Assembly (NCBI RefSeq): GCF_040954835.1
Contig: NC_090706.1
Location: forward strand, 30,513,148 to 30,577,147
DNA: 64,000 nt
DNA from: Lepisosteus oculatus
Taxonomy: Eukaryota; Chordata; Actinopteri; Semionotiformes; Lepisosteidae
Direction: 5' to 3'
The translations under genes and the position numbers were made by a program. A model generated the notes under the pieces. That model ran no database searches, had not been told where the DNA came from, and was given only the letters and a program-made list of their open reading frames with translations. Shown piece by piece: positions 1 to 64,000 of this stretch (the stretch's first letter is position 1; every line of letters begins with the position of its first letter).

Positions 1-13
1 TTTTTGTTAACAG

Positions 14-633
14 GATTTCTTGTCTACGCAAGTACTTTGCTCATTGCAACTTTGCTGCTGATCTTCTACTTCTCACCACGGATCGGGCAGACCAATATCT
101 TGATCTACATTAGCATTTGCTCTCTTCTGGGGGCCTTCACTGTCTCCTCCGTCAAAGGTCTGGGCATCGCCATAAAGACATTCTTCTCGGACCCCTCTGT
201 GATAAAGCACCCCCTGACCTGGATTCTGATTGTCTCGCTAGTGGCTTCGGTTATCATCCAGATAAACTACCTGAACAAGTCACTGGATGTCTTCAACACC
301 CTGCTGGTGTATCCCATCTATTATGTCTTCTTCACAACCGTTGTTCTGACCACGTCCGTCATCCTTTTTAAGGAGTGGTACTCTATGTCAGGAGTGGACA
401 TTGTCGGAACGCTGTGTGGGTTCCTGGTGATTGTTTTAGGGGTTTTTATGCTGCACGTTTTCAGGGATCTCAAAGTCAGCTTGGCCAACCTTCCACAGAC
501 TATTAATCATAGACAGGTGGAAGAGCCGGCGCCTCAGGTGATCAAAGTAGATGACAAACACATACTCATTGAAAATATGGAAAGCCTGCCTCCTTTCATG
601 GAAGACTCACCCAGAGTGTTCATAATCAGCTGA
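14..633 (+). CDS. nipal4: NIPA-like magnesium transporter, terminal exon (partial)
   Basis: Last coding exon of a NIPA-family Mg2+ transporter of the plasma or endomembranes. The exon opens after an AG at 12-13 in phase 1 and runs 206 full codons to TGA at 631-633. It encodes about five hydrophobic segments, the C-terminal half of the roughly nine-pass family fold. Family motifs are visible, including [38 protein letters not shown] and [12 protein letters not shown] hydrophilic tail follows, ending in PRVFIIS. The earlier exons lie outside the window. The NIPAL1/NIPAL4 subgroup is indicated by the [10 protein letters not shown] region and the tail (from memory of the family). I prefer NIPAL4 because HMMR follows and both genes lie on human 5q33-q34; NIPAL1 is the alternative. 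Confidence 0.85.
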
Positions 634-1315
634 AAACATGGGTTGTGCGTCTTTACAGTGTGTATATTTTAATGTCGTTTTGTATTTATTTGCGTTTGTG
701 GCTGCTGACGACGCTGTTGATGAAGTGGCCAGTACAGAAAGCAGTATTGTTCTGAAATGGAAATATCCTAAAGTGTAAAATAATATGTACACAATTGCGG
801 TTTTAAGTGCAATTTGTTTTGAAACTAACCTACACCTACAGTTTTCAAAGTTGTAGGATTTGCTTCTTGACTCCGAGTTGTCACTTCTGAGTGAACCTGG
901 ATTTTTTAAGGAATCATACCTTGGACCTTCAGTCCTGTATGTTTTAAGGAAGAAAGCCATTCTTGAGAAGATTGTAAACTAGATTAAAGATATGGAGAAC
1001 TGTTTGCTTTTGAAATGTTTAGTTTCTAATCATCAGTAGATGATGTAGGTGTTTAAAGAGAGGCAATATCATAAATTATACATATGTAATACTTAGTTTC
1101 AGAGTTTTTTTTTAATATGTATCAAGTGCTATTTTTATACATTAGAGGTCTATTACTAAATTTAATCTGAAAACAGATTACATTTTCTCATGTACAGTAT
1201 TGGTTAAATGCATCAGTACATGTGAAACGTATTCTTGCAAAACATTTCCTTCTGTAAATCAGATTTTATATTGGTAATGAGATCTATGAATAATAAACCT
1301 CTGTAGAAATATGTT
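634..1315 (+). other. 3' UTR of the NIPA-like gene with poly(A) signal
   Basis: AT-rich non-coding sequence directly after the stop codon. A canonical AATAAA lies at 1292-1297, so transcription probably ends near 1310-1320. The reverse-strand reading frame at 607-960 shows no recognisable protein and is treated as chance. Confidence 0.6.
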
Positions 1316-3978
1316 GTTTTTTTAGGTGGGGAGAGGGTAGAACTTTTTATACAGTAAGTCATCCTTCTGTCTTTTTAGATTTTTGCTTTTTACTCAGTCT
1401 CAAGACTACTGCCCTTCCTTTAAAAACTTTTTGTCTATATAACGAGGAGTGAACAAACTCTCATTCTAAAGTGGTGTGTAGTCGACACTTTAATAAGAAT
1501 GTTGTACAGAAACTAGAATTTTCTTCAAATTCCTATTTTAATTCAATATGATTATTACATAGACTGGTGCACATTTTTCCAGTTCATTTAGGTATTTTAA
1601 ATCAAGAGCAAAGTCTGAGATGTATTTGTTATCACAAATTCATCTGAGATAGTCACTAATATGACTCTAAAGTACATATTACGCAAGAGCACTCCTGGTT
1701 ATCTTCCCTTAAAAAAAAGAGTTTAAATCCAATGCCAGAGTACATGGCCTAGTTATGCATGCAGATTAATAGTGTCAGTTAATTCTGTGCATGGAGAGAG
1801 GAATTGTTTTGCATGCGAGATTGAGCACAATTCCTGAAAGGCAAATGTGTGTTCATTATGCATTACAAAACCTCTCTCATTCACGAACCTTTCACATAGT
1901 ATACATAGCATGATAAATGATGGTGTGTGGTGGGGGTTTGATGGAGAACTGATGTTCAATGTAACTGATGTTCAGAACTGCCTCCTCCTAATACTCCAGA
2001 TGTCAATCATTTACTAGTTTCTACAGTTTCAGCAGAAACAATATGTTGTTGGAACATTTTCTGCATACTAGGATGATCTTGAATTTCTTAGTTATCAGCC
2101 TCTTAGACATCTGCCTGTTTGAAATGCTTTGGGCTACTGATTTATATTGATGAGAAATGTTCCAGACTGTTATTTCAGTATAAGCTGTCTGAACCTTTGA
2201 TCTTTGTTAAGCAAATAGCTAAAGTATCTTTTTAGCAGATGCTCCTCTTGCAGGCTGAACAAATGTGTGGAATGAGAATTAAAAAAACTTAGTTTGTACT
2301 AATTCAATGATACACCTGTTTACATTCATAAAAGGCAGTTCTGTCTGTGGGAACAATGTTCCTCTTTAAACATCTTGTAAACGGCTACTGTTTTTTAGGT
2401 TGGTCTGTAAAGCTTGGGATTTTGTGTTCTAAAGTATGCTTTCACTGTGAATGTAAAAAAACCTAAGCGATTTGTGTTCCTGTGATTTACTTTATTTTAA
2501 TCTGACAATTTTGTTTTGTAGTTTTCTTTACATAAAAAAATTAAAAAGCAAAAACCTTGGTCTGATAAAATGTTTACATATACTTGTGTCCCATCATTTG
2601 CTTTAGAAAAAAATATTTGTTTTTTTACTATCTCATTCGTACCCTTAATGTCATAGAATGTTGCTTTTGTTTCTGTTTTCTTAGGGAATGTTTGAGTCTA
2701 TTTTCTGCCAAATGTTAGATTTTCTTCACATGGACCCCCATGGGGAGTTTCCTTTTCTCCCCAGAAATCTATATGGAATAAATATATTTTACAATGTAAA
2801 ACATCTTCTTAAGAGACTTTTGCAATGTTGCATGTCAGTCATTAGGTACATCTGTATCAGAACAATTACGTAAAGAAGGCTTAACCGAGTCACATTTATT
2901 TATGTGATTGAATTAACAGACATATGAAATAGTTTGGCTAATTAAAAAACAATAATTTAAACTGCAATATTGTATAGTCATTAGATATAAAAATGTTAAT
3001 AGTTCACCTATAAATGCTGGTACCAATTTATCATTATAATTCTTCCAGTGGTTTAGAAACTTTATTACCCATTCAATTTAATTATATTTTAAAGGAACAG
3101 GTAAAGTTTTATTCCATGGTGAAAGGAAAGGTAAAAGGACAGAGAGAAAATGTTTCGGCTGTGGAGCCGTCTTCAAGTGCAAACTAAATTTAACTTTGTT
3201 TTGTAAGTCTGGAAAGCACGTTTCTGTTAGTAAATTCCTTCCATAGGTAGGATACTTTCTAAAGAGGATGACACCTAGTGGAAATACTGTACAACGCACC
3301 AGTGTGGCCCATATTCCGTCTGCTCTTCTGTTTTCTAGCTGGAGGAGCTGTAGATTCAAACTGCAGTGTCAGTTGTATGCAGATCACTAAAAGACCTGAG
3401 AGATGTGGTAGAGCATATGAAGGGAAAAGGGAATTCTTCTCTTCAAGCTATTATTAGTTAACACCTTTTTCTAAATTTTATGTGTAATTAATAATCAGTG
3501 TTGCCCCATGTTTGAAGTTGTTTATATCACACAAATTACTATTTTGATCTAGGATTCAAGACTTTGTCCCTATATGCTAGAGATGCTACAACAACTCTTT
3601 GGGCCCTTTTTAAAATGTGTAATTATGGATTAAAACATACTTAACATTTCTGCAAATGAGGTACGGAGTCCAGTTTAGTTCCTAGGGGTACCTTTGATCA
3701 TATTTATGAGTAAATACCTAACCTCCTAATCTGTACAGTGCGACAGCATTAGCTAAAGCATGTTGAACTGAATATTTCTATCAACATTAAATGCGGATTC
3801 CAGAAAGACCCCTGATTCAGCCAGCTCCTGACTGCAAAAGAAAAATAAAGTGAGTATTTTGGTTTATTTAAATGCTATTTTGGAAAATGACATGAAAAAG
3901 AAACTATGGAGCCAATTTTGTTCCAGAAGCTTTAAAAGACAATATAAATGTTTTTTTTAATATTATAACTAAAACTGA
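1316..3978. other. Intergenic spacer between the NIPA-like gene and insulin copy A
   Basis: No exon with coding character and usable splice sites was found on either strand. Content is AT-rich unique-looking sequence plus the repeat fragment at 3091-3190. A further AATAAA at 3845-3850 has no gene to which I can assign it. Confidence 0.5.
3091..3190. repeat. Half copy of a foldback (MITE-like) element
   Basis: Begins AAAGGAACAGGTAAA, then TTTATTCCATGGTGAAA, and ends in the motif GTTTCGGCTGTGGAGCCGTC. The same ordered motifs make up one arm of the complete foldback at 37181-37332 and occur at 5620-5720 and 7074-7190. Only one arm is present here. Confidence 0.6.
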
Positions 3979-4346
3979 AGGCAGATTGATGGTATGTGAA
4001 TAGTCTATGCGAGTCAATGACCATGAGCATTTTCTTGAAAGTATCACATTAGCCATCTGGTGACACTGCTGAGTGCTCTGAACATGAAGTGTTGTTTTAA
4101 AGTCACTAATGGAGTGGCAGGTGGTGAAGCTTATCTTGGTCAATGCCTGTGATGAGATCCTTACATATGAATTGTTCTGTCACCCCGCATCTATACAATT
4201 TAGCAAGACAAACATACTTAACGACTTAGAAAACTAAATTAGAACTGATTCCATTAAATCAAAACTTGCCAACAGTGCAAATTTTAATTCACCCACAAGG
4301 GTGGTACCTACGTCACTTCTTGCCGAGCTCAGGAACATTGTAGGGG
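3979..4346 (+). promoter_or_regulatory. Insulin copy A upstream regulatory region
   Basis: Non-coding sequence shared with the region upstream of insulin copy B (25264-25668, opposite strand). The strongest part, about 4040-4165, matches copy B at roughly 92% by hand alignment. Seen within 26 bp: ATTAG (A-box core, 4048-4052), CCATCTGG (E-box, 4053-4060) and TGCTGAG (MAF half-site, 4067-4073). A second A-box core, CACTAATGG, and an E-box, CAGGTG, follow near 4106-4126. Nearer the gene, a 17-mer (4263-4279) is identical in both copies, and a CRE-type CGTCA lies at 4311-4315. In mammals, PDX1, NEUROD1 and MAFA act on A, E and C boxes of the insulin promoter; binding here is inferred. Confidence 0.65.
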
Positions 4347-4411
4347 TATATATAGGGATGACAAAACTGGCTTTCCCAGCATCTTTCAACTTCCAATTTG
4401 CTTTGTTGAAG
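4347..4411 (+). promoter_or_regulatory. ins: Insulin copy A TATA box and non-coding exon 1
   Basis: TATATATA at 4347-4354 is followed about 30 bp later by a probable start site near 4378. A short exon without ATG then ends at 4411 before the donor GTAAGA. Copy B has the same order at 25263-25197. This matches the known insulin gene plan, in which a short untranslated exon precedes the coding exon. Intron 1 (4412-5133, 722 nt) ends in CTCTCCGCAG. The exact start site is inferred. Confidence 0.65.
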
Positions 4412-5143
4412 GTAAGAATGATCTTTGAGTTTCATGCCACGGATATATCAATCAGACAGGAGCATTACAATATGTTTTGGAACATTTGTAAAATGTTTTG
4501 AAAATCTACCTGGCATATCTCAAGAAAATCTATATGATTTCCAATCTTAATGGTTTCAAAGTGGAATAGGATAAAATTCAAGACAAGCTACCACAACATT
4601 TTTCATTACATAAGAAAGCTTTTTTTTAATTACATAATCTTGACTGTTTTCTGAAATGCATGTATATAGGACTATTCAATATGGGTGTGAACACCCAAGA
4701 TTTTCAAAGTAAACAAAGGATTAAATAAGTACTCAAAACTTTCTGCAATTTTTACAGGATTATAATAAATATCAGTATTTCTACAATACAATAACTCTAA
4801 TGTAGTGATATAGTAAACAATACAGTAAACATAAACATCAAGGTGTTTGCTAAACAAATAATACAGTAATAATGCAGTAAATATTCATGTCCATATCATT
4901 TTGAAACCAACAAATAGAAGATTAATTGTTTGGTTCAACCAGTAAACAATTCAAATGACGAATTAAACAGAGAATGGAACAGAAGGGAGTTTAGTTAGTG
5001 CATCTTACTCGTAGCTTAGTGTTTTTGACCATCACAGTGAACTGACACCTGCAATATGATAGAAATTACCAAAAATATCCCTGCCTTCGGGATTTTGCTG
5101 AAACTTTTATACCGCTCCTACGGCTCTCCGCAGCGCTTGTACT

Positions 5144-6078
5144 ATGGCTCGGCGGTTCCAAGTTTTCTCTCTGCTCGCCCTGCTGGTCCTCACTTCTCCA
5201 CCCGTGACTGATGCTGCAGCCAATCAGCATCTCTGCGGGTCTCACTTAGCGGAAGCCCTGTATTTGGTCTGCGGAGAGCGGGGATTCACCTACGATCCCG
5301 ATAAAATGAGCGGAACGGAGCCGGGACTTGGTAAGCCGTGCTTCGCTTTCTCATCTCTGTGGCTGAAGGCTCCCGTCTGCACAAAAGCTCATATTGTTGA
5401 AGCTTCCGTTTTGACAAGTGCTTCATGGCAAAGAAAACATTTCTACAAACAAGTGTGTGGGAAGGTTATCCCGATTTCTCCGTCCAGCAAAATGAATTCT
5501 AAGCGATCGCTCCATATTAAACAGATGTAGCAGTGGGCGTGCTATATAAAAAAAAAAGTTGTCTTTGTCTGGACTAGCATGTGCTCGTTGTATAGTGTGT
5601 AATCAAGTAATAATTATAAAATGCTGAAAAGACGTCTTTTTTTCTCTTTTCAGCATGGAATAAACCTTTACTTGTTCGTTTGCAGCCTACACATGCTGAC
5701 GCAGCTACCCACTTGAATATAATTAAAATATATATTTTTAATCCCCTATTTGACGTGCTATTTATTACAAATTATACATGTAATTAAAAACCTAAATCTA
5801 TTTAAGCTGTATACCTAACTTCTTGCTGTTTTGAGAGCTGGTTTTAGTTAGGTGGTTATTTGATCATCGTTTTGATTCTGTTTTTTATGTTTAATTAAGA
5901 CTAATTTTGTAATGTTGGACTGCTTGTAGGTTTGCTCACTGGAAAAGCTGGGGAGGAGAATGTAGTGGACGAATATCCATTCAAGGAACAAGGAGAGATG
6001 AAAGTGAAGAGAGGCATCATTGAACAGTGCTGCCACAAGCCTTGCACCATATACGAACTGGAAAGTTACTGCAATTAA
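5144..6078 (+). CDS. ins: Divergent preproinsulin, copy A
   Basis: Two coding parts, 5144-5330 and 5930-6078, joined in phase 1 by GTAAGC..TTGTAG (intron 599 nt); 111 residues. The ATG lies 10 nt after the intron-1 acceptor, as in copy B. Residues 1-24 are a signal peptide ([16 protein letters not shown] core), with likely cleavage before AANQHLCG. B-chain cysteines B7 and B19 and A-chain cysteines A6, A7, A11 and A20 are all present, so the insulin fold should form. The C/A junction [11 protein letters not shown] is kept. The B/C junction reads [11 protein letters not shown] with no dibasic pair, where copy B reads [12 protein letters not shown]12 is Ala (normally Val), B25 is Thr (normally Phe) and A3 is Ile (normally Val). 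His B10 is kept. The reading frame is intact, so I call a gene and not a pseudogene. It lies about 1.7 kb upstream of hmmr in the same direction. Confidence 0.93.
5620..5720. repeat. Foldback-element fragment inside intron 2 of insulin copy A
   Basis: Contains GCTGAAAAGACG, CTTTTCAGCATGGAATAAAC, TTTGCAGCC and CATGCTGACGCAGCTACC, in the order of the right arm and tail of the element at 37266-37370. It is absent from intron 2 of copy B (362 nt against 599 nt), so it was probably inserted after the duplication and explains part of the length difference. Confidence 0.65.
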
Positions 6079-6405
6079 AGCCAAGTGATTACACTAAATT
6101 AATGTGATTTAAAATATCCATGTGTTGCATTATTTTGAAACATTAAAGATTTAAAAACATTGAAAAAAAGGACTTCAGTTTTTTTAAGAAGAAATCTGTG
6201 ACAGCATTAATGAATTAACATCCATCTGCTACAAAACTATTAGCTGGCTTTAAACCCTTTGCCTTGACATTGAATTAATACATATACATGCATTCCCCCC
6301 CCAACAGGATCCTATAAACAGCTTGCTCATGACATAAAAGAAAATGAAGAAAGATCTGTGAATAAAGATTGCAATATGACGTTGATCTTTGGTAGCTTTA
6401 AACTC
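6079..6405 (+). other. Insulin copy A 3' UTR and duplicated downstream flank
   Basis: ATTAAA poly(A) signal at 6142-6147, about 65 nt after the stop codon. Short blocks run in the same order as the flank downstream of copy B (23406 down to about 23090): AATGTGATTTAAAATATCCA, AAACATTAAAGAT, GTGACAGCATTA, TTAGCTGGCTTTAAACC, a C-run and AACAGCTTGCTCATG. Similarity fades after about 6405. Confidence 0.6.
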
Positions 6406-7559
6406 AGGTTAATGTGATTATTAAAAACACATGGTGTTCATAAGTTTGTGTTGTTTGGTTATATATAGTTACACTCATCTGTTCTAACAAAGATTTGTTT
6501 TTGCTACAAAAGATGTCAGACTTTCAGAACACCCAGAATCAATTGGATATAACCCTCACCTTAAACCACTTCATCTTAAAGGGTTTCTGTCCAGAAAATG
6601 TGAGTCTTAGGAAGCAGAGACACTAAAGTGATACCAATGCTTCACTTCTGAAATCTTGAAAACTGAATACTAGACACAAATAACTGTGGCTTGAAAAGTG
6701 GAATAACTCATCAGCTGATCTGATTAAAACATGCATTTCATGCAACATACAGGGGTACAATACCAGTGTTATCTTGTCATATAAGTCAGTTAAAAGTGAT
6801 TCTCAAGCTAGGATTTAGGATTACAGAAGACAATCCATAAAATATATCAGGAATACTAGGCATAATTATAATAATGTTTTTTCATTACAAAGAAATCTTA
6901 ATGAATTGCAGTAAGATTTTCCAGCCCCAGTTCTTGGGGTTGCCCTGTTGAGAGTGTTTTTGTTTATCATCTCTTCCATAATATTCGAAAAATGGAACAT
7001 ATTCAACATCCAACAAAAAAGACAGCATAGGTTTTCATTAAATATATATAATACTAGTTATATATATATAATACTGCAGCGTAGGCTGCAAAGGAACAAG
7101 TAAATGTTTATTCCAAGCTGAAAAGAAAAGAAACACAACATGTTTAATTCATGTTTCAACATTCGTCTGTGGAGCCGTAATGTGCTACATTAATACTATA
7201 TAATGTTAAATACAGTGCATAGTTTTGCAATTTTTATCCTTCATTGAAATATAATTCTTACAGGCACATATATAGTAAGAAAGTTTTAGAAAGCAACACC
7301 TGTTCAGGAGTTCTTTTTACGTTTCAGAAAATGAATTGGTATTGGAGGCTACGTGCCGTCATTCTTGCTCAGTGCCTGTTGAGAAAGCCTTTGATTAATG
7401 GTTTGATTTGATAATGCAAGAAGAGGACGAAAGGAATCACAATTGCTATCACGATGATCTTCGTAGTTAAATCAACAGACTGAAATGTTTAATAGCTTTG
7501 ACCTAAACGGCGATCCGTAGGTGAAAGGCACCGGCATTGAAAACAATAAATGACGTAGG
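6406..7559. other. Spacer between insulin copy A and hmmr
   Basis: No gene seen. It holds an AT-rich microsatellite at 7041-7073 (ATATATATAATACT occurs twice) and a foldback-element half copy at 7074-7190. I do not find NUDCD2, the head-to-head neighbour of HMMR in mammals. Confidence 0.5.
7074..7190. repeat. Half copy of the foldback (MITE-like) element
   Basis: Ordered motifs CTGCAGCGTAGGCTGCAAAG, GAACAAGTAAATGTTTATTC, CAAGCTGAAAAGAAAAG and GTCTGTGGAGCCG match the left arm of the complete copy at 37181-37249. It lies directly after an (AT)n tract. Confidence 0.6.
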
Positions 7560-7844
7560 AAGCGCTTTTCGCGATGATTGGCGGAGAGCGCTCAAACCGA
7601 TTTCTTTGCGAGGGTTCGTCCTCCGGCTGGAAACATGCAGGTGAGCTTCAATTGGCTGTAGAGTTTACATTTCCGGTTATAATCTGCTCTCTGGTTGGAC
7701 GTTTAGTTTAACGTTCTAGTGAGGCAAGTTTGAATATTTCTTGTTTTGGCAAGTGTCTATCTGGGTGAAGCGTTGTTATTGTAAATCGTTCCAGATAAGG
7801 ACAGGAATTGCAGGAGGGATTTATACATACGGTTTTCCCCCGAA
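7560..7844 (+). promoter_or_regulatory. hmmr promoter region and 5' UTR
   Basis: CpG content rises here relative to the surroundings. Visible motifs are an E2F-like TTTTCGCG (7566-7573), inverted CCAAT boxes ATTGG at 7577 and 7651, and a CHR-type TTTGAA (7729-7734). CCAAT plus CHR/E2F sites are usual for G2/M genes such as HMMR. ATGCAG|GTGAGC at 7635-7646 looks like a splice donor and may end an alternative non-coding exon. No TATA box was noted. Factor binding is inferred. Confidence 0.5.
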
Positions 7845-10800
7845 ATGTCTTTCCCAAGGGCTCCGATAAAGCGATTCAATGAGCAGATTGGTAAGTAATA
7901 GCGTAGTCATTGATGACTTCAACGGAGTTCCCACACGGCCCTGTCTGTGTAAAACATCTAATGTAAAATTGTGACAGGAAGGGAGCGATTCGTAGCGTAT
8001 TTGACATCATTTCTGCATCCAATTTGCGTTTTCAGACACCGGTTTCAGACACGGTGTTTTAACCTCTTTCATGCCTGGAAAATAAGGCGTAGATAGCTTG
8101 AAGCGATTCGAGCTGCGGTCGTAGTATCTCAAGGTAACCAGCGGGGTCTCCTGTATGTCATTCACATTAGTGGTAGTGTGTAGGTGTTTACCCCGACCTT
8201 TATTTTTCTTCCACTAGCCAGTAAAGGAGCAATTCTTATCGGGTTGCGTGAAAGCAAGTTTAAGAGTTTAATTGAAGTTTCCCTATGTAGAGACTACAGT
8301 GGTAACATATTTACTTTTTAAATATATTGTCTAAAAACTGTAATCTGTCTTTCAGGGTGTGCTCCTCCTCCTGGAACCTACGAAGTCAAGCTCGTTGAAT
8401 CCGGATCAAAGGGAGCAGTGTCCTTTCAGAAGTCTGATCGCTTTAAGACTAATAAAGGTAATTTAAATGAGAATGTCTCTTATCAAGACCCTAACTCTCT
8501 TCTCAGTTTTTAAAGGTGTGGCTGAAAACAAGAGATTGCATGCTTTTCCCGTCACATACTCTTGCATAATCTGTTTAACATATTCCTGGTAACTGTATGA
8601 TTCCAGAGTGGTGTAGGATTTTTGGTAACCCCAAGCAATTCCAAAAGAGGTCTTAAACTGCATTGTGCAATTTTTAAACAGCATGCAGAAGTCTACACTT
8701 TTATCTAAGCCTATATATCAAACAGATCATTAGCCTTTTTTTGCATTATGGAATTTGTTTAGAAGATTGCATGCATCAGCATAGGCTCTTAATTCTTTAG
8801 GTCTGGGCTTACCATTTTATACATATAACTCTCTTCTCAGTTGTTAGTATTGCACACATCATGAGAGAAAAATCTCTTCTGTACATCTGTAAGATGTGGG
8901 AATGGTGTAGTAGTTTTTTATGTACTGTACAGCTATCAAGATGAGAGAATACTACAATATTTTACCTGTTCCATGTAGTGTGTACAGTATATCTCTTAAT
9001 TACAGTAGTTTAATATTATTTCAGGCAACTTTGTTCTCCCTAGGAAATTGTGCTAGAAAAGCAAAACTACGTCAAGGTTGCTCATCTATATTAAAAATAT
9101 ATAATAAAAATTAAACACTACACACTTCTGCAAAGTTTGCGATGTTGTCCATTGTATTAGTCGAAGCAATTCATTGCTGTAAATATGGTGATATAAGCGC
9201 ACTTTTTATTAATTTTGAATTTATGATGCGGCTTTACAGATGCATGTCAGCCGTCTACTGGGATGGAAAAGATGACATCTCCCATGCGACGAACGTGGTC
9301 TGCCGACGGCCTTGTGAGTACTTCCTTTTAATGCGTGGTCGTGCAAACCTTTGAAATTATTAATGATACAACACCTGTAGTTCATCTGATGCTGCGTGTA
9401 CAAGAGTAGGGTAACCCACGTTCCTAACTGTTCATAGAAGAGATGGTGATTAAAAATGACTGCGGTGTGCTGTAGAATCTGACCTGAGACAAGGACTTTG
9501 TTCTTGCAGTTTATCAAAACGTATGGTAACAGCAAGCAGGAGCTACATCCAATGTAATTCAAATGATTTAAGTACAGTTGTTAGCCCTCCAGTAAGTGAG
9601 TATTTTTATGCTTTTCAAAAATGTATTTTAAAAAATTGGTCCAAAGATTATCCATGCTTTAATTAGCTGAGGTAGTTTCACTTTGCCATTGCTTAATTAG
9701 GGGCTTAAATCTGATCTATGAATGAATTCATAGGCAGGCAGACATTTTTCAGCTAAATTAAGAAAACGTAGAGACACTTATATCCCTAAGACTTTTCTAG
9801 TAGAAAAGAGGCATCGTTGTTGTTGAAAATATTGTTGCTTTAATATTGTATACATATTGCCCCTTTGTAACACTTTTAAAGAATAACACAATAAAATGTG
9901 ATTGAGTCCTTCAAAGCACTATTTAGCTTTGCCTTCTTAGATTCTTCAGAATGCTGAAGAAAGTGTAATAAATATTTTTAAGTTGACTGTTCCTTGATAT
10001 ATCTGTATGCAACTGACTTTACACTAGGTGATTGGTTATGATAAAGGCACAATGGGAAATTGTAGATTTAGACCAGATCCCTGTGTGGTAGCTGTAATTT
10101 TCTTTTTGGGATACAGAGATGGTACCACTTCATTCTTACCCTGCCACTTTTTGGCTGCATCCATCCTTACCATTAGATTGATGGCGCTTTCTTTGGAAAA
10201 ACCAAGCGCTGAAGATGTGGCTTGATATGAGTTTAGTGGAAACCAGCATTGTTCTGATTTTTTGGGATACTCATGATGACTTATACCACACAGTGATAAG
10301 GCATATTGGACCCGAATCTGATTTGGCAGGAGCATGGTCTAGTGCTGATGTTTTGCATTAATTAGCCTTTGTAGGTATGCAGCCTGGATATGGTACTTCA
10401 CAGCATTGTACACAGAATTGGTTTTTCATTGTGTTGAGACATCACATACCCCCCACAATTTACAGCTTAATACTGTTCAGGAAACCTTTTTTGCAAAGCT
10501 TTCAGAATCAATCTTTGGTTCTTCACAACATTAGATGACAGACTGCTCTATAGCAGTTAAAGCATGAATCATGTTCTGTAGGTAGGTCCCTTTTCGGGCC
10601 ATAAATGCCCATGGGGAATGGGGGCAAGGGCCACCATCTTTCTTTGACCATCCGACACTGGAGGTGATGTAATCATCATGCTGTATGGTCAGGTTATTCA
10701 TTTTCATATGAATTTGTCCTCTGTGTACGTGTAATGTTCCCATAATACTTGATGCTGCTGGTGTTCTTTTTAAGTAATGCTTGTTTTCTTTTCAGTCTGG

Positions 10801-13800
10801 TGTAGGAAGCCAGAAAAAAGAGAAGCAAGCTCTTCTAAAGGAGATGAAACAACAGAAACTGCTGGAGAAAGAGGTAGGATACGTCTTGGACAGTGACAGT
10901 TTGTGTTGGTTCAGTCTTAAACTTAGGTGGCTCCTCTCCGAGTACACTTTGTATTTTGTTTTCTTCAGAAAAACATCTTTCTTTTTTTTGATTTAAGTAT
11001 TTACTGGTGTTCAGATTTAAAAAAACAACAACCAAAGAAATTATTGGATTTAGTCAAGGCTCTGTGTAGTTTGACAGATATTTGACATGTGCTGTTAGTT
11101 TTGGTCATTGTGTAATATGCTGTATGTAAGTAGTAAATTTATATAGTAACTCAGTAAATTGGCAGTTAAATTCATTTTGTGTAATCAAAAGTTTCACTCT
11201 TGTGATTTCCATCATTAGCATCTCAAGATTTTAATCATGTCTGATTTAATTATACGCCTGTGGTTCATCCTGAAATCAGTTGTCCTCGTTAACAGGCATG
11301 TAAGTTACCCTAATAAGTAGTGACTTCATTTTCAACGTGGATGTGATTACTGCCCTGGGTTAAGGTGTGATGGTCTTCTCCGCAGATTCGCTCACTGGTC
11401 CAACAACGGGGCGAGCAAGACAAGAGGCTCCAAGCCTTAGAAGAAGAGCTGAGGAAAGTGGAAGCAAAGCTGGTGGCTGCCATGCGAGAGAAGACGGGGC
11501 TTGCAGCCACAGTAGCGTCTCTCGAAAGACAACTTGCAGATTTAAAAAAGGCAAATGATTTGCTGAAAACAAAGGTAACAGTGCCTTACGATTTCAACTC
11601 TGCTTTATATAGATGTATGCACGTCCGTGGAGGGCTGCCCTTTCCACAGGCTCTCATCCCAGTGCATCTCTAAAGAACCTGACTGACCTCATTCCTTTAA
11701 GCCTTTTAAATCTTCTTCCTATAACAATTTGCTCTTCCCTTTTACGAGCCTCTTTATGCAATATTGTATCGACATCTGCAAATTTACCATTCACAAATTC
11801 GCTTGTTTGCGTGTCGGTCAGGCCAGTGGGATCTTGGATGAAAGAAGAGCAGAGCAGGAGGAAACTAAGATGAAGGTTGTTGAGCACAACTTTGAAATGA
11901 GCTGCACAACAGCCTGGGGTCATGAGATGAATCTAGCTAGTTGAGTGAGCCTCTGTCTGCCGCAACACAAGTATCCAGTACTCGGCATCAGTATCTCAAC
12001 GTGCTCTTGTTCTTATATTGTAGCTGACGCTCCGGGTTCTGTGTCTGGAGCTCCTGGTTAGCTGATTACTCTAAATTTGCGATTAGTGTTTTGTTTTGGT
12101 GAATTAATCCTATTTTAATTTACGTAACATCATCGCATTAGCACTTTAATTATCATATAATAAAGGGTTACCTATGTCTTTTAAACATACTGTATATACT
12201 ATATACTGTAGTACATTATACATTGGTATAGATGCTGACTTGGTTATATGCGAATTTGGTTAATCATGACAGTTCTCTCCACCAAACTCTTGTGAATGTC
12301 GAGACCCTTAAAAAAAAAAAAAAAAAAAAACTTGCTGGCTTGTGGTCTTCCAGGACTGGAGTTGTTACTTCCCACTAAGCTTGGCTCAGCTGAAATCCTG
12401 GATGTCTCTGCAGGTCTTCTGACCATCTATATTTCTAATGACCTGAAGTGGCTTATTATTGGCTTAACTGGAACATTTTATCAGTTTCTCCTAGTTATTC
12501 CTCTGCTGCTGGTCAAAAGATGTAAAATAGCCAGCAGATCAGTTTCACTGCCCTACGCAAAGCTCTTATTAATACTTGCACCTGTCTTCCAACTTGTTGG
12601 AATTACTTCAGAATAATTGAGGTGCATGCTTTTCTCAACAGTTTTCCGAGGATGGCACTAAAAAGAAAATGAATGCCCTCTCCATGGAAATACTGGAATC
12701 AAAGAATAAGATAGATGCAAAAGTTAAGGTATGTTTTCTGTGTAATACAAAATGATCTTTTTCAAAATGGTTGCTTCATTGGAGGTGAAGATTCCCAGTG
12801 GAATTCTCATTAGAATATTGTCTAGTTTACATTACTTTGTCATGTTTCTTTTATATTAACTAAATTGTCTTACCTGTGCACTAATGCTGAACATGGATAC
12901 AACAGTTGGCTTTTGTATCTGTCTGATTGATTTTGTTGTCCAGGGTATTTGCTTATGCACAGGTCTGATGTGATTATTTTCACACTTTGTTTAAATATGA
13001 TGGTGGTGTTGATGATTTTTTACATTTCTTACCTTTACACAAATCGCAAGAAAATCTGTTTTTTTTTTGTAGTATAAAATAACTTAATACAATGTAAGCC
13101 TGTATTCAAATGTGCTTAATCACATCATTTTTAACACTTTTAGGAGCTTGGCTATATGCAGATTAATTTTGAAGGACAGATTAAAGTGTTGGAAACTGAC
13201 TTGGTAGCTTCCAGAGCCACAGTGGAGGCAGTTAAAGAGAGGAATAAGGCCCTAGGTAAGTTTGTTTGGTGAACAGAGATGTTAGATTTGTATTGTTCTG
13301 TATAAATGAATGTTTTGTCAATTTCAGTTTGGGGAAATGAAGATGATAGAATTTCAAATGTACATGTTTCATGCAGGAATGTGCTCTTAATGTTCAGTTT
13401 TATGGTATACTTTGAATAATGAGCTCTACTGTTCCAGATTTGTATTTTAAAATGCCAACCATGTAGTTTTATACTATATATGGCAGGGATAAATAAATAC
13501 CACCTCGTATGAATGCTAATCCTAGTCTAAGAAAAAGCATGAATAATCCAGTCTTTTCATTATGGATCACAAAATCCATTGTTCTGCATTCAGAGGATCT
13601 GCACCAGGAAGCAAAAATGCACAATGAGGAACTTGAAAAAGAAGTGGACAGGCTGCATGGTAAGAAATGGAAGAAAACTGCTGAGAATACCTGAGTATGC
13701 ATGTGCTTTGTATATGTTAGTATATGCTTTCTGCTATGTAGTCTCTTGTGACTTAAATGAGTGGGGCATAAGTACAATCCTGATAAGCATGAGCTGTTAA

Positions 13801-16800
13801 AGGGGGCAGTAAGGGCTAATAGCCCTGTAAAGGTACAATGCAGTGTACACCTGCTTAGTTTTGCAGTTATACAAGCGTATCTTTGACATGCTTTACTGTT
13901 TATGTTGGCTAGTACATTCAGATTTTAGAGCATTACTAGGATCACTTACAGTTACCATGTATTGCAACTTACAATTGCAGGAAAGAGTTTTTATTTAGCG
14001 GACACTGTTTGCTTGCACATGCATCTAGGGTTTGAAATATAAATATATTGTGTAGATTTCTCACTCTTTGTCTTGACGGAATCTTTTTCAGCACTTATAC
14101 AGGAGCTGAGGAAAGAGATCCAAGTCTTGGAGGGTTACCTGGATAATGCTAATGATGAAATTCAGGTATTTTTTTTAAGATTAAAAAAACTTATTAGAGG
14201 TTTTCTGTATAAATAATTCCTTTTACCCCAGTACATTGTTTATTCAAGCTCTGTATTTCCTTACAGCAGAAGTTTGTAGTTTAAGGGTGGCTGATTGATT
14301 AAAAACACAGGGATTTGGCTGTGATTTATTTTTACCTCGTAGGTGTTAAGTCTCGAATAGAATTAATTTGGACAACCTGCACATATTATTTCTTCTGATC
14401 TCAGGAGCTCCGCCTAAAAGATAGTCAAAGGGAAAAAGAGTTTGAGGATCAACTCCAGCTGACTGCTGCTGCGTCTGAAGAAAAAAGGGTACCTATTGTT
14501 TTTCTAGAACATCTGTTTTTTTTTTGGTATTGTGCATGTTTTTTATGTAAATGACATCCTGAATTCCAGCATATGATGAAGAAGCTAGAAGAAGCTGCAA
14601 AAGAACTCCAGGGTTCTCAAGACCATTTGAAAGAACTCCACAATAAAGTTGAGCTACTTCAAGACAAATTGTGAGTGGCGACCGTTTAACTTTTATTATA
14701 CAAGTTATCTCAGCTTGAGCCTTGAAGACGATTCTTGCGTCTTGTTTTTATTGTAAGAATTGTCAATATTTTACATCAACAAAATGAAACTCTGAGTTTG
14801 TTCAATTTAAGTTGGAGCCATTTAAGAATACAAACTTCTACATTTTATTAGTGAAGTGATTTAGTGTATTAGTGATTATTTGTGAAGACACCTGTAGCAT
14901 TGTCTTATTTTTGTACTTTTGTTTTGTAGATCCAAAACTGAGAATGACAGAGAGCAAGTTTCACTGGAGAAAGCTGAAACTGAACAAAATCTATCAGCTT
15001 GCGTAGCTAAACTAGGGTAAATATATAACAATTCGTGGATATATGCTCTTAATCATTATATTTTTGAGTACTTTATGTTTTGAAAAACTTTACTTATGTC
15101 TTATCAGGTTAAATGTAGTGGTTATCATATTCTGATTACTGCAAATGATCAGAATCAGAAAAAAACGTTATCTGCAGAGAAAGTTTGAATAAGAATAACA
15201 ATGTTTCTCCCTAATAGTTTAACATATAGTATTGTTTTCAAATAAAACGGTACATCGTATTGGAGTTTTGTCTATTTAAATAATGTTTAGTATGGTACAA
15301 TATTCATTTGAAAGGTAAGATGCCTCACTAGTTTACATGCTACCATGTATAATCCATAATAAATAGCATGGTACATTTCTGTTGTCAGCTACTAATAGGA
15401 GGAATAGATTTTGCAATATACTGAAAGCATGAAACTGATTTCTATGTCTTTGACCTCTGCAGTGAGCTTGATGAGCAGCTGGAGAAGCATAAAGAAGATG
15501 TAGCCAATGTGCAAAGCAAACTAGAAGCTAAAAAACAAGAGGTCATCGAGTTGAAGGAGCTCCTTAAAACCACAGAGGAGGAACTAACCCAACAATTCAA
15601 AGATCTTGAAGATAAATACCAGCGTCTAGAAAAGGAGAAAGGTGCCTTACCTTTGTTTGAAGTTTTGCTGTCACTTCTTAATGTCTGAACAGTCAAACAG
15701 AAAAGTATTTAAAGTTCAAACAAGATGATTGCTGCCTGCCCCATGACCATACTGACAGCTGTGTAATGTCTTTGATGCAGGACCTATTTAGATCATACCA
15801 TACTGAAGTAAAGTAAGGGTTGCTACTGCGGGCCACATGTACAGTATACAGCGAGTGATGTCCCACACTTGGTTGTAATTGTTGATCTTTGCTTTTTCTT
15901 CCTTAGCTGTGAAAGAGGAAGAAAGCCAAAAGCAAAAGGATGACTTGAAAGTTGAAGTCAAGGCTTTGGAAGAAAAGCTAATGAAAGGGGAGTTGGAGCA
16001 CCAGAATCTTCAGGAGCTGCACAAAGAACTCCTTGCACTCTATGAAGAGGAAAAGGTTTCCATCTCCGCCATCTTATTAAGCCGGTTTATATGTTACACA
16101 AAACAATTTGGGTGTACATTTATGTCTAATCAAGAATCAATGTGTGTATATACACAGATGGAGAAACAATTCCTCAAAATAAAACGGCCTATATTTTAAA
16201 CCATGGTATTCATATAAGCGTATATACTTAATTACTGAGCCTAAATTGACGGTATTCAAGCTCTTATTTGAATCATCTGTATCTACAGTAGAATTCACCT
16301 TGAAGATTTCTTGCCTTGTATGCAGGGTCTCCATATGAAATTTTAAAGAGAAAAATTGCTTAGATGAAAGTGTCAGCAAAATGTATTTGATGTTTTTCTT
16401 TAAGCGGCGTTAGTTTTTTTTTACTCAATGTTGGGTCCTTCCTTTCCGTGCCCTGCAGGAGAAGTCCAGCTCCCTGCATGAGTTGCTGGAGGGGCTGCAG
16501 ACGGAAACGCAGGCGGAGAGGAGCCAGCTGGAGACTGAGCTGGAAGAGGCCCTGGACGAGCTCGGTCAGATGGAGACAAAGGAGATGCACAGCGAAGAGC
16601 TCATTCGACACCTGGAAGAGGAAAACCAGCAGAGAACTCAGGCCGTCCTTGACATTGAATCTCAGCTAAACAGGTTAAGTTCATGATCAGTGCTTGCTTT
16701 GAGACGTTCAGCTTTAACTTAAGCATTTTTAGGGCTCTGTTGTTTGTTTGCTACTCGAAACAGCGAGCCAGTGTAGACAGTCTTGTGTGTCATTTATATC

Positions 16801-19800
16801 GTACAAATTCTGAAAGTAATCTTACTCCTCCTTCATTGAAAATGAAATATTTTCATCCTTGTAGGAAGAACAAAGAAATTGAAGAGATGATTGAGAGTCA
16901 CAAGCTGGCCATGACAAAACTCAGAGAGGATCACAGCAACTCGTTGAGGAAGATTGGAGATATGGCAACAGAACTTGAGAGGTAAGTTTGCAGTTTTGCA
17001 ACTATTTTGGAACTCAGGTTTTGGCCATAAATTGAATTAATCAAAGGCATCTTCTGTCCTAAATGTGATATACTGTATTTGTGTTGTGACAAGGTGTTTA
17101 AAGGATTCAACCAAGGAAATAAACCATTTAAAAAGACAATTTTTTCTTTTGTATGGGTGAGGAATATGCCCAGTATATCATTAATGGAAAATGTGAACCC
17201 AGAATATGTTTGTGAATCTAATTCTACTCCTTAAAAGAAAAGAAAAGCTACTAAATCTTTTAAGTTTTGAAGCTGTGCTGATATAACTGATTTTTGTGAA
17301 GTGACACCAAACAGAACACGTGTTTTTTTTTCCCCCAGTGTACAAAATCTACCTGATTTTAAACCTTCAACAACCTTTCTGAAATTAGAAACATTCTGCT
17401 CCTGTATTTGTAGTAAGAAACACTGCTGATGTTTGTCTAAGAAACTTGAAATAGAGGTCAATTGCAGTCTGATGCATTTTTCCTGTAGCACAAAAAAATC
17501 GATGTCTGAAGAAATGAGACTCCTTGAAGTTAGAAGCTGTACACTAGAGGAGAAAGTGTTGAAGGTGACACAACAGCTGGAAGAAGAACATAAGCTTCTT
17601 GTTGAAGCTGAGCAATCCAGGAACAAGGCCAAGGAGGAGTATGCAAGGTACATTGAATTGGCAGGGATCTTTATTATTTCTGGTTTTAGGAATTCTCAAA
17701 TTTGTGGTGAATTCATGACAAATTCATGTGTACTGTCATTTAAAGAATTTTCACTTTTTGTAAAATTAGTTTGTTGGCAAGAATCATCAGTTAATAACCA
17801 AGCATGAGATGAGACATCGACCTGAAAAGTGTTTAACATTTCTGTACATTAGGAGTGTTTCTTTTACTAGGAGTAAAACGTAGATATTGCAGAACATATC
17901 AGCCTCCTTGAGGTCTACTTCTAGTTGTCTGTATGTATATCTACATTGAGACTGGATGAATTTTGAAATTGCTGAGCTTCTAAAATTGGAAAATTATTTA
18001 AAAGACTTTCAATGGTTTTTTTTTTGGTGTTTTACCCACTAGAATGTTACTCGATGCCCAAACTAAACTAGCCCAGAAGGACTCCGAGCTCCGCAAATCA
18101 CAAGAGTGTCATTCTTTGGAAATGATGCAGCTCCAAGAAAAGATGGAACGTCAGAATATTGAGTTCCAAAAAGAGCTCAAAGAAGTGGAGGAGCGAAGGT
18201 AGGTACCGAGGAAGTGCAGTCCAATATGTTTGTGGTGTGCTGCGTTTGTTTATTTATAAATTCAAAGGTGTTCTGCTGGCAACCTGTGCCATACAACAAC
18301 ATGTGTAGCAAATTGTGATGTCCTGCCTTTTCAAGTTTCTTTTTTTTTTCTTAGTGTTGCCGTTTGGATTGACCAAGGGGTTTACATTTGATTCTGTATG
18401 AAATATGAATGAACATTTTTGTTCACTATGTTGTGCTTAGAGTACAATTACAGTAACTTTGCCTGTTGGGGACTAGTGTAAATATATTTTGGATGAAAGC
18501 AAATTTTGAACTAAAAACAAATCTCAAGTTCTGGCTTGTGAATGCTTTGCAGTTCTGTTTCTGCTTCTGTTCTCGGGGAATTTGTGCATGTGGATTTTGT
18601 TCATAAATTAACAAGTGGCATGCTCCACCCAAAATAATTCAGTCTTATGTTTTCTGGTTTCCTGCATTTTATGATCTCTTACAAATAATACAGAAGCATA
18701 GGGTGAATTGCAATTTTTGAAACTAACCTCAGTTAAAGCTAAACTTTGTGATCTGAGCTAGGCCTAAAGACAGGAAATTAGACTGGCCTCATTCAGCTTG
18801 CTTTTTCTTCACAGTTCAAGCGTAGTGACAACGTCAGAAGTTGAGCACTGGAAAAAGCTTTATGAAGAACTATATGCTAAAGTCAAACCTTTTCAGGTAA
18901 GTTGGAGCTTTTACAACGATAGTGAAAATGTTTCTGGTAGCCAGTGTAAATTATGGCATTAATCAAATGTACACTATTTAGCAGTGCGTAATGAGGTAAT
19001 CCCTCATTTGTATTAGACTTATTCATCCAGCAAATGCTTTTATCCAAAGGAACAAGTTGCAAAGGATGCCAATAACGGTAACCTTACAGAACTCATGAAG
19101 GATTCGTCAAGCATGTTAGAGTTGTGATATTTAATTGTACTACCTAGCTGTTAGTTTTAGCTGGGGCGCCATGCTGCAGGTAATATTGCCATTCTTGGGA
19201 GAGAGACAGGCTGGAGAATGCTGCTGTGCTTAATTGAGGTATGTGTTATTCTGCAGGGTCCATGGCAGTTTGCCACTTTAAAAGTCACTACAGGTGTTCT
19301 AAAACATGGCATTAACAAAAGCTCCCTGGATGCCTATGCTTTGATACTTAACGAGCCAGATGCATCTAGTTATTGAAATGTGTTTAAGCAAATCTTCGAG
19401 ATCTTCACAGATGCATGAAAGCACTGACTGCCTGATGTTTACTTATGCCTGATGTTTCCTGAGTTATTCAGATGTGCATTTTAATTTTTGGTACAGCAAC
19501 AGCTCGATGGCTTTGAAGCAGAGAGAAAAGCCCTCTTGAATGAAAATGGAGCTGCCCAAGAAGAGCTGAACAAACTTGCTGATGCCTACGCTCAACTTCT
19601 GGGCCACCAGAACCAAAGACAAAAAATCAAGCATGTGGTGAAGCTGAAAGAAGAAAACTTTAATCTGAAGCAGGTACGGTCTTCGAATACAGTCTCCAGT
19701 TACTGGGGAAATGCTGAAGCTTCTACATAATATAATTAGTACAGTAATTGAGGTGCAGGATACACGAGTGTGGCTTTTGTCACTTGTATTCTGCAGTTTC

Positions 19801-21734
19801 ATTAACTTATAGTTCAGTCTGATACCTCTGATTGTCAGTCTTGCTACTCCAGACGAATCTGAAGTAATGAAATCCTCAGCATTCTATTCCAGTGGAAGAC
19901 TATCACCTACCAGTGATGCGTCATAAAAGCAGTTGTAAAAATTATTTTAAAAACCTTGCCAGAGAAGGGGACAGCACAGTGGTGTGCTGATGAGAGCTCC
20001 TGGTTCACAGCTTTAGTGTTCTGGAGAGTCTGATCTTGTGCATCTGTCTGTGTGGAGTCGGCACGTTCTCATGTTCATGTTAACTTGGGGATTTTCAGTT
20101 TGCTTCTGCTTCCCAAAGAAGTGCTGACTGGGTTTGATTGTTGTAAATGTTCTTTTACTGTGACTCTGATGGACAGGCATCCTGTTTATGGTGAGTGTAG
20201 TTGTTGTCCATTCCAACTTTCACATTGGTCATGTGAAATGGATTTCTTTTTCTATGTTAAAATTAAGTGGCTTCTTACTAACTTTTATTAGTAAAAGGAG
20301 GCAAGCCAAAACATGAAATACTCTAGTGAAAAAAACACACATCATTTGCTTCCAGGGTTTCCAGACCTGCTTAAGTTATCAATCTTTATCAAAAACTAGA
20401 ATTCTTAGGAAGGTGATCAGTATATGAGGTACAATACAAATGGGTTGAACGCCCCCTTTTTGCTCTGTTTGCCTTTAGAATTTTTAAGCAGTTATAATGT
20501 ATATCACCTTACTTTTAATAACCATTTATTCACTTCAGGGTCATGGTGGCCTGGAACCTAACCAGGAAAGCGCTGGGATTGGTGGGATACTAAGTGGAAT
20601 ACACCCATGTTGGGATACCAGTTAACTGCAGGGCACACTTAGAAACGAGTATAGACACACTTAGACTCGCACCAGGTCCAACTTCCCAGAAGTCAATCGA
20701 TCTACCATAGTCTCTGGTCTATGGAAGGAAACTGGAGCACCCAGAGAAATCCCATGGAGAACTGTACAAACTCCACACAGATAGCCCCAAGGTCTAGAAG
20801 TCACCTCAGGAGCTTCAAGGCAGCAATGCTAGCCACTGCACCACTGGGCCATCCTATTAGGTTTATTATGTTATCTGTACTGACATTGAAAAGGCAAACT
20901 TCTATTTTTGTTGCATTTAAATAAAACACACTGGTATTGCAGGACCCAGGTCCATTGTGTGGTGGCAGGTTTTGGTCCAGTAAAGATCTGTTCTAGGAAG
21001 CATGCCTTATTTTCTGATATGACCTGCACAGAAATGTAGTTATTAATGTTATTATTTATATACGCAGGAAGTCTCAAAACTGAGGAACCAAATGGCAAAA
21101 CAGAAAAAAGAAATGGAGCAACTTAAACATAACCAGGGACACAAGAGATTTGATCCTTCTAAAGCCTTCAAGCATGATAGTAAAGAAAATGGCCCTCCTA
21201 TCACTCCTCTTAAAGAAGGTAACTTTTGTTTTTGTAATGATTTATATTTGTCAATGGGCTGCATAAATGCTGAGTAAAAAGTTGGAGATTAATGCTACAT
21301 TTGGAATGGGGAGGGAAAGGATCTTGCAAAGGGATCCATGGACAAAAATGTTGCTTTTCCTTTTTTCCAGCGTTAAATTTAATCTGCTGGTTCCCTTGTG
21401 TCTTCATATGAGCTGCAGCTTCCCAATCAAAGCTCTTCTTAAATGCTATAATCAATGCAATTCCACACTAAATCGGGTATTGATTCAGTCTGCATCACTG
21501 GGGACAGACATTATCAAGGGTGTGGAAACTGCTCAAGCTCTTAATATGACAATGAACATCTCTTTGTATTGAAACCTAGTCTACTATGTAAGTTTTAATA
21601 TACACCTTGAAAGATATTACAAAGGGAAATAATTAGATCTATAGTCATTTAAAGTGACTTAATATAAGTGGGAATGATACAAATCTAACCTTTTGACCTA
21701 ATTTTCCTTTTTAGGTAATCGGAATATGCTTTAA
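7845..21734 (+). CDS. hmmr: Hyaluronan-mediated motility receptor (RHAMM/CD168)
   Basis: Coiled-coil protein of spindle poles and microtubules that also binds hyaluronan. The product starts [20 protein letters not shown], matching the conserved HMMR N-terminus, followed by [10 protein letters not shown] near residue 40. Heptad-rich, Lys/Glu-rich sequence fills about residues 55-750, for example [18 protein letters not shown] and [17 protein letters not shown]. The basic hyaluronan-binding and leucine-zipper segment [12 protein letters not shown] lies at about 734-745, and the C-terminal FDPSKAF motif at about 778-784; the end is KEGNRNML. Twenty-one exons join without frame conflict to 2,421 nt (806 aa), longer than the human protein of about 724 aa. 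The start is the only ATG giving the family N-terminus. The gene is convergent with insulin copy B. Confidence 0.95.
12311..12330 (+). repeat. Poly(A) tract in hmmr intron 5
   Basis: An uninterrupted run of about 20 A. It could be the tail of an old retroposed insertion; no flanking duplication was identified. Confidence 0.5.
19015..19075 (+). repeat. Fragment of a common fish dispersed repeat
   Basis: The motif GCAAATGCTTTTATCCAAAG resembles a very widespread fish repeat core that I recall as ATGCTTTTATCCAAAGCGAC. It lies within the hmmr intron between 18896 and 19497. Family assignment is not possible by eye. Confidence 0.45.
20535..20860 (+). repeat. Fish dispersed repeat, copy 1
   Basis: Ordered motifs: GGTCATGGTGGCCTGGAACC, GATACCAGTTAACTGCAGGG, GGAAACTGGAGCACCCAGAG, GTACAAACTCCACACAGATA, GCTAGCCACTGCACCACTGG. 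This is the familiar fish repeat with a segment like TGCTAACCACTGCACCAC at its end, possibly the 3' part of a non-LTR element. Other copies are at 31475-31730, 50045-50330 (reverse) and 54905-55165. It sits in the last long hmmr intron. Confidence 0.7.
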
Positions 21735-21845
21735 GCCTTTTGGACATCTGTCACTTTTACAAATAGCAGAAGAAACGTCTGGCTTTTTAACTGATGTATT
21801 TTTAGCTGTCCAGTTTTCTGTAATAAACTAAAGCTGTTTTTGTAC
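21735..21845 (+). other. hmmr: hmmr 3' UTR and poly(A) signal
   Basis: AATAAA at 21822-21827, about 90 nt after the stop codon. A second AATAAA at 22043-22048 could give a longer form. Confidence 0.6.
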
Positions 21846-23089
21846 ACTTAATTGTTTTTTACACCCTTGCTGCAATCCAACCTTGGTTTTAATGTTGACG
21901 CCAATTGCTTTGACTTGGAATTGAATATATCATAGTTTCAGTCTTCTTGTTTTTGCTACTGTCAGATGAATGTTTACTGCAGGTGTTGAACAGGAATGGC
22001 CAAAATTTACCTCGAATTGGAGTTTCTTTTGCTGAAGCGTTCAATAAAGGTTTTTTCGCTTGTAGGTTACACAATTGTTTGTGTAGATCTATAATTATTA
22101 CATGCCAGGTAATGGGTAATTGAACAGCTGCTGAAACTTCTGATAATGAGACCTTCATTACAGGTCTGTGAGGCTTATATTAGCGGAACTGCAGCTGCCC
22201 ATGGGCTGGTTTGGGCTCCGAGATTAAGAGGAAGGGCGTTTTTGGCTGAGAATTAATCCTTTTCTCATTTTTGTTTCCACTTTGAATGGTGTGGGATATG
22301 TCTGTCATTGTGTGACCTTGGTGGTAAAGTACTGGTTTTGTAAAATGCTGCACCAAGATACACTTTCTGTAGACAGTGTTTTGGGTTTAGTTTGCTAGTG
22401 TTGTAAATAGATTTTAAATTATTTTCTGTTCATTTTTCTGCCACCAAAGTGTTAATGGACGATTAAAGAAGCTGTTATCCCTCTTTTGTATCTCTTGGTT
22501 GACAAAGTTTTACTAAACTATTTTACTTTATACTGTATTTTATCAAGTTGGTGTCGGGACTAATCTGAATTTTATTTTCTTTTAAATATTTATTGCTCTT
22601 ACTTCTAACTCCCCCTGTCTTGCTATAAATTATAAAAAACACCCAGATGGTTTAAGATTTAATTAAAAGGTTAGAAATGTGTTTTAAATTCAGATAATTC
22701 TTATGGATTCTTATAAACATGTATTTACTTTTTTTCCACAAAGTCTTGGAAAAGAGTGTTCTGTCTGTAATGCAAAGCAGTGCAGTACTAAGATTTGGGA
22801 TTTTTAACTCCCTGAAAAACATAATGGCATCATTTGCGATAAAAAGTGTTATGTTCGCCATATAGCTAATACTAATACACCTTGTTCCCCATACAAATAT
22901 GTGCATCATATTTAATTCTGAATATATATTTTAGGTATCCTCTTTAGTTGTTTACTGTACATCACAAAGTGCAAAAAATATTCCATTATATACTATACTA
23001 TAGAGTAGAATATTGTTTGGTGGAATGCTAATGTTTTAACCAATCCATTGACTTGTTGTTCATGCCATTGTATCTTGGATCTAGAAATT
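21846..23089. other. Spacer between hmmr and insulin copy B
   Basis: The two genes end tail to tail here. No exon, RNA gene or clear repeat was recognised. The sequence is AT-rich. Confidence 0.4.
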
Positions 23090-23406
23090 GAAGTTGCCAA
23101 AGATTAAAGTCTTGATGCAAAACTTTTCAGGGATCTTTCTTTTTCTGTCAAGCCATGAGCAAGCTGTTTCTAGGAGTCTTGTTTGGGGGGGATACATGTA
23201 CATGGTTTAATTTAGTGTTAAGACAAAAGGTTTAAAGCCAGCTAACAGTATTGTAGCAGTTGGAAATTCATTCAATAATGCTGTCACAATATATTTTTTT
23301 TTAAAAACTGAAGTCCATCTTTAATGTTTCTGAATAATGCCTAATTAACAACAAATGGATATTTTAAATCACATTAACTTAGCGGAGCGATGGTAATCAC
23401 TTGGCT
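23090..23406 (-). other. ins: Insulin copy B 3' UTR and duplicated downstream flank
   Basis: On the reverse strand an ATTAAA signal occupies 23325-23320, and the order of conserved blocks matches 6079-6405 downstream of copy A. Similarity persists to about 23090 and then fades. Confidence 0.6.
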
Positions 23407-24107
23407 TTAATTGCAGTAATTTTCCAGTTCATATATGGTGCAAGGCTTGTGGCAGCACTGTTCAACTATGCCTCGCTTCACTTTCATCTCTCCTTGTTGC
23501 TTGAATTGATATTCGTCCACTTCATTCTCCTGTCCAGATTTTCCAGTGAGGAAACCTACAAGTAATCCAGGACTTAATTACTGAAATATGACACATTTAA
23601 CAATAATACGCATAGCACATGAAGAAAATTTATATTTTTCATTTACTAATGCTACCTAATTAGTAACTGAACTGAAACAGTACTTAACACGCCAGCACTA
23701 ATCTATCATACAGTGGCTGTGGTAGAGCTGTAGCTTGGGTTTAATTGGTTTTACCAAAGTCCTTACCATAGGATTTCGGTTCATCTCCCTGTCAGGCAAG
23801 TATCTAGATTACTTTAACTTTTTATACAAAAAAAACAAGGTATTAAAATGTTTCACTAGGTTGGGATATCTCTACCATTCTGCTTGAGGTTTAGGTTAGA
23901 AAAGGGAAGCAGCTTACCCAATACTGGTTCCATGTCTCTCTTGGCTTTGTTGGGGTTGTAGAAGAAGCCCTTTTCTCCACAGACTAGATACAGAGCTTCC
24001 ACCAAGTGAGACCCGCAGAGATGCTGATTGGCTGCAGCATTAGTCACGGGTGGAGAAGACAGGACAAGCAGGGCGAGCAGAGAGAAAACTTGGAACCACA
24101 GAGCCAT
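23407..24107 (-). CDS. ins: Preproinsulin, copy B
   Basis: Two coding parts on the reverse strand, 24107-23918 and 23555-23407, joined in phase 1 by GTAAGC..TTGTAG (362-nt intron); 112 residues. The start ATG at 24107 is 10 nt after the intron-1 acceptor; an upstream in-frame ATG at 24146 lies inside the intron. Signal peptide of 24 residues ([20 protein letters not shown]). The B chain contains [19 protein letters not shown] and FFYNPNKA, then KR and a C-peptide beginning DMEPVLG. The C-peptide ends KVKR before GIVEQCC; the A chain ends YELENYCN. All six cysteines, both dibasic sites and the main receptor-contact residues are present, so this should be a normally processed hormone acting on the insulin receptor. 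Confidence 0.96.
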
Positions 24108-25196
24108 AATGCCAGTCCTGCCAGAGAGCTGTATGAGCAGAACCAAAAACGTGCATGTAGTACATTATACATCATCCCACAGAGCACAGCGCAGATGATG
24201 GTTAATATTGCTTAAAAGCAGATTGGTGGACTAAAACTGAACAGCACCTTAGTTGTCATCTTATGTTTTTCCATAATTAAAACTTACAAATATGTAAGGC
24301 TTTTATGGACATTTTATGCATTATCTCATGCCTATAATTCAGTCGCCGCTATTTCTTTTTCGTCTTGCTATTGCTTTTAGTAAACTTTAAAGCCATTTAC
24401 CCACCACACCATGCCAGCCCCCGAGAAGCAGATTATTAGTTTCTCAGGGTTGAGTTATTACATTCAGGTATTCAGATTTATACTGCAGTGTTCGAATATC
24501 CCTGGACAAATGGTACGTGGTTGGACGAACCAACTGTGCCTCGGGTCGCGTAATGCTTGTTGAAGCTATTCTTCATGATACTTGCTTCCCATGTAGATGG
24601 GGGTTGGAGGAGATGCTGAAGGAAAGGGACATGACTACATGCCAGTGAGGTCTACTTATTAAACCTGTTGAGGTTGTACTTTGGGGGGGTTACTCTTATC
24701 TGGCAGCAGAAAGAAGAAAGCTGTTCAGGCAGGTCATGGTATGACAGCTGAGATCTTCCGACCATACCAATTCACTCCTGCCTGTACTACATAACCTTCA
24801 CTAAATGAACACGAGTTCCAAAATCCATGTATTAAATGCTTAATGACGAAAATCCTCGCCTTTATTTACTGAACTGTGCAATTCTACGAATGTTATCTTG
24901 CAGTGTTATTTCCATCATATAAAGACTAGCATGTGTAATTCTTAGATTTTACATTCTGATCGTAGGCTTTGACTTTAATCGTGATCATTTATTAAAAAAT
25001 GGGAATTATTACATCAAATACTGTTGTTCGCACTTGAATTCTCCATTTCTGAGTGCTACCTATTGTATTTTCTTGCAGAAATGCCCTAAGCAGATGTATT
25101 TAAGAAAAAAATAAGGCATAAAGTACTCTATAGAATAATACATAGCATATACAAGTTATTTTCCCCAATCAGTAATATTCATTCAGAAAAGCTTAC

Positions 25197-25263
25197 CTTT
25201 TGATTAGGAGCTCAGAAGTAGAAAGATGTTGGAAAAGTCAGCTTTGGTGTTGCTGTATATATA
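25197..25263 (-). promoter_or_regulatory. ins: Insulin copy B TATA box and non-coding exon 1
   Basis: TATATATA at 25256-25263 (palindromic). A probable start near 25230 is followed by a short ATG-free exon ending at 25197 before donor GTAAGC. Intron 1 runs 25196-24118 (1,079 nt) and ends TCTCTGGCAG. The order and spacing match copy A. Confidence 0.65.
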
Positions 25264-25668
25264 CTGTTACATTGACCATAGAATTGGCATGAAGGAACAT
25301 CTAGTGACGTTTTCATCGCCATGTGGGACAGTTAAATGTGCACTGTTGGCAAGTTCCAGTTTCATCTTCCAAGTCATTAAATGTATTTGTCTAATATATT
25401 TGTCTTGGTAAATGGTATTGTTTCAATTCCAGTGTACTGAACTGTACAGGTAGACTACCAACTGATATGTCAATAACGTGCTAAGGATCTCATCACAAGC
25501 ATTTGACCAGAATAAGCTTGACCACCTGCCACTCCATTAGTGACTTGAAGACAACACTTCATGTTCTGAGGACTCAGCAGTGTCACCAGATGGTTAATGT
25601 GATACTTCCATAGAAATGTGCTTGGCCCATTGTGGTGTACGGGTCATTAATTTATCACCAATCTGCCT
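25264..25668 (-). promoter_or_regulatory. Insulin copy B upstream regulatory region
   Basis: Reverse-strand counterpart of 3979-4346. On the plus strand it contains CTCAGCA (25573-25579, MAF half-site), CCAGATGG (25586-25593, E-box), TTAAT (25594-25598, A-box core), the shared 17-mer (25339-25355) and a CRE half TGACG (25305-25309). Spacing of the main block from the TATA box is about 210 bp, against about 180 bp in copy A. Confidence 0.65.
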
Positions 25669-27084
25669 TTATTTATTTTTTTGTTAAGTAAGCTTACAGG
25701 AGTCTTTCCTTAACTTTTTGCTCTAGATGCAGAATTTGCTTCACCTCTTTTGACTAACAATCACATCAGTCTAATTTTGCAAAGCAATGTACTTTGTAAG
25801 GAACAAATATTGACTTCTTTCCTCTGAGTGTGTTGCCAGACTTTTACCTTCAGACATTGTCCATTATATTTAGAAGTAGGAACAAAATTGGACTGATGGA
25901 AAAAGTTTTGTATTTTCACCTAAACTACGTCTTCCATTTAGAACTTGTATTTAGACTTTTAGTGTCGTTACTGTAAGCTTAGAGCTCAATTTGATGTTGG
26001 CATCGTCTCCCTTTTTTTTGTTCTTTTTTGCCGGGCAAAACATATGAAAAGTTAAAAATGGTCACAAATCACTACATAGTTCGGCATGGGCTTTCGCAGT
26101 CCATCAGCACTTTGTAAAAAAAAAAAATACATTTTTTTTTGTGCACCACACAAAGTAGTCACCACATTAAGGTACTGTATGTGGCTCATGAACAGAGCCA
26201 ACGGAAGATTTAAAAGGGTTGGTCAATGCGCTTGGAGGAAACATGCAAACACTAATTCCTTGGCCTCTATTTTAAATGTGAAAACACACTACAGGGCATA
26301 TCAGATGAACAGTTACTTTTCTACAGAACAAAATGGGAAATTTCCCCTTTTATCCTGGACGAAAAGCCTCTTGAGGTGTGTCAGCATTTTGAAAGTTTTT
26401 TCAGTTTTCTTTCTGCTTGGCCTCTCCGTGTTCCCTTGTGGCATACATGCTGACACAGCTTCCCACACAAGCATTATGTGTCTATATGCTCCAGGAGTTT
26501 TATTCCTTTTTCCCTATGCAATATACTGTAATGACAATGTTATTGACAATATAGGCAATCTGTTATAATCTAATCTTATTTTGTCAAGTTATCAAACTGA
26601 GTTATATTTCAAAGTTTGTCTTCTGGGTAACTTTTAGTTCTTGGTTGTGTTCAGCACATCTGATCCTGGGTTGCTCTAGTCTAAAAAAACAGCTTAAAAA
26701 GCTTTCAGTCACTGGAAAGAGTGTTTTGCCTTGCTTGTCACATTTTCCATGGGTTATTTCATTAACTTTAGAGGGATATTTGGAGGAACACTGGAAAATT
26801 GCCTAATCTCTGTCTGTTCAGGCTCTTCTCATACAGATTGCTAATGCATTGTACAATTCTAACATACCATCTCTTGCCTTAAAATTTAAACCTTTCACTA
26901 GAAATTGGTTGCATTTGTATTGTTTCCTGCATTGTCTAGAAAATGAAAATGTCAACATAGATACCCATGTCTTTCTTTCAGAAGTAACCGCTTCAAGCCC
27001 AGTGAATTGTTTTAACAGTCTGCATTGTCAGATGTTTGCACAATCTTGAATTCTGTCTAAATATTTTGAAATAATTGCAAATCC
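25669..27084. other. Gene-poor sequence
   Basis: No supported gene. The longest open frame (26086-26568) starts in poly(A)/poly(T) sequence and resembles no family I know. Near 26440-26475, CATGCTGACACAGCTTCCCA weakly resembles the tail of the foldback family. Confidence 0.4.
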
Positions 27085-27310
27085 TGCTATTTTAGCTTCA
27101 TCTGAGGGCACTTTTAGAGACTGTACCAGAATCTAAATCATTGATGTAAGTTAAGAGTGGCGGTCCCATTACAGATCCCTGTGGTACTTAGCTAAAAACA
27201 TCAACCCATATTGAGTATTCACTCTTTCTATCCATTTATTAGTTCTTAATCCAAATCCATTAATTTGAATGTCTATAACCTATAGTTTGAAGTCCTCAAT
27301 GGTAAAACTG
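27085..27310 (+). repeat. Old LINE-type fragment
   Basis: The stretch around GGTCCCATTACAGATCCCTG and TGGTACTTAGC resembles a widely dispersed vertebrate LINE-derived motif that I recall as CAGCACAGATCCCTGTGGTA. It is broken by stop codons. Class assignment is from memory only. Confidence 0.35.
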
Positions 27311-30300
27311 GAAATATGCAATTTGGCCTCCAGTGCAATTTTCTTCTATTGAATTTTCTCATATTCTTTTTTACTTGAGCTTGTAATATAAAGTATTGCC
27401 TTTTTGTAGCTGTTTTTTAATGTTGTTCATTTGTGCATTTTTTCCTCTATTGTTTCCTAATTGATTTAAAATTATTTCAACCACTACTTTCCAGGATTTG
27501 ATTTACTTAATCTAGTCACGGATACGACTGTCACAGTCTACATCTCTGAACAATTCTACATCTCTGAACTCTTTCATAGTTTGCTTTACAAAAATGATCA
27601 ATGTTTGTTTGGTGGTCTGCCTGTGCATTTTCCAAGTACAGTACAGCACCTTTCAAATTAACCCATATTATGATGGCCGTTCCTTAGTAATTCCTCCACC
27701 TTTCTTTTCCTCAGTTTGTTTAGATTGTTTGAAAGGATTAAAAGACATTTATTGCAGGACGATTTCAATTTCATCTGTCGCCTTTTTTAAATCTTTGATT
27801 TTTTTTTGCGTGTGTGATGCATATTAAAATTGGCACAATAAATAATTCCTCCTCTTCACAGTCATTCCTGATTGCATAAAGTTGCATTATAATTGAATCT
27901 GAATTTCATGAAAAAGGAACACATTCTGAGCGATATAGATTTACACTTGATTTATCAAGGTTACGTTCCTGTGCCTAAATGCTTTATTCCCCCAGACACA
28001 GTGCTGCATCTTTCCAATCTCTTCAGATAGCTGTATATCCACTGATGCTGATTTACTAATCTACTACAATCAACAATTTCTAAAAGAGTTCTGCGGCAAA
28101 CGCTCTATCAAATAAAAATCGAATAGTTTTCAACAGGTCTTTAAAAAGATTGGTACGTAATGAAGACTGGAAATGGCGTCATTGCAAAAAAGTCATCAGC
28201 AATGTGCCATTTCTCCACTAGATGTCACCCTTTCCACATGTATACACAGCATACGTTCCGATCTCCAGGTATGCCAATAAATGTTTAATACGATGGTTTC
28301 TGTATTCCGAAAATTGTAATTGCATATGCCAATTTTTATGTCAATAACCGTAAGACTTTGGAAAAGGCTCTTGGGAAATTTGTAAGAAACTAAAGGAAAT
28401 CTAAATTAGAAGTCACGTTACCAGACAGTCCTTGCTTTAGTTTATTTCACACATATCAACGTTCTGGAAGAAATGCGTGGGTGAGAATATCTGAATACAC
28501 AGTGTTAGTCAGGGTGAATTAAACCATCCATGCCCTTCAGATTTAATTAAAAATGCAATGACCGTTTGCGGAATCCAGGCTATCGACTGTGTGCTATGAA
28601 GAGTTGCACAAAAACGCCACAGTAATAACATTTGGCTATAAGTAAACTACAGCAGCTATCGTCAACAGGCTATGTATCGAAGCCCAGGTAATGGAGCTAG
28701 CTACTGTAGGTGTATTCAATGTTAAATATTTTGATGACAACATATACGTTGTTTTTAAAGTAACATTGGTCTTTTTCTTACATCATTAATCATTTTCCCT
28801 ACATATGTCTCAAGTAATGTTGTTTTCTAAAAATACTGTAACATACTTGGCAAGAGGTGGTTGTGGTATCCCCGTTTAATATTTTAGTACTGGTATGCGC
28901 AAACCTTAAATTAACACGCTAACAAAGAGTTAACCGACAAGCTTTCAGATGTGAAAACTTTGCAACAGGTTGAAGTATACCGCCGCCGTTTTAAAAGCCC
29001 TCCTTACATCAACCCCTTATAACAGCCTGAATATTCATGTCAGCCATGACTTCGTGGTTCTTTCAGAGAATTACGACAGTCTTGCCTGACCCTGTACTTT
29101 AATATTTGTCTTGGCATCACGTTCTCTGCGGTCTCTCAATCAAATACCATCAATAGCGTAGCCTAGTTTTCAAACAAAGATTAAGTGACCCCGGCTAATC
29201 TGATGCCAAGGGTAATGGAAATGCTCCAGACCTGATACATTAGCATCAAAATGATTTGTGAAGCTGTTGAGAATAAAGGATAAGATTATTTGGCTAGCTA
29301 CTCCCTTTGCTTTTGTGAGATGCTGCGCAGTCCCTCTCGCTACGGCATTCTCTGCCTGTTACTGATGGAGAATCTGCTAATACCTTCTAGCAAGTGTGTC
29401 ACTGTGAATTTGAGAGCTTCCCAAGAATAGTTTCCTTTATCTGTGCACCCCAAACAAAGTACTCTCTAGCTCTAAGATCCCTGACATTAAAAGGCTTATA
29501 CAGTAAATGAATATCATGGTGACTACCATGTCCATGGTCAACCGATTTACTAACCATGAAGAAAAAGGCTCAGACACCTTAAGAAGAATGTGTACCAAGT
29601 GATGGGGGTAAATCTGATAGTTCTTTCTCAAAGTGCTATATTGTGTCCTTCTAGCTACAGTAATTGTAACACACCTCCATTGAACGTGGTAGAAATGTAG
29701 TGCATGCACCTGCATATTCAGAGTGACTGAATAGATATCAGCTACTGAACACAAAAAAAATCAGTACTTAACACAGAAAATGTAAAAGAAACACGTTCTT
29801 TTTGTAACACAAGTGAACATTTAAAAAAAACTGTGTCTAAAGCAGACACAGATGTGTTAATTTGAAATTTTACATGATGGAGATTATCAATAAGTTTGAT
29901 TGCCCAAATACAGCAGAATAGTCGCATTCTCGATGTCAAAGATCACTATGCATTCGATATTCATCAAATATAACACCTTTGATGGGACATAAAGGAAAAA
30001 TGAGTCAATAAGTGAATTACACAGCATACTTTAAAAGGCAAGGAAATCAGTGTGCCTTTCCGATACTGGCTGCAAAAATGTCTCTGAAATCACTGAAGCA
30101 CATTCATTTCTGAGTAAGAACAATGCCCAAGAGCTTTGATTGTGACAGTTTCCATGTAATCTTTTTCTTTTTTTTCATATTTAAAGGTTAAGGAGGTAGC
30201 CATCCATACAGACAGGCCTAGATCAGAATTCCTGACATTAAGGAAAGCTGGAAAACACTCACCAATGGTAATGGTGAGTGCAATAAAATAAATTAGGTAT

Positions 30301-30453
30301 TAATGTGTTTTTAATTAATCTTATTAGTGTTTACATGTCATTCAGTATGAAAGGAATCTGGTAATAGATATTTGTTCTTAGCAAATACTGTATTTAATAC
30401 TGTACACATGATGAGCTTCCACAAATGTTCGTAATGCATTCTAATCATGAATA
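27311..30453. other. Gene-poor sequence with a possible conserved element
   Basis: No coding exon or RNA gene recognised. The segment 28980-29340 is compositionally more balanced and repeat-free; it is discussed as a candidate conserved non-coding element. Confidence 0.35.
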
Positions 30454-31124
30454 TGGGCTTTTGTGCATTACAAAGTGAATGCAGAGTACCAAATATATAT
30501 TTGAATTTAAAATATTTTAAGGTTGCACCTTACTAGATAATTCACACTGGTTTTAGGTAGTGATTGTCACAATATAACCTAACTGAGTTATTTCCATTAT
30601 ACTCTATGTAGCTCAAGTACAGGGGTTCTCTACTGTCATTCTTACATACAGCGCGATGTTGGAACAATGTGCACATTGAGTGTCATCTGTTTTTTCCCCC
30701 ACATGAGTTCTAATTTACATACTGTAGTTGGTCTAGTTGTTCGTGAATTAGCTTGCATAATTATACCTCTGATTCAAGGCACTTGATAGATGATTTTGCT
30801 TTTAATGGAGTTAGTTACGAGTATTTCACGGTAAAAGACAATAAGAAACATCCTTTATATGTCTTGCTTAAAAGTAAATAGCTAAATTGCTTAATTAACT
30901 ACATAATTTAGAAAAAAACCCAGAAGACCTGCAGGAACTGAGTTAGAAAACCCCAGTAATCGACCTATATAGATGATATAATGGTAATAATGGTAATAGC
31001 TATATTGCGACAATCACTGGTTCAAACTGTTTATTTTGTAAGATGCCATGTTAAAAATATTTTAAATTAATATATGTATATATTTTGGGTACTCTGCATT
31101 CGCTTTGTAATGCATAGAAGCCCA
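30454..31124. mobile_element. Non-autonomous foldback DNA element with long inverted arms
   Basis: The left arm starts TGGGCTTTTGTGCATTACAA (30454) and the right arm is its imperfect reverse complement ending at 31124. Further matching blocks are GAATGCAGAGTACC, AATTTAAAATATTTTA, AGTGATTGTC and the AGGGGTTCTCTA-like segment. Arms run about 30454-30640 and 30945-31124, giving roughly 180 bp each in a 670-bp unit. No transposase frame is present. The inner GGGGTTYTCTA motif is common in fish repeats. Confidence 0.6.
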
Positions 31125-31474
31125 TTTAATTTTTTTTTTTAGAGAACCACTAATCAGACTAGACATCTGCTGGACTCTTCTGTTGTTTCTCCAGTGCAGT
31201 TATTTTGGAAACTCAGTAGATGTCACCATTAACACATTTTTCACCATCTTCTCTCTCATTTGTTCTGAGACATTTTTCTCCTTCAATCTAGGTCACCTTT
31301 GCAGAATAAGAGAGATCAATGTTACATTAATTAAAAAGATCCTTTCATGTGTAAAAAAAGGGAAGACACTTCATTACAGAAAGTTAAAGAAACTAATCAA
31401 ATTTCTTTGCAAGTGTGTGGAACGCTGAATCTGTAAGAGCAGAGTTACTCCTGAGTGTAGGAGTGCACTGCCAT
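31125..31474. other. Gene-poor sequence
   Basis: Short stretch between two repeats, beginning with a T-run. An open frame at 31183-31428 has no recognisable similarity and no splice context. Confidence 0.3.
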
Positions 31475-31730
31475 TAGTTCACTATGGGAAGGCAGGTTAT
31501 CCGTGGTTTGTGTCATGGCAATTCAGAACCTGTCCAAGAAGCACAAGGTGTGACTACACCCTGGACAGAACACTAGTGCATTACAGTGTACCAATGCAAA
31601 CACAGTTGTCACATAGGGATAATTCTGAGACACTGTGTAACAGCCAGTCTGTCTTTGGAAGGTGGGAGGAAACCACACAAATAAGAACATGTCAATTTCG
31701 CACAAAAACCACAAAAATCCACTCCTGAAA
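31475..31730 (+). repeat. Fish dispersed repeat, copy 2 (diverged)
   Basis: Carries CACCCTGGACAGAACACTAG and GGTGGGAGGAAACCACACAA in the order of the copy at 20535-20860. Confidence 0.55.
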
Positions 31731-33355
31731 CCTATTAGGGCATACTGTAACTTTCACATTTTTTCTGGCAGATTCTTCAGACACTTAATGAAGAATTACC
31801 TAAAGCCATGTGCTGTGTATGCTGATGCCTGTAATTTAAAATAAACCATCCTGTTTTCACTGATTTGTTAGAAGCGTATTGTTAGACGAATCATTGTCTG
31901 CATAACGTCAATTCATTTTACTGCATGATACTGTGAGCCTTATTTAGTTTTTTCTTATTTTTTCTTATTTATCCCTTAAAAAAGTGAAATTATAGTGCCT
32001 GCATGGGATTCACAGCTTTTACTTAATACTTTAAAAGCTTTGAACTTAATTGTATGATAATGCAGAGAGACTTTGTCTTTATTATGTAAACTCTGTGAAT
32101 GCCGGCACGGTAAAGAAAATGTAGAAAAACGTTATATTTTGAAGTTAGCAAAATGAGTAAATCCAATAAATTAGATGTGAACAGGATGGGCTTGCTTGTT
32201 TGGAGTTATGAAAGGTGATTTAATGAGCTAAAACTGAGAAGGGATTACAAACACTCCTGTGTCAGAAAGGTGGCAGTGTTTCATTGTCCAATCACTTAGA
32301 TAAGGTGACAGGTAAGTCAGCCACATGTATGGATGCAATACAATTTCAAGTGGTAAAATTATTTGTAAAGCAATGTTTACTCCTCTTTGAAAAAAAAAAG
32401 TCTTAGCAGAATTGAATTCTAATCTTAATTTGATAAACATGGGGCAATTTCAAAAAGTCTTTCGACTAAATGTGAAAAAAGCATTTTGGTTGAGTGAAAT
32501 ATCAATATTCTCTTAACCTTTAATCTCTTGTATCTTGACCTCTTATCTATTTTTTGCTTAGTGCTGTGTTTTTCCAGACGTCCTGTAAAAATTGTCAGTC
32601 TATAGTTTCATGATACAGAAGGCGTATCAGACTTAAAGTACTGCATTCCTTTCCTTTTCAGAACATCATTTAGAGGCTGGTCGTTTTGAATATCCCTTTT
32701 CATTCCTGCTTATTGTGTTTTAAAATATTCTGACTTACTGTACCTGGTGTCAATAGAATATTGATCCATAAAAGAAGAGCAATGCCCGGGTCTGATGGAT
32801 TTATTCACAAACTTTAAATGTAGATAGAAAACATAATTGCAAAAACAAAGTGTATCAGTAATACAGATCGTAGAATTGTGGTAAATTTTTAGTATGTTTT
32901 GGGTCAAACGGTCAAATTCCAAGCACTAATTTATTATCAGATCTGATTTCCCTGAAGATTAACAGTCCTGATGTTGTTGGCTTACAGATCCTAGACAGAC
33001 CACTTTGCGACATTCTTCTGCTCTTGCTGTGCAGATCCTACTGACAAACGTCAGTCAGCCAGTGGCAGTGATCTGCTGTCAATGGCACAGGTGACTAGTT
33101 GATTGGATTAGTGGTTGTACTCATTTCAGAAAGAAGGGCTGACCATGACAAGACCTCTTGCCGAAGTCTTGGAATTGTTAGCCTTGCACTGGGTGGTGTT
33201 GCATTGTCGAACAAGAATGTTGCCATTTCTGAAATGGCTTGTCGGAGTTTAAAAGTTGTCCCAAGGACAATAAATAACTGAGCAGTTAACTTGTCCTTAA
33301 ATCTACATCAAACAACACATTCTGGTGTTAAAGAAGAATCCTCCCCAGGTCTTAG
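31731..33355. other. Gene-poor sequence
   Basis: No gene, RNA or recognised repeat. The region 32950-33290 is somewhat more GC-rich, without a convincing exon. Confidence 0.3.
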
Positions 33356-33620
33356 CAAATAATAATAATAATAATAATTGCTTACACTTATATAGCGCTT
33401 TTCTGGACACTCCACTCAAAGCGCTTTACAGGTAATGGGGACTCCCCTCCACCACCACCAACTCCCCTCCACCACCACCAATTCCTCCCCTCCACCACCA
33501 CCACCACAAATCTTCCACTGTGCTGATTGGCTAGATCTGGCTGCAACAGTCAGCATAATGTGAGCCATAACGTCTGCACTTATGTTTTCTGGGCCATACA
33601 GTACTCAGCAATGCATGATA
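33356..33620 (+). repeat. Microsatellites and TATATAGCGC-type dispersed repeat
   Basis: An (AAT)n tract at 33357-33379 adjoins CTTATATAGCGCTTTTCTGG and CAAAGCGCTTTACAGG, the hallmark of a widespread fish/amphibian repeat with an internal inverted AAAGCGCT motif. A (CCA)n-rich minisatellite with a repeated CCTCCACCACCACCAA unit follows at about 33448-33508. Confidence 0.65.
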
Positions 33621-36600
33621 CACGCCAACACTCTCTCTGCTGCCACCTCAGAAGATCTCTGATGCTATCTCTGGCCCCCAGAAGATGACAATCTAGTTTC
33701 TCAGCTGTCAACATGTTATCATTGGTTAGCCTAGAAGCATAGTGATCTTTTTATGCAGATGGCAAGCATGAATGTGGCGGTCCTGGGATAGTGTCGTGAC
33801 CCTGTACCTTCCAGGATATGGCCTGTAATACAGAAAGCCAGTTTCCTGGGTTCTCTGGACTAGTCGGCTGATTGTTGAAGCAGAAAAGCTCATCCTTTAG
33901 GCAGTTTTTCTTATAGCCTGGATATTTTTGATCATGCTGATACAACCTGTTGAACTTCATTATGCAGGCAGGGCATAGTCATATTATTCTCTGTCCTTGC
34001 GTTAACTAAAATAGTATTTTTGAATGGCAATGCAGATTCTTCGTCAACTTTTATGAACAATTTGCCTCAATTCAATACCAGACACAGACCATCAGGTTTT
34101 TAAAATACATTTATATGGCTTCAGCTAAATAATGAATTCCAAGGAGAAATATACTACTGAAACCACAAATCTATCTGTTATTTAAATTGTAAATAGTGTC
34201 AAAAGAACTACTGATGTGAAACTTAGACTATTTTAATTGTGCTTCCCTAACTGGAGTTTGTGGCTATAAGGAAACTTTATACATTCCTTTATCAACATTT
34301 ACTGTGGGTTTTAGCAGGGGGCTGACTGCTGTAAATTCCTATCTCGTTATTGGGAAACCTGAAGCAGTTTAACAGTAAATAACAATATGCAGTATGTTTT
34401 TCTTTAAAAAATCTAGCAGTGTAATGTGTTTTTTAAAATTGTCGATACTACGGCACCATTAACTTAAATATAGGACAGAATTCAAGACCGTCTGCATCTG
34501 GCCCTACCGGGCTCGGTATAGGTACTGTAGTCGGTGACAGAGACAAAAAGTAAGTGAAAACCCTGTTGTCGAACAACCCCAACCCACATCACCCAGTCAG
34601 AACATTCTCAAATGTCATAAGGCAGATTAATGAGCTGAGTGATTTCCATATCATTCCGAAATGAGACACACGTCTATAGATAAATCAAAAGGCTGTATGA
34701 AATCCCTTTTTTAGATACCACCAACCTGCTACTAGCTCTTACAAATACTTCACTGCAGCTTCAGATACTCCCTGACTTTGCAAGTCAAAATTTAGACTTG
34801 AAATCTCCTGACAGAGATAGAGATGAGAGTCAGGAGTGGGTGACAGATGAGAAAATGTCTCTGTGTCACAAATGTGACAACTTATCAGGCCTGGGGATGA
34901 TGAAATCATTAAAAGGGAACAGAGAAAGGCAGGGCCTCCATATGGGGAATGTTTGTATAAAAAAGGGATATCTTGAAAGCGGTATGTTATTGACCCATGT
35001 GACCTTTAATATGAAAAAACGCTGCCAAGGAGGGGAAGAAAAATAATTTGAAATCTAATTTTGTTCTCTTTCATTTTGATATAATCTTGGCTAGATAGAT
35101 TTAGCAAGTAATCCTTAAGCTTCTTGAAGTCATTTTTCATCTTCCGCATGCCGTCAGGAGTGCGTGCCGTATTTCTTCAAAGATAGGCCCGCTCAAAAGT
35201 GCTCCTCCGCTTTGGTAAAGGAGTGCAGCAGCGAGATGTGAAAAAAGTACAGGAAATCAAGATTTCAATAAGAGTTATGCATATAGCTTGTGTAAAACCA
35301 AAGACTTACTGTACATTCAAGAATCCATTCAGTTTATTATTGATTTGAATTAGTGCATTCCTGCTTGCCTGCTGTTTTTTTCCAGTGTCACTACACAGTG
35401 GCTTTCCTAAACTGTCAAATTAGTGAAACTGGCCGTAGAAATTGGGTATGTTTTTATTTGCTCTGTTATAGGCATTTTTAGGAGTTTGACGTTTGTATTA
35501 TTACTATAACCTGGTTCATCGACTTTAAATATTTTGTTACTATGCTGTAGAGTTCTGTATTGCAGTTTTTTTTTCTATTTGTCTCTCCCTCATACAGTAT
35601 AACCTGTGTATTCCTTCTCACAAACCATAAATGTGAGCAATGTGTAGCTCCTGTGTGCTCCAGGCTTGTAAAAAAGAAATTCTGATTGCCAAGTCATCGA
35701 TGTACATCAGAGTGTACAAAAACTGGGCCTTTTGATTTCAGTGTGCAAAAGTGTCAGACAATATGATCAAGATGTTTGCTTCAAATTAAACAATAAACAG
35801 AATATTAGGGGCATGATTTACTTAAAATTAATTCACTGTGTTGAAAAGGAAGACCTTCCTGAAGAGACTCTTTATTTCTGCCTTTTTCATGTATGAAGTC
35901 ATAATTAATGGGCTCATAAGCCTTCGTAAAGTTGCGCTACTTATGCATGAAAGACAGGGATGCAATTCTCTTTTCATTGTTCCGACTCTTCAACATAGTG
36001 AATCTTAAAGAGCTAATTAATATTCATTTCCAATATATAAATACATATGTAGAGACTACAAGCTTTTTAATAACACCACAACAGGCTTTGTTCCATAAAA
36101 AGAAAGATGTTTCTTGAATGATAGCTATTATATATGCTGTATATACACACATACAAAGAAGACAAATAAATTACGCCACTTAATTGGACAAACTTTTATA
36201 TTTTTAGTATATAAAAACATTAAGGAATGGGTTGCCTTCTTGTCATGTAATTATTGAATATCAATTTGATGGCTGAAAGAAAACTAAATCAATTTTTTTG
36301 AATTTCAAATTGACCATCTGTTTTCAAAGTAAACTCTTTGAGATCCGAGCTTAGCATTCATTCAGCTCTAGTCATAACAAATGTCAGCTTTTTAAATACA
36401 ATCCTGTTGTGATTTATGGAGATGAGCACAATGAGTGACAATCTTTTCATCTTACTGTAAGATTCAATAACACAAATAGCTTTTCTGTCTCTAAAGATGG
36501 ACCTCGAATGGGGGTATTTTTCATATTTTCTTCATTCTGGTTTAATTTTATCACACTCCAGGGAGACAATAATCAGTGTATTTGTAAAATAAATGTGAAG

Positions 36601-37180
36601 TTATATTAGTAATAACAAAGATACTTCTTCTAATATGAAAGGAATTATCATGATAACAATATTGAAATATGTCAAAACCACAGGTTTAATAATCCTGCTT
36701 TTCCAGTTTTTATATTACAAGTCCTTCTTTGATTAGTCCTTTCATTTTCTTAAGGATTAAAGGCCCTGTCAATAAATAGAGTGTATATCTGTTTTAAACT
36801 GTAAAAATGTAGTATTTTATACTAGTTTTAACCAATGACTCTTTTATATAAGAGTAATACTTGATGATGAGAGAATTATGCCTTTCTGTGTCATTACATC
36901 CACTTCTGTTTTTCCTTAATAGGAATAAAATTCAAAGATAATGGAAATCGTTAAATATCAGCTTGCAGCAAATTCAAGTCAGAGAATCTTAGTATCTGTT
37001 TGAATTGACGCAGAGCTATTTTGCCTGATGAGTTACTGTTACTTAGCATGAATATGTTAAGAAAGATAATAAAAGTTAATAATAATGATCAAATTGGAAA
37101 TAATAATCACATAAGTTGTTCTTTTTTAAAAAAAAACTTGCCATTAAGTTTACTTCAGTTCTTCAGTGTTAATGCTGGCA
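33621..37180. other. Gene-poor sequence
   Basis: No coding exon supported. Open frames here (for example 34798-35046) are short and lack family similarity. Confidence 0.3.
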
Positions 37181-37370
37181 GAACAAGTAATAGGTTTATT
37201 CCATGCTGAAAAGAGAAGAGAGAAAACGCAACGTTTCGGCTGTGAAGGCTCACACCTGAAGAAGGCTTCACAGCCGAAACGTTGTGTTTCCTTTCTTCTC
37301 CTTTCAGCAGGGAATAAACCTATTACTTGTTCCTTTGCAGACTATGCATGCTGACGCAGCTACCTACCTG
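37181..37370. mobile_element. Complete foldback (MITE-like) element
   Basis: Left arm 37181-37249 (GAACAAGTAATAGGTTTATT to GTTTCGGCTGTGAAG) and right arm 37266-37332 are near-perfect reverse complements around a 16-bp loop with CACACCTGAAG. The tail CATGCTGACGCAGCTACCTA follows. Half copies lie at 3091-3190, 5620-5720 and 7074-7190. The motif GAAACGTT..GGCTSTG is a common fish repeat signature. Confidence 0.75.
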
Positions 37371-40300
37371 AACTACTTCATGCGTTGTGAATAAAATAAC
37401 GCTATTGAAGAATAACATCGTTCTTTTTACACATTCCTTTAGCTTGTATTGACCACGTACTTAAATCTTAATGTTAGTAACTCTGGGGAATCCGTGAAAG
37501 AGTTTTCTTATCAATCATCGTGATGTTGTGGCAGGACAGCCTGAGCTTCATTATCAACATTTAATATTTTAACTTAGTTTAACATTTTTTTCAAACAGAT
37601 TGCACACTTACTGCATACGTTTCTTTTTTCTTCCTTTTCGTAATGAACTTTTTTTCATCACAATAAACCACTTTAATCCTCTGTCATGTTGTTATGTTAA
37701 CAACATAATCCTAAACCTGATCACAATTGTTTGTGCAGGTATATACTCACTGACATATGCGTCACAAATTTGGTATGAATTATTTATTTCTAATCAGTCA
37801 ATTTGAAACTTTTGTGGGTTTATTTGAATAATTTGTCTCAAGTCTTTAAAAGAACTATTCAAAGTAAATATTGGTGAATTTAATTTAAACCACATCACTT
37901 ATCTCTAAGGGATCATTCTGTTTTATCAATGTATATAATCCCATAATATTAATTTACCAAACCAAACCAGCACTATAAACATCAACAAAATAAACTTCAG
38001 TATGTCCCTGTTATCCCACAGGCTTGCAGGGAGGCATCTGGAATGGATTTTAAAGATCATTTTGATGGCATTCAAATGATTAAAGCTGGATCTTTACAAT
38101 GGATCCTGTAACTCATCACCAGTATGTTGCCTCAGTGTTTGGTAGCCTACAAGACTTACTTAACAAGGGACTGAGACTTGATAGGGACTGAGGCCATAAC
38201 TAAAGATGTGCCTTTCTTTTCATCTTTTTTTTTAAACTTTATATAGAGGAATAAACCTCATCTGTTGTTTTTCCCAGCTTCATCACTCAAATAGTTCTAT
38301 AAGATTTTTTTCTGTATTTGCAGCTGCTCCTCTCATTTTTCCTCAGGGGAAAGTATGAGTGTCTTCTTCCTTGTCCTGAGGAGCTTTGAGGTTTGCCGAA
38401 TGAAACTGTTTGTTTTTTTCAGCAAGTAAAGTGTCTTTTCATACTGTGGAAACTTTAACGTTCTGTACAGGTCCTCTTACAGGGACAAAACTACAAATAT
38501 ATGTGAACCAAGTTGTATTTGTATGGAAAATAAATTAAAAGATAATATTGTTTTATTTCTTTTAAAAGTTCTAATCACAATCTGCTTTGTATTGGATTCT
38601 GTCAAGAAAACGAAAGACATTAAGTCTTTGTTTGGGAAGGGTCTGGAATTTAGTAGATGTTTTATAACAAAATACATTTTTGTTGCAGATTTAAGTTCTG
38701 CTTGTACAGCTCACTGCAGGACAAGTGACATAAGGCAAGGGTATCAATTTATGTTTTTATTCTGAGATCAGTCAGTGTTTATATACGGTATAAGCCTTGT
38801 TGTCATGGTAAACTACAAAATCATTGCATTGATTTACTGTATTAAATGCTCTTGATTAACTAGCCGAGCATGTTTTCTTAATTGTCTCAATGGTGAATAA
38901 ATCACTATGAAATAGAAGGGCTGTCTATGTTATACATCATATACAACAATCAGCTGTGTTTGCAAGTGTCTCATGGTGCCTGTATTGATTGTTATATGAG
39001 ACCTCATTATAGTACAATGTATACATTTTTTTGGGGTTCTGCTGTCTGCCTCATCCCTTTACCCATGCCAGAGTTACAAATGTCACTGAATCTAACAGGC
39101 AACTAAAATTGACTACTGACCTGGCTGCACAATAGGTGGTTTGGTAATTACAGGCTGCTTTGGGAAGTTCTTAGTGGTAAATCAGTACCTTGTGCTCTGG
39201 GGTTCAATGGCTCTGCATTAGTATTAAGAAGGTTTGGTGTTTAAAGAGAGCAGTATGATAGATGGTACTTCATTAATTTAATCTAATGAAAATTGCTTGG
39301 TATAAATCTAGTCACTAGTCTGGTTATTTATTGTCCCCAGTTGGGACTCAGAGGTACTGAGAAGCTCTGGATGAAGAGTAAATAGCCCAATAGCCCAAAC
39401 AGCCCAATGTTTTGTAGTCATTGTCTTCACACATATCCAGCCAGATGGGGTTTGCATCTCCCCTGTTTAATGGAAGCTTGGCTTTGAGCACACAGGCACT
39501 GAGGATGATCAGCAAAGCTTGGGCATACAAATGAACTGAGCATAATACTGTACATAATAATCTGAACCCAGTAGTTAGTTGACTTGAGGGATGAGACTAA
39601 CTCCAAACTCTGAATCAGCTGCGAAGAATTAAACTTTGTTCCACCTATGTATTATGCCTGGTCACGACCTGAATCAGTGACCCCCTGCTCTAGAGTTGGA
39701 GATATTATACTTTACTTTTGCTAAGGCCTTAATAGCAAGTCTGTAGTTAGATACGTTATACCTACACCCTATCTGTCCCAAGGGAGTCATCTTTTACAAT
39801 GGGTTGCTGCAAATGAGCTACAGATTAGAGCCTCGGGAAACAGGGAGAAAGAGGGAAGGAAAGAAAATAAGACACGATAAATGTTTTATGCATAAGAAAC
39901 GGACCATCGGAAATGTCATGCAGCAGTGCAAAGAGTACAGAAAATTTTTGTTATTCTTAAACAGATGGTGCTACAAGCAACACATTTGCTTGTGGGGAAC
40001 TTATTATAGTTAGCTAATAGGAGGAAATCAGATCAGTTAGAAATATTTGTCGCAAAGCCGGACTTTCAAAGATAAACACCTAAGGTTTGTAAATCCCAGA
40101 TTAAAAAGCAAAAAAAAAGTCAAGAAGTAAGGTTTAAATTGATAGAGGTGAGCCCATGTGATGTGCACTTGAGCTCATTTATATAACAGAGATCACATTT
40201 CATTTTTAGATTAAGAAAATTTCAATTCTTTCACACCAGGCTGTACAGTACTAAAGGTCAGAATAAATCAATTCTGTGCACCCCCCTGCATTTCATGTCT

Positions 40301-41639
40301 GGCAAGAGGACTGAGTTACTCTCTGGTTTGTAGAGATAAACTGGAAGGGATAAGCCAGAGGAAAAAAGGTCAGAAACCTCAGGCTTGCTAATGAAGCCAA
40401 TAACCTAGCCAGGTGCGCACAGCCGGAACGCACTGTGCTCTAGGGTTGTCAGTAAAGCATGAATTAAAAATGGACTGCATAATTTTTGTCTTTTTCAAAG
40501 TGTTCAGCTTCATTTTATACAGTCCATTTTCTGAGGTAAAGACTTTTCGATAAAAAGAGCAATCAATAAGAACTACTACAGCATTATATATGATATAAAC
40601 ATGTTTAAAGATAAATCTTTATAATCTATTTATTAGGCTTCTAGGCTGGCCTACACAGGCGCTGGGGGGATTTCTTGAAATATTTCTCAGGCACTGGGGG
40701 GATTTATTTTTTTCGCTTAAAAACTTTTTCAAACTTGCCTGTGTTCTTGTAGCGTCTGTAATGGGTGTCTAAAAAGTGCTGGAACAGGTTTCAGGTATTT
40801 GGTAGACTACTTGTTTGGATTAATTTGAACACAAAAAATACCATGTGTGACAATTGTAAATAGTATGTGTTCCTAAAAAAAGCATGAGCTACATTTCCTA
40901 TGTTGGTGTCTTGGATTTATATTATAATAATTTGTCATGACAATTTATGTGAGGACTTGCTTGCCATCACTTCATATTTATAATGTAATTGCTGCAGTAT
41001 CCAAAAGGAGCACCCTGAGCAGAGTGAGTCAGAGCTGGAAATGAATCAGTCCCTTACAGTAAGGAGATAGAGCTTTTATAGAACTTGGGTCAAGCAAAAA
41101 AGAATGTTATCATCCGCAACATGTAGTCCACAGAGTTCCCGAGATGACAGCCTGGATATTTCAGGATTACATATAGGTTATGGTGGTAGTACAGTATTAC
41201 ATTCCAGAAAGCCAAATTAGACATCTGTGGCAGTGCATTGTGGCATATTTCTGGTGGTCCAAATGCTGAGAATGCCGATTAGCAAAAAAAAGTTCTAATT
41301 ATTGTAAAAAGTATACAGTAGTTCTTCCATTTCATGAATATAATTATGAAAACAGTGTTAAAGTGTATTACAAATATTTTGGTAAGGTGGCAGGTAGAAT
41401 TTGTGGTGATTAAAAAACAAAAAAAAGATTTTTGCAAACCTAACCCCAAAGTCGAATAATCTATTGGCGCTGAAACACAAGGTGTACTCTTTATGAAACA
41501 TTTTGTTTACTGTGTACAGAACAGTAAGAACATTTCCCATCCAATTCAGATACCAGTTTATAGAACAGCGGCAGAAGTATATAAGGAAAGGAAGGAGTGG
41601 TTATTTTGAAAGGTTTTAATTTTCTTCACATAGACAGGG
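37371..41639. other. Gene-poor sequence
   Basis: No gene seen. A short local duplication around CAGGCRCTGGGGGGATTT occurs at about 40657 and 40690. Confidence 0.3.
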
Positions 41640-42540
41640 AAAAGTCAACAGGGACGTCAGTAGCTGAAACTGAAATGGAAGACATTTCTAATGACTACTT
41701 TCAGATTGTCAGGGATCTTCCTACAGGGAATGCCTGTATTGATCTAGACTTTTCAAACCACTAAACTAGAGTAAGAAAAACAGAGGTGAGAGATCTGTTA
41801 GAAAACTGTGAAACTTTTACATATAGGGCCCAAAACAAAGATTTACAATTTCAGGAGAGAAGACTATGAAACAATGATATGGAAGTTCAGAGAAGTAGAA
41901 TGCAGTATGATAAGATATCAATTAGTAGAATAAATGACAGCCTTCTATAGATTCTAATTTAGTGGATCGGTAGTAAAAATATAAGGAGAAAGCTTTTGAA
42001 ATATTATAAAAAAAAGTCACTGCCTAAATGAAAAAGGGGGAAAATTAATTGCAAGTACAATGCAAAATAGAAATTAGAAAGACCAAGCAAAAGGTAGAAA
42101 AGCATATACAGTAGCAATGTTGGCAAAATACTTTTTTTCAGCACTTTTGTCAGCAAAAGAACAGTAAAGGCTAAAGTAAATCAGAAATAATAATGGAAAC
42201 ATTTTGAAGATGAAAGGGAAATAGCTAGTGTATTAAATGAACATTTCCCTGTGGTGTTCACCAAGGAAGAAATACAGTAGGCAACATGCCTCAGGCTGAG
42301 GAAAGACAAAGTGCAGTCTTAAATAGTATTTGCATTGACGAGGCAGAAATGTTACTGGTACTAGACACGCTTAAGATACAACCTCCAGGGCCTGATAGTA
42401 TTCTACCATAAGAGCACAACAAAACGTACAAGTGGGATGAGGCTGTTCAGCCTGTCTAGATCATCATATTGCTAATTGACCTGAGGATCCAACCATGCAT
42501 TCGATTAAGTGTTTTTCTCTGGTCTGAATCCATAACAGGA
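41640..42540 (+). mobile_element. Degenerate CR1/L2-type LINE fragment plus adjoining repeat
   Basis: Frame-broken ORF2 remnants: LNEHFPVVFTKEEIQ near 42234-42280 and, in another frame, ICIDEAEMLLVLDTLKIQPPGPDS near 42330-42400. The PPGPDS segment matches the conserved start of the reverse-transcriptase domain (K.PGPDG). A sequence following TGGGATGAGGCTGTTCAGCC (42435-42530) resembles a second dispersed fish repeat. Not functional. Confidence 0.65.
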
Positions 42541-45500
42541 ATATATTTTCTAGGTCTTACTACAGGTAGTTTTTTATTTACTCTGCAGACGCGAAATACT
42601 AGGCCCAAGAGATGGATTATATGCTTTATATTATAATGCTGTTGCTTTTTTCAAAAGGACTCTGACTCTTTCTTTAAATGACGACTAGCCCTTGCAATCC
42701 TTTCAGCATATAGATGATCCTCTAGTTAAGCACTATAAGCTTAAATGTAACAATAATGAGACATAATAGTCTATAAGTACTGGATTCAATTTTGTATGGG
42801 TGCTTCATTCCCGATTATATGCTTTTTCATGGAAAACCATGGTCACAGTCAGCTAGTGACATTACCTAAGCTGAACCACAGCTTAGCTGAATCACTTGGC
42901 CCATCTTATCCTGCTCAACACAATTGTATACAGTATGTCCTTAATATTTTCTTATATACCTCTGTATGTGATAAATATTTATCTTCATTAAAATACTTCT
43001 GCATATATTTAATTATTGAATGTGAATATAACTCAACTTGGTATTCCTGTTCTCAGAAAAGGCATCTTATTTAGAACGCAAATGCTGGCATTTGAAAAAA
43101 AAATTAAATCCATCAATATACCATTCATATACATCCTGTCCTTCCCATATCACGTTTATTTTGGACCCCTGTTTCTATGGAAACAATCGGAGGTACGGAA
43201 GGGGCATGAGAGAGCTACCAAGTGTTTAGATATTTTATCTTCTTGTGCTCCTCAGAGGTTGAATACATTTTTAGCAGAAATGAGTTTTTGTCATTCAAAG
43301 GGACTTATTTTTCAGAACAGAACATTGCATTATTATATTACTGTTTCATACGGCTATGTGCTGGTCTGAACTCATTACGACTGGGACCAGTACCAGTCTT
43401 GAGCACCACTGTGACTAGAATACTGCAGGTTTTAATTGGATTCTGACAAAATAAAAATCAGTGTCTGGTAACTGGTATTCACACGGATAAAATGTTGGAC
43501 ATGGCTGTTCATACTGACAGAAACTTGCTTCACAAGTGGATCTTGGTGCCATTTGCTTCCAATATGTACAAGACTATGGAATAACTTGAAAATAACTCAT
43601 TAGAATTCTAATTAGAACACATTCTCAAATACCACCATGTTGAAATGTGCAACTTCAATAGATAGCTGATATAAAAATGTAAAAAAAATAAATATAAATG
43701 CATGAGCTACCCTTTTTTCAGAGTGTATTTAAGCAATACTGTACACTGTTTATTGGAGGAAGAAGTCTAAATTATCCTTAATGTACAACCTCTGAATTCA
43801 GCACGTATTTAGAAAGTATGAAATTATGTAACATGTACAGTATGTTCCACTGTTCCACATCTTTAACTGGCATGCTGAGTAAACAAAGGTTTAAGAGAGA
43901 AAATATTGAATACAATTTCTGGCAAAGGGCATGTACCTAATGCTACAGTACATAAATAATAATATGGGATAGGTGGGTTTGATATTCAGTGTGTGTTCAC
44001 TCTGTCTTTGCAAAGAGCTGTATGATCATCTCACCCCCACCTTGCCCTGAGTAACCCTCTAAATTCTACTTTCCTTTTTGGAACGAATCTATCCTTGCAA
44101 GTTAAATACGGAAAACATGTGATAAATGAACATCAATCTTTGCATTTACAAAAAGCAAATTATACACTGTCCTTGCCCTTGCCTTTACATCAATGTGGGA
44201 AAAGTCAAGCATTGCCATTTCCATAACAATTACATCATTGACCTCTGAACAAGAGCCTTTGGAGCAGAATAAACAGAAAATGTTTCTGCTTTCTGGCTAT
44301 CAGGAAGAATTCAAATTAGGCATTCTTCCAGCTCAAATGTTTGTTGTTTCTTGAAGAGAAAACTAAACAAAATAAACATTGAAAGCTATACTGTAAGTAA
44401 AATTTCTCAGCTTTGTGAAGATTAGAATATTCTGTCACCTGTGCTGGAGAAAGAATTTTTAGTTATACATCTCATAAACCTTGGTGTTTAACCAACCATT
44501 TAAAAGCCTTCTCTTTTAAAGGTTTGTTGTGTGAAAGTGTTAAGCATGCTCATCTGATACTTTAATGCAGTAAAACGTCAAATGAATTCATATGAATATG
44601 AAATAAACTGGTCATTTTGAATGACAAGAGCCACAAAACTACTTTTTTATATGGTACATTAATATCTGTAAAGTATTGTTTTATTGCTTTTTTGCAGAAT
44701 TGTTGGTTTATTTAATGTAATCACTAATCAAATATGTTTGATAATAGCAATAGAAACTGAAGTATTCTGTGGGCTGGTATTTTAACCACACCCAATTAGC
44801 TCTCACGTTTGACTAAATGAGGTAATTTCATGGTCTGATGAGGAGCCAAAGCCCTTTAATAGGCAGGAATTTTTGCTTATAACTCTTTTTTCATTTGTCA
44901 TTCAGAGAGATCTGAAACCATTACTGAGTTTTCTTTCCCCAAATAAGCCTTTAAATGCATACAAACACTTTTTTCACTTGAGATTAAGATAAATAAGAAG
45001 GGAGACCAGAGAAATATATGCTTGACCAGGTAGGTGCTGGTGAAACACAGGAATAATTGTTTTGTATGTGATGTGTATAGAAAAAAATAACAACAAAAGA
45101 ATTTGACTCATGGAAATAGGCAATTTAATGTGTTGATGGCATTCATTGCAATACTATCTGATAGACTTGCCGGAAAATTAATATAATGGTCCTGTGTGCA
45201 ATAGAAAAAATGTTTTAAGTTGTGTCTTAAATCTTAAATCTTTAATCTCGTAACCTGTTCACTAAACTCCATGCATTTCTTTTGTCCACAGCATAGGGTG
45301 CAAATGTTTCCCTATTGGAAAAAACCTCAACCTCATCAATGGGCATTGTTAGTGTAACTAACAAACATAATGTAGCACTATAACTGGCCGATATTGCATT
45401 GTACTGTTACATATATTTGTTACTTTTTTAAATACAAACATTGAAGAATAAAATATCGACACATATACAAATGTATTTATCTCTACAAACATGCACATTA

Positions 45501-46972
45501 TAAAATCATGAATTAGTGCTGTTCTAATAGCACTGTTTCTTTCAAGTAAGATTTTCTTTCCATTTACGTAATGAGGATAATAAAATTACTAGTTCCTAGG
45601 CTATTATTCTTCATATATAATTCAAAATTTTAATTAGGTTCTAATTCATTAAAGAACTATGAAATAGATCATAATCTATTTCATTTTTGGTATCGGTTCT
45701 GTGGCAATAACTGGTCACAAAGAGAAGTGAATATAACTCCTTACAGTGTGCTGCCTTCCAGCATTTTGTGTGACTAAATGTGTAATTACTTTTAAACATC
45801 TTTTGAAAGGTACTGGGAAGGAATACCTTAAAAGGTGAGTGATTAATTTAGGCATTTATCCTGGAAGCTAAAAATTACACACTATTAAACACGGAGTCAA
45901 GGTCTGGCCCACAATGTTCCCAATCCACTTATTATGCGGAGTTGCAAAATCCTTGCGCTTTTTGTAAAACCTCTGACATTTATCCAGAGATGAATAATTT
46001 CAATTTCAGTCCCCCCTTGATCAAGAAAATAGGGTGAAAAAGAGAAAACACGTTCTAGAGACAGTATACACACATGGACAAAGACATGCTTTCGCGCTTC
46101 AGGAGGTACAGTACTGTCTATTGTTCATTAACAATAAGGTGCTCCACACAGGACAATGGATAAAGCAGGTTGCTTACCTTAACCATCTGAAAGCTCACAT
46201 CATCCATTCCTGGATGATTATGATTGTGTAAATCTTTGAGTAAGCAACATATGTACACACATTTAACATGTGTGTTACAGATATGCATACAATGTACCTC
46301 CAGGTGAGGATGGCTTCTGTGACATCATCTCCACCCAGATGAGTCATAGATGTGTCACACTCATAGCTAAGAGAGAGCATGGGAATGGAGAGACTCCTGG
46401 TAACATGACAGACTTGTGGCGAATGGTGGGGATCTATCCCATCAACAGGAAGCTTTGCACCCCCAGAATCAATGCTCCTGTAGAAGAGATGAATAGATCT
46501 GGCTTCTAAGAGCCCAGTTGTTGTAGGAGAGATGTACACATAGGTGCTCTCTTTTCTGTGATGTTGTAGGGCTTTTTATGTTGCCTCTTGTGTTAAAGAA
46601 GAGGTGTGTCCCCTGCCTTTAGCTTACTAAGCACTGTCCTTAAGTGAGTTGGAGCACACTGAAAATACATGTTGCATCACAATATGTATCCTTTACATCC
46701 TTATGATTTTGCAAACAGTTTTTCTAAAGGAAGGACCTGTGCTCTAAGATTTAGTAGCCCTGATTTTGGATTCACATGTACAGTATATAAATGCAAAATG
46801 TACTGTATATACAGCATGTGTATGTACTGTAGCTGTATGTACAGTATATGTAATATATCCATATACATACATGTATATGCAATTCTTACAATGCATGTAT
46901 ACATTATTTCATTCAATGTAACTTATTGTTATAAATAAAGAATGACAAATATCTATGCAAGCTGTGATAGGT
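42541..46972. other. Gene-poor sequence
   Basis: No coding exon supported. An 11-bp perfect hairpin lies at 45659-45684. The open frames at 43016-43369 and 46195-46539 have no recognisable homology. Confidence 0.3.
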
Positions 46973-47690
46973 TACCTGCAGTGGAGGGGCCACCAGACTT
47001 TGTCTTCTCCTGCTGTTGATAGTTTATTGAATGGAATGTGGGGAAGTCTCACATGGGTTAAACCTGTATGAAGAGTGTGTTACATAAAGATAAAAACAGA
47101 GACCAGAGAAAGGTAAAGAAAGAAGAGCTGCGTGCAGAATGTGGAGAAAAGTGAGCTTCAGTGTCTACTGCTTAGACTTCTTTGGTTAGGCTCTCTGTTC
47201 TATTTATTAAGCAAGTTGTGAGTTTGATCCTCCTGGACCTTTGTACGTCTGTGATTGTGCTTTCATGTGAGAAAATCCCCTCAGCCACATTGCAAGAGCC
47301 TGGGATCCTTCACATGTGGTGGTAGCAGTGGGATAGTTTCACCTTGCAAAGGTAGTACTGCGCTGAAAGAAAATCATGCTGGAATTGTTGAGTATGAGAT
47401 AATTTTGGGGGGGAAGTACTGTGTGTGGGTCTAATCCATTCACAGTTGCACAGAAATCCCTGTAAAAAACCGGCAACATGCTGCATTCTGAAAAATCCAC
47501 AATAGTGATGGAGGAGCCAGCTGTTCCCCAAAAATGTCCCCAGCATTCCTTGGGGGAGCGGGAAGTGGTATCATGAGTAACAATACTATGGACATTGGCT
47601 GAAGGAGGAGGAGCACAAAAAACAGAGTTTTAAGAAAGAGGACAATTGCCTCCAGTGTGGGAGGAGAGCATTACCAGGTCAATGGCACAC
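46973..47690 (+). mobile_element. Probable LTR-retroelement remnant
   Basis: A 342-bp segment, 46973-47314, begins TGTGATAGG and ends CCTTCACA. It is followed by TGGTGGTAGCAGTGGGAT, which resembles a primer-binding-site leader. About 370 bp later the reading NCLQCGRRALPGQWH hints at a gag zinc knuckle. No second LTR or pol was found. It is a truncated relic; the class is uncertain. Confidence 0.4.
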
Positions 47691-50044
47691 TGGCCAATAT
47701 TTATTTTTTCTTAGAAAAATACATTGTGTTAACAGTAAATGAATGTACTGCATTACAAAGTATTATGTTGTCAGAAAGGGATTTGCCTTAATGTTATTTA
47801 CACGTCCTGTAATGATTTGATAAAAAATTCAAACAGCTTTTTAATTTAGCCCCAGACTGTATGTGTAAGGCTGCCTGGTAATCGTGGTGAATTTGATGTA
47901 AATAATTCTATCCTTAATTGAAAAAAATATGTTTTGCCATTTCCAAAGTAATTTGGGAGCAACTGGCTCAGCAGCACTCAGTATATTCAGCTCTCTTCAG
48001 CTTCATAACTTCAATTTCAGCCTTTTTTTCCTTTGGATAATAAATCTTCACCATCTGTTTTCTGGTAATTTGTAATTGAAATTCCATTCTGAAACTTTAA
48101 TACTGAGTCTCTTACAGCTCAATGTTGCCTCTTGATATTAATGTGAATAGGTATTCAGATTTTATCCATAAAAGCTTGTCTACATTTTCAGGATAAAGCA
48201 AATGATGTTAAATTGATCTAAACGTAAATGATAGGTTACACATTTTTCCTGTAAACTAACGATTGTCTGACCTAGACTCATCAAAGAGCGTGAAAACAGT
48301 CCATGGAAGATTTAGTCTTAGAAGCTGCCTTAAAAGAATGGATTCAGCTTGTCTTTACTTTAAAATTGCTTTTAGGGCTAGGCTTTTGTACGGCAAGAAA
48401 AGAATTTGGCAGACAATTTTTGTGATGTATTAGACTGAGTCCTGTTCCGCGGGAAAGGGCAAATGCTCATTTGTCCACAAGGTTTTAAAGGTTTTCTAAA
48501 GTTCATTTTATTGCTAACTGCAGTCGCCATCTTCTCAATTAGGAACAAAAAACCCTAGTGAGGTGCTGTGCTTTTTCTCCGAGCTGCATGCTGACTGCTT
48601 CATTAAGAGAGCCGCATCTGGTTGGAGACCTTTTAGGTTATTACATTATGCAGCAAATTAACATCCCAGTTCTGCATATACGAACAGCATTGTTCTCTAG
48701 CTGAGTAATGTCTGGAGCAAAGCTAAGCTTCTCAGTTCCAGTGTTTGCTTCACTTTGATGTTTAAAACAATGCCAGGCACAGAATTGTTGAATGGCATCT
48801 ACATATTCTAATTGAAGTGAAAGAATTGCAACAAAAAGCGTTCTGTTTTTTTTTTCTTCTGTGAAATGACAGATTGTTCTGAGTGGTGGCTTACTCTATG
48901 AAAAGAAGAGAAAAGGAGCTTCCACAGTATGAAATTACTCATTAACTGTAAAGTTATGATCTTTCCTGCAGCCATGCTGATTCCTGCCTCATCCCTTCCA
49001 GGGTAGATTTCCAATAGATGTCTCTCACCTTGGGGTTTTATGGGATTCAGATCATGGATGGTTCATTTTGTATTTATCAGCCTGCTTCAGGAGAGCCAAA
49101 AACTTTAGAGTGCCACCACGTTTTCAATTTATATGTATAACAGGCTTCACAAAAGGATTATTATTTTTTACTTGAAAGGTAACAAATAAAGGGATCACAA
49201 AAAAGGACAGGGAGAACTATTGTCAGAGAAGGTTGAAACTGTGAATATTTGGAAAAATGCCTTTCCTCCTCTAATTCAAAAACTTTATTTTTCATTAGTA
49301 TCTGTTAGAAGCAGTCGTGGTGTGCGACATAATGGTATCTACCTATTAATCACATTACTCAGTATCACATGAAGCATTACAAACTAATTATTAGGTCATG
49401 TGCTGGTAAGCAGTTATTTTTGTTTGAGAAGAAAAGCACAGTAAATATTAAGAGCCTCAGCCATGATGTGATCTGTGTTGATAACAGATTTTTTGGTCAG
49501 AAGAGGAAATTATGTTTGTCAGATTCTGTGATCTCAGTGTTTGATACTAATGCTACTTTAAAAGGACAAATTGCTATTTACCCTAAAGCAAAAGCAATTT
49601 TTGTTTCAGCTGTACTACAGTAAATTCCCCTTTGCTCCAACTGCTAACTTCCCAACTGCTCTCAATTTAGATCTATCCATCAATATCATGTGTCAGCCTT
49701 TCCCACTTATAAGCAATGTGAGCTGGATTTATACCATCATGAGACAGGTTAGATTTCCCCTACTGATGAGGTGTTGTTGTAATCCTGCTCAGTATGAGAG
49801 GAATTTCAGCTACAGATGTATTTGATGTACATGCTAGACTAAGGAACCAATGGTGCAAAGCTATCATCTGTGGGATTATGACTGAACACCTCTAAGTCAG
49901 AATCCCCTATAAAAGACCAAGGAAACATATTCAAACCTATTACTGTATGTTGCAAAATTTTGCATATCTCTATTATTTTTTGTATGCACCATGCACTTAA
50001 TTCAAATTAAATGACATCAAATACAGTAAATATTGTTAACAAGT
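47691..50044. other. Gene-poor sequence with a possible conserved element
   Basis: No exon recognised. The stretch 48290-48700 is repeat-free and more balanced in composition; see findings. Confidence 0.3.
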
Positions 50045-50330
50045 AGTACAGTGGCAAAGAGTACGAGTTTGTCAGTTCTCCCCGTGTTTGTATGGGTTTC
50101 CTTCTAGTGTTTCAGTTTCCTCCCACAGTCCAAAGACATTCTGGTAGATTAATTGACTTCTGGTAAAATTGCCCCTAGTGTGAGCATGTGTGTCTGTGTC
50201 TCTGCCCCGTAGCAGACTGGCATCCTGTCTAGGGTGTATCCTGCCTTGTGCCCGTTCCTTGCCAGTATAAGCTCCAGCTCCTCCGCAACCCCGAATTGGA
50301 TAAAACCGTTAGAAAATGGACAGGATGTCA
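50045..50330 (-). repeat. Fish dispersed repeat, copy 3 (reverse orientation)
   Basis: TTTCCTCCCACAGTCCAAAG, GACTGGCATCCTGTCTAGGG and GTATCCTGCCTTGTGCCC are the reverse-complement motifs of the copy at 20535-20860. Confidence 0.7.
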
Positions 50331-52837
50331 GTAAATTGCAAGGCAACCATTTTTCATTGTTTCCTTAATTAACTGTGCAGAGGAGCTTCATATCACCAAA
50401 CCTTCCTTTATACAAAACTTGGATTTTAAGTCTGTCTTTGGAAGTGAAAAAACATTTTGTCCAAAGTGGACATTTCCACATGGGTTTTGTAGAATCCGTT
50501 GTATATTGAAGGATCATGCATACAGTATGTACACTTCCAATGTCTGAGTGACACAATCGTATCTCAGGCCCACATCAGGCTGTATCAGTAGTATTTGGGG
50601 AAACAGCAAAAGGCATTTCTTATGGGTGAAGAGCCTGTGCTGATGCTATTTGTTCAGCACAGTGGGAGTGTGGTTTGACACAGGCAGTTATACAAGAAAC
50701 AGACAGAGTGAACAGTAATGTAATGATATGTTTTAATTTAATCGTAGTCCACGTGTTCCCTTTTAATATTGTGTTGAGAAAGCAGTAATACTGCATTTAT
50801 GATCTGCATTAATTAGATTTGCCTCCTTAGAATTACAAGGAACAAAGTAAGAAATCTCTTTCAGGCTTTCATTTGAACCGGAATCCTGTCATTAGCTGAC
50901 CGTTACTAGAGATTCTCAAAATGGTGAGAACACACAATTAGCTAAGTGCTGCCAGGATAGAGCTGGGGTTAGCAGCCTGGGGCTCTCCTCACTTTCTGGC
51001 AAACAGCAATTCCTGTGACTTGCCAGGTGCCTCCAGACTTTCTGTGATATCAGTTAGAAAGATGCCCTGCTGCTACACTTGGATCTAGCTTTCCTGTGAG
51101 GCACTGTGGAGCCTGCAACATGTCAAATGACAAATAGCACTGCAGATTGGCATGTTGGAGGAGAATGCCTGCAAGTCTCAACCTCTCCCAAGTGATACAG
51201 GAGTTGTAGCCAAAAATCTGTCAACTGGTGATTCTAAATGGCGTGGTTATAAAAATAAAAATAACTTGCAGTTTCAATTGGTGTTTCACATATTTGTGCT
51301 TACATGCAGTGAAAAAGTGGTGTAATATGTTTTAACACTATTTCTTTGAGTGATTTTTCTTACTCATTTTTTTGTCAATCTTACAATAGAAAATATAGTC
51401 AAAGGTCTAAATCCAATGATAACTGTACTGAGCTAGGAACATGTTTTAAAGCTTAAAACATATACAGTATAAGGTTCTCAAAGTCAAACCAGGGCACATG
51501 TAATGACTAGACAACTTAATAATCCTTTCAAATTGTATTTTTTGTGTCTTTGTATAATTCCTGTCTAAAGTCATTGTCAGTAGGAGGACACAGTAATTGA
51601 CTTCATTAAGCACAATGAAACTCTAATTGGTAGTTAAATCAATGACTGAAAATATGATTAACTGGTGTGAAGCTCCTATCTTGTAGAAATAAGGGTTTCT
51701 GGGAGTGTTTTCCAGTGTTTCTAAGGCAGTGTGATCCATCTTAAATGACCACTCAGTGATAAATATTTAATGTCTCTGTGTTTTCGTTTTAATCGAATTA
51801 GATAATTCTATTAGCATCCTGTTGTGAGTCTGAATTGATCATACATCACTGCTCTGGATGTAGCTAATAATTATGAAGGTCAAAATAAAGTTTTTTTTAA
51901 CATTTTTACATTTTTACAGTACTCTTCAGCATTTTTCTTTTTTAGCAAGCTACAGTACATGCCATTTGCTTTTCAAGCTGTCCCTGAAAGTGACTGAACA
52001 ACTGTAGTGTAACAGCTAGAAAAGTACGAGTTAGCTATCATGAAGAACCACATCAATTATTGGTCTGAGAAGATTCTGGCTAATTGGATATCAATTAGAT
52101 CATTTTATTCTGTTTATAATGTGCAGTTTATTCAGTGGGGCACCCTGTAGGAGGAACCTTTTAAATGTTTCATTTCATTCCTTTCAACAAATCATACTGA
52201 TGAACACAAGAAATGCAACATTCAGTTCTAATGGATTAAGTCAAATATTATAAATATGGATATGAAAGAAAATGGAAAAATCCTAATACTTTTCCAGTAT
52301 GAAACCTTGACAAGATGCTGTAATAAAGAAGACAGTGACGCCTTCTGTTTAGAGTGTAATGTGTAAGACCTGCACAACTTAGCAATAAACCCTCCAGAAC
52401 CTGTCCTGGTATCTGTAAGTAAGTGGTAAGTGTCTGTCATGGTATGTTCAGAGCCCTGGAGCCACTTTACCTTATAGTGCGGTTGTCGTATTATTTAGTT
52501 TGATTTTCTCTGAATTATCCATCGATCTGTTGAATCAGAACGTCGCCAGACAATGCCTGTCACAAACCGGCCACCTTCACATGTGCTGATAGCAACCAGG
52601 TGATCTTCATTACTCAAGTGGGGCATGTGGATATATACTGTATATATATTCCACTGTTCTTGTATTAATTAAAATCATGCCTTTTAGGAGGTCTATTTAT
52701 ACTCAGACTGAAATGTCAAACATTGGGCATCCGTTGTTTAAATACTGTATAATCACATGACTAGAGCTCACCATTTTGTTATTTGCTGAAATATGCTACG
52801 TAGATAACAAATACGCTTATGTCCTCACATAAATGTA
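50331..52837. other. Gene-poor sequence
   Basis: No gene, RNA or clear repeat recognised. Confidence 0.3.
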
Positions 52838-52900
52838 CAGTAAGTAACATATGGCCCCTTGCAAAAGTATTCAGACCCTTGTGCGGTATTATTTCTCAGA
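52838..52900 (+). mobile_element. Single end of a Tc1/mariner-like element
   Basis: CCCCTTGCAAAAGTATTCAG followed by ACCCTTG matches the terminal-repeat style of fish Tc1-like transposons. No partner end or transposase remnant was seen nearby, so it is a solo end. Confidence 0.5.
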
Positions 52901-54904
52901 CACTTGTAGTCGTGATACTTTGAAGTATAAATGAATAGTTGTTATATAGACAAAATGCTCCATGCATTCAAAATCGAAAAACAAAACTAAATAGATTATA
53001 ATACAAAAGGTTTTAAGATACCAATCATTGTATTAGTTTAGGTTACATTTACCTTTCTATTTTATAAAATTCAAACATTTTAGTTGTTGTAGTTGTAAAT
53101 AGAATAGTTTTGAAAAAAAATATTTGTTTTCTTCTACAGTATCTTATGACATTTTAGTTACACTACTAAATAAGAACCAAAAGATACACTGATCAGGAAC
53201 ATACTTGGGTTGTGAATTTAATAACAGTGTTCTGTTTCACGAATTCTTAAGGCTGATGTTCAGCCAATTATTAAAGTATCTGATTATATTTTGTGATGTA
53301 TTTCCTTCAACTATAAGATGTAATTGTTTATTGCTGTGAAAGTAGAAAGGATCTCCTGAAGCAGGTTTCCTTTTTACGATTCACCACTGTATGCAATGCA
53401 GAAATGATGAAAAATGGAAATGCCTATCTTTAATTTCAGACGTGCACATTCATTATTTCAGATCTTGCAAAGCTCCAAAGTGCTTGACAGGTGAAGTGGT
53501 GCTGAGTGGACAAGAGGCGTGTCTTTCTCTACTTTCACTGCAAGCCTGCAGGTCTGTGGTGACTCACAGGAGTTGTCATTTGCTATAAAGCTAAGAGAGT
53601 CCTGACAAATCCTAGTTGTACATTGATGGCACTCAGCCAGCCAGTTACATGTATTTGCCCCTGTATTTGCTTTTATTAGTTGACACATTTGGGGGTTAGG
53701 TCTAATCCAAGGCATTGTTAACCCCTCCTGCATTGGACTAACTACAGTGATTAAGGATTGTACATGTACTTCTTTATTATCCAACTTATGTATAGTAGCA
53801 CTTGGTGCTAGGCTCCTGATTCCCTGAAATGTTTTCTAGTGTTGAATAGATTTTAATCACCCCCCTCAAAAAACATTTCCTAGATATGTATAATTTGCAT
53901 TTGTCCATACCTCCATGATATAATGTTTGTAATGTTAAGTTCCTTATGTCTTTTTAATCTGTATCCTTTTTCCCGATTAACACTTTCCTTATGGTTTTAT
54001 GTGCTAAAAACCAAATAGATTGTGATGGCTTGATGGCACAATATTATAGGTTTGCTTTATCGTATCGTTTTACAGCTACAGTATGTGTACATTTTAGAGA
54101 CAATATACTGTGCATCATATTGGAAAGTGCTTCAGGATTTATTAGAATACATAGTTGGAATTTTAAAGTGTTTTTTTTATTAAATGGGGTGAAGACTGGA
54201 TGAAAGAGGTCACGCTGGCCATTAAACAGATTAATGTGCTGTGTTGAGGGGGAAAATGCAATAAACTTAAAACTACCTCAAAGGTCTACTTGAAATGAAA
54301 GCAGATCAACTAACAGGATGTAATTCAGAAAGGTAATGTCTGATAACTGCAGACAAGATGAATTTCGGTTGGCAGTCCTGCAGGGTGTGATATGGTGCCG
54401 GCACATTTATGTACATTATTTATATCCAGTAATGAACATTATAATGAAAAGTGGACCAAACTATAAATATGACTTGATAACATAATGTGGTAGGATAATG
54501 GTCTGTACAATTAAAGTGTCTTACAATTCTACGTTTTGGTCTTTAAAATACGTTATTTTTGTCTTGCATTTGATAAAAATGCTGTACACAAGAGTAGAAG
54601 CCTTCACCAGAGCTCATGTTGTGTAAGTACACCACTCATTATGGAGTAAGATTAATGTAGATTGAGAATAAAACAAGCATCGTCCCTCCGTGCTGTTGCG
54701 ATTGTCGGTGCTTACCATATGTTGTTGTCTTTTTTAGCATTTGTTTAAAGCCAAACTGATGCTGTGCTTGAGGGTTTTTTACTGTACAGGGTGCATCTGG
54801 GTACTAGAATGGTTGCACAGAGATGTGTGGCAGACAGCTTCATAATAACCACTCGCTTGCTAAGAAAACATTTCTTGACATTAGAGTGGACAATCTTGAA
54901 TGAA
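52901..54904. other. Gene-poor sequence
   Basis: No coding exon supported. The reverse-strand frame at 53458-53784 is not recognisable. Confidence 0.3.
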
Positions 54905-55165
54905 AAAAGCAACCTTCCATCCATTTTCGGATTCTTCTGGTTGAAGATCATGGTGGAGTCAGAGCAGCAACAGGCACAAGGCCCACACTGATACGCTCAC
55001 ACCAGGGCCAGTTTTCCCAGTAGCTAATAGGAAAGCGGAACATCCAGAGGAAGCCCACGTGAGCACAGACAGACCATACAAACTCCACACAGACAATGGC
55101 CCAGGCCCAGAATTGAACCAAGGGTCCCAGCGGTGCAATGTTAACCACGGTGCCACCATGCAGCC
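54905..55165 (+). repeat. Fish dispersed repeat, copy 4
   Basis: CATACAAACTCCACACAGAC, CCCAGAATTGAACCAAGGGT and GTTAACCACGGTGCCACCAT follow in the family order of the copy at 20535-20860. Confidence 0.7.
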
Positions 55166-58100
55166 ATCTAAATGAAAAAACAGTTCTTGCTAAATCAAGA
55201 ACTTCATCAGTATTTACTGTTATAAATCTCGATTACTCCAATATGCTGGTGAAAGTACCAAAAATATTTCACAATTATCTTGCCAAAAACATAGTGCATT
55301 CCGAAGAATTTGGCTTTGACACATTTGTTTCTAAATTAGGCCTGCTGCGTAGTACAGTGTATTTTAGGAAATACGTTTATAGGACCTTTTCTTTAGCTTT
55401 TATTTCTAAATGGTGTTACAGGTGGACTTTATCTGTTAATATCAAAAGCAGTAAAAGGATTTTACTAAAAACCATAGTTTAAGAAAAAAGTCTAAATTTC
55501 AGTTTTATTTCTGTCATAAAGGATTTGAAACCATATCTCTGCACCATCGTCTACACTCAGTAAACATGGGGCTTATTCAGTTTTAGTTACTTTCCGTTTT
55601 TTTTAATAGAGAAAATCTCTTCCTTTAGTTTTTAGTATTTTGTTTCTTATTCAAGGAAGATTAGAAACCACTTATAGAAAGTCACTTCAACATTTTATAT
55701 TGTGCTTGTTGCTGGTAAATCAAAAAAGGAACAGATGTATTGTACCCTCAGACTTCTTTAACTGGACTTTGAGTCCAGCATGTCATACACTCATGTGCTT
55801 TTCTGAGAAATTGATTCAGGAGACTGGTTTCACAATACTGTAAATCAGTGTCAGAGAACTTTTTTTTTCTTCTATTATAAGATCTTATAAAGCACTAACC
55901 TAAAAGTAATTTTGCCTTTACGAATTCTTATGAAATGTACAATATTACATAGAGCCTATTCAGTTTTGACCCCCCTCCCCTTTAATAACACAAAAATAAT
56001 AACTGAAAGACTTTAGATTAACATCTGAGATTGTAGAGACCAGAAATCATTCATTTGTATGGGTGTTACAATAGAATCACACCATGACAAACACTGTATT
56101 ACAGCAGGATTGGAAAGACTGACAGCTTTAGGCAGCTAAACATAATAAAACAGAGTGAATTTAGCAAAGTTGTCCTGTTTTATGGTTTTAACCATTTAAC
56201 ATGCTATTTAATTATTATTAATACTGGCCAATCCATTGATCATTATTAAGAGTGTGCGTCAAGGTCAAGGACAATGAATGTGCTATTTTCGATGACCAGA
56301 GATGTACTGGTTGGGTTAATTAATGTTTCTGAATGGTCTTTGGGCTCTTGTATGTATATGTGAGCACCATGATGGACTGTTGACCCACCCTGTCTTGTGC
56401 TTTATACTTCTATGATAAGTTCTTGGTTGCCATGACATTTATGCTTTGGATGAGCTTTATGATAATGGATGGTTAAAGCAGTATTCCTTGTACACAAAGA
56501 TCTTCAGAATTGTGGCAGCTGAAAGCACTATTAACATTGCATCTCTTTAGCTAATTGGTAGAGAAGAATAAAGTAGTGTTCTGAAAGTGAATACATATTT
56601 CATGTAAATGTGAGTGGGCGAGCAGTGTGTTACCTTTTATTAATATACAAATCTGATTAGCAGCTGGGGGAACTGTATGGAGGATCTAGAAATCAATTTC
56701 CATTTGAGCCCTTGAAAATCAACAGCTCATGGAATGAATCCATGGGTAAATGGTTTAACAGATGCTTTATTCATCTGGGGAATTCTCAGAGACACAGAAT
56801 TGAAAAAAAATTATAGGGTCTCCACACAGAGTAATAAGCAAAAAATAAAACTGAGGAAAAGGGGATTATGTATTCTGTTCTTTCTTCTGACTGAGGAGTT
56901 CAACTTCTCTGATTGCAATCCAGTGGAAATGCTTCAGTGTGATCAAGCAAAGAAAAAAGCCTACAAGTACGCAACCTTTAAATAGTAGCTGTCATCAACA
57001 AATTCTTTTTCACCCTCCAAGGACAGTGTAAAAACAGTATTAAACTTTGATAGAGTACTGATGTAGCTTGACTTACATTAGTAGTACAAAGGTATGAGCC
57101 AGCTCCTGTTCGGGTCATTCTGCACCACTTCGATCTCAGAGATTCTTGGTGAATCCTGGGAAAAAGTGAATAATTACTTCTTGACTATAGGTCCCAGCCA
57201 GCAGTAACCCCAAAAGTACTTCTATTTAATTTTCTTAAAAAAGAACACTTGTTTTTAGGGGGGTAGTGCTGATAACAAAAGATCTTCCATAAGACACTAT
57301 ACTGTACTCCCCAGTACTGATGCAAAACTTTGACAACTGTTTTACAAACCACATAGTGCATGCCAGACATACAACTACAGGCTTGACAAATACCGTACTG
57401 AAAAGAAATTAATCTTTCCTCAAATAGAAAGGTTACACATCGCTTTGGACTAAATTGACTTCCAGTTCCTTTAGGAACTGAAAGATTGAGGTTTCTGTCC
57501 TCAAAGGGTATACACAAGTTGTAAGAGCTTAGTACATAAATAATATCAATATTTTAAAAGGACAAGTAGAAATCCAGTTAAAGAACCCAGAAGCGATGCA
57601 ATGGGATTGTTGGAGATTTTGTATTATGGTTTATTACAAGTTATACGTTGGAATTCTCTTGTCAAATTGTACTGTGCCATGTTTATCATTTTGAATCAGA
57701 CTTCCAGATTGCCGAGTTTAAACATTCTTGTAATTCATATTGAAAAAGCTACATATTGTTGTTCTGTGGAAAAACATACTTCCTATCTCTTGACTTATGC
57801 CCTGTGACTTGAACATTTTTTAATCTCCTTGCTTTTCAGTACATACTGTAGTTAAGATTACAGCAAGGACACTGTGGATCCAGGTTGAACACTGTAATTC
57901 TCGAGATGTCAGATCTAGTTATACAGAGTGATTTCTATGTGACCTACATTTCCGCTCAAAGCACTGGTTGCAAGCAGTGTTTCACAATTATTTCTTTAAT
58001 TCATTATAATTTTCTAAATGACAGGGTACTGTGATTGTAACATCTTGATTCTATTCTTTCTCTTCCAAACATTTTATAGGGGACAATTTCCATACACAGT

Positions 58101-61100
58101 TTTAAAGTCTAAGAAGAATTTCATCACACTTTTATATCTCTAAGTTGAAAAATATGTCCATTACCAATACATAAATATTCAGTCATTGTTGCTTATAAAT
58201 TCAGCATATTCTAAGTTAAGAGAGAATTACACCAAAGACTAACATCCAAACAACCAAGATTGACCAGATGTATATGCTGATAGATACTGCTAAATGTTTT
58301 ATTAGTCTGTGAAAGTATTTTCTGAATCAAAACTAAAAATCCCTGAGATATATTTTATCAGGGCACTTCTCCATGTTCTCCATGGTTTCATTATGTTTTG
58401 AGAGATTAAGTTATTTGACTTAGATTCGGTCTCATGAATGTTTGCTTTTTTTGTTGAGGTATATTAATTTTGTTGTAAATGCATTTTTAAAACAAGAATA
58501 TGTATGTGATGGCTTTCATAAGCCTTGCAGAGAAAAAAATAACTGTGTACAGTAGCTGTGTGTGTACAGTATATATCAGATGGGCCACCTGAAGCATCAA
58601 CTACTAGAATTAATTATAATATAGAATATATAATGTATTAGATATGGATAGATACTATATTATATACACTGTACAGAGGGTTTGTGTAGCATTACAAAAT
58701 TTTAATATAAATAAACTTGAAATTAATTGAAGCACGGATTATTTTTCTGAAAGAGGCAAACCTGGGCACTGGGCTGCGAGTCTCTTCATTAACTACGAGA
58801 GACGGCTGGCTTATCATGTTAATTGTAGAGTCTTCTTCTCAAGCAGAGACGTTCTCCTCTCAGGTGACATAAAAAAATGGCTTTGTTGCACTTCACTTAT
58901 CTCATGAACTTCCAGCCCTGTAAAAACTGACCAATTGCAAATGTGCACAACTATAATTGAAGTTCCCTTCATGAAGACTCCTTTTGTCAAGATAGATTAT
59001 GTAGAATAAAATCTGCATGGAATTAATTACTAATAAATTAAAACACAAACAAAAAACAAGTCATTTTGAGTGGCACCTATGACATAGTGTTTTGGCTGAT
59101 TGTGAAGAGTGCAGTTTAAACAGTTTGTGAGACTTATATACTTTCAACAGGTGTACGAATTCGCTCCCATTTCACTGATTCAACGCGGATCTGGCTGTTA
59201 ATCGTCGCAGGAAACTGGAACAAGGTGTTAGCGTTTAACACTCTGTAGTCTGATGAAACTGCTCGACAGTCAAAGTCACCATGTGTCGAAGTGTGTTGTT
59301 AGTTGTACGAGTTTGATATAATTGTATAAAATACATTTCCATACCTCTCACTCACAAAAGGTAAGAGGCTATAGAGAATTCACTGTTGTTCTACGTTAAA
59401 TTTCTACATTGTAAATAAATTACAAAATGTTATGTTGCGTTAGTTAATGGTCTACACCCTGGTGAAAGATTAATTGCCTTTTTAGGAGCCCATATAGGAT
59501 TTCTATTTTTGCGGTTTAACATTGCAAATAGTCCGTGTTATATTTTGTTTTATAGTAATGATGGTGTTGATAAATTATGGAAAAGTATAACTTTGTCTAA
59601 GAATGTTTGGTTTACATTCAACGGGTGTTTGAGATAGGCATATTTTTTCAGTATAGTTTGTATAGCAGATGTCCTGTGAACTTTAAAAGTTAATCAGTTT
59701 CACCTTATTGACCGTTGTTCTGCAGTTCTGTGCACTATCGTTTATCACAAGGGGTTGTGACATGAATCAATCTTACTTTATACTTTAAAATTCAGGACAG
59801 CATAAAGGAAAAAAGCTTAGAAACTTTAACGCATAATAATACTGCAGTTATCCATTGACATTTTAAAACGCCAAATCGTATTAATGCGTTTTAGATATTA
59901 GAAGAAAAGAGGAACATTAATTCTTTGCGCACATCGATATTTACATTTAAGTTAAATAACTTTTTCAACACATACGTCTCAAACGTGCTGTTTCCAAGTC
60001 TTGTTAATAAGTGTGTTAATACTGAATATTTTTATTAAATCGACTTTGATATGGTCATTTTTAATTAATTGCAGCAGACTAATAAAGACAAGGCTATTGG
60101 GCAGTACTTTACAAAAACCTTATGTAACAGAGAGAGGACAATCTTATAAGCACACTGCAACACCATTTTCAAACACTGAGTTGTTCATCACTTTCAGAGC
60201 TATTATACTTTTTACACCATTGTAGAGAGCTAGACTCCTCTGAAGCATATCTTTCTCCTTTGGAACTGTATCATTAAGAGTTTCCAAGCTCTTAACTAAA
60301 CTGGCTAAAGTCATTCAATCTATCCTCCATTCTTCAACAAGTATTTGCGCTTGTGCTTCTTTGTGTTCCTAAAATATATTTAATCATCCTGGAGGGTGCC
60401 ACTGTCTGTTTTTCATTCCATCTGTGCGCTTATCTGGATCAATATCAAAATATAAAGAGTTTGCAGCCCTTCAGATGTGGGTTGTACACTCCTGTGTTAG
60501 AGAGAACGGGTTCTTCAATACATTTTTAAGAGCCCAAAATGCTCATCTTAGTGTTGTCTTATCTAGGTGTTAAATCAACTTAGGTGTCCTCAGCGCCCTC
60601 AAAAATCAGCTCATTTTTTGAGATTTTCTGATTTTCTTTCTCATATTAGAGAAGCAACTAAAAAGTTTCAAACCCGGGGATTCCTGCCGAAAAATGAAAC
60701 GACGACAAAGTTCCAATCAACTTAGATGACGCCAACAATTACAAGTGGATGCTGTGTGGCGTTCAAGGCACCTCTTCTGAGTGCTGTGTCTTTCATTTTA
60801 GGCGCTGTTGTCTCCTTCGAAACTCATTATATTTATGGCTGCTCGTAGGCATCTTCTCAGAATGAAATCGTAAGCACTTGGCACTGAAATCGGTTGATAG
60901 TGTGGTTTGCAGCTGGAAGGAAGCAGCATTAATCCAGAGCAAGACTTGGTCCCCATGGGGGCATTTAAATGCTGGCTTGTCTCAGCATGTTACCTATCAG
61001 CAACTATCAGTCTTTAGAAAACCACCCTTAGGCAAGCAATCTTAAGCTTTCTGTCAAAGATTATATTACTACTTTATTATGTAAAAAAAAAGCACAACAC

Positions 61101-64000
61101 TTTGTGTTTCAGTTTTAATGCTGTTGCCAACTCTGATTTTCAACTTGGCTGAGAGAATGCCTCATCAATAATTTGCACTTTTTAATGGTAAACCTTTTTT
61201 TTTGTATTCCCAACACGAGTTCTCCAGTGGAAATGACAAAATGGCGTTTTTCTGTTTAACACCCGTAGGTAAATGCTTCTGAAAAGTATTTATCATCAGA
61301 AACATTATATCCATAAGTGTACACAAAAATAAATTGGTTCTGCATCACTTCGTGGGGCTGTAGAACGTATCAGTAATGGAATATGATTTGCAAAGTCTGC
61401 CCCCTTAACTCTTCAATGGAACGTGTGGATTGATATGTGTACGATACAGGGCAGATAATGGATACAATTGAACTCTACGATAATAGCTTGTCCTTTTCAA
61501 GATCTTATTTTTTATTTTCTGCTTTGCTTTATTCTCATTTCTTCTTGGCACTTTCTCTATTGAGCAACTGTTGCCAATATGCTGAATAAATGATGCAAAG
61601 ATAACATCTTGTCTGCTGCTGAATGAAAAAAGGTGGCTTGTGTGAAGCATGCACTTTTCATCCAACTTAACTAGTTACTCTGCCTACAAAGAGAAGACAA
61701 TGAATTACATACTGAGCTGGAACTTTTACCATTTTGCACATCCTCTATAAAGAATATTCTATGTTTTATTTCCAAATATGCATATAGTGATATAGGAACA
61801 TTTTTGTTCAAGTACTTTTTAAGCTGAGTGATTTAAAATGAGAAGGAATGATTAAATAGTAATTGTTCATTTTAAGGTAAAGGAATATACAGTAGTTACT
61901 CTTCCTTTTTGACTTAAGATTTTTATATTCTGATCTAATATCCTTGGGCATGGACATTACTGCTTTGATGCTTCTCTTTGGCAGGCAAATATAAAACTGA
62001 TTCTTCTTTCAATCTTACCATTGAGCTTTTCCTTATGATGGCATTAGTTTGGTAAACATAAACATTGACCTCATTAGGCATGTGTGAAGTGTCAACAGGT
62101 GGAGAAAAATACTTTAATAGACACAGATGGTAAAAAAAAATCAGAATGAAGTCTTATTGCCATGTGTGGCTTTTTCGTATACGTGCTGTTAATTTTTGTT
62201 CTAGTCACATACTGTATGCTGGGCCCCTCCTTTCTCTCTGGATAGTTCTTGGTATAATTCATTCTAGATTCTGCATTCATTTATTTTAAAATGGTTGTAC
62301 AGTGTGATATCTTATAAATTGAATGTAATAATTAGATTTTTGAAATTTATCCATTTGTATCAAATACAGACTGATTTGATCTCCAAACAATTTGTGGACG
62401 TCCTTGTACAATTTCTCGTCTTACTCTGTTGTCATATTTTTCACTTGTGGCATAATTCATAAAGTATGTATGCAGTATATTACAAATGCATAACTTTGTG
62501 TAATGAATGTTCATTACGTATTCAGAAAATTCTAAATCTGTGTTTGTCAACAGAAACAAATTACTAGACTAATGCAATTTCTGCACCAGGACACAAAACA
62601 AATTATAGGAATAGTTTTGCTAAATGTTTTATTTATAGGTCAAGTTTGACTTCTCTAATATAATTAAGTAAAATGTATACATTTACAGCTTCAAAACAAC
62701 CTTTTACGATGCCTTTATCACAGGTCTAGCTAGAAATCTCCTTGGGTTGTGAGATGTCTTTTTCTTGCTTCCTCTATAATCAAGACATGACTTCATAACA
62801 GCCTTGAAGTACCTGGACAAAAATCCTTTTTGGTGATGAAAGTCAATGTATCTCTGGTGGTAGTGATTATCATTGCTTTTCTCTCCCCCCCCTTTTTAAA
62901 GAAATTCAAGTAGAACAGGAAAGGAAAAGGTGTTTTTATTAATCTACATTAGATGGCAGCATTGGGCTGGTGAAAATCCTCTTTGAATTATGCTTAATTA
63001 AAAATCTTGGACAGGGTTTGTTATTCATGACTGATTCGGACATTTTTTCAGTATGTGTTTAACGCAGCAGATGTGAGTTGGTCCTGGTATTGTGTTTCAG
63101 AAAGCATAAGAAAATAATTAGATTTAATCAAATTTAATCATTATACAGAAATAAACCACTAAGTTATTACATATATATATATCAATTAAGAATCCTTTGT
63201 TAAAACAATTGCAATTTTATACAGCAAAGATAAACAGGCTGTTATATCCAAAGAAAGTTTTTCTTTTCTTATTATTTTTTTAATAATTTGCTGTACGAAG
63301 AGAGGTGACTGACAACAGTATACAGTATGTGTGACCAGTTCTTTGAGCAGAATACATGATGGTTTAAATTCTCAAGGGGAGTTAAACAGAAGACTGTTAA
63401 TGATTCATTCGGCGTGCTTAAAGATTCAGTGTGCAACAGATTATTGCAATATTTAATTTGGCATCAATCTAAAATCTGGTAAATCTAATATTTTAATATT
63501 GTAGTAAGTGTTCAGAATCATAACTGAGTATACCTATCTCAAGACTATTTGAAGAAGAAGCAGCATACACTGGGAAGAAGGCTGCAATTTCGGACATGGG
63601 CTAAAACATATTTAAATCTCTTGTCGTAATTCCTCTAAAATCTCTTCTCTTTTATGCTTGAAATAGAATGCAATTATTCCCATAACCCTTTTGGGACAGT
63701 GATAAGACAAAACATCCCAATTTAATGAATCAATTGCAAAGAAGTTGAGAAATTAATTATACTGCTAATATTGCTCTTTGCAATTGGTAATAAAATTAAA
63801 ATGTGCCCAATCAGGTGGAGACAAAAGGTACTTAATTTAGCATTCAAATGGAATCCTTGGGAAAACCTAATTTATAATAATGAGCCAAAATTGAGTCTAG
63901 CAATGTTAATAACTCAATGGTTGTTTAAAGTTAATTCCTTTTCGCTAATGAGTGATTATTATTAAACCAGTGAGGTTTAAGTAATCAAAATTATCAATAT
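55166..64000. other. Gene-poor sequence to the window end
   Basis: No coding exon supported. Two repeat-free, CpG-bearing stretches, 58730-59370 and 60590-61030, are discussed as candidate regulatory elements. A short (AT)n tract lies at about 63170-63182. Confidence 0.3.

Follow-up and report, generated by a model that had tools for sequence, protein, structure and literature searches.

Two insulin genes, hereafter copy A and copy B, lie in the stretch of gar DNA analyzed here (the window, 64,000 nucleotides within a 42.3-Mb contig of a 1.2-Gb genome), and copy A lacks the dibasic cleavage site between the B chain and the C-peptide (the B/C site). Does such a gene encode an incompletely cut insulin, a hormone with a new role, or a product on its way to being lost? 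On balance, we favor the view that copy A is a structurally intact, weakly constrained, and processing-defective insulin paralogue, parallel to the insab genes of teleosts, which has lost B/C cleavage and kept the site between the C-peptide and the A chain (the C/A site) together with its cysteines.

Gene structure of insulin copy A

The features of copy A are as follows (window coordinates, strand, description, and basis).

4031..4163 (+): upstream block common to copies A and B (25616-25482 in B), probable insulin promoter/enhancer; alignment and BLAST
4347..4354 (+): TATA-like TATATATA, with an identical string at the aligned position of copy B; sequence and alignment
4375..4411 (+): putative 5' untranslated exon 1 of predicted extent, followed by a GTAAG donor; sequence and alignment with copy B
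5134..5330 (+): exon 2, with the ATG at 5144, encoding the signal peptide, the B chain, and the start of the C-peptide; sequence, codon alignment, and Pfam
5144-5330 + 5930-6078 (+): coding sequence; spliced translation
5306..5311 (+): ATG AGC (Met-Ser) replacing AAG AGA (Lys-Arg), the lost B/C site, with an adjoining one-codon deletion; codon alignment
5930..6078 (+): exon 3, encoding the remainder of the C-peptide, KVKR, the A chain, and the stop; splicing and codon alignment
6001..6012 (+): intact KVKR C/A cleavage site; sequence, codon alignment, and rule scan

Translation of 5144-5330 joined to 5930-6078 gave a 111-residue preproprotein with zero internal stops, and the intron between the two segments is bounded by a GTAAGC donor and a TTGTAG acceptor. 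The spliced protein matched the Pfam Insulin profile PF00049 over all of its 81 positions (1-81) with 84.3 bits (cut-off 23), and six of six cysteine codons were kept in the codon alignment, which places copy A in the Insulin/IGF/relaxin superfamily. The upstream block was 92.5% identical between the copies over 133 aligned bases, compared with an average of 45% for 10 shuffles, and BLAST reported 91% identity with an E value of 5e-48. It contains a CCATCTG E-box-like motif and a TAAT site, which we take to be insulin promoter/enhancer motifs.

Copy B, the retrocopy, and neighboring genes

Copy B and the other genes used in the comparison are listed below.

16..633 (+): NIPAL gene (NIPA-like magnesium transporter), final coding exon; Pfam PF05653, 2.1e-54 over 16-630
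7845..11673 (+): HMMR gene between the two insulin copies, with its likely start and one exon identified; Pfam, and start ATG from sequence
23407..24107 (-): insulin copy B, an intact two-site preproinsulin gene with coding segments 24107-23918 and 23555-23407; codon alignment and Pfam
contig C2:7788943-7789165 (-), locus L012: intronless, decayed insulin retrocopy; sequence search and alignment
contig C7:516282-516967 (-), loci L005, L007, and L023: another insulin-like gene, of two coding exons, whose insulin-type A chain ends in ENYCN; Pfam

Copy B encodes 112 residues and matched PF00049 with 99 bits, and the spliced C7 insulin-like gene matched Pfam Insulin with 72.8 bits. Outside the insulin genes, 18 ORFs or exons picked from the 289 listed were scanned with Pfam; NIPA and HMMR were identified (HMMR_N in ORF 11371-11673 at 1.4e-27), one gave a weak zf-UDP match below the cut-off, and the other 15 of the 18 had no match. 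The retrocopy is flanked at 7.789 Mb of contig C2 by a LYRM2-like gene, found by searching with human LYRM2 and with the LYR profile, and by ankyrin-repeat exons, recognized by a generic repeat string only.

In the spotted gar, ins1 and ins2 have been described in opposite orientations on either side of hmmr, and an intronless psi-ins between ankrd6-like and lyrm2-like genes (Irwin 2019, PMC6591164). The layout found here is the same, with copies A and B facing opposite ways around HMMR and the retrocopy between LYRM2-like and ankyrin-repeat genes; copies A and B are thus probably Irwin's ins1 and ins2 or the genes of a close gar. The six places in the main text of that paper that name gar or Lepisosteus make no mention of gar insulin processing sites. 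The rows of its Table 3 sum to 136 of the 141 intact sequences, from which the gar appears to have been left out of the table, and a loss of the copy A type may already be recorded in its supplements. Among the matches listed in our literature search on gar insulin or processing loss, only Irwin 2019 and 2021 were directly relevant.

Loss of the B/C cleavage site

At the B/C junction, copy B reads AAA GCC AAG AGA GAC ATG GAA, and copy A reads AAA, a one-codon gap, and then ATG AGC GGA ACG GAG; one codon has been deleted, and K has changed to M, R to S, D to G, and M to T. The gap was placed by hand in the codon alignment, and MAFFT sets a 3-base gap a few bases further on. An earlier note on this DNA had claimed that copy A is one codon shorter than copy B and lacks the dibasic pair at this junction, with the C/A site KVKR and all six cysteines intact. 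Both claims held: KR became MS through two point changes alongside the deletion, and in KVKR the Arg codon differs from that of copy B only silently. The note was also right about where the loss lies, and its start at 5295 needs a correction of one base because the first Asp codon starts at 5294.

We then scanned both proproteins from residue 25 onward for convertase sites, for which we required K or R at P1 and a second basic residue at P2, P4, P6, or P8. Copy B has two qualifying sites (KAKR↓D and KVKR↓G), and copy A has one (KVKR↓G). Compared with a canonical two-chain insulin, copy A therefore retains the dibasic C/A site and has MS for KR at B/C, with no qualifying P1 there.

Copy B and the decayed retrocopy both carry KAKR codons at B/C, the retrocopy keeping AAAGCCAAGAGA, and by this comparison the loss is derived in copy A. 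Two full insulin precursor chains among the sequence matches, which we take to be human and bovine insulin, read RR at the same junction.

Sequence constraint on copy A

The strongest competitor to the favored reading is early non-functionalization, in which copy A is a redundant duplicate that drifts neutrally, its frame still open by chance and the loss of the site tolerated. We judge this possible, albeit unlikely, and the evidence concerning constraint is mixed.

The substitution pattern fits drift. We made a three-way comparison of copy A, copy B, and the retrocopy at 316 of 339 sites, excluding 3 at which all three bases differed. Substitutions unique to copy A comprised 21 replacement and 9 silent changes, which equals the neutral expectation (replacement share 0.71; binomial p = 1.0), with the qualification that, as the comparison has no DNA outgroup, some of these 30 changes may have arisen on the branch leading to copy B and the retrocopy. 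The corresponding ratio for copy B was 5:3, and the retrocopy had 18:8 and a stop in addition. Within the hormone chains the copy A ratio was 8:7 (12 three-way sites plus 3 scored by eye opposite gaps in the retrocopy), which is below neutral without reaching significance (p = 0.12), and in the C region it was 11:2 (Fisher p = 0.11 against the chains). Pairwise dN/dS between copies A and B by the Nei-Gojobori method was 0.33 overall, 0.15 in the hormone chains, and 0.51 in the C region; we did not accept purifying selection on these pairwise values alone because the A-unique ratio of 21:9 is neutral-like. In the favored explanation, the copy A protein has likewise evolved under relaxed constraint.

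The state of the gene argues against simple drift. Copies A and B differ at 44 of 333 sites, a distance about equal to that of the retrocopy from copy B (270 of 321 aligned columns identical, 13 of the 321 being gap columns). The retrocopy, which is 84% identical to copy B and 78% to copy A, shows three gaps (7, 11, and 2 bases), a substitution that creates a stop, and the loss of one cysteine codon, whereas copy A has no frameshift gap, stop, or cysteine loss. In neutral simulations that started from copy B, with 15 to 40 changes and two indel rates and with frame, cysteines, and splice dinucleotides scored, all tested features were retained in 0.04-11% of runs, depending on the number of changes and the indel rate; joint survival was 0.3-0.8% at 33 changes and 6-11% at 15. 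Under this model, chance survival of the intact features of copy A is unlikely. In addition, the upstream block is conserved between the copies to the same degree as exon 3 (91.9%) and exceeds exon 2 (82.4%), whereas the introns are at the level of shuffled sequence (0.430 versus 0.439, and 0.461 versus 0.453; 10 shuffles each).

Differences between the copies are unevenly distributed in exon 2 (5144-5330 versus 24107-23918), with 9 in the first 120 coding bases and 25 in the next 90. The best break fell after 134 bases, with 12 differences before and 20 after, and this degree of clustering was reached in 0 of 5000 permutations; clustering of silent changes alone was borderline (P = 0.05). The B/C junction is located where the coding sequence diverges most (9 changes in the 30-base bin 121-150 and 10 in the bin 151-180), a position that would also be expected if the loss of the site were part of neutral decay. 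The clustering suggests partial gene conversion between copies A and B, which could have refreshed parts of copy A and thereby weakens divergence arguments and dating.

Receptor-contact positions

The mature chains of copies A and B differ at seven positions, namely, B12, B22, B25, B27, B29, A3, and A18. Three of these changes (B12 V to A, B25 F to T, and A3 V to I) fall within the 13 positions listed for receptor site 1 in PMC6204900, and at the ten other listed positions copy A is the same as copy B. A3 and B25 are, respectively, the positions of the Wakayama and Chicago insulinopathies according to PMC8514764. At B12, B25, A3, and A18, copy B, the top solved insulin chain, and the C7 insulin-like gene agree against copy A; at B22, the solved chain and the C7 gene disagree. 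The top solved chain is presumably human. The changes at B12, B25, and A3 suggest reduced binding to the insulin receptor, so that copy A would probably act weakly there. This alteration of receptor contacts is also compatible with non-functionalization and, like the neutral-like 21:9 ratio, speaks against a dedicated hormone.

Could copy A instead be a neofunctionalized ligand, that is, a B-C-fused hormone with an altered receptor preference that selection has kept? We consider this improbable. The retained cysteines and C/A site would fit such a hormone, as would a C region richer in replacements than the chains, but neither the 11:2 nor the 8:7 ratio is significant, and the changes in copy A are not enriched at receptor site 1 (the site accounts for 13 of the 51 positions and 3 of the 7 changes; p = 0.24). 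Moreover, a 100-fold lower receptor affinity of proinsulin-related peptides is cited in PMC9376086.

An assembly or base-calling error, or an unrecognized exon that restores the dibasic site, is very improbable: the data come from a single assembly and the splice scan covered donors and acceptors taken singly, but the pair was removed by two separate substitutions accompanied by an in-frame deletion, in a gene with 22 replacement codons, which a single base-calling slip cannot explain, and within that scan KR or RR was not gained from any alternative in-frame site. The earlier note had named both a sequencing error at the junction and an alternative exon as what would overturn its claim; the changes at the junction speak against the former, and, as far as single donors and acceptors go, the splice scan speaks against the latter. 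Besides the donor in use, two alternative in-frame donors precede the first read-through stop, neither of which supplies KR or RR (one adds RK inside the retained intron), and no in-frame acceptor was found other than the one used.

Predicted product of copy A

Returning to copy A as a processing-defective paralogue, we infer its expression, signal cleavage, folding, convertase cleavage, receptor activity, and function from its sequence as follows. Copy A would be transcribed from an insulin-type promoter common with copy B, the signal peptide would be removed, and three disulfides would form. The cleavage lost is predicted to be of the PC1/3 type, and PC2 or furin would make a single cut in the proprotein, at KVKR↓G. 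Carboxypeptidase trimming would then leave the B chain and C-peptide as one chain of 64 residues, linked to an A chain of 21. This product may bind its receptor weakly or in an altered way, or it may compete for processing enzymes, a role that Irwin suggested for insab of teleosts.

The single cut that the earlier note had predicted is thus supported by the sequence, with the B/C site lost and the C/A site and cysteines intact, and the once-cut product itself is a prediction. PC2 may cut at C/A more slowly without prior cutting at B/C, which counts against such a product. The predicted form is that of human split proinsulin cut at C/A only, a processing intermediate in which the B chain, extended by the C-peptide, is disulfide-linked to a free A chain; in copy A, by contrast, this form would apparently be the end product and would also carry receptor-contact changes. 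The note had further placed the product between insulin and an IGF-like form, a framing that we find weaker. IGF1 and IGF2 have a B domain unseparated from C, a short C domain, and D and E domains. The predicted product resembles them in that B is not separated from C; however, copy A stops directly after A21 Asn, without D and E domains after the A domain, its C/A site is predicted to be cut, and its 36 residues between B30 and A1 exceed the IGF C domain.

Relation to insab and the history of insulin genes

In percomorph insab, the predicted B-C site is absent in 12 of 14 sequences, the C-A site is kept in 9 of 14, and the cysteines are conserved (PMC6591164, Table 3), and a later review (Irwin 2021, PMC8051583) discusses products in which the C-peptide stays attached to the A or the B chain. 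Copy A is likewise a duplicate insulin with the B/C site lost, the C/A site and six cysteines kept, and relaxed constraint. Because this kind of change has already been published for teleost insab, the loss in copy A is less surprising. However, insab arose from insa within Percomorpha, near sh3pxd2b (Irwin 2019, 2021; PMC6591164), whereas copy A has NIPAL and HMMR as its neighbors in a gar, and its loss is presumably independent. Copy A thus appears to be a separate instance of an already known type of half-processed insulin and not a new kind of hormone.

In teleosts, insa is found most widely beside nipal and insb beside hmmr (PMC6591164). A single gar locus (window 1-24107) has NIPAL and HMMR around the inverted insulin pair, which fits a descent of insa and insb from one such locus through the teleost genome duplication. 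The gar locus, which unites the neighbors of insa and insb, thus bears on the origin of the teleost paralogues. On the same contig, teneurin exons lie 0.85-1.09 Mb from the insulin pair. Elsewhere, aromatic-hydroxylase and IGF-like exons are near each other on contig C7 (54.78-54.92 Mb), and no insulin match was found between them among the matches listed.

Approximately 6 kb from the C7 insulin-like gene is a low-complexity ORF, putatively SCAF1, with YDPFDPT-type motifs like those of SCAF1. Three DUF4211 matches, presumably to the domain of PRR12, are on contigs other than C7. The teleost insc, which lies beside scaf1 and prr12, has been dated to early teleosts by Irwin; if the C7 insulin-like gene is insc, insc is older than the teleosts.

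As the gar lies outside the teleosts, its copy A would imply that B/C cleavage was lost after insulin duplication at least twice in ray-finned fish. An intact copy B, an altered copy A, and a dead retrocopy also offer a within-genome comparison for testing the function of incompletely cut insulins. A bolder reading, which we regard as improbable, holds that gars independently evolved and have long kept an insulin-type hormone that is normally cut only once. Its C-peptide would stay joined to the B chain for good, its receptor surface would have been retuned, and it would have converged on teleost insab. If such a long-kept hormone were true, half-processed insulin would be a recurrent functional outcome of duplication and not decay.
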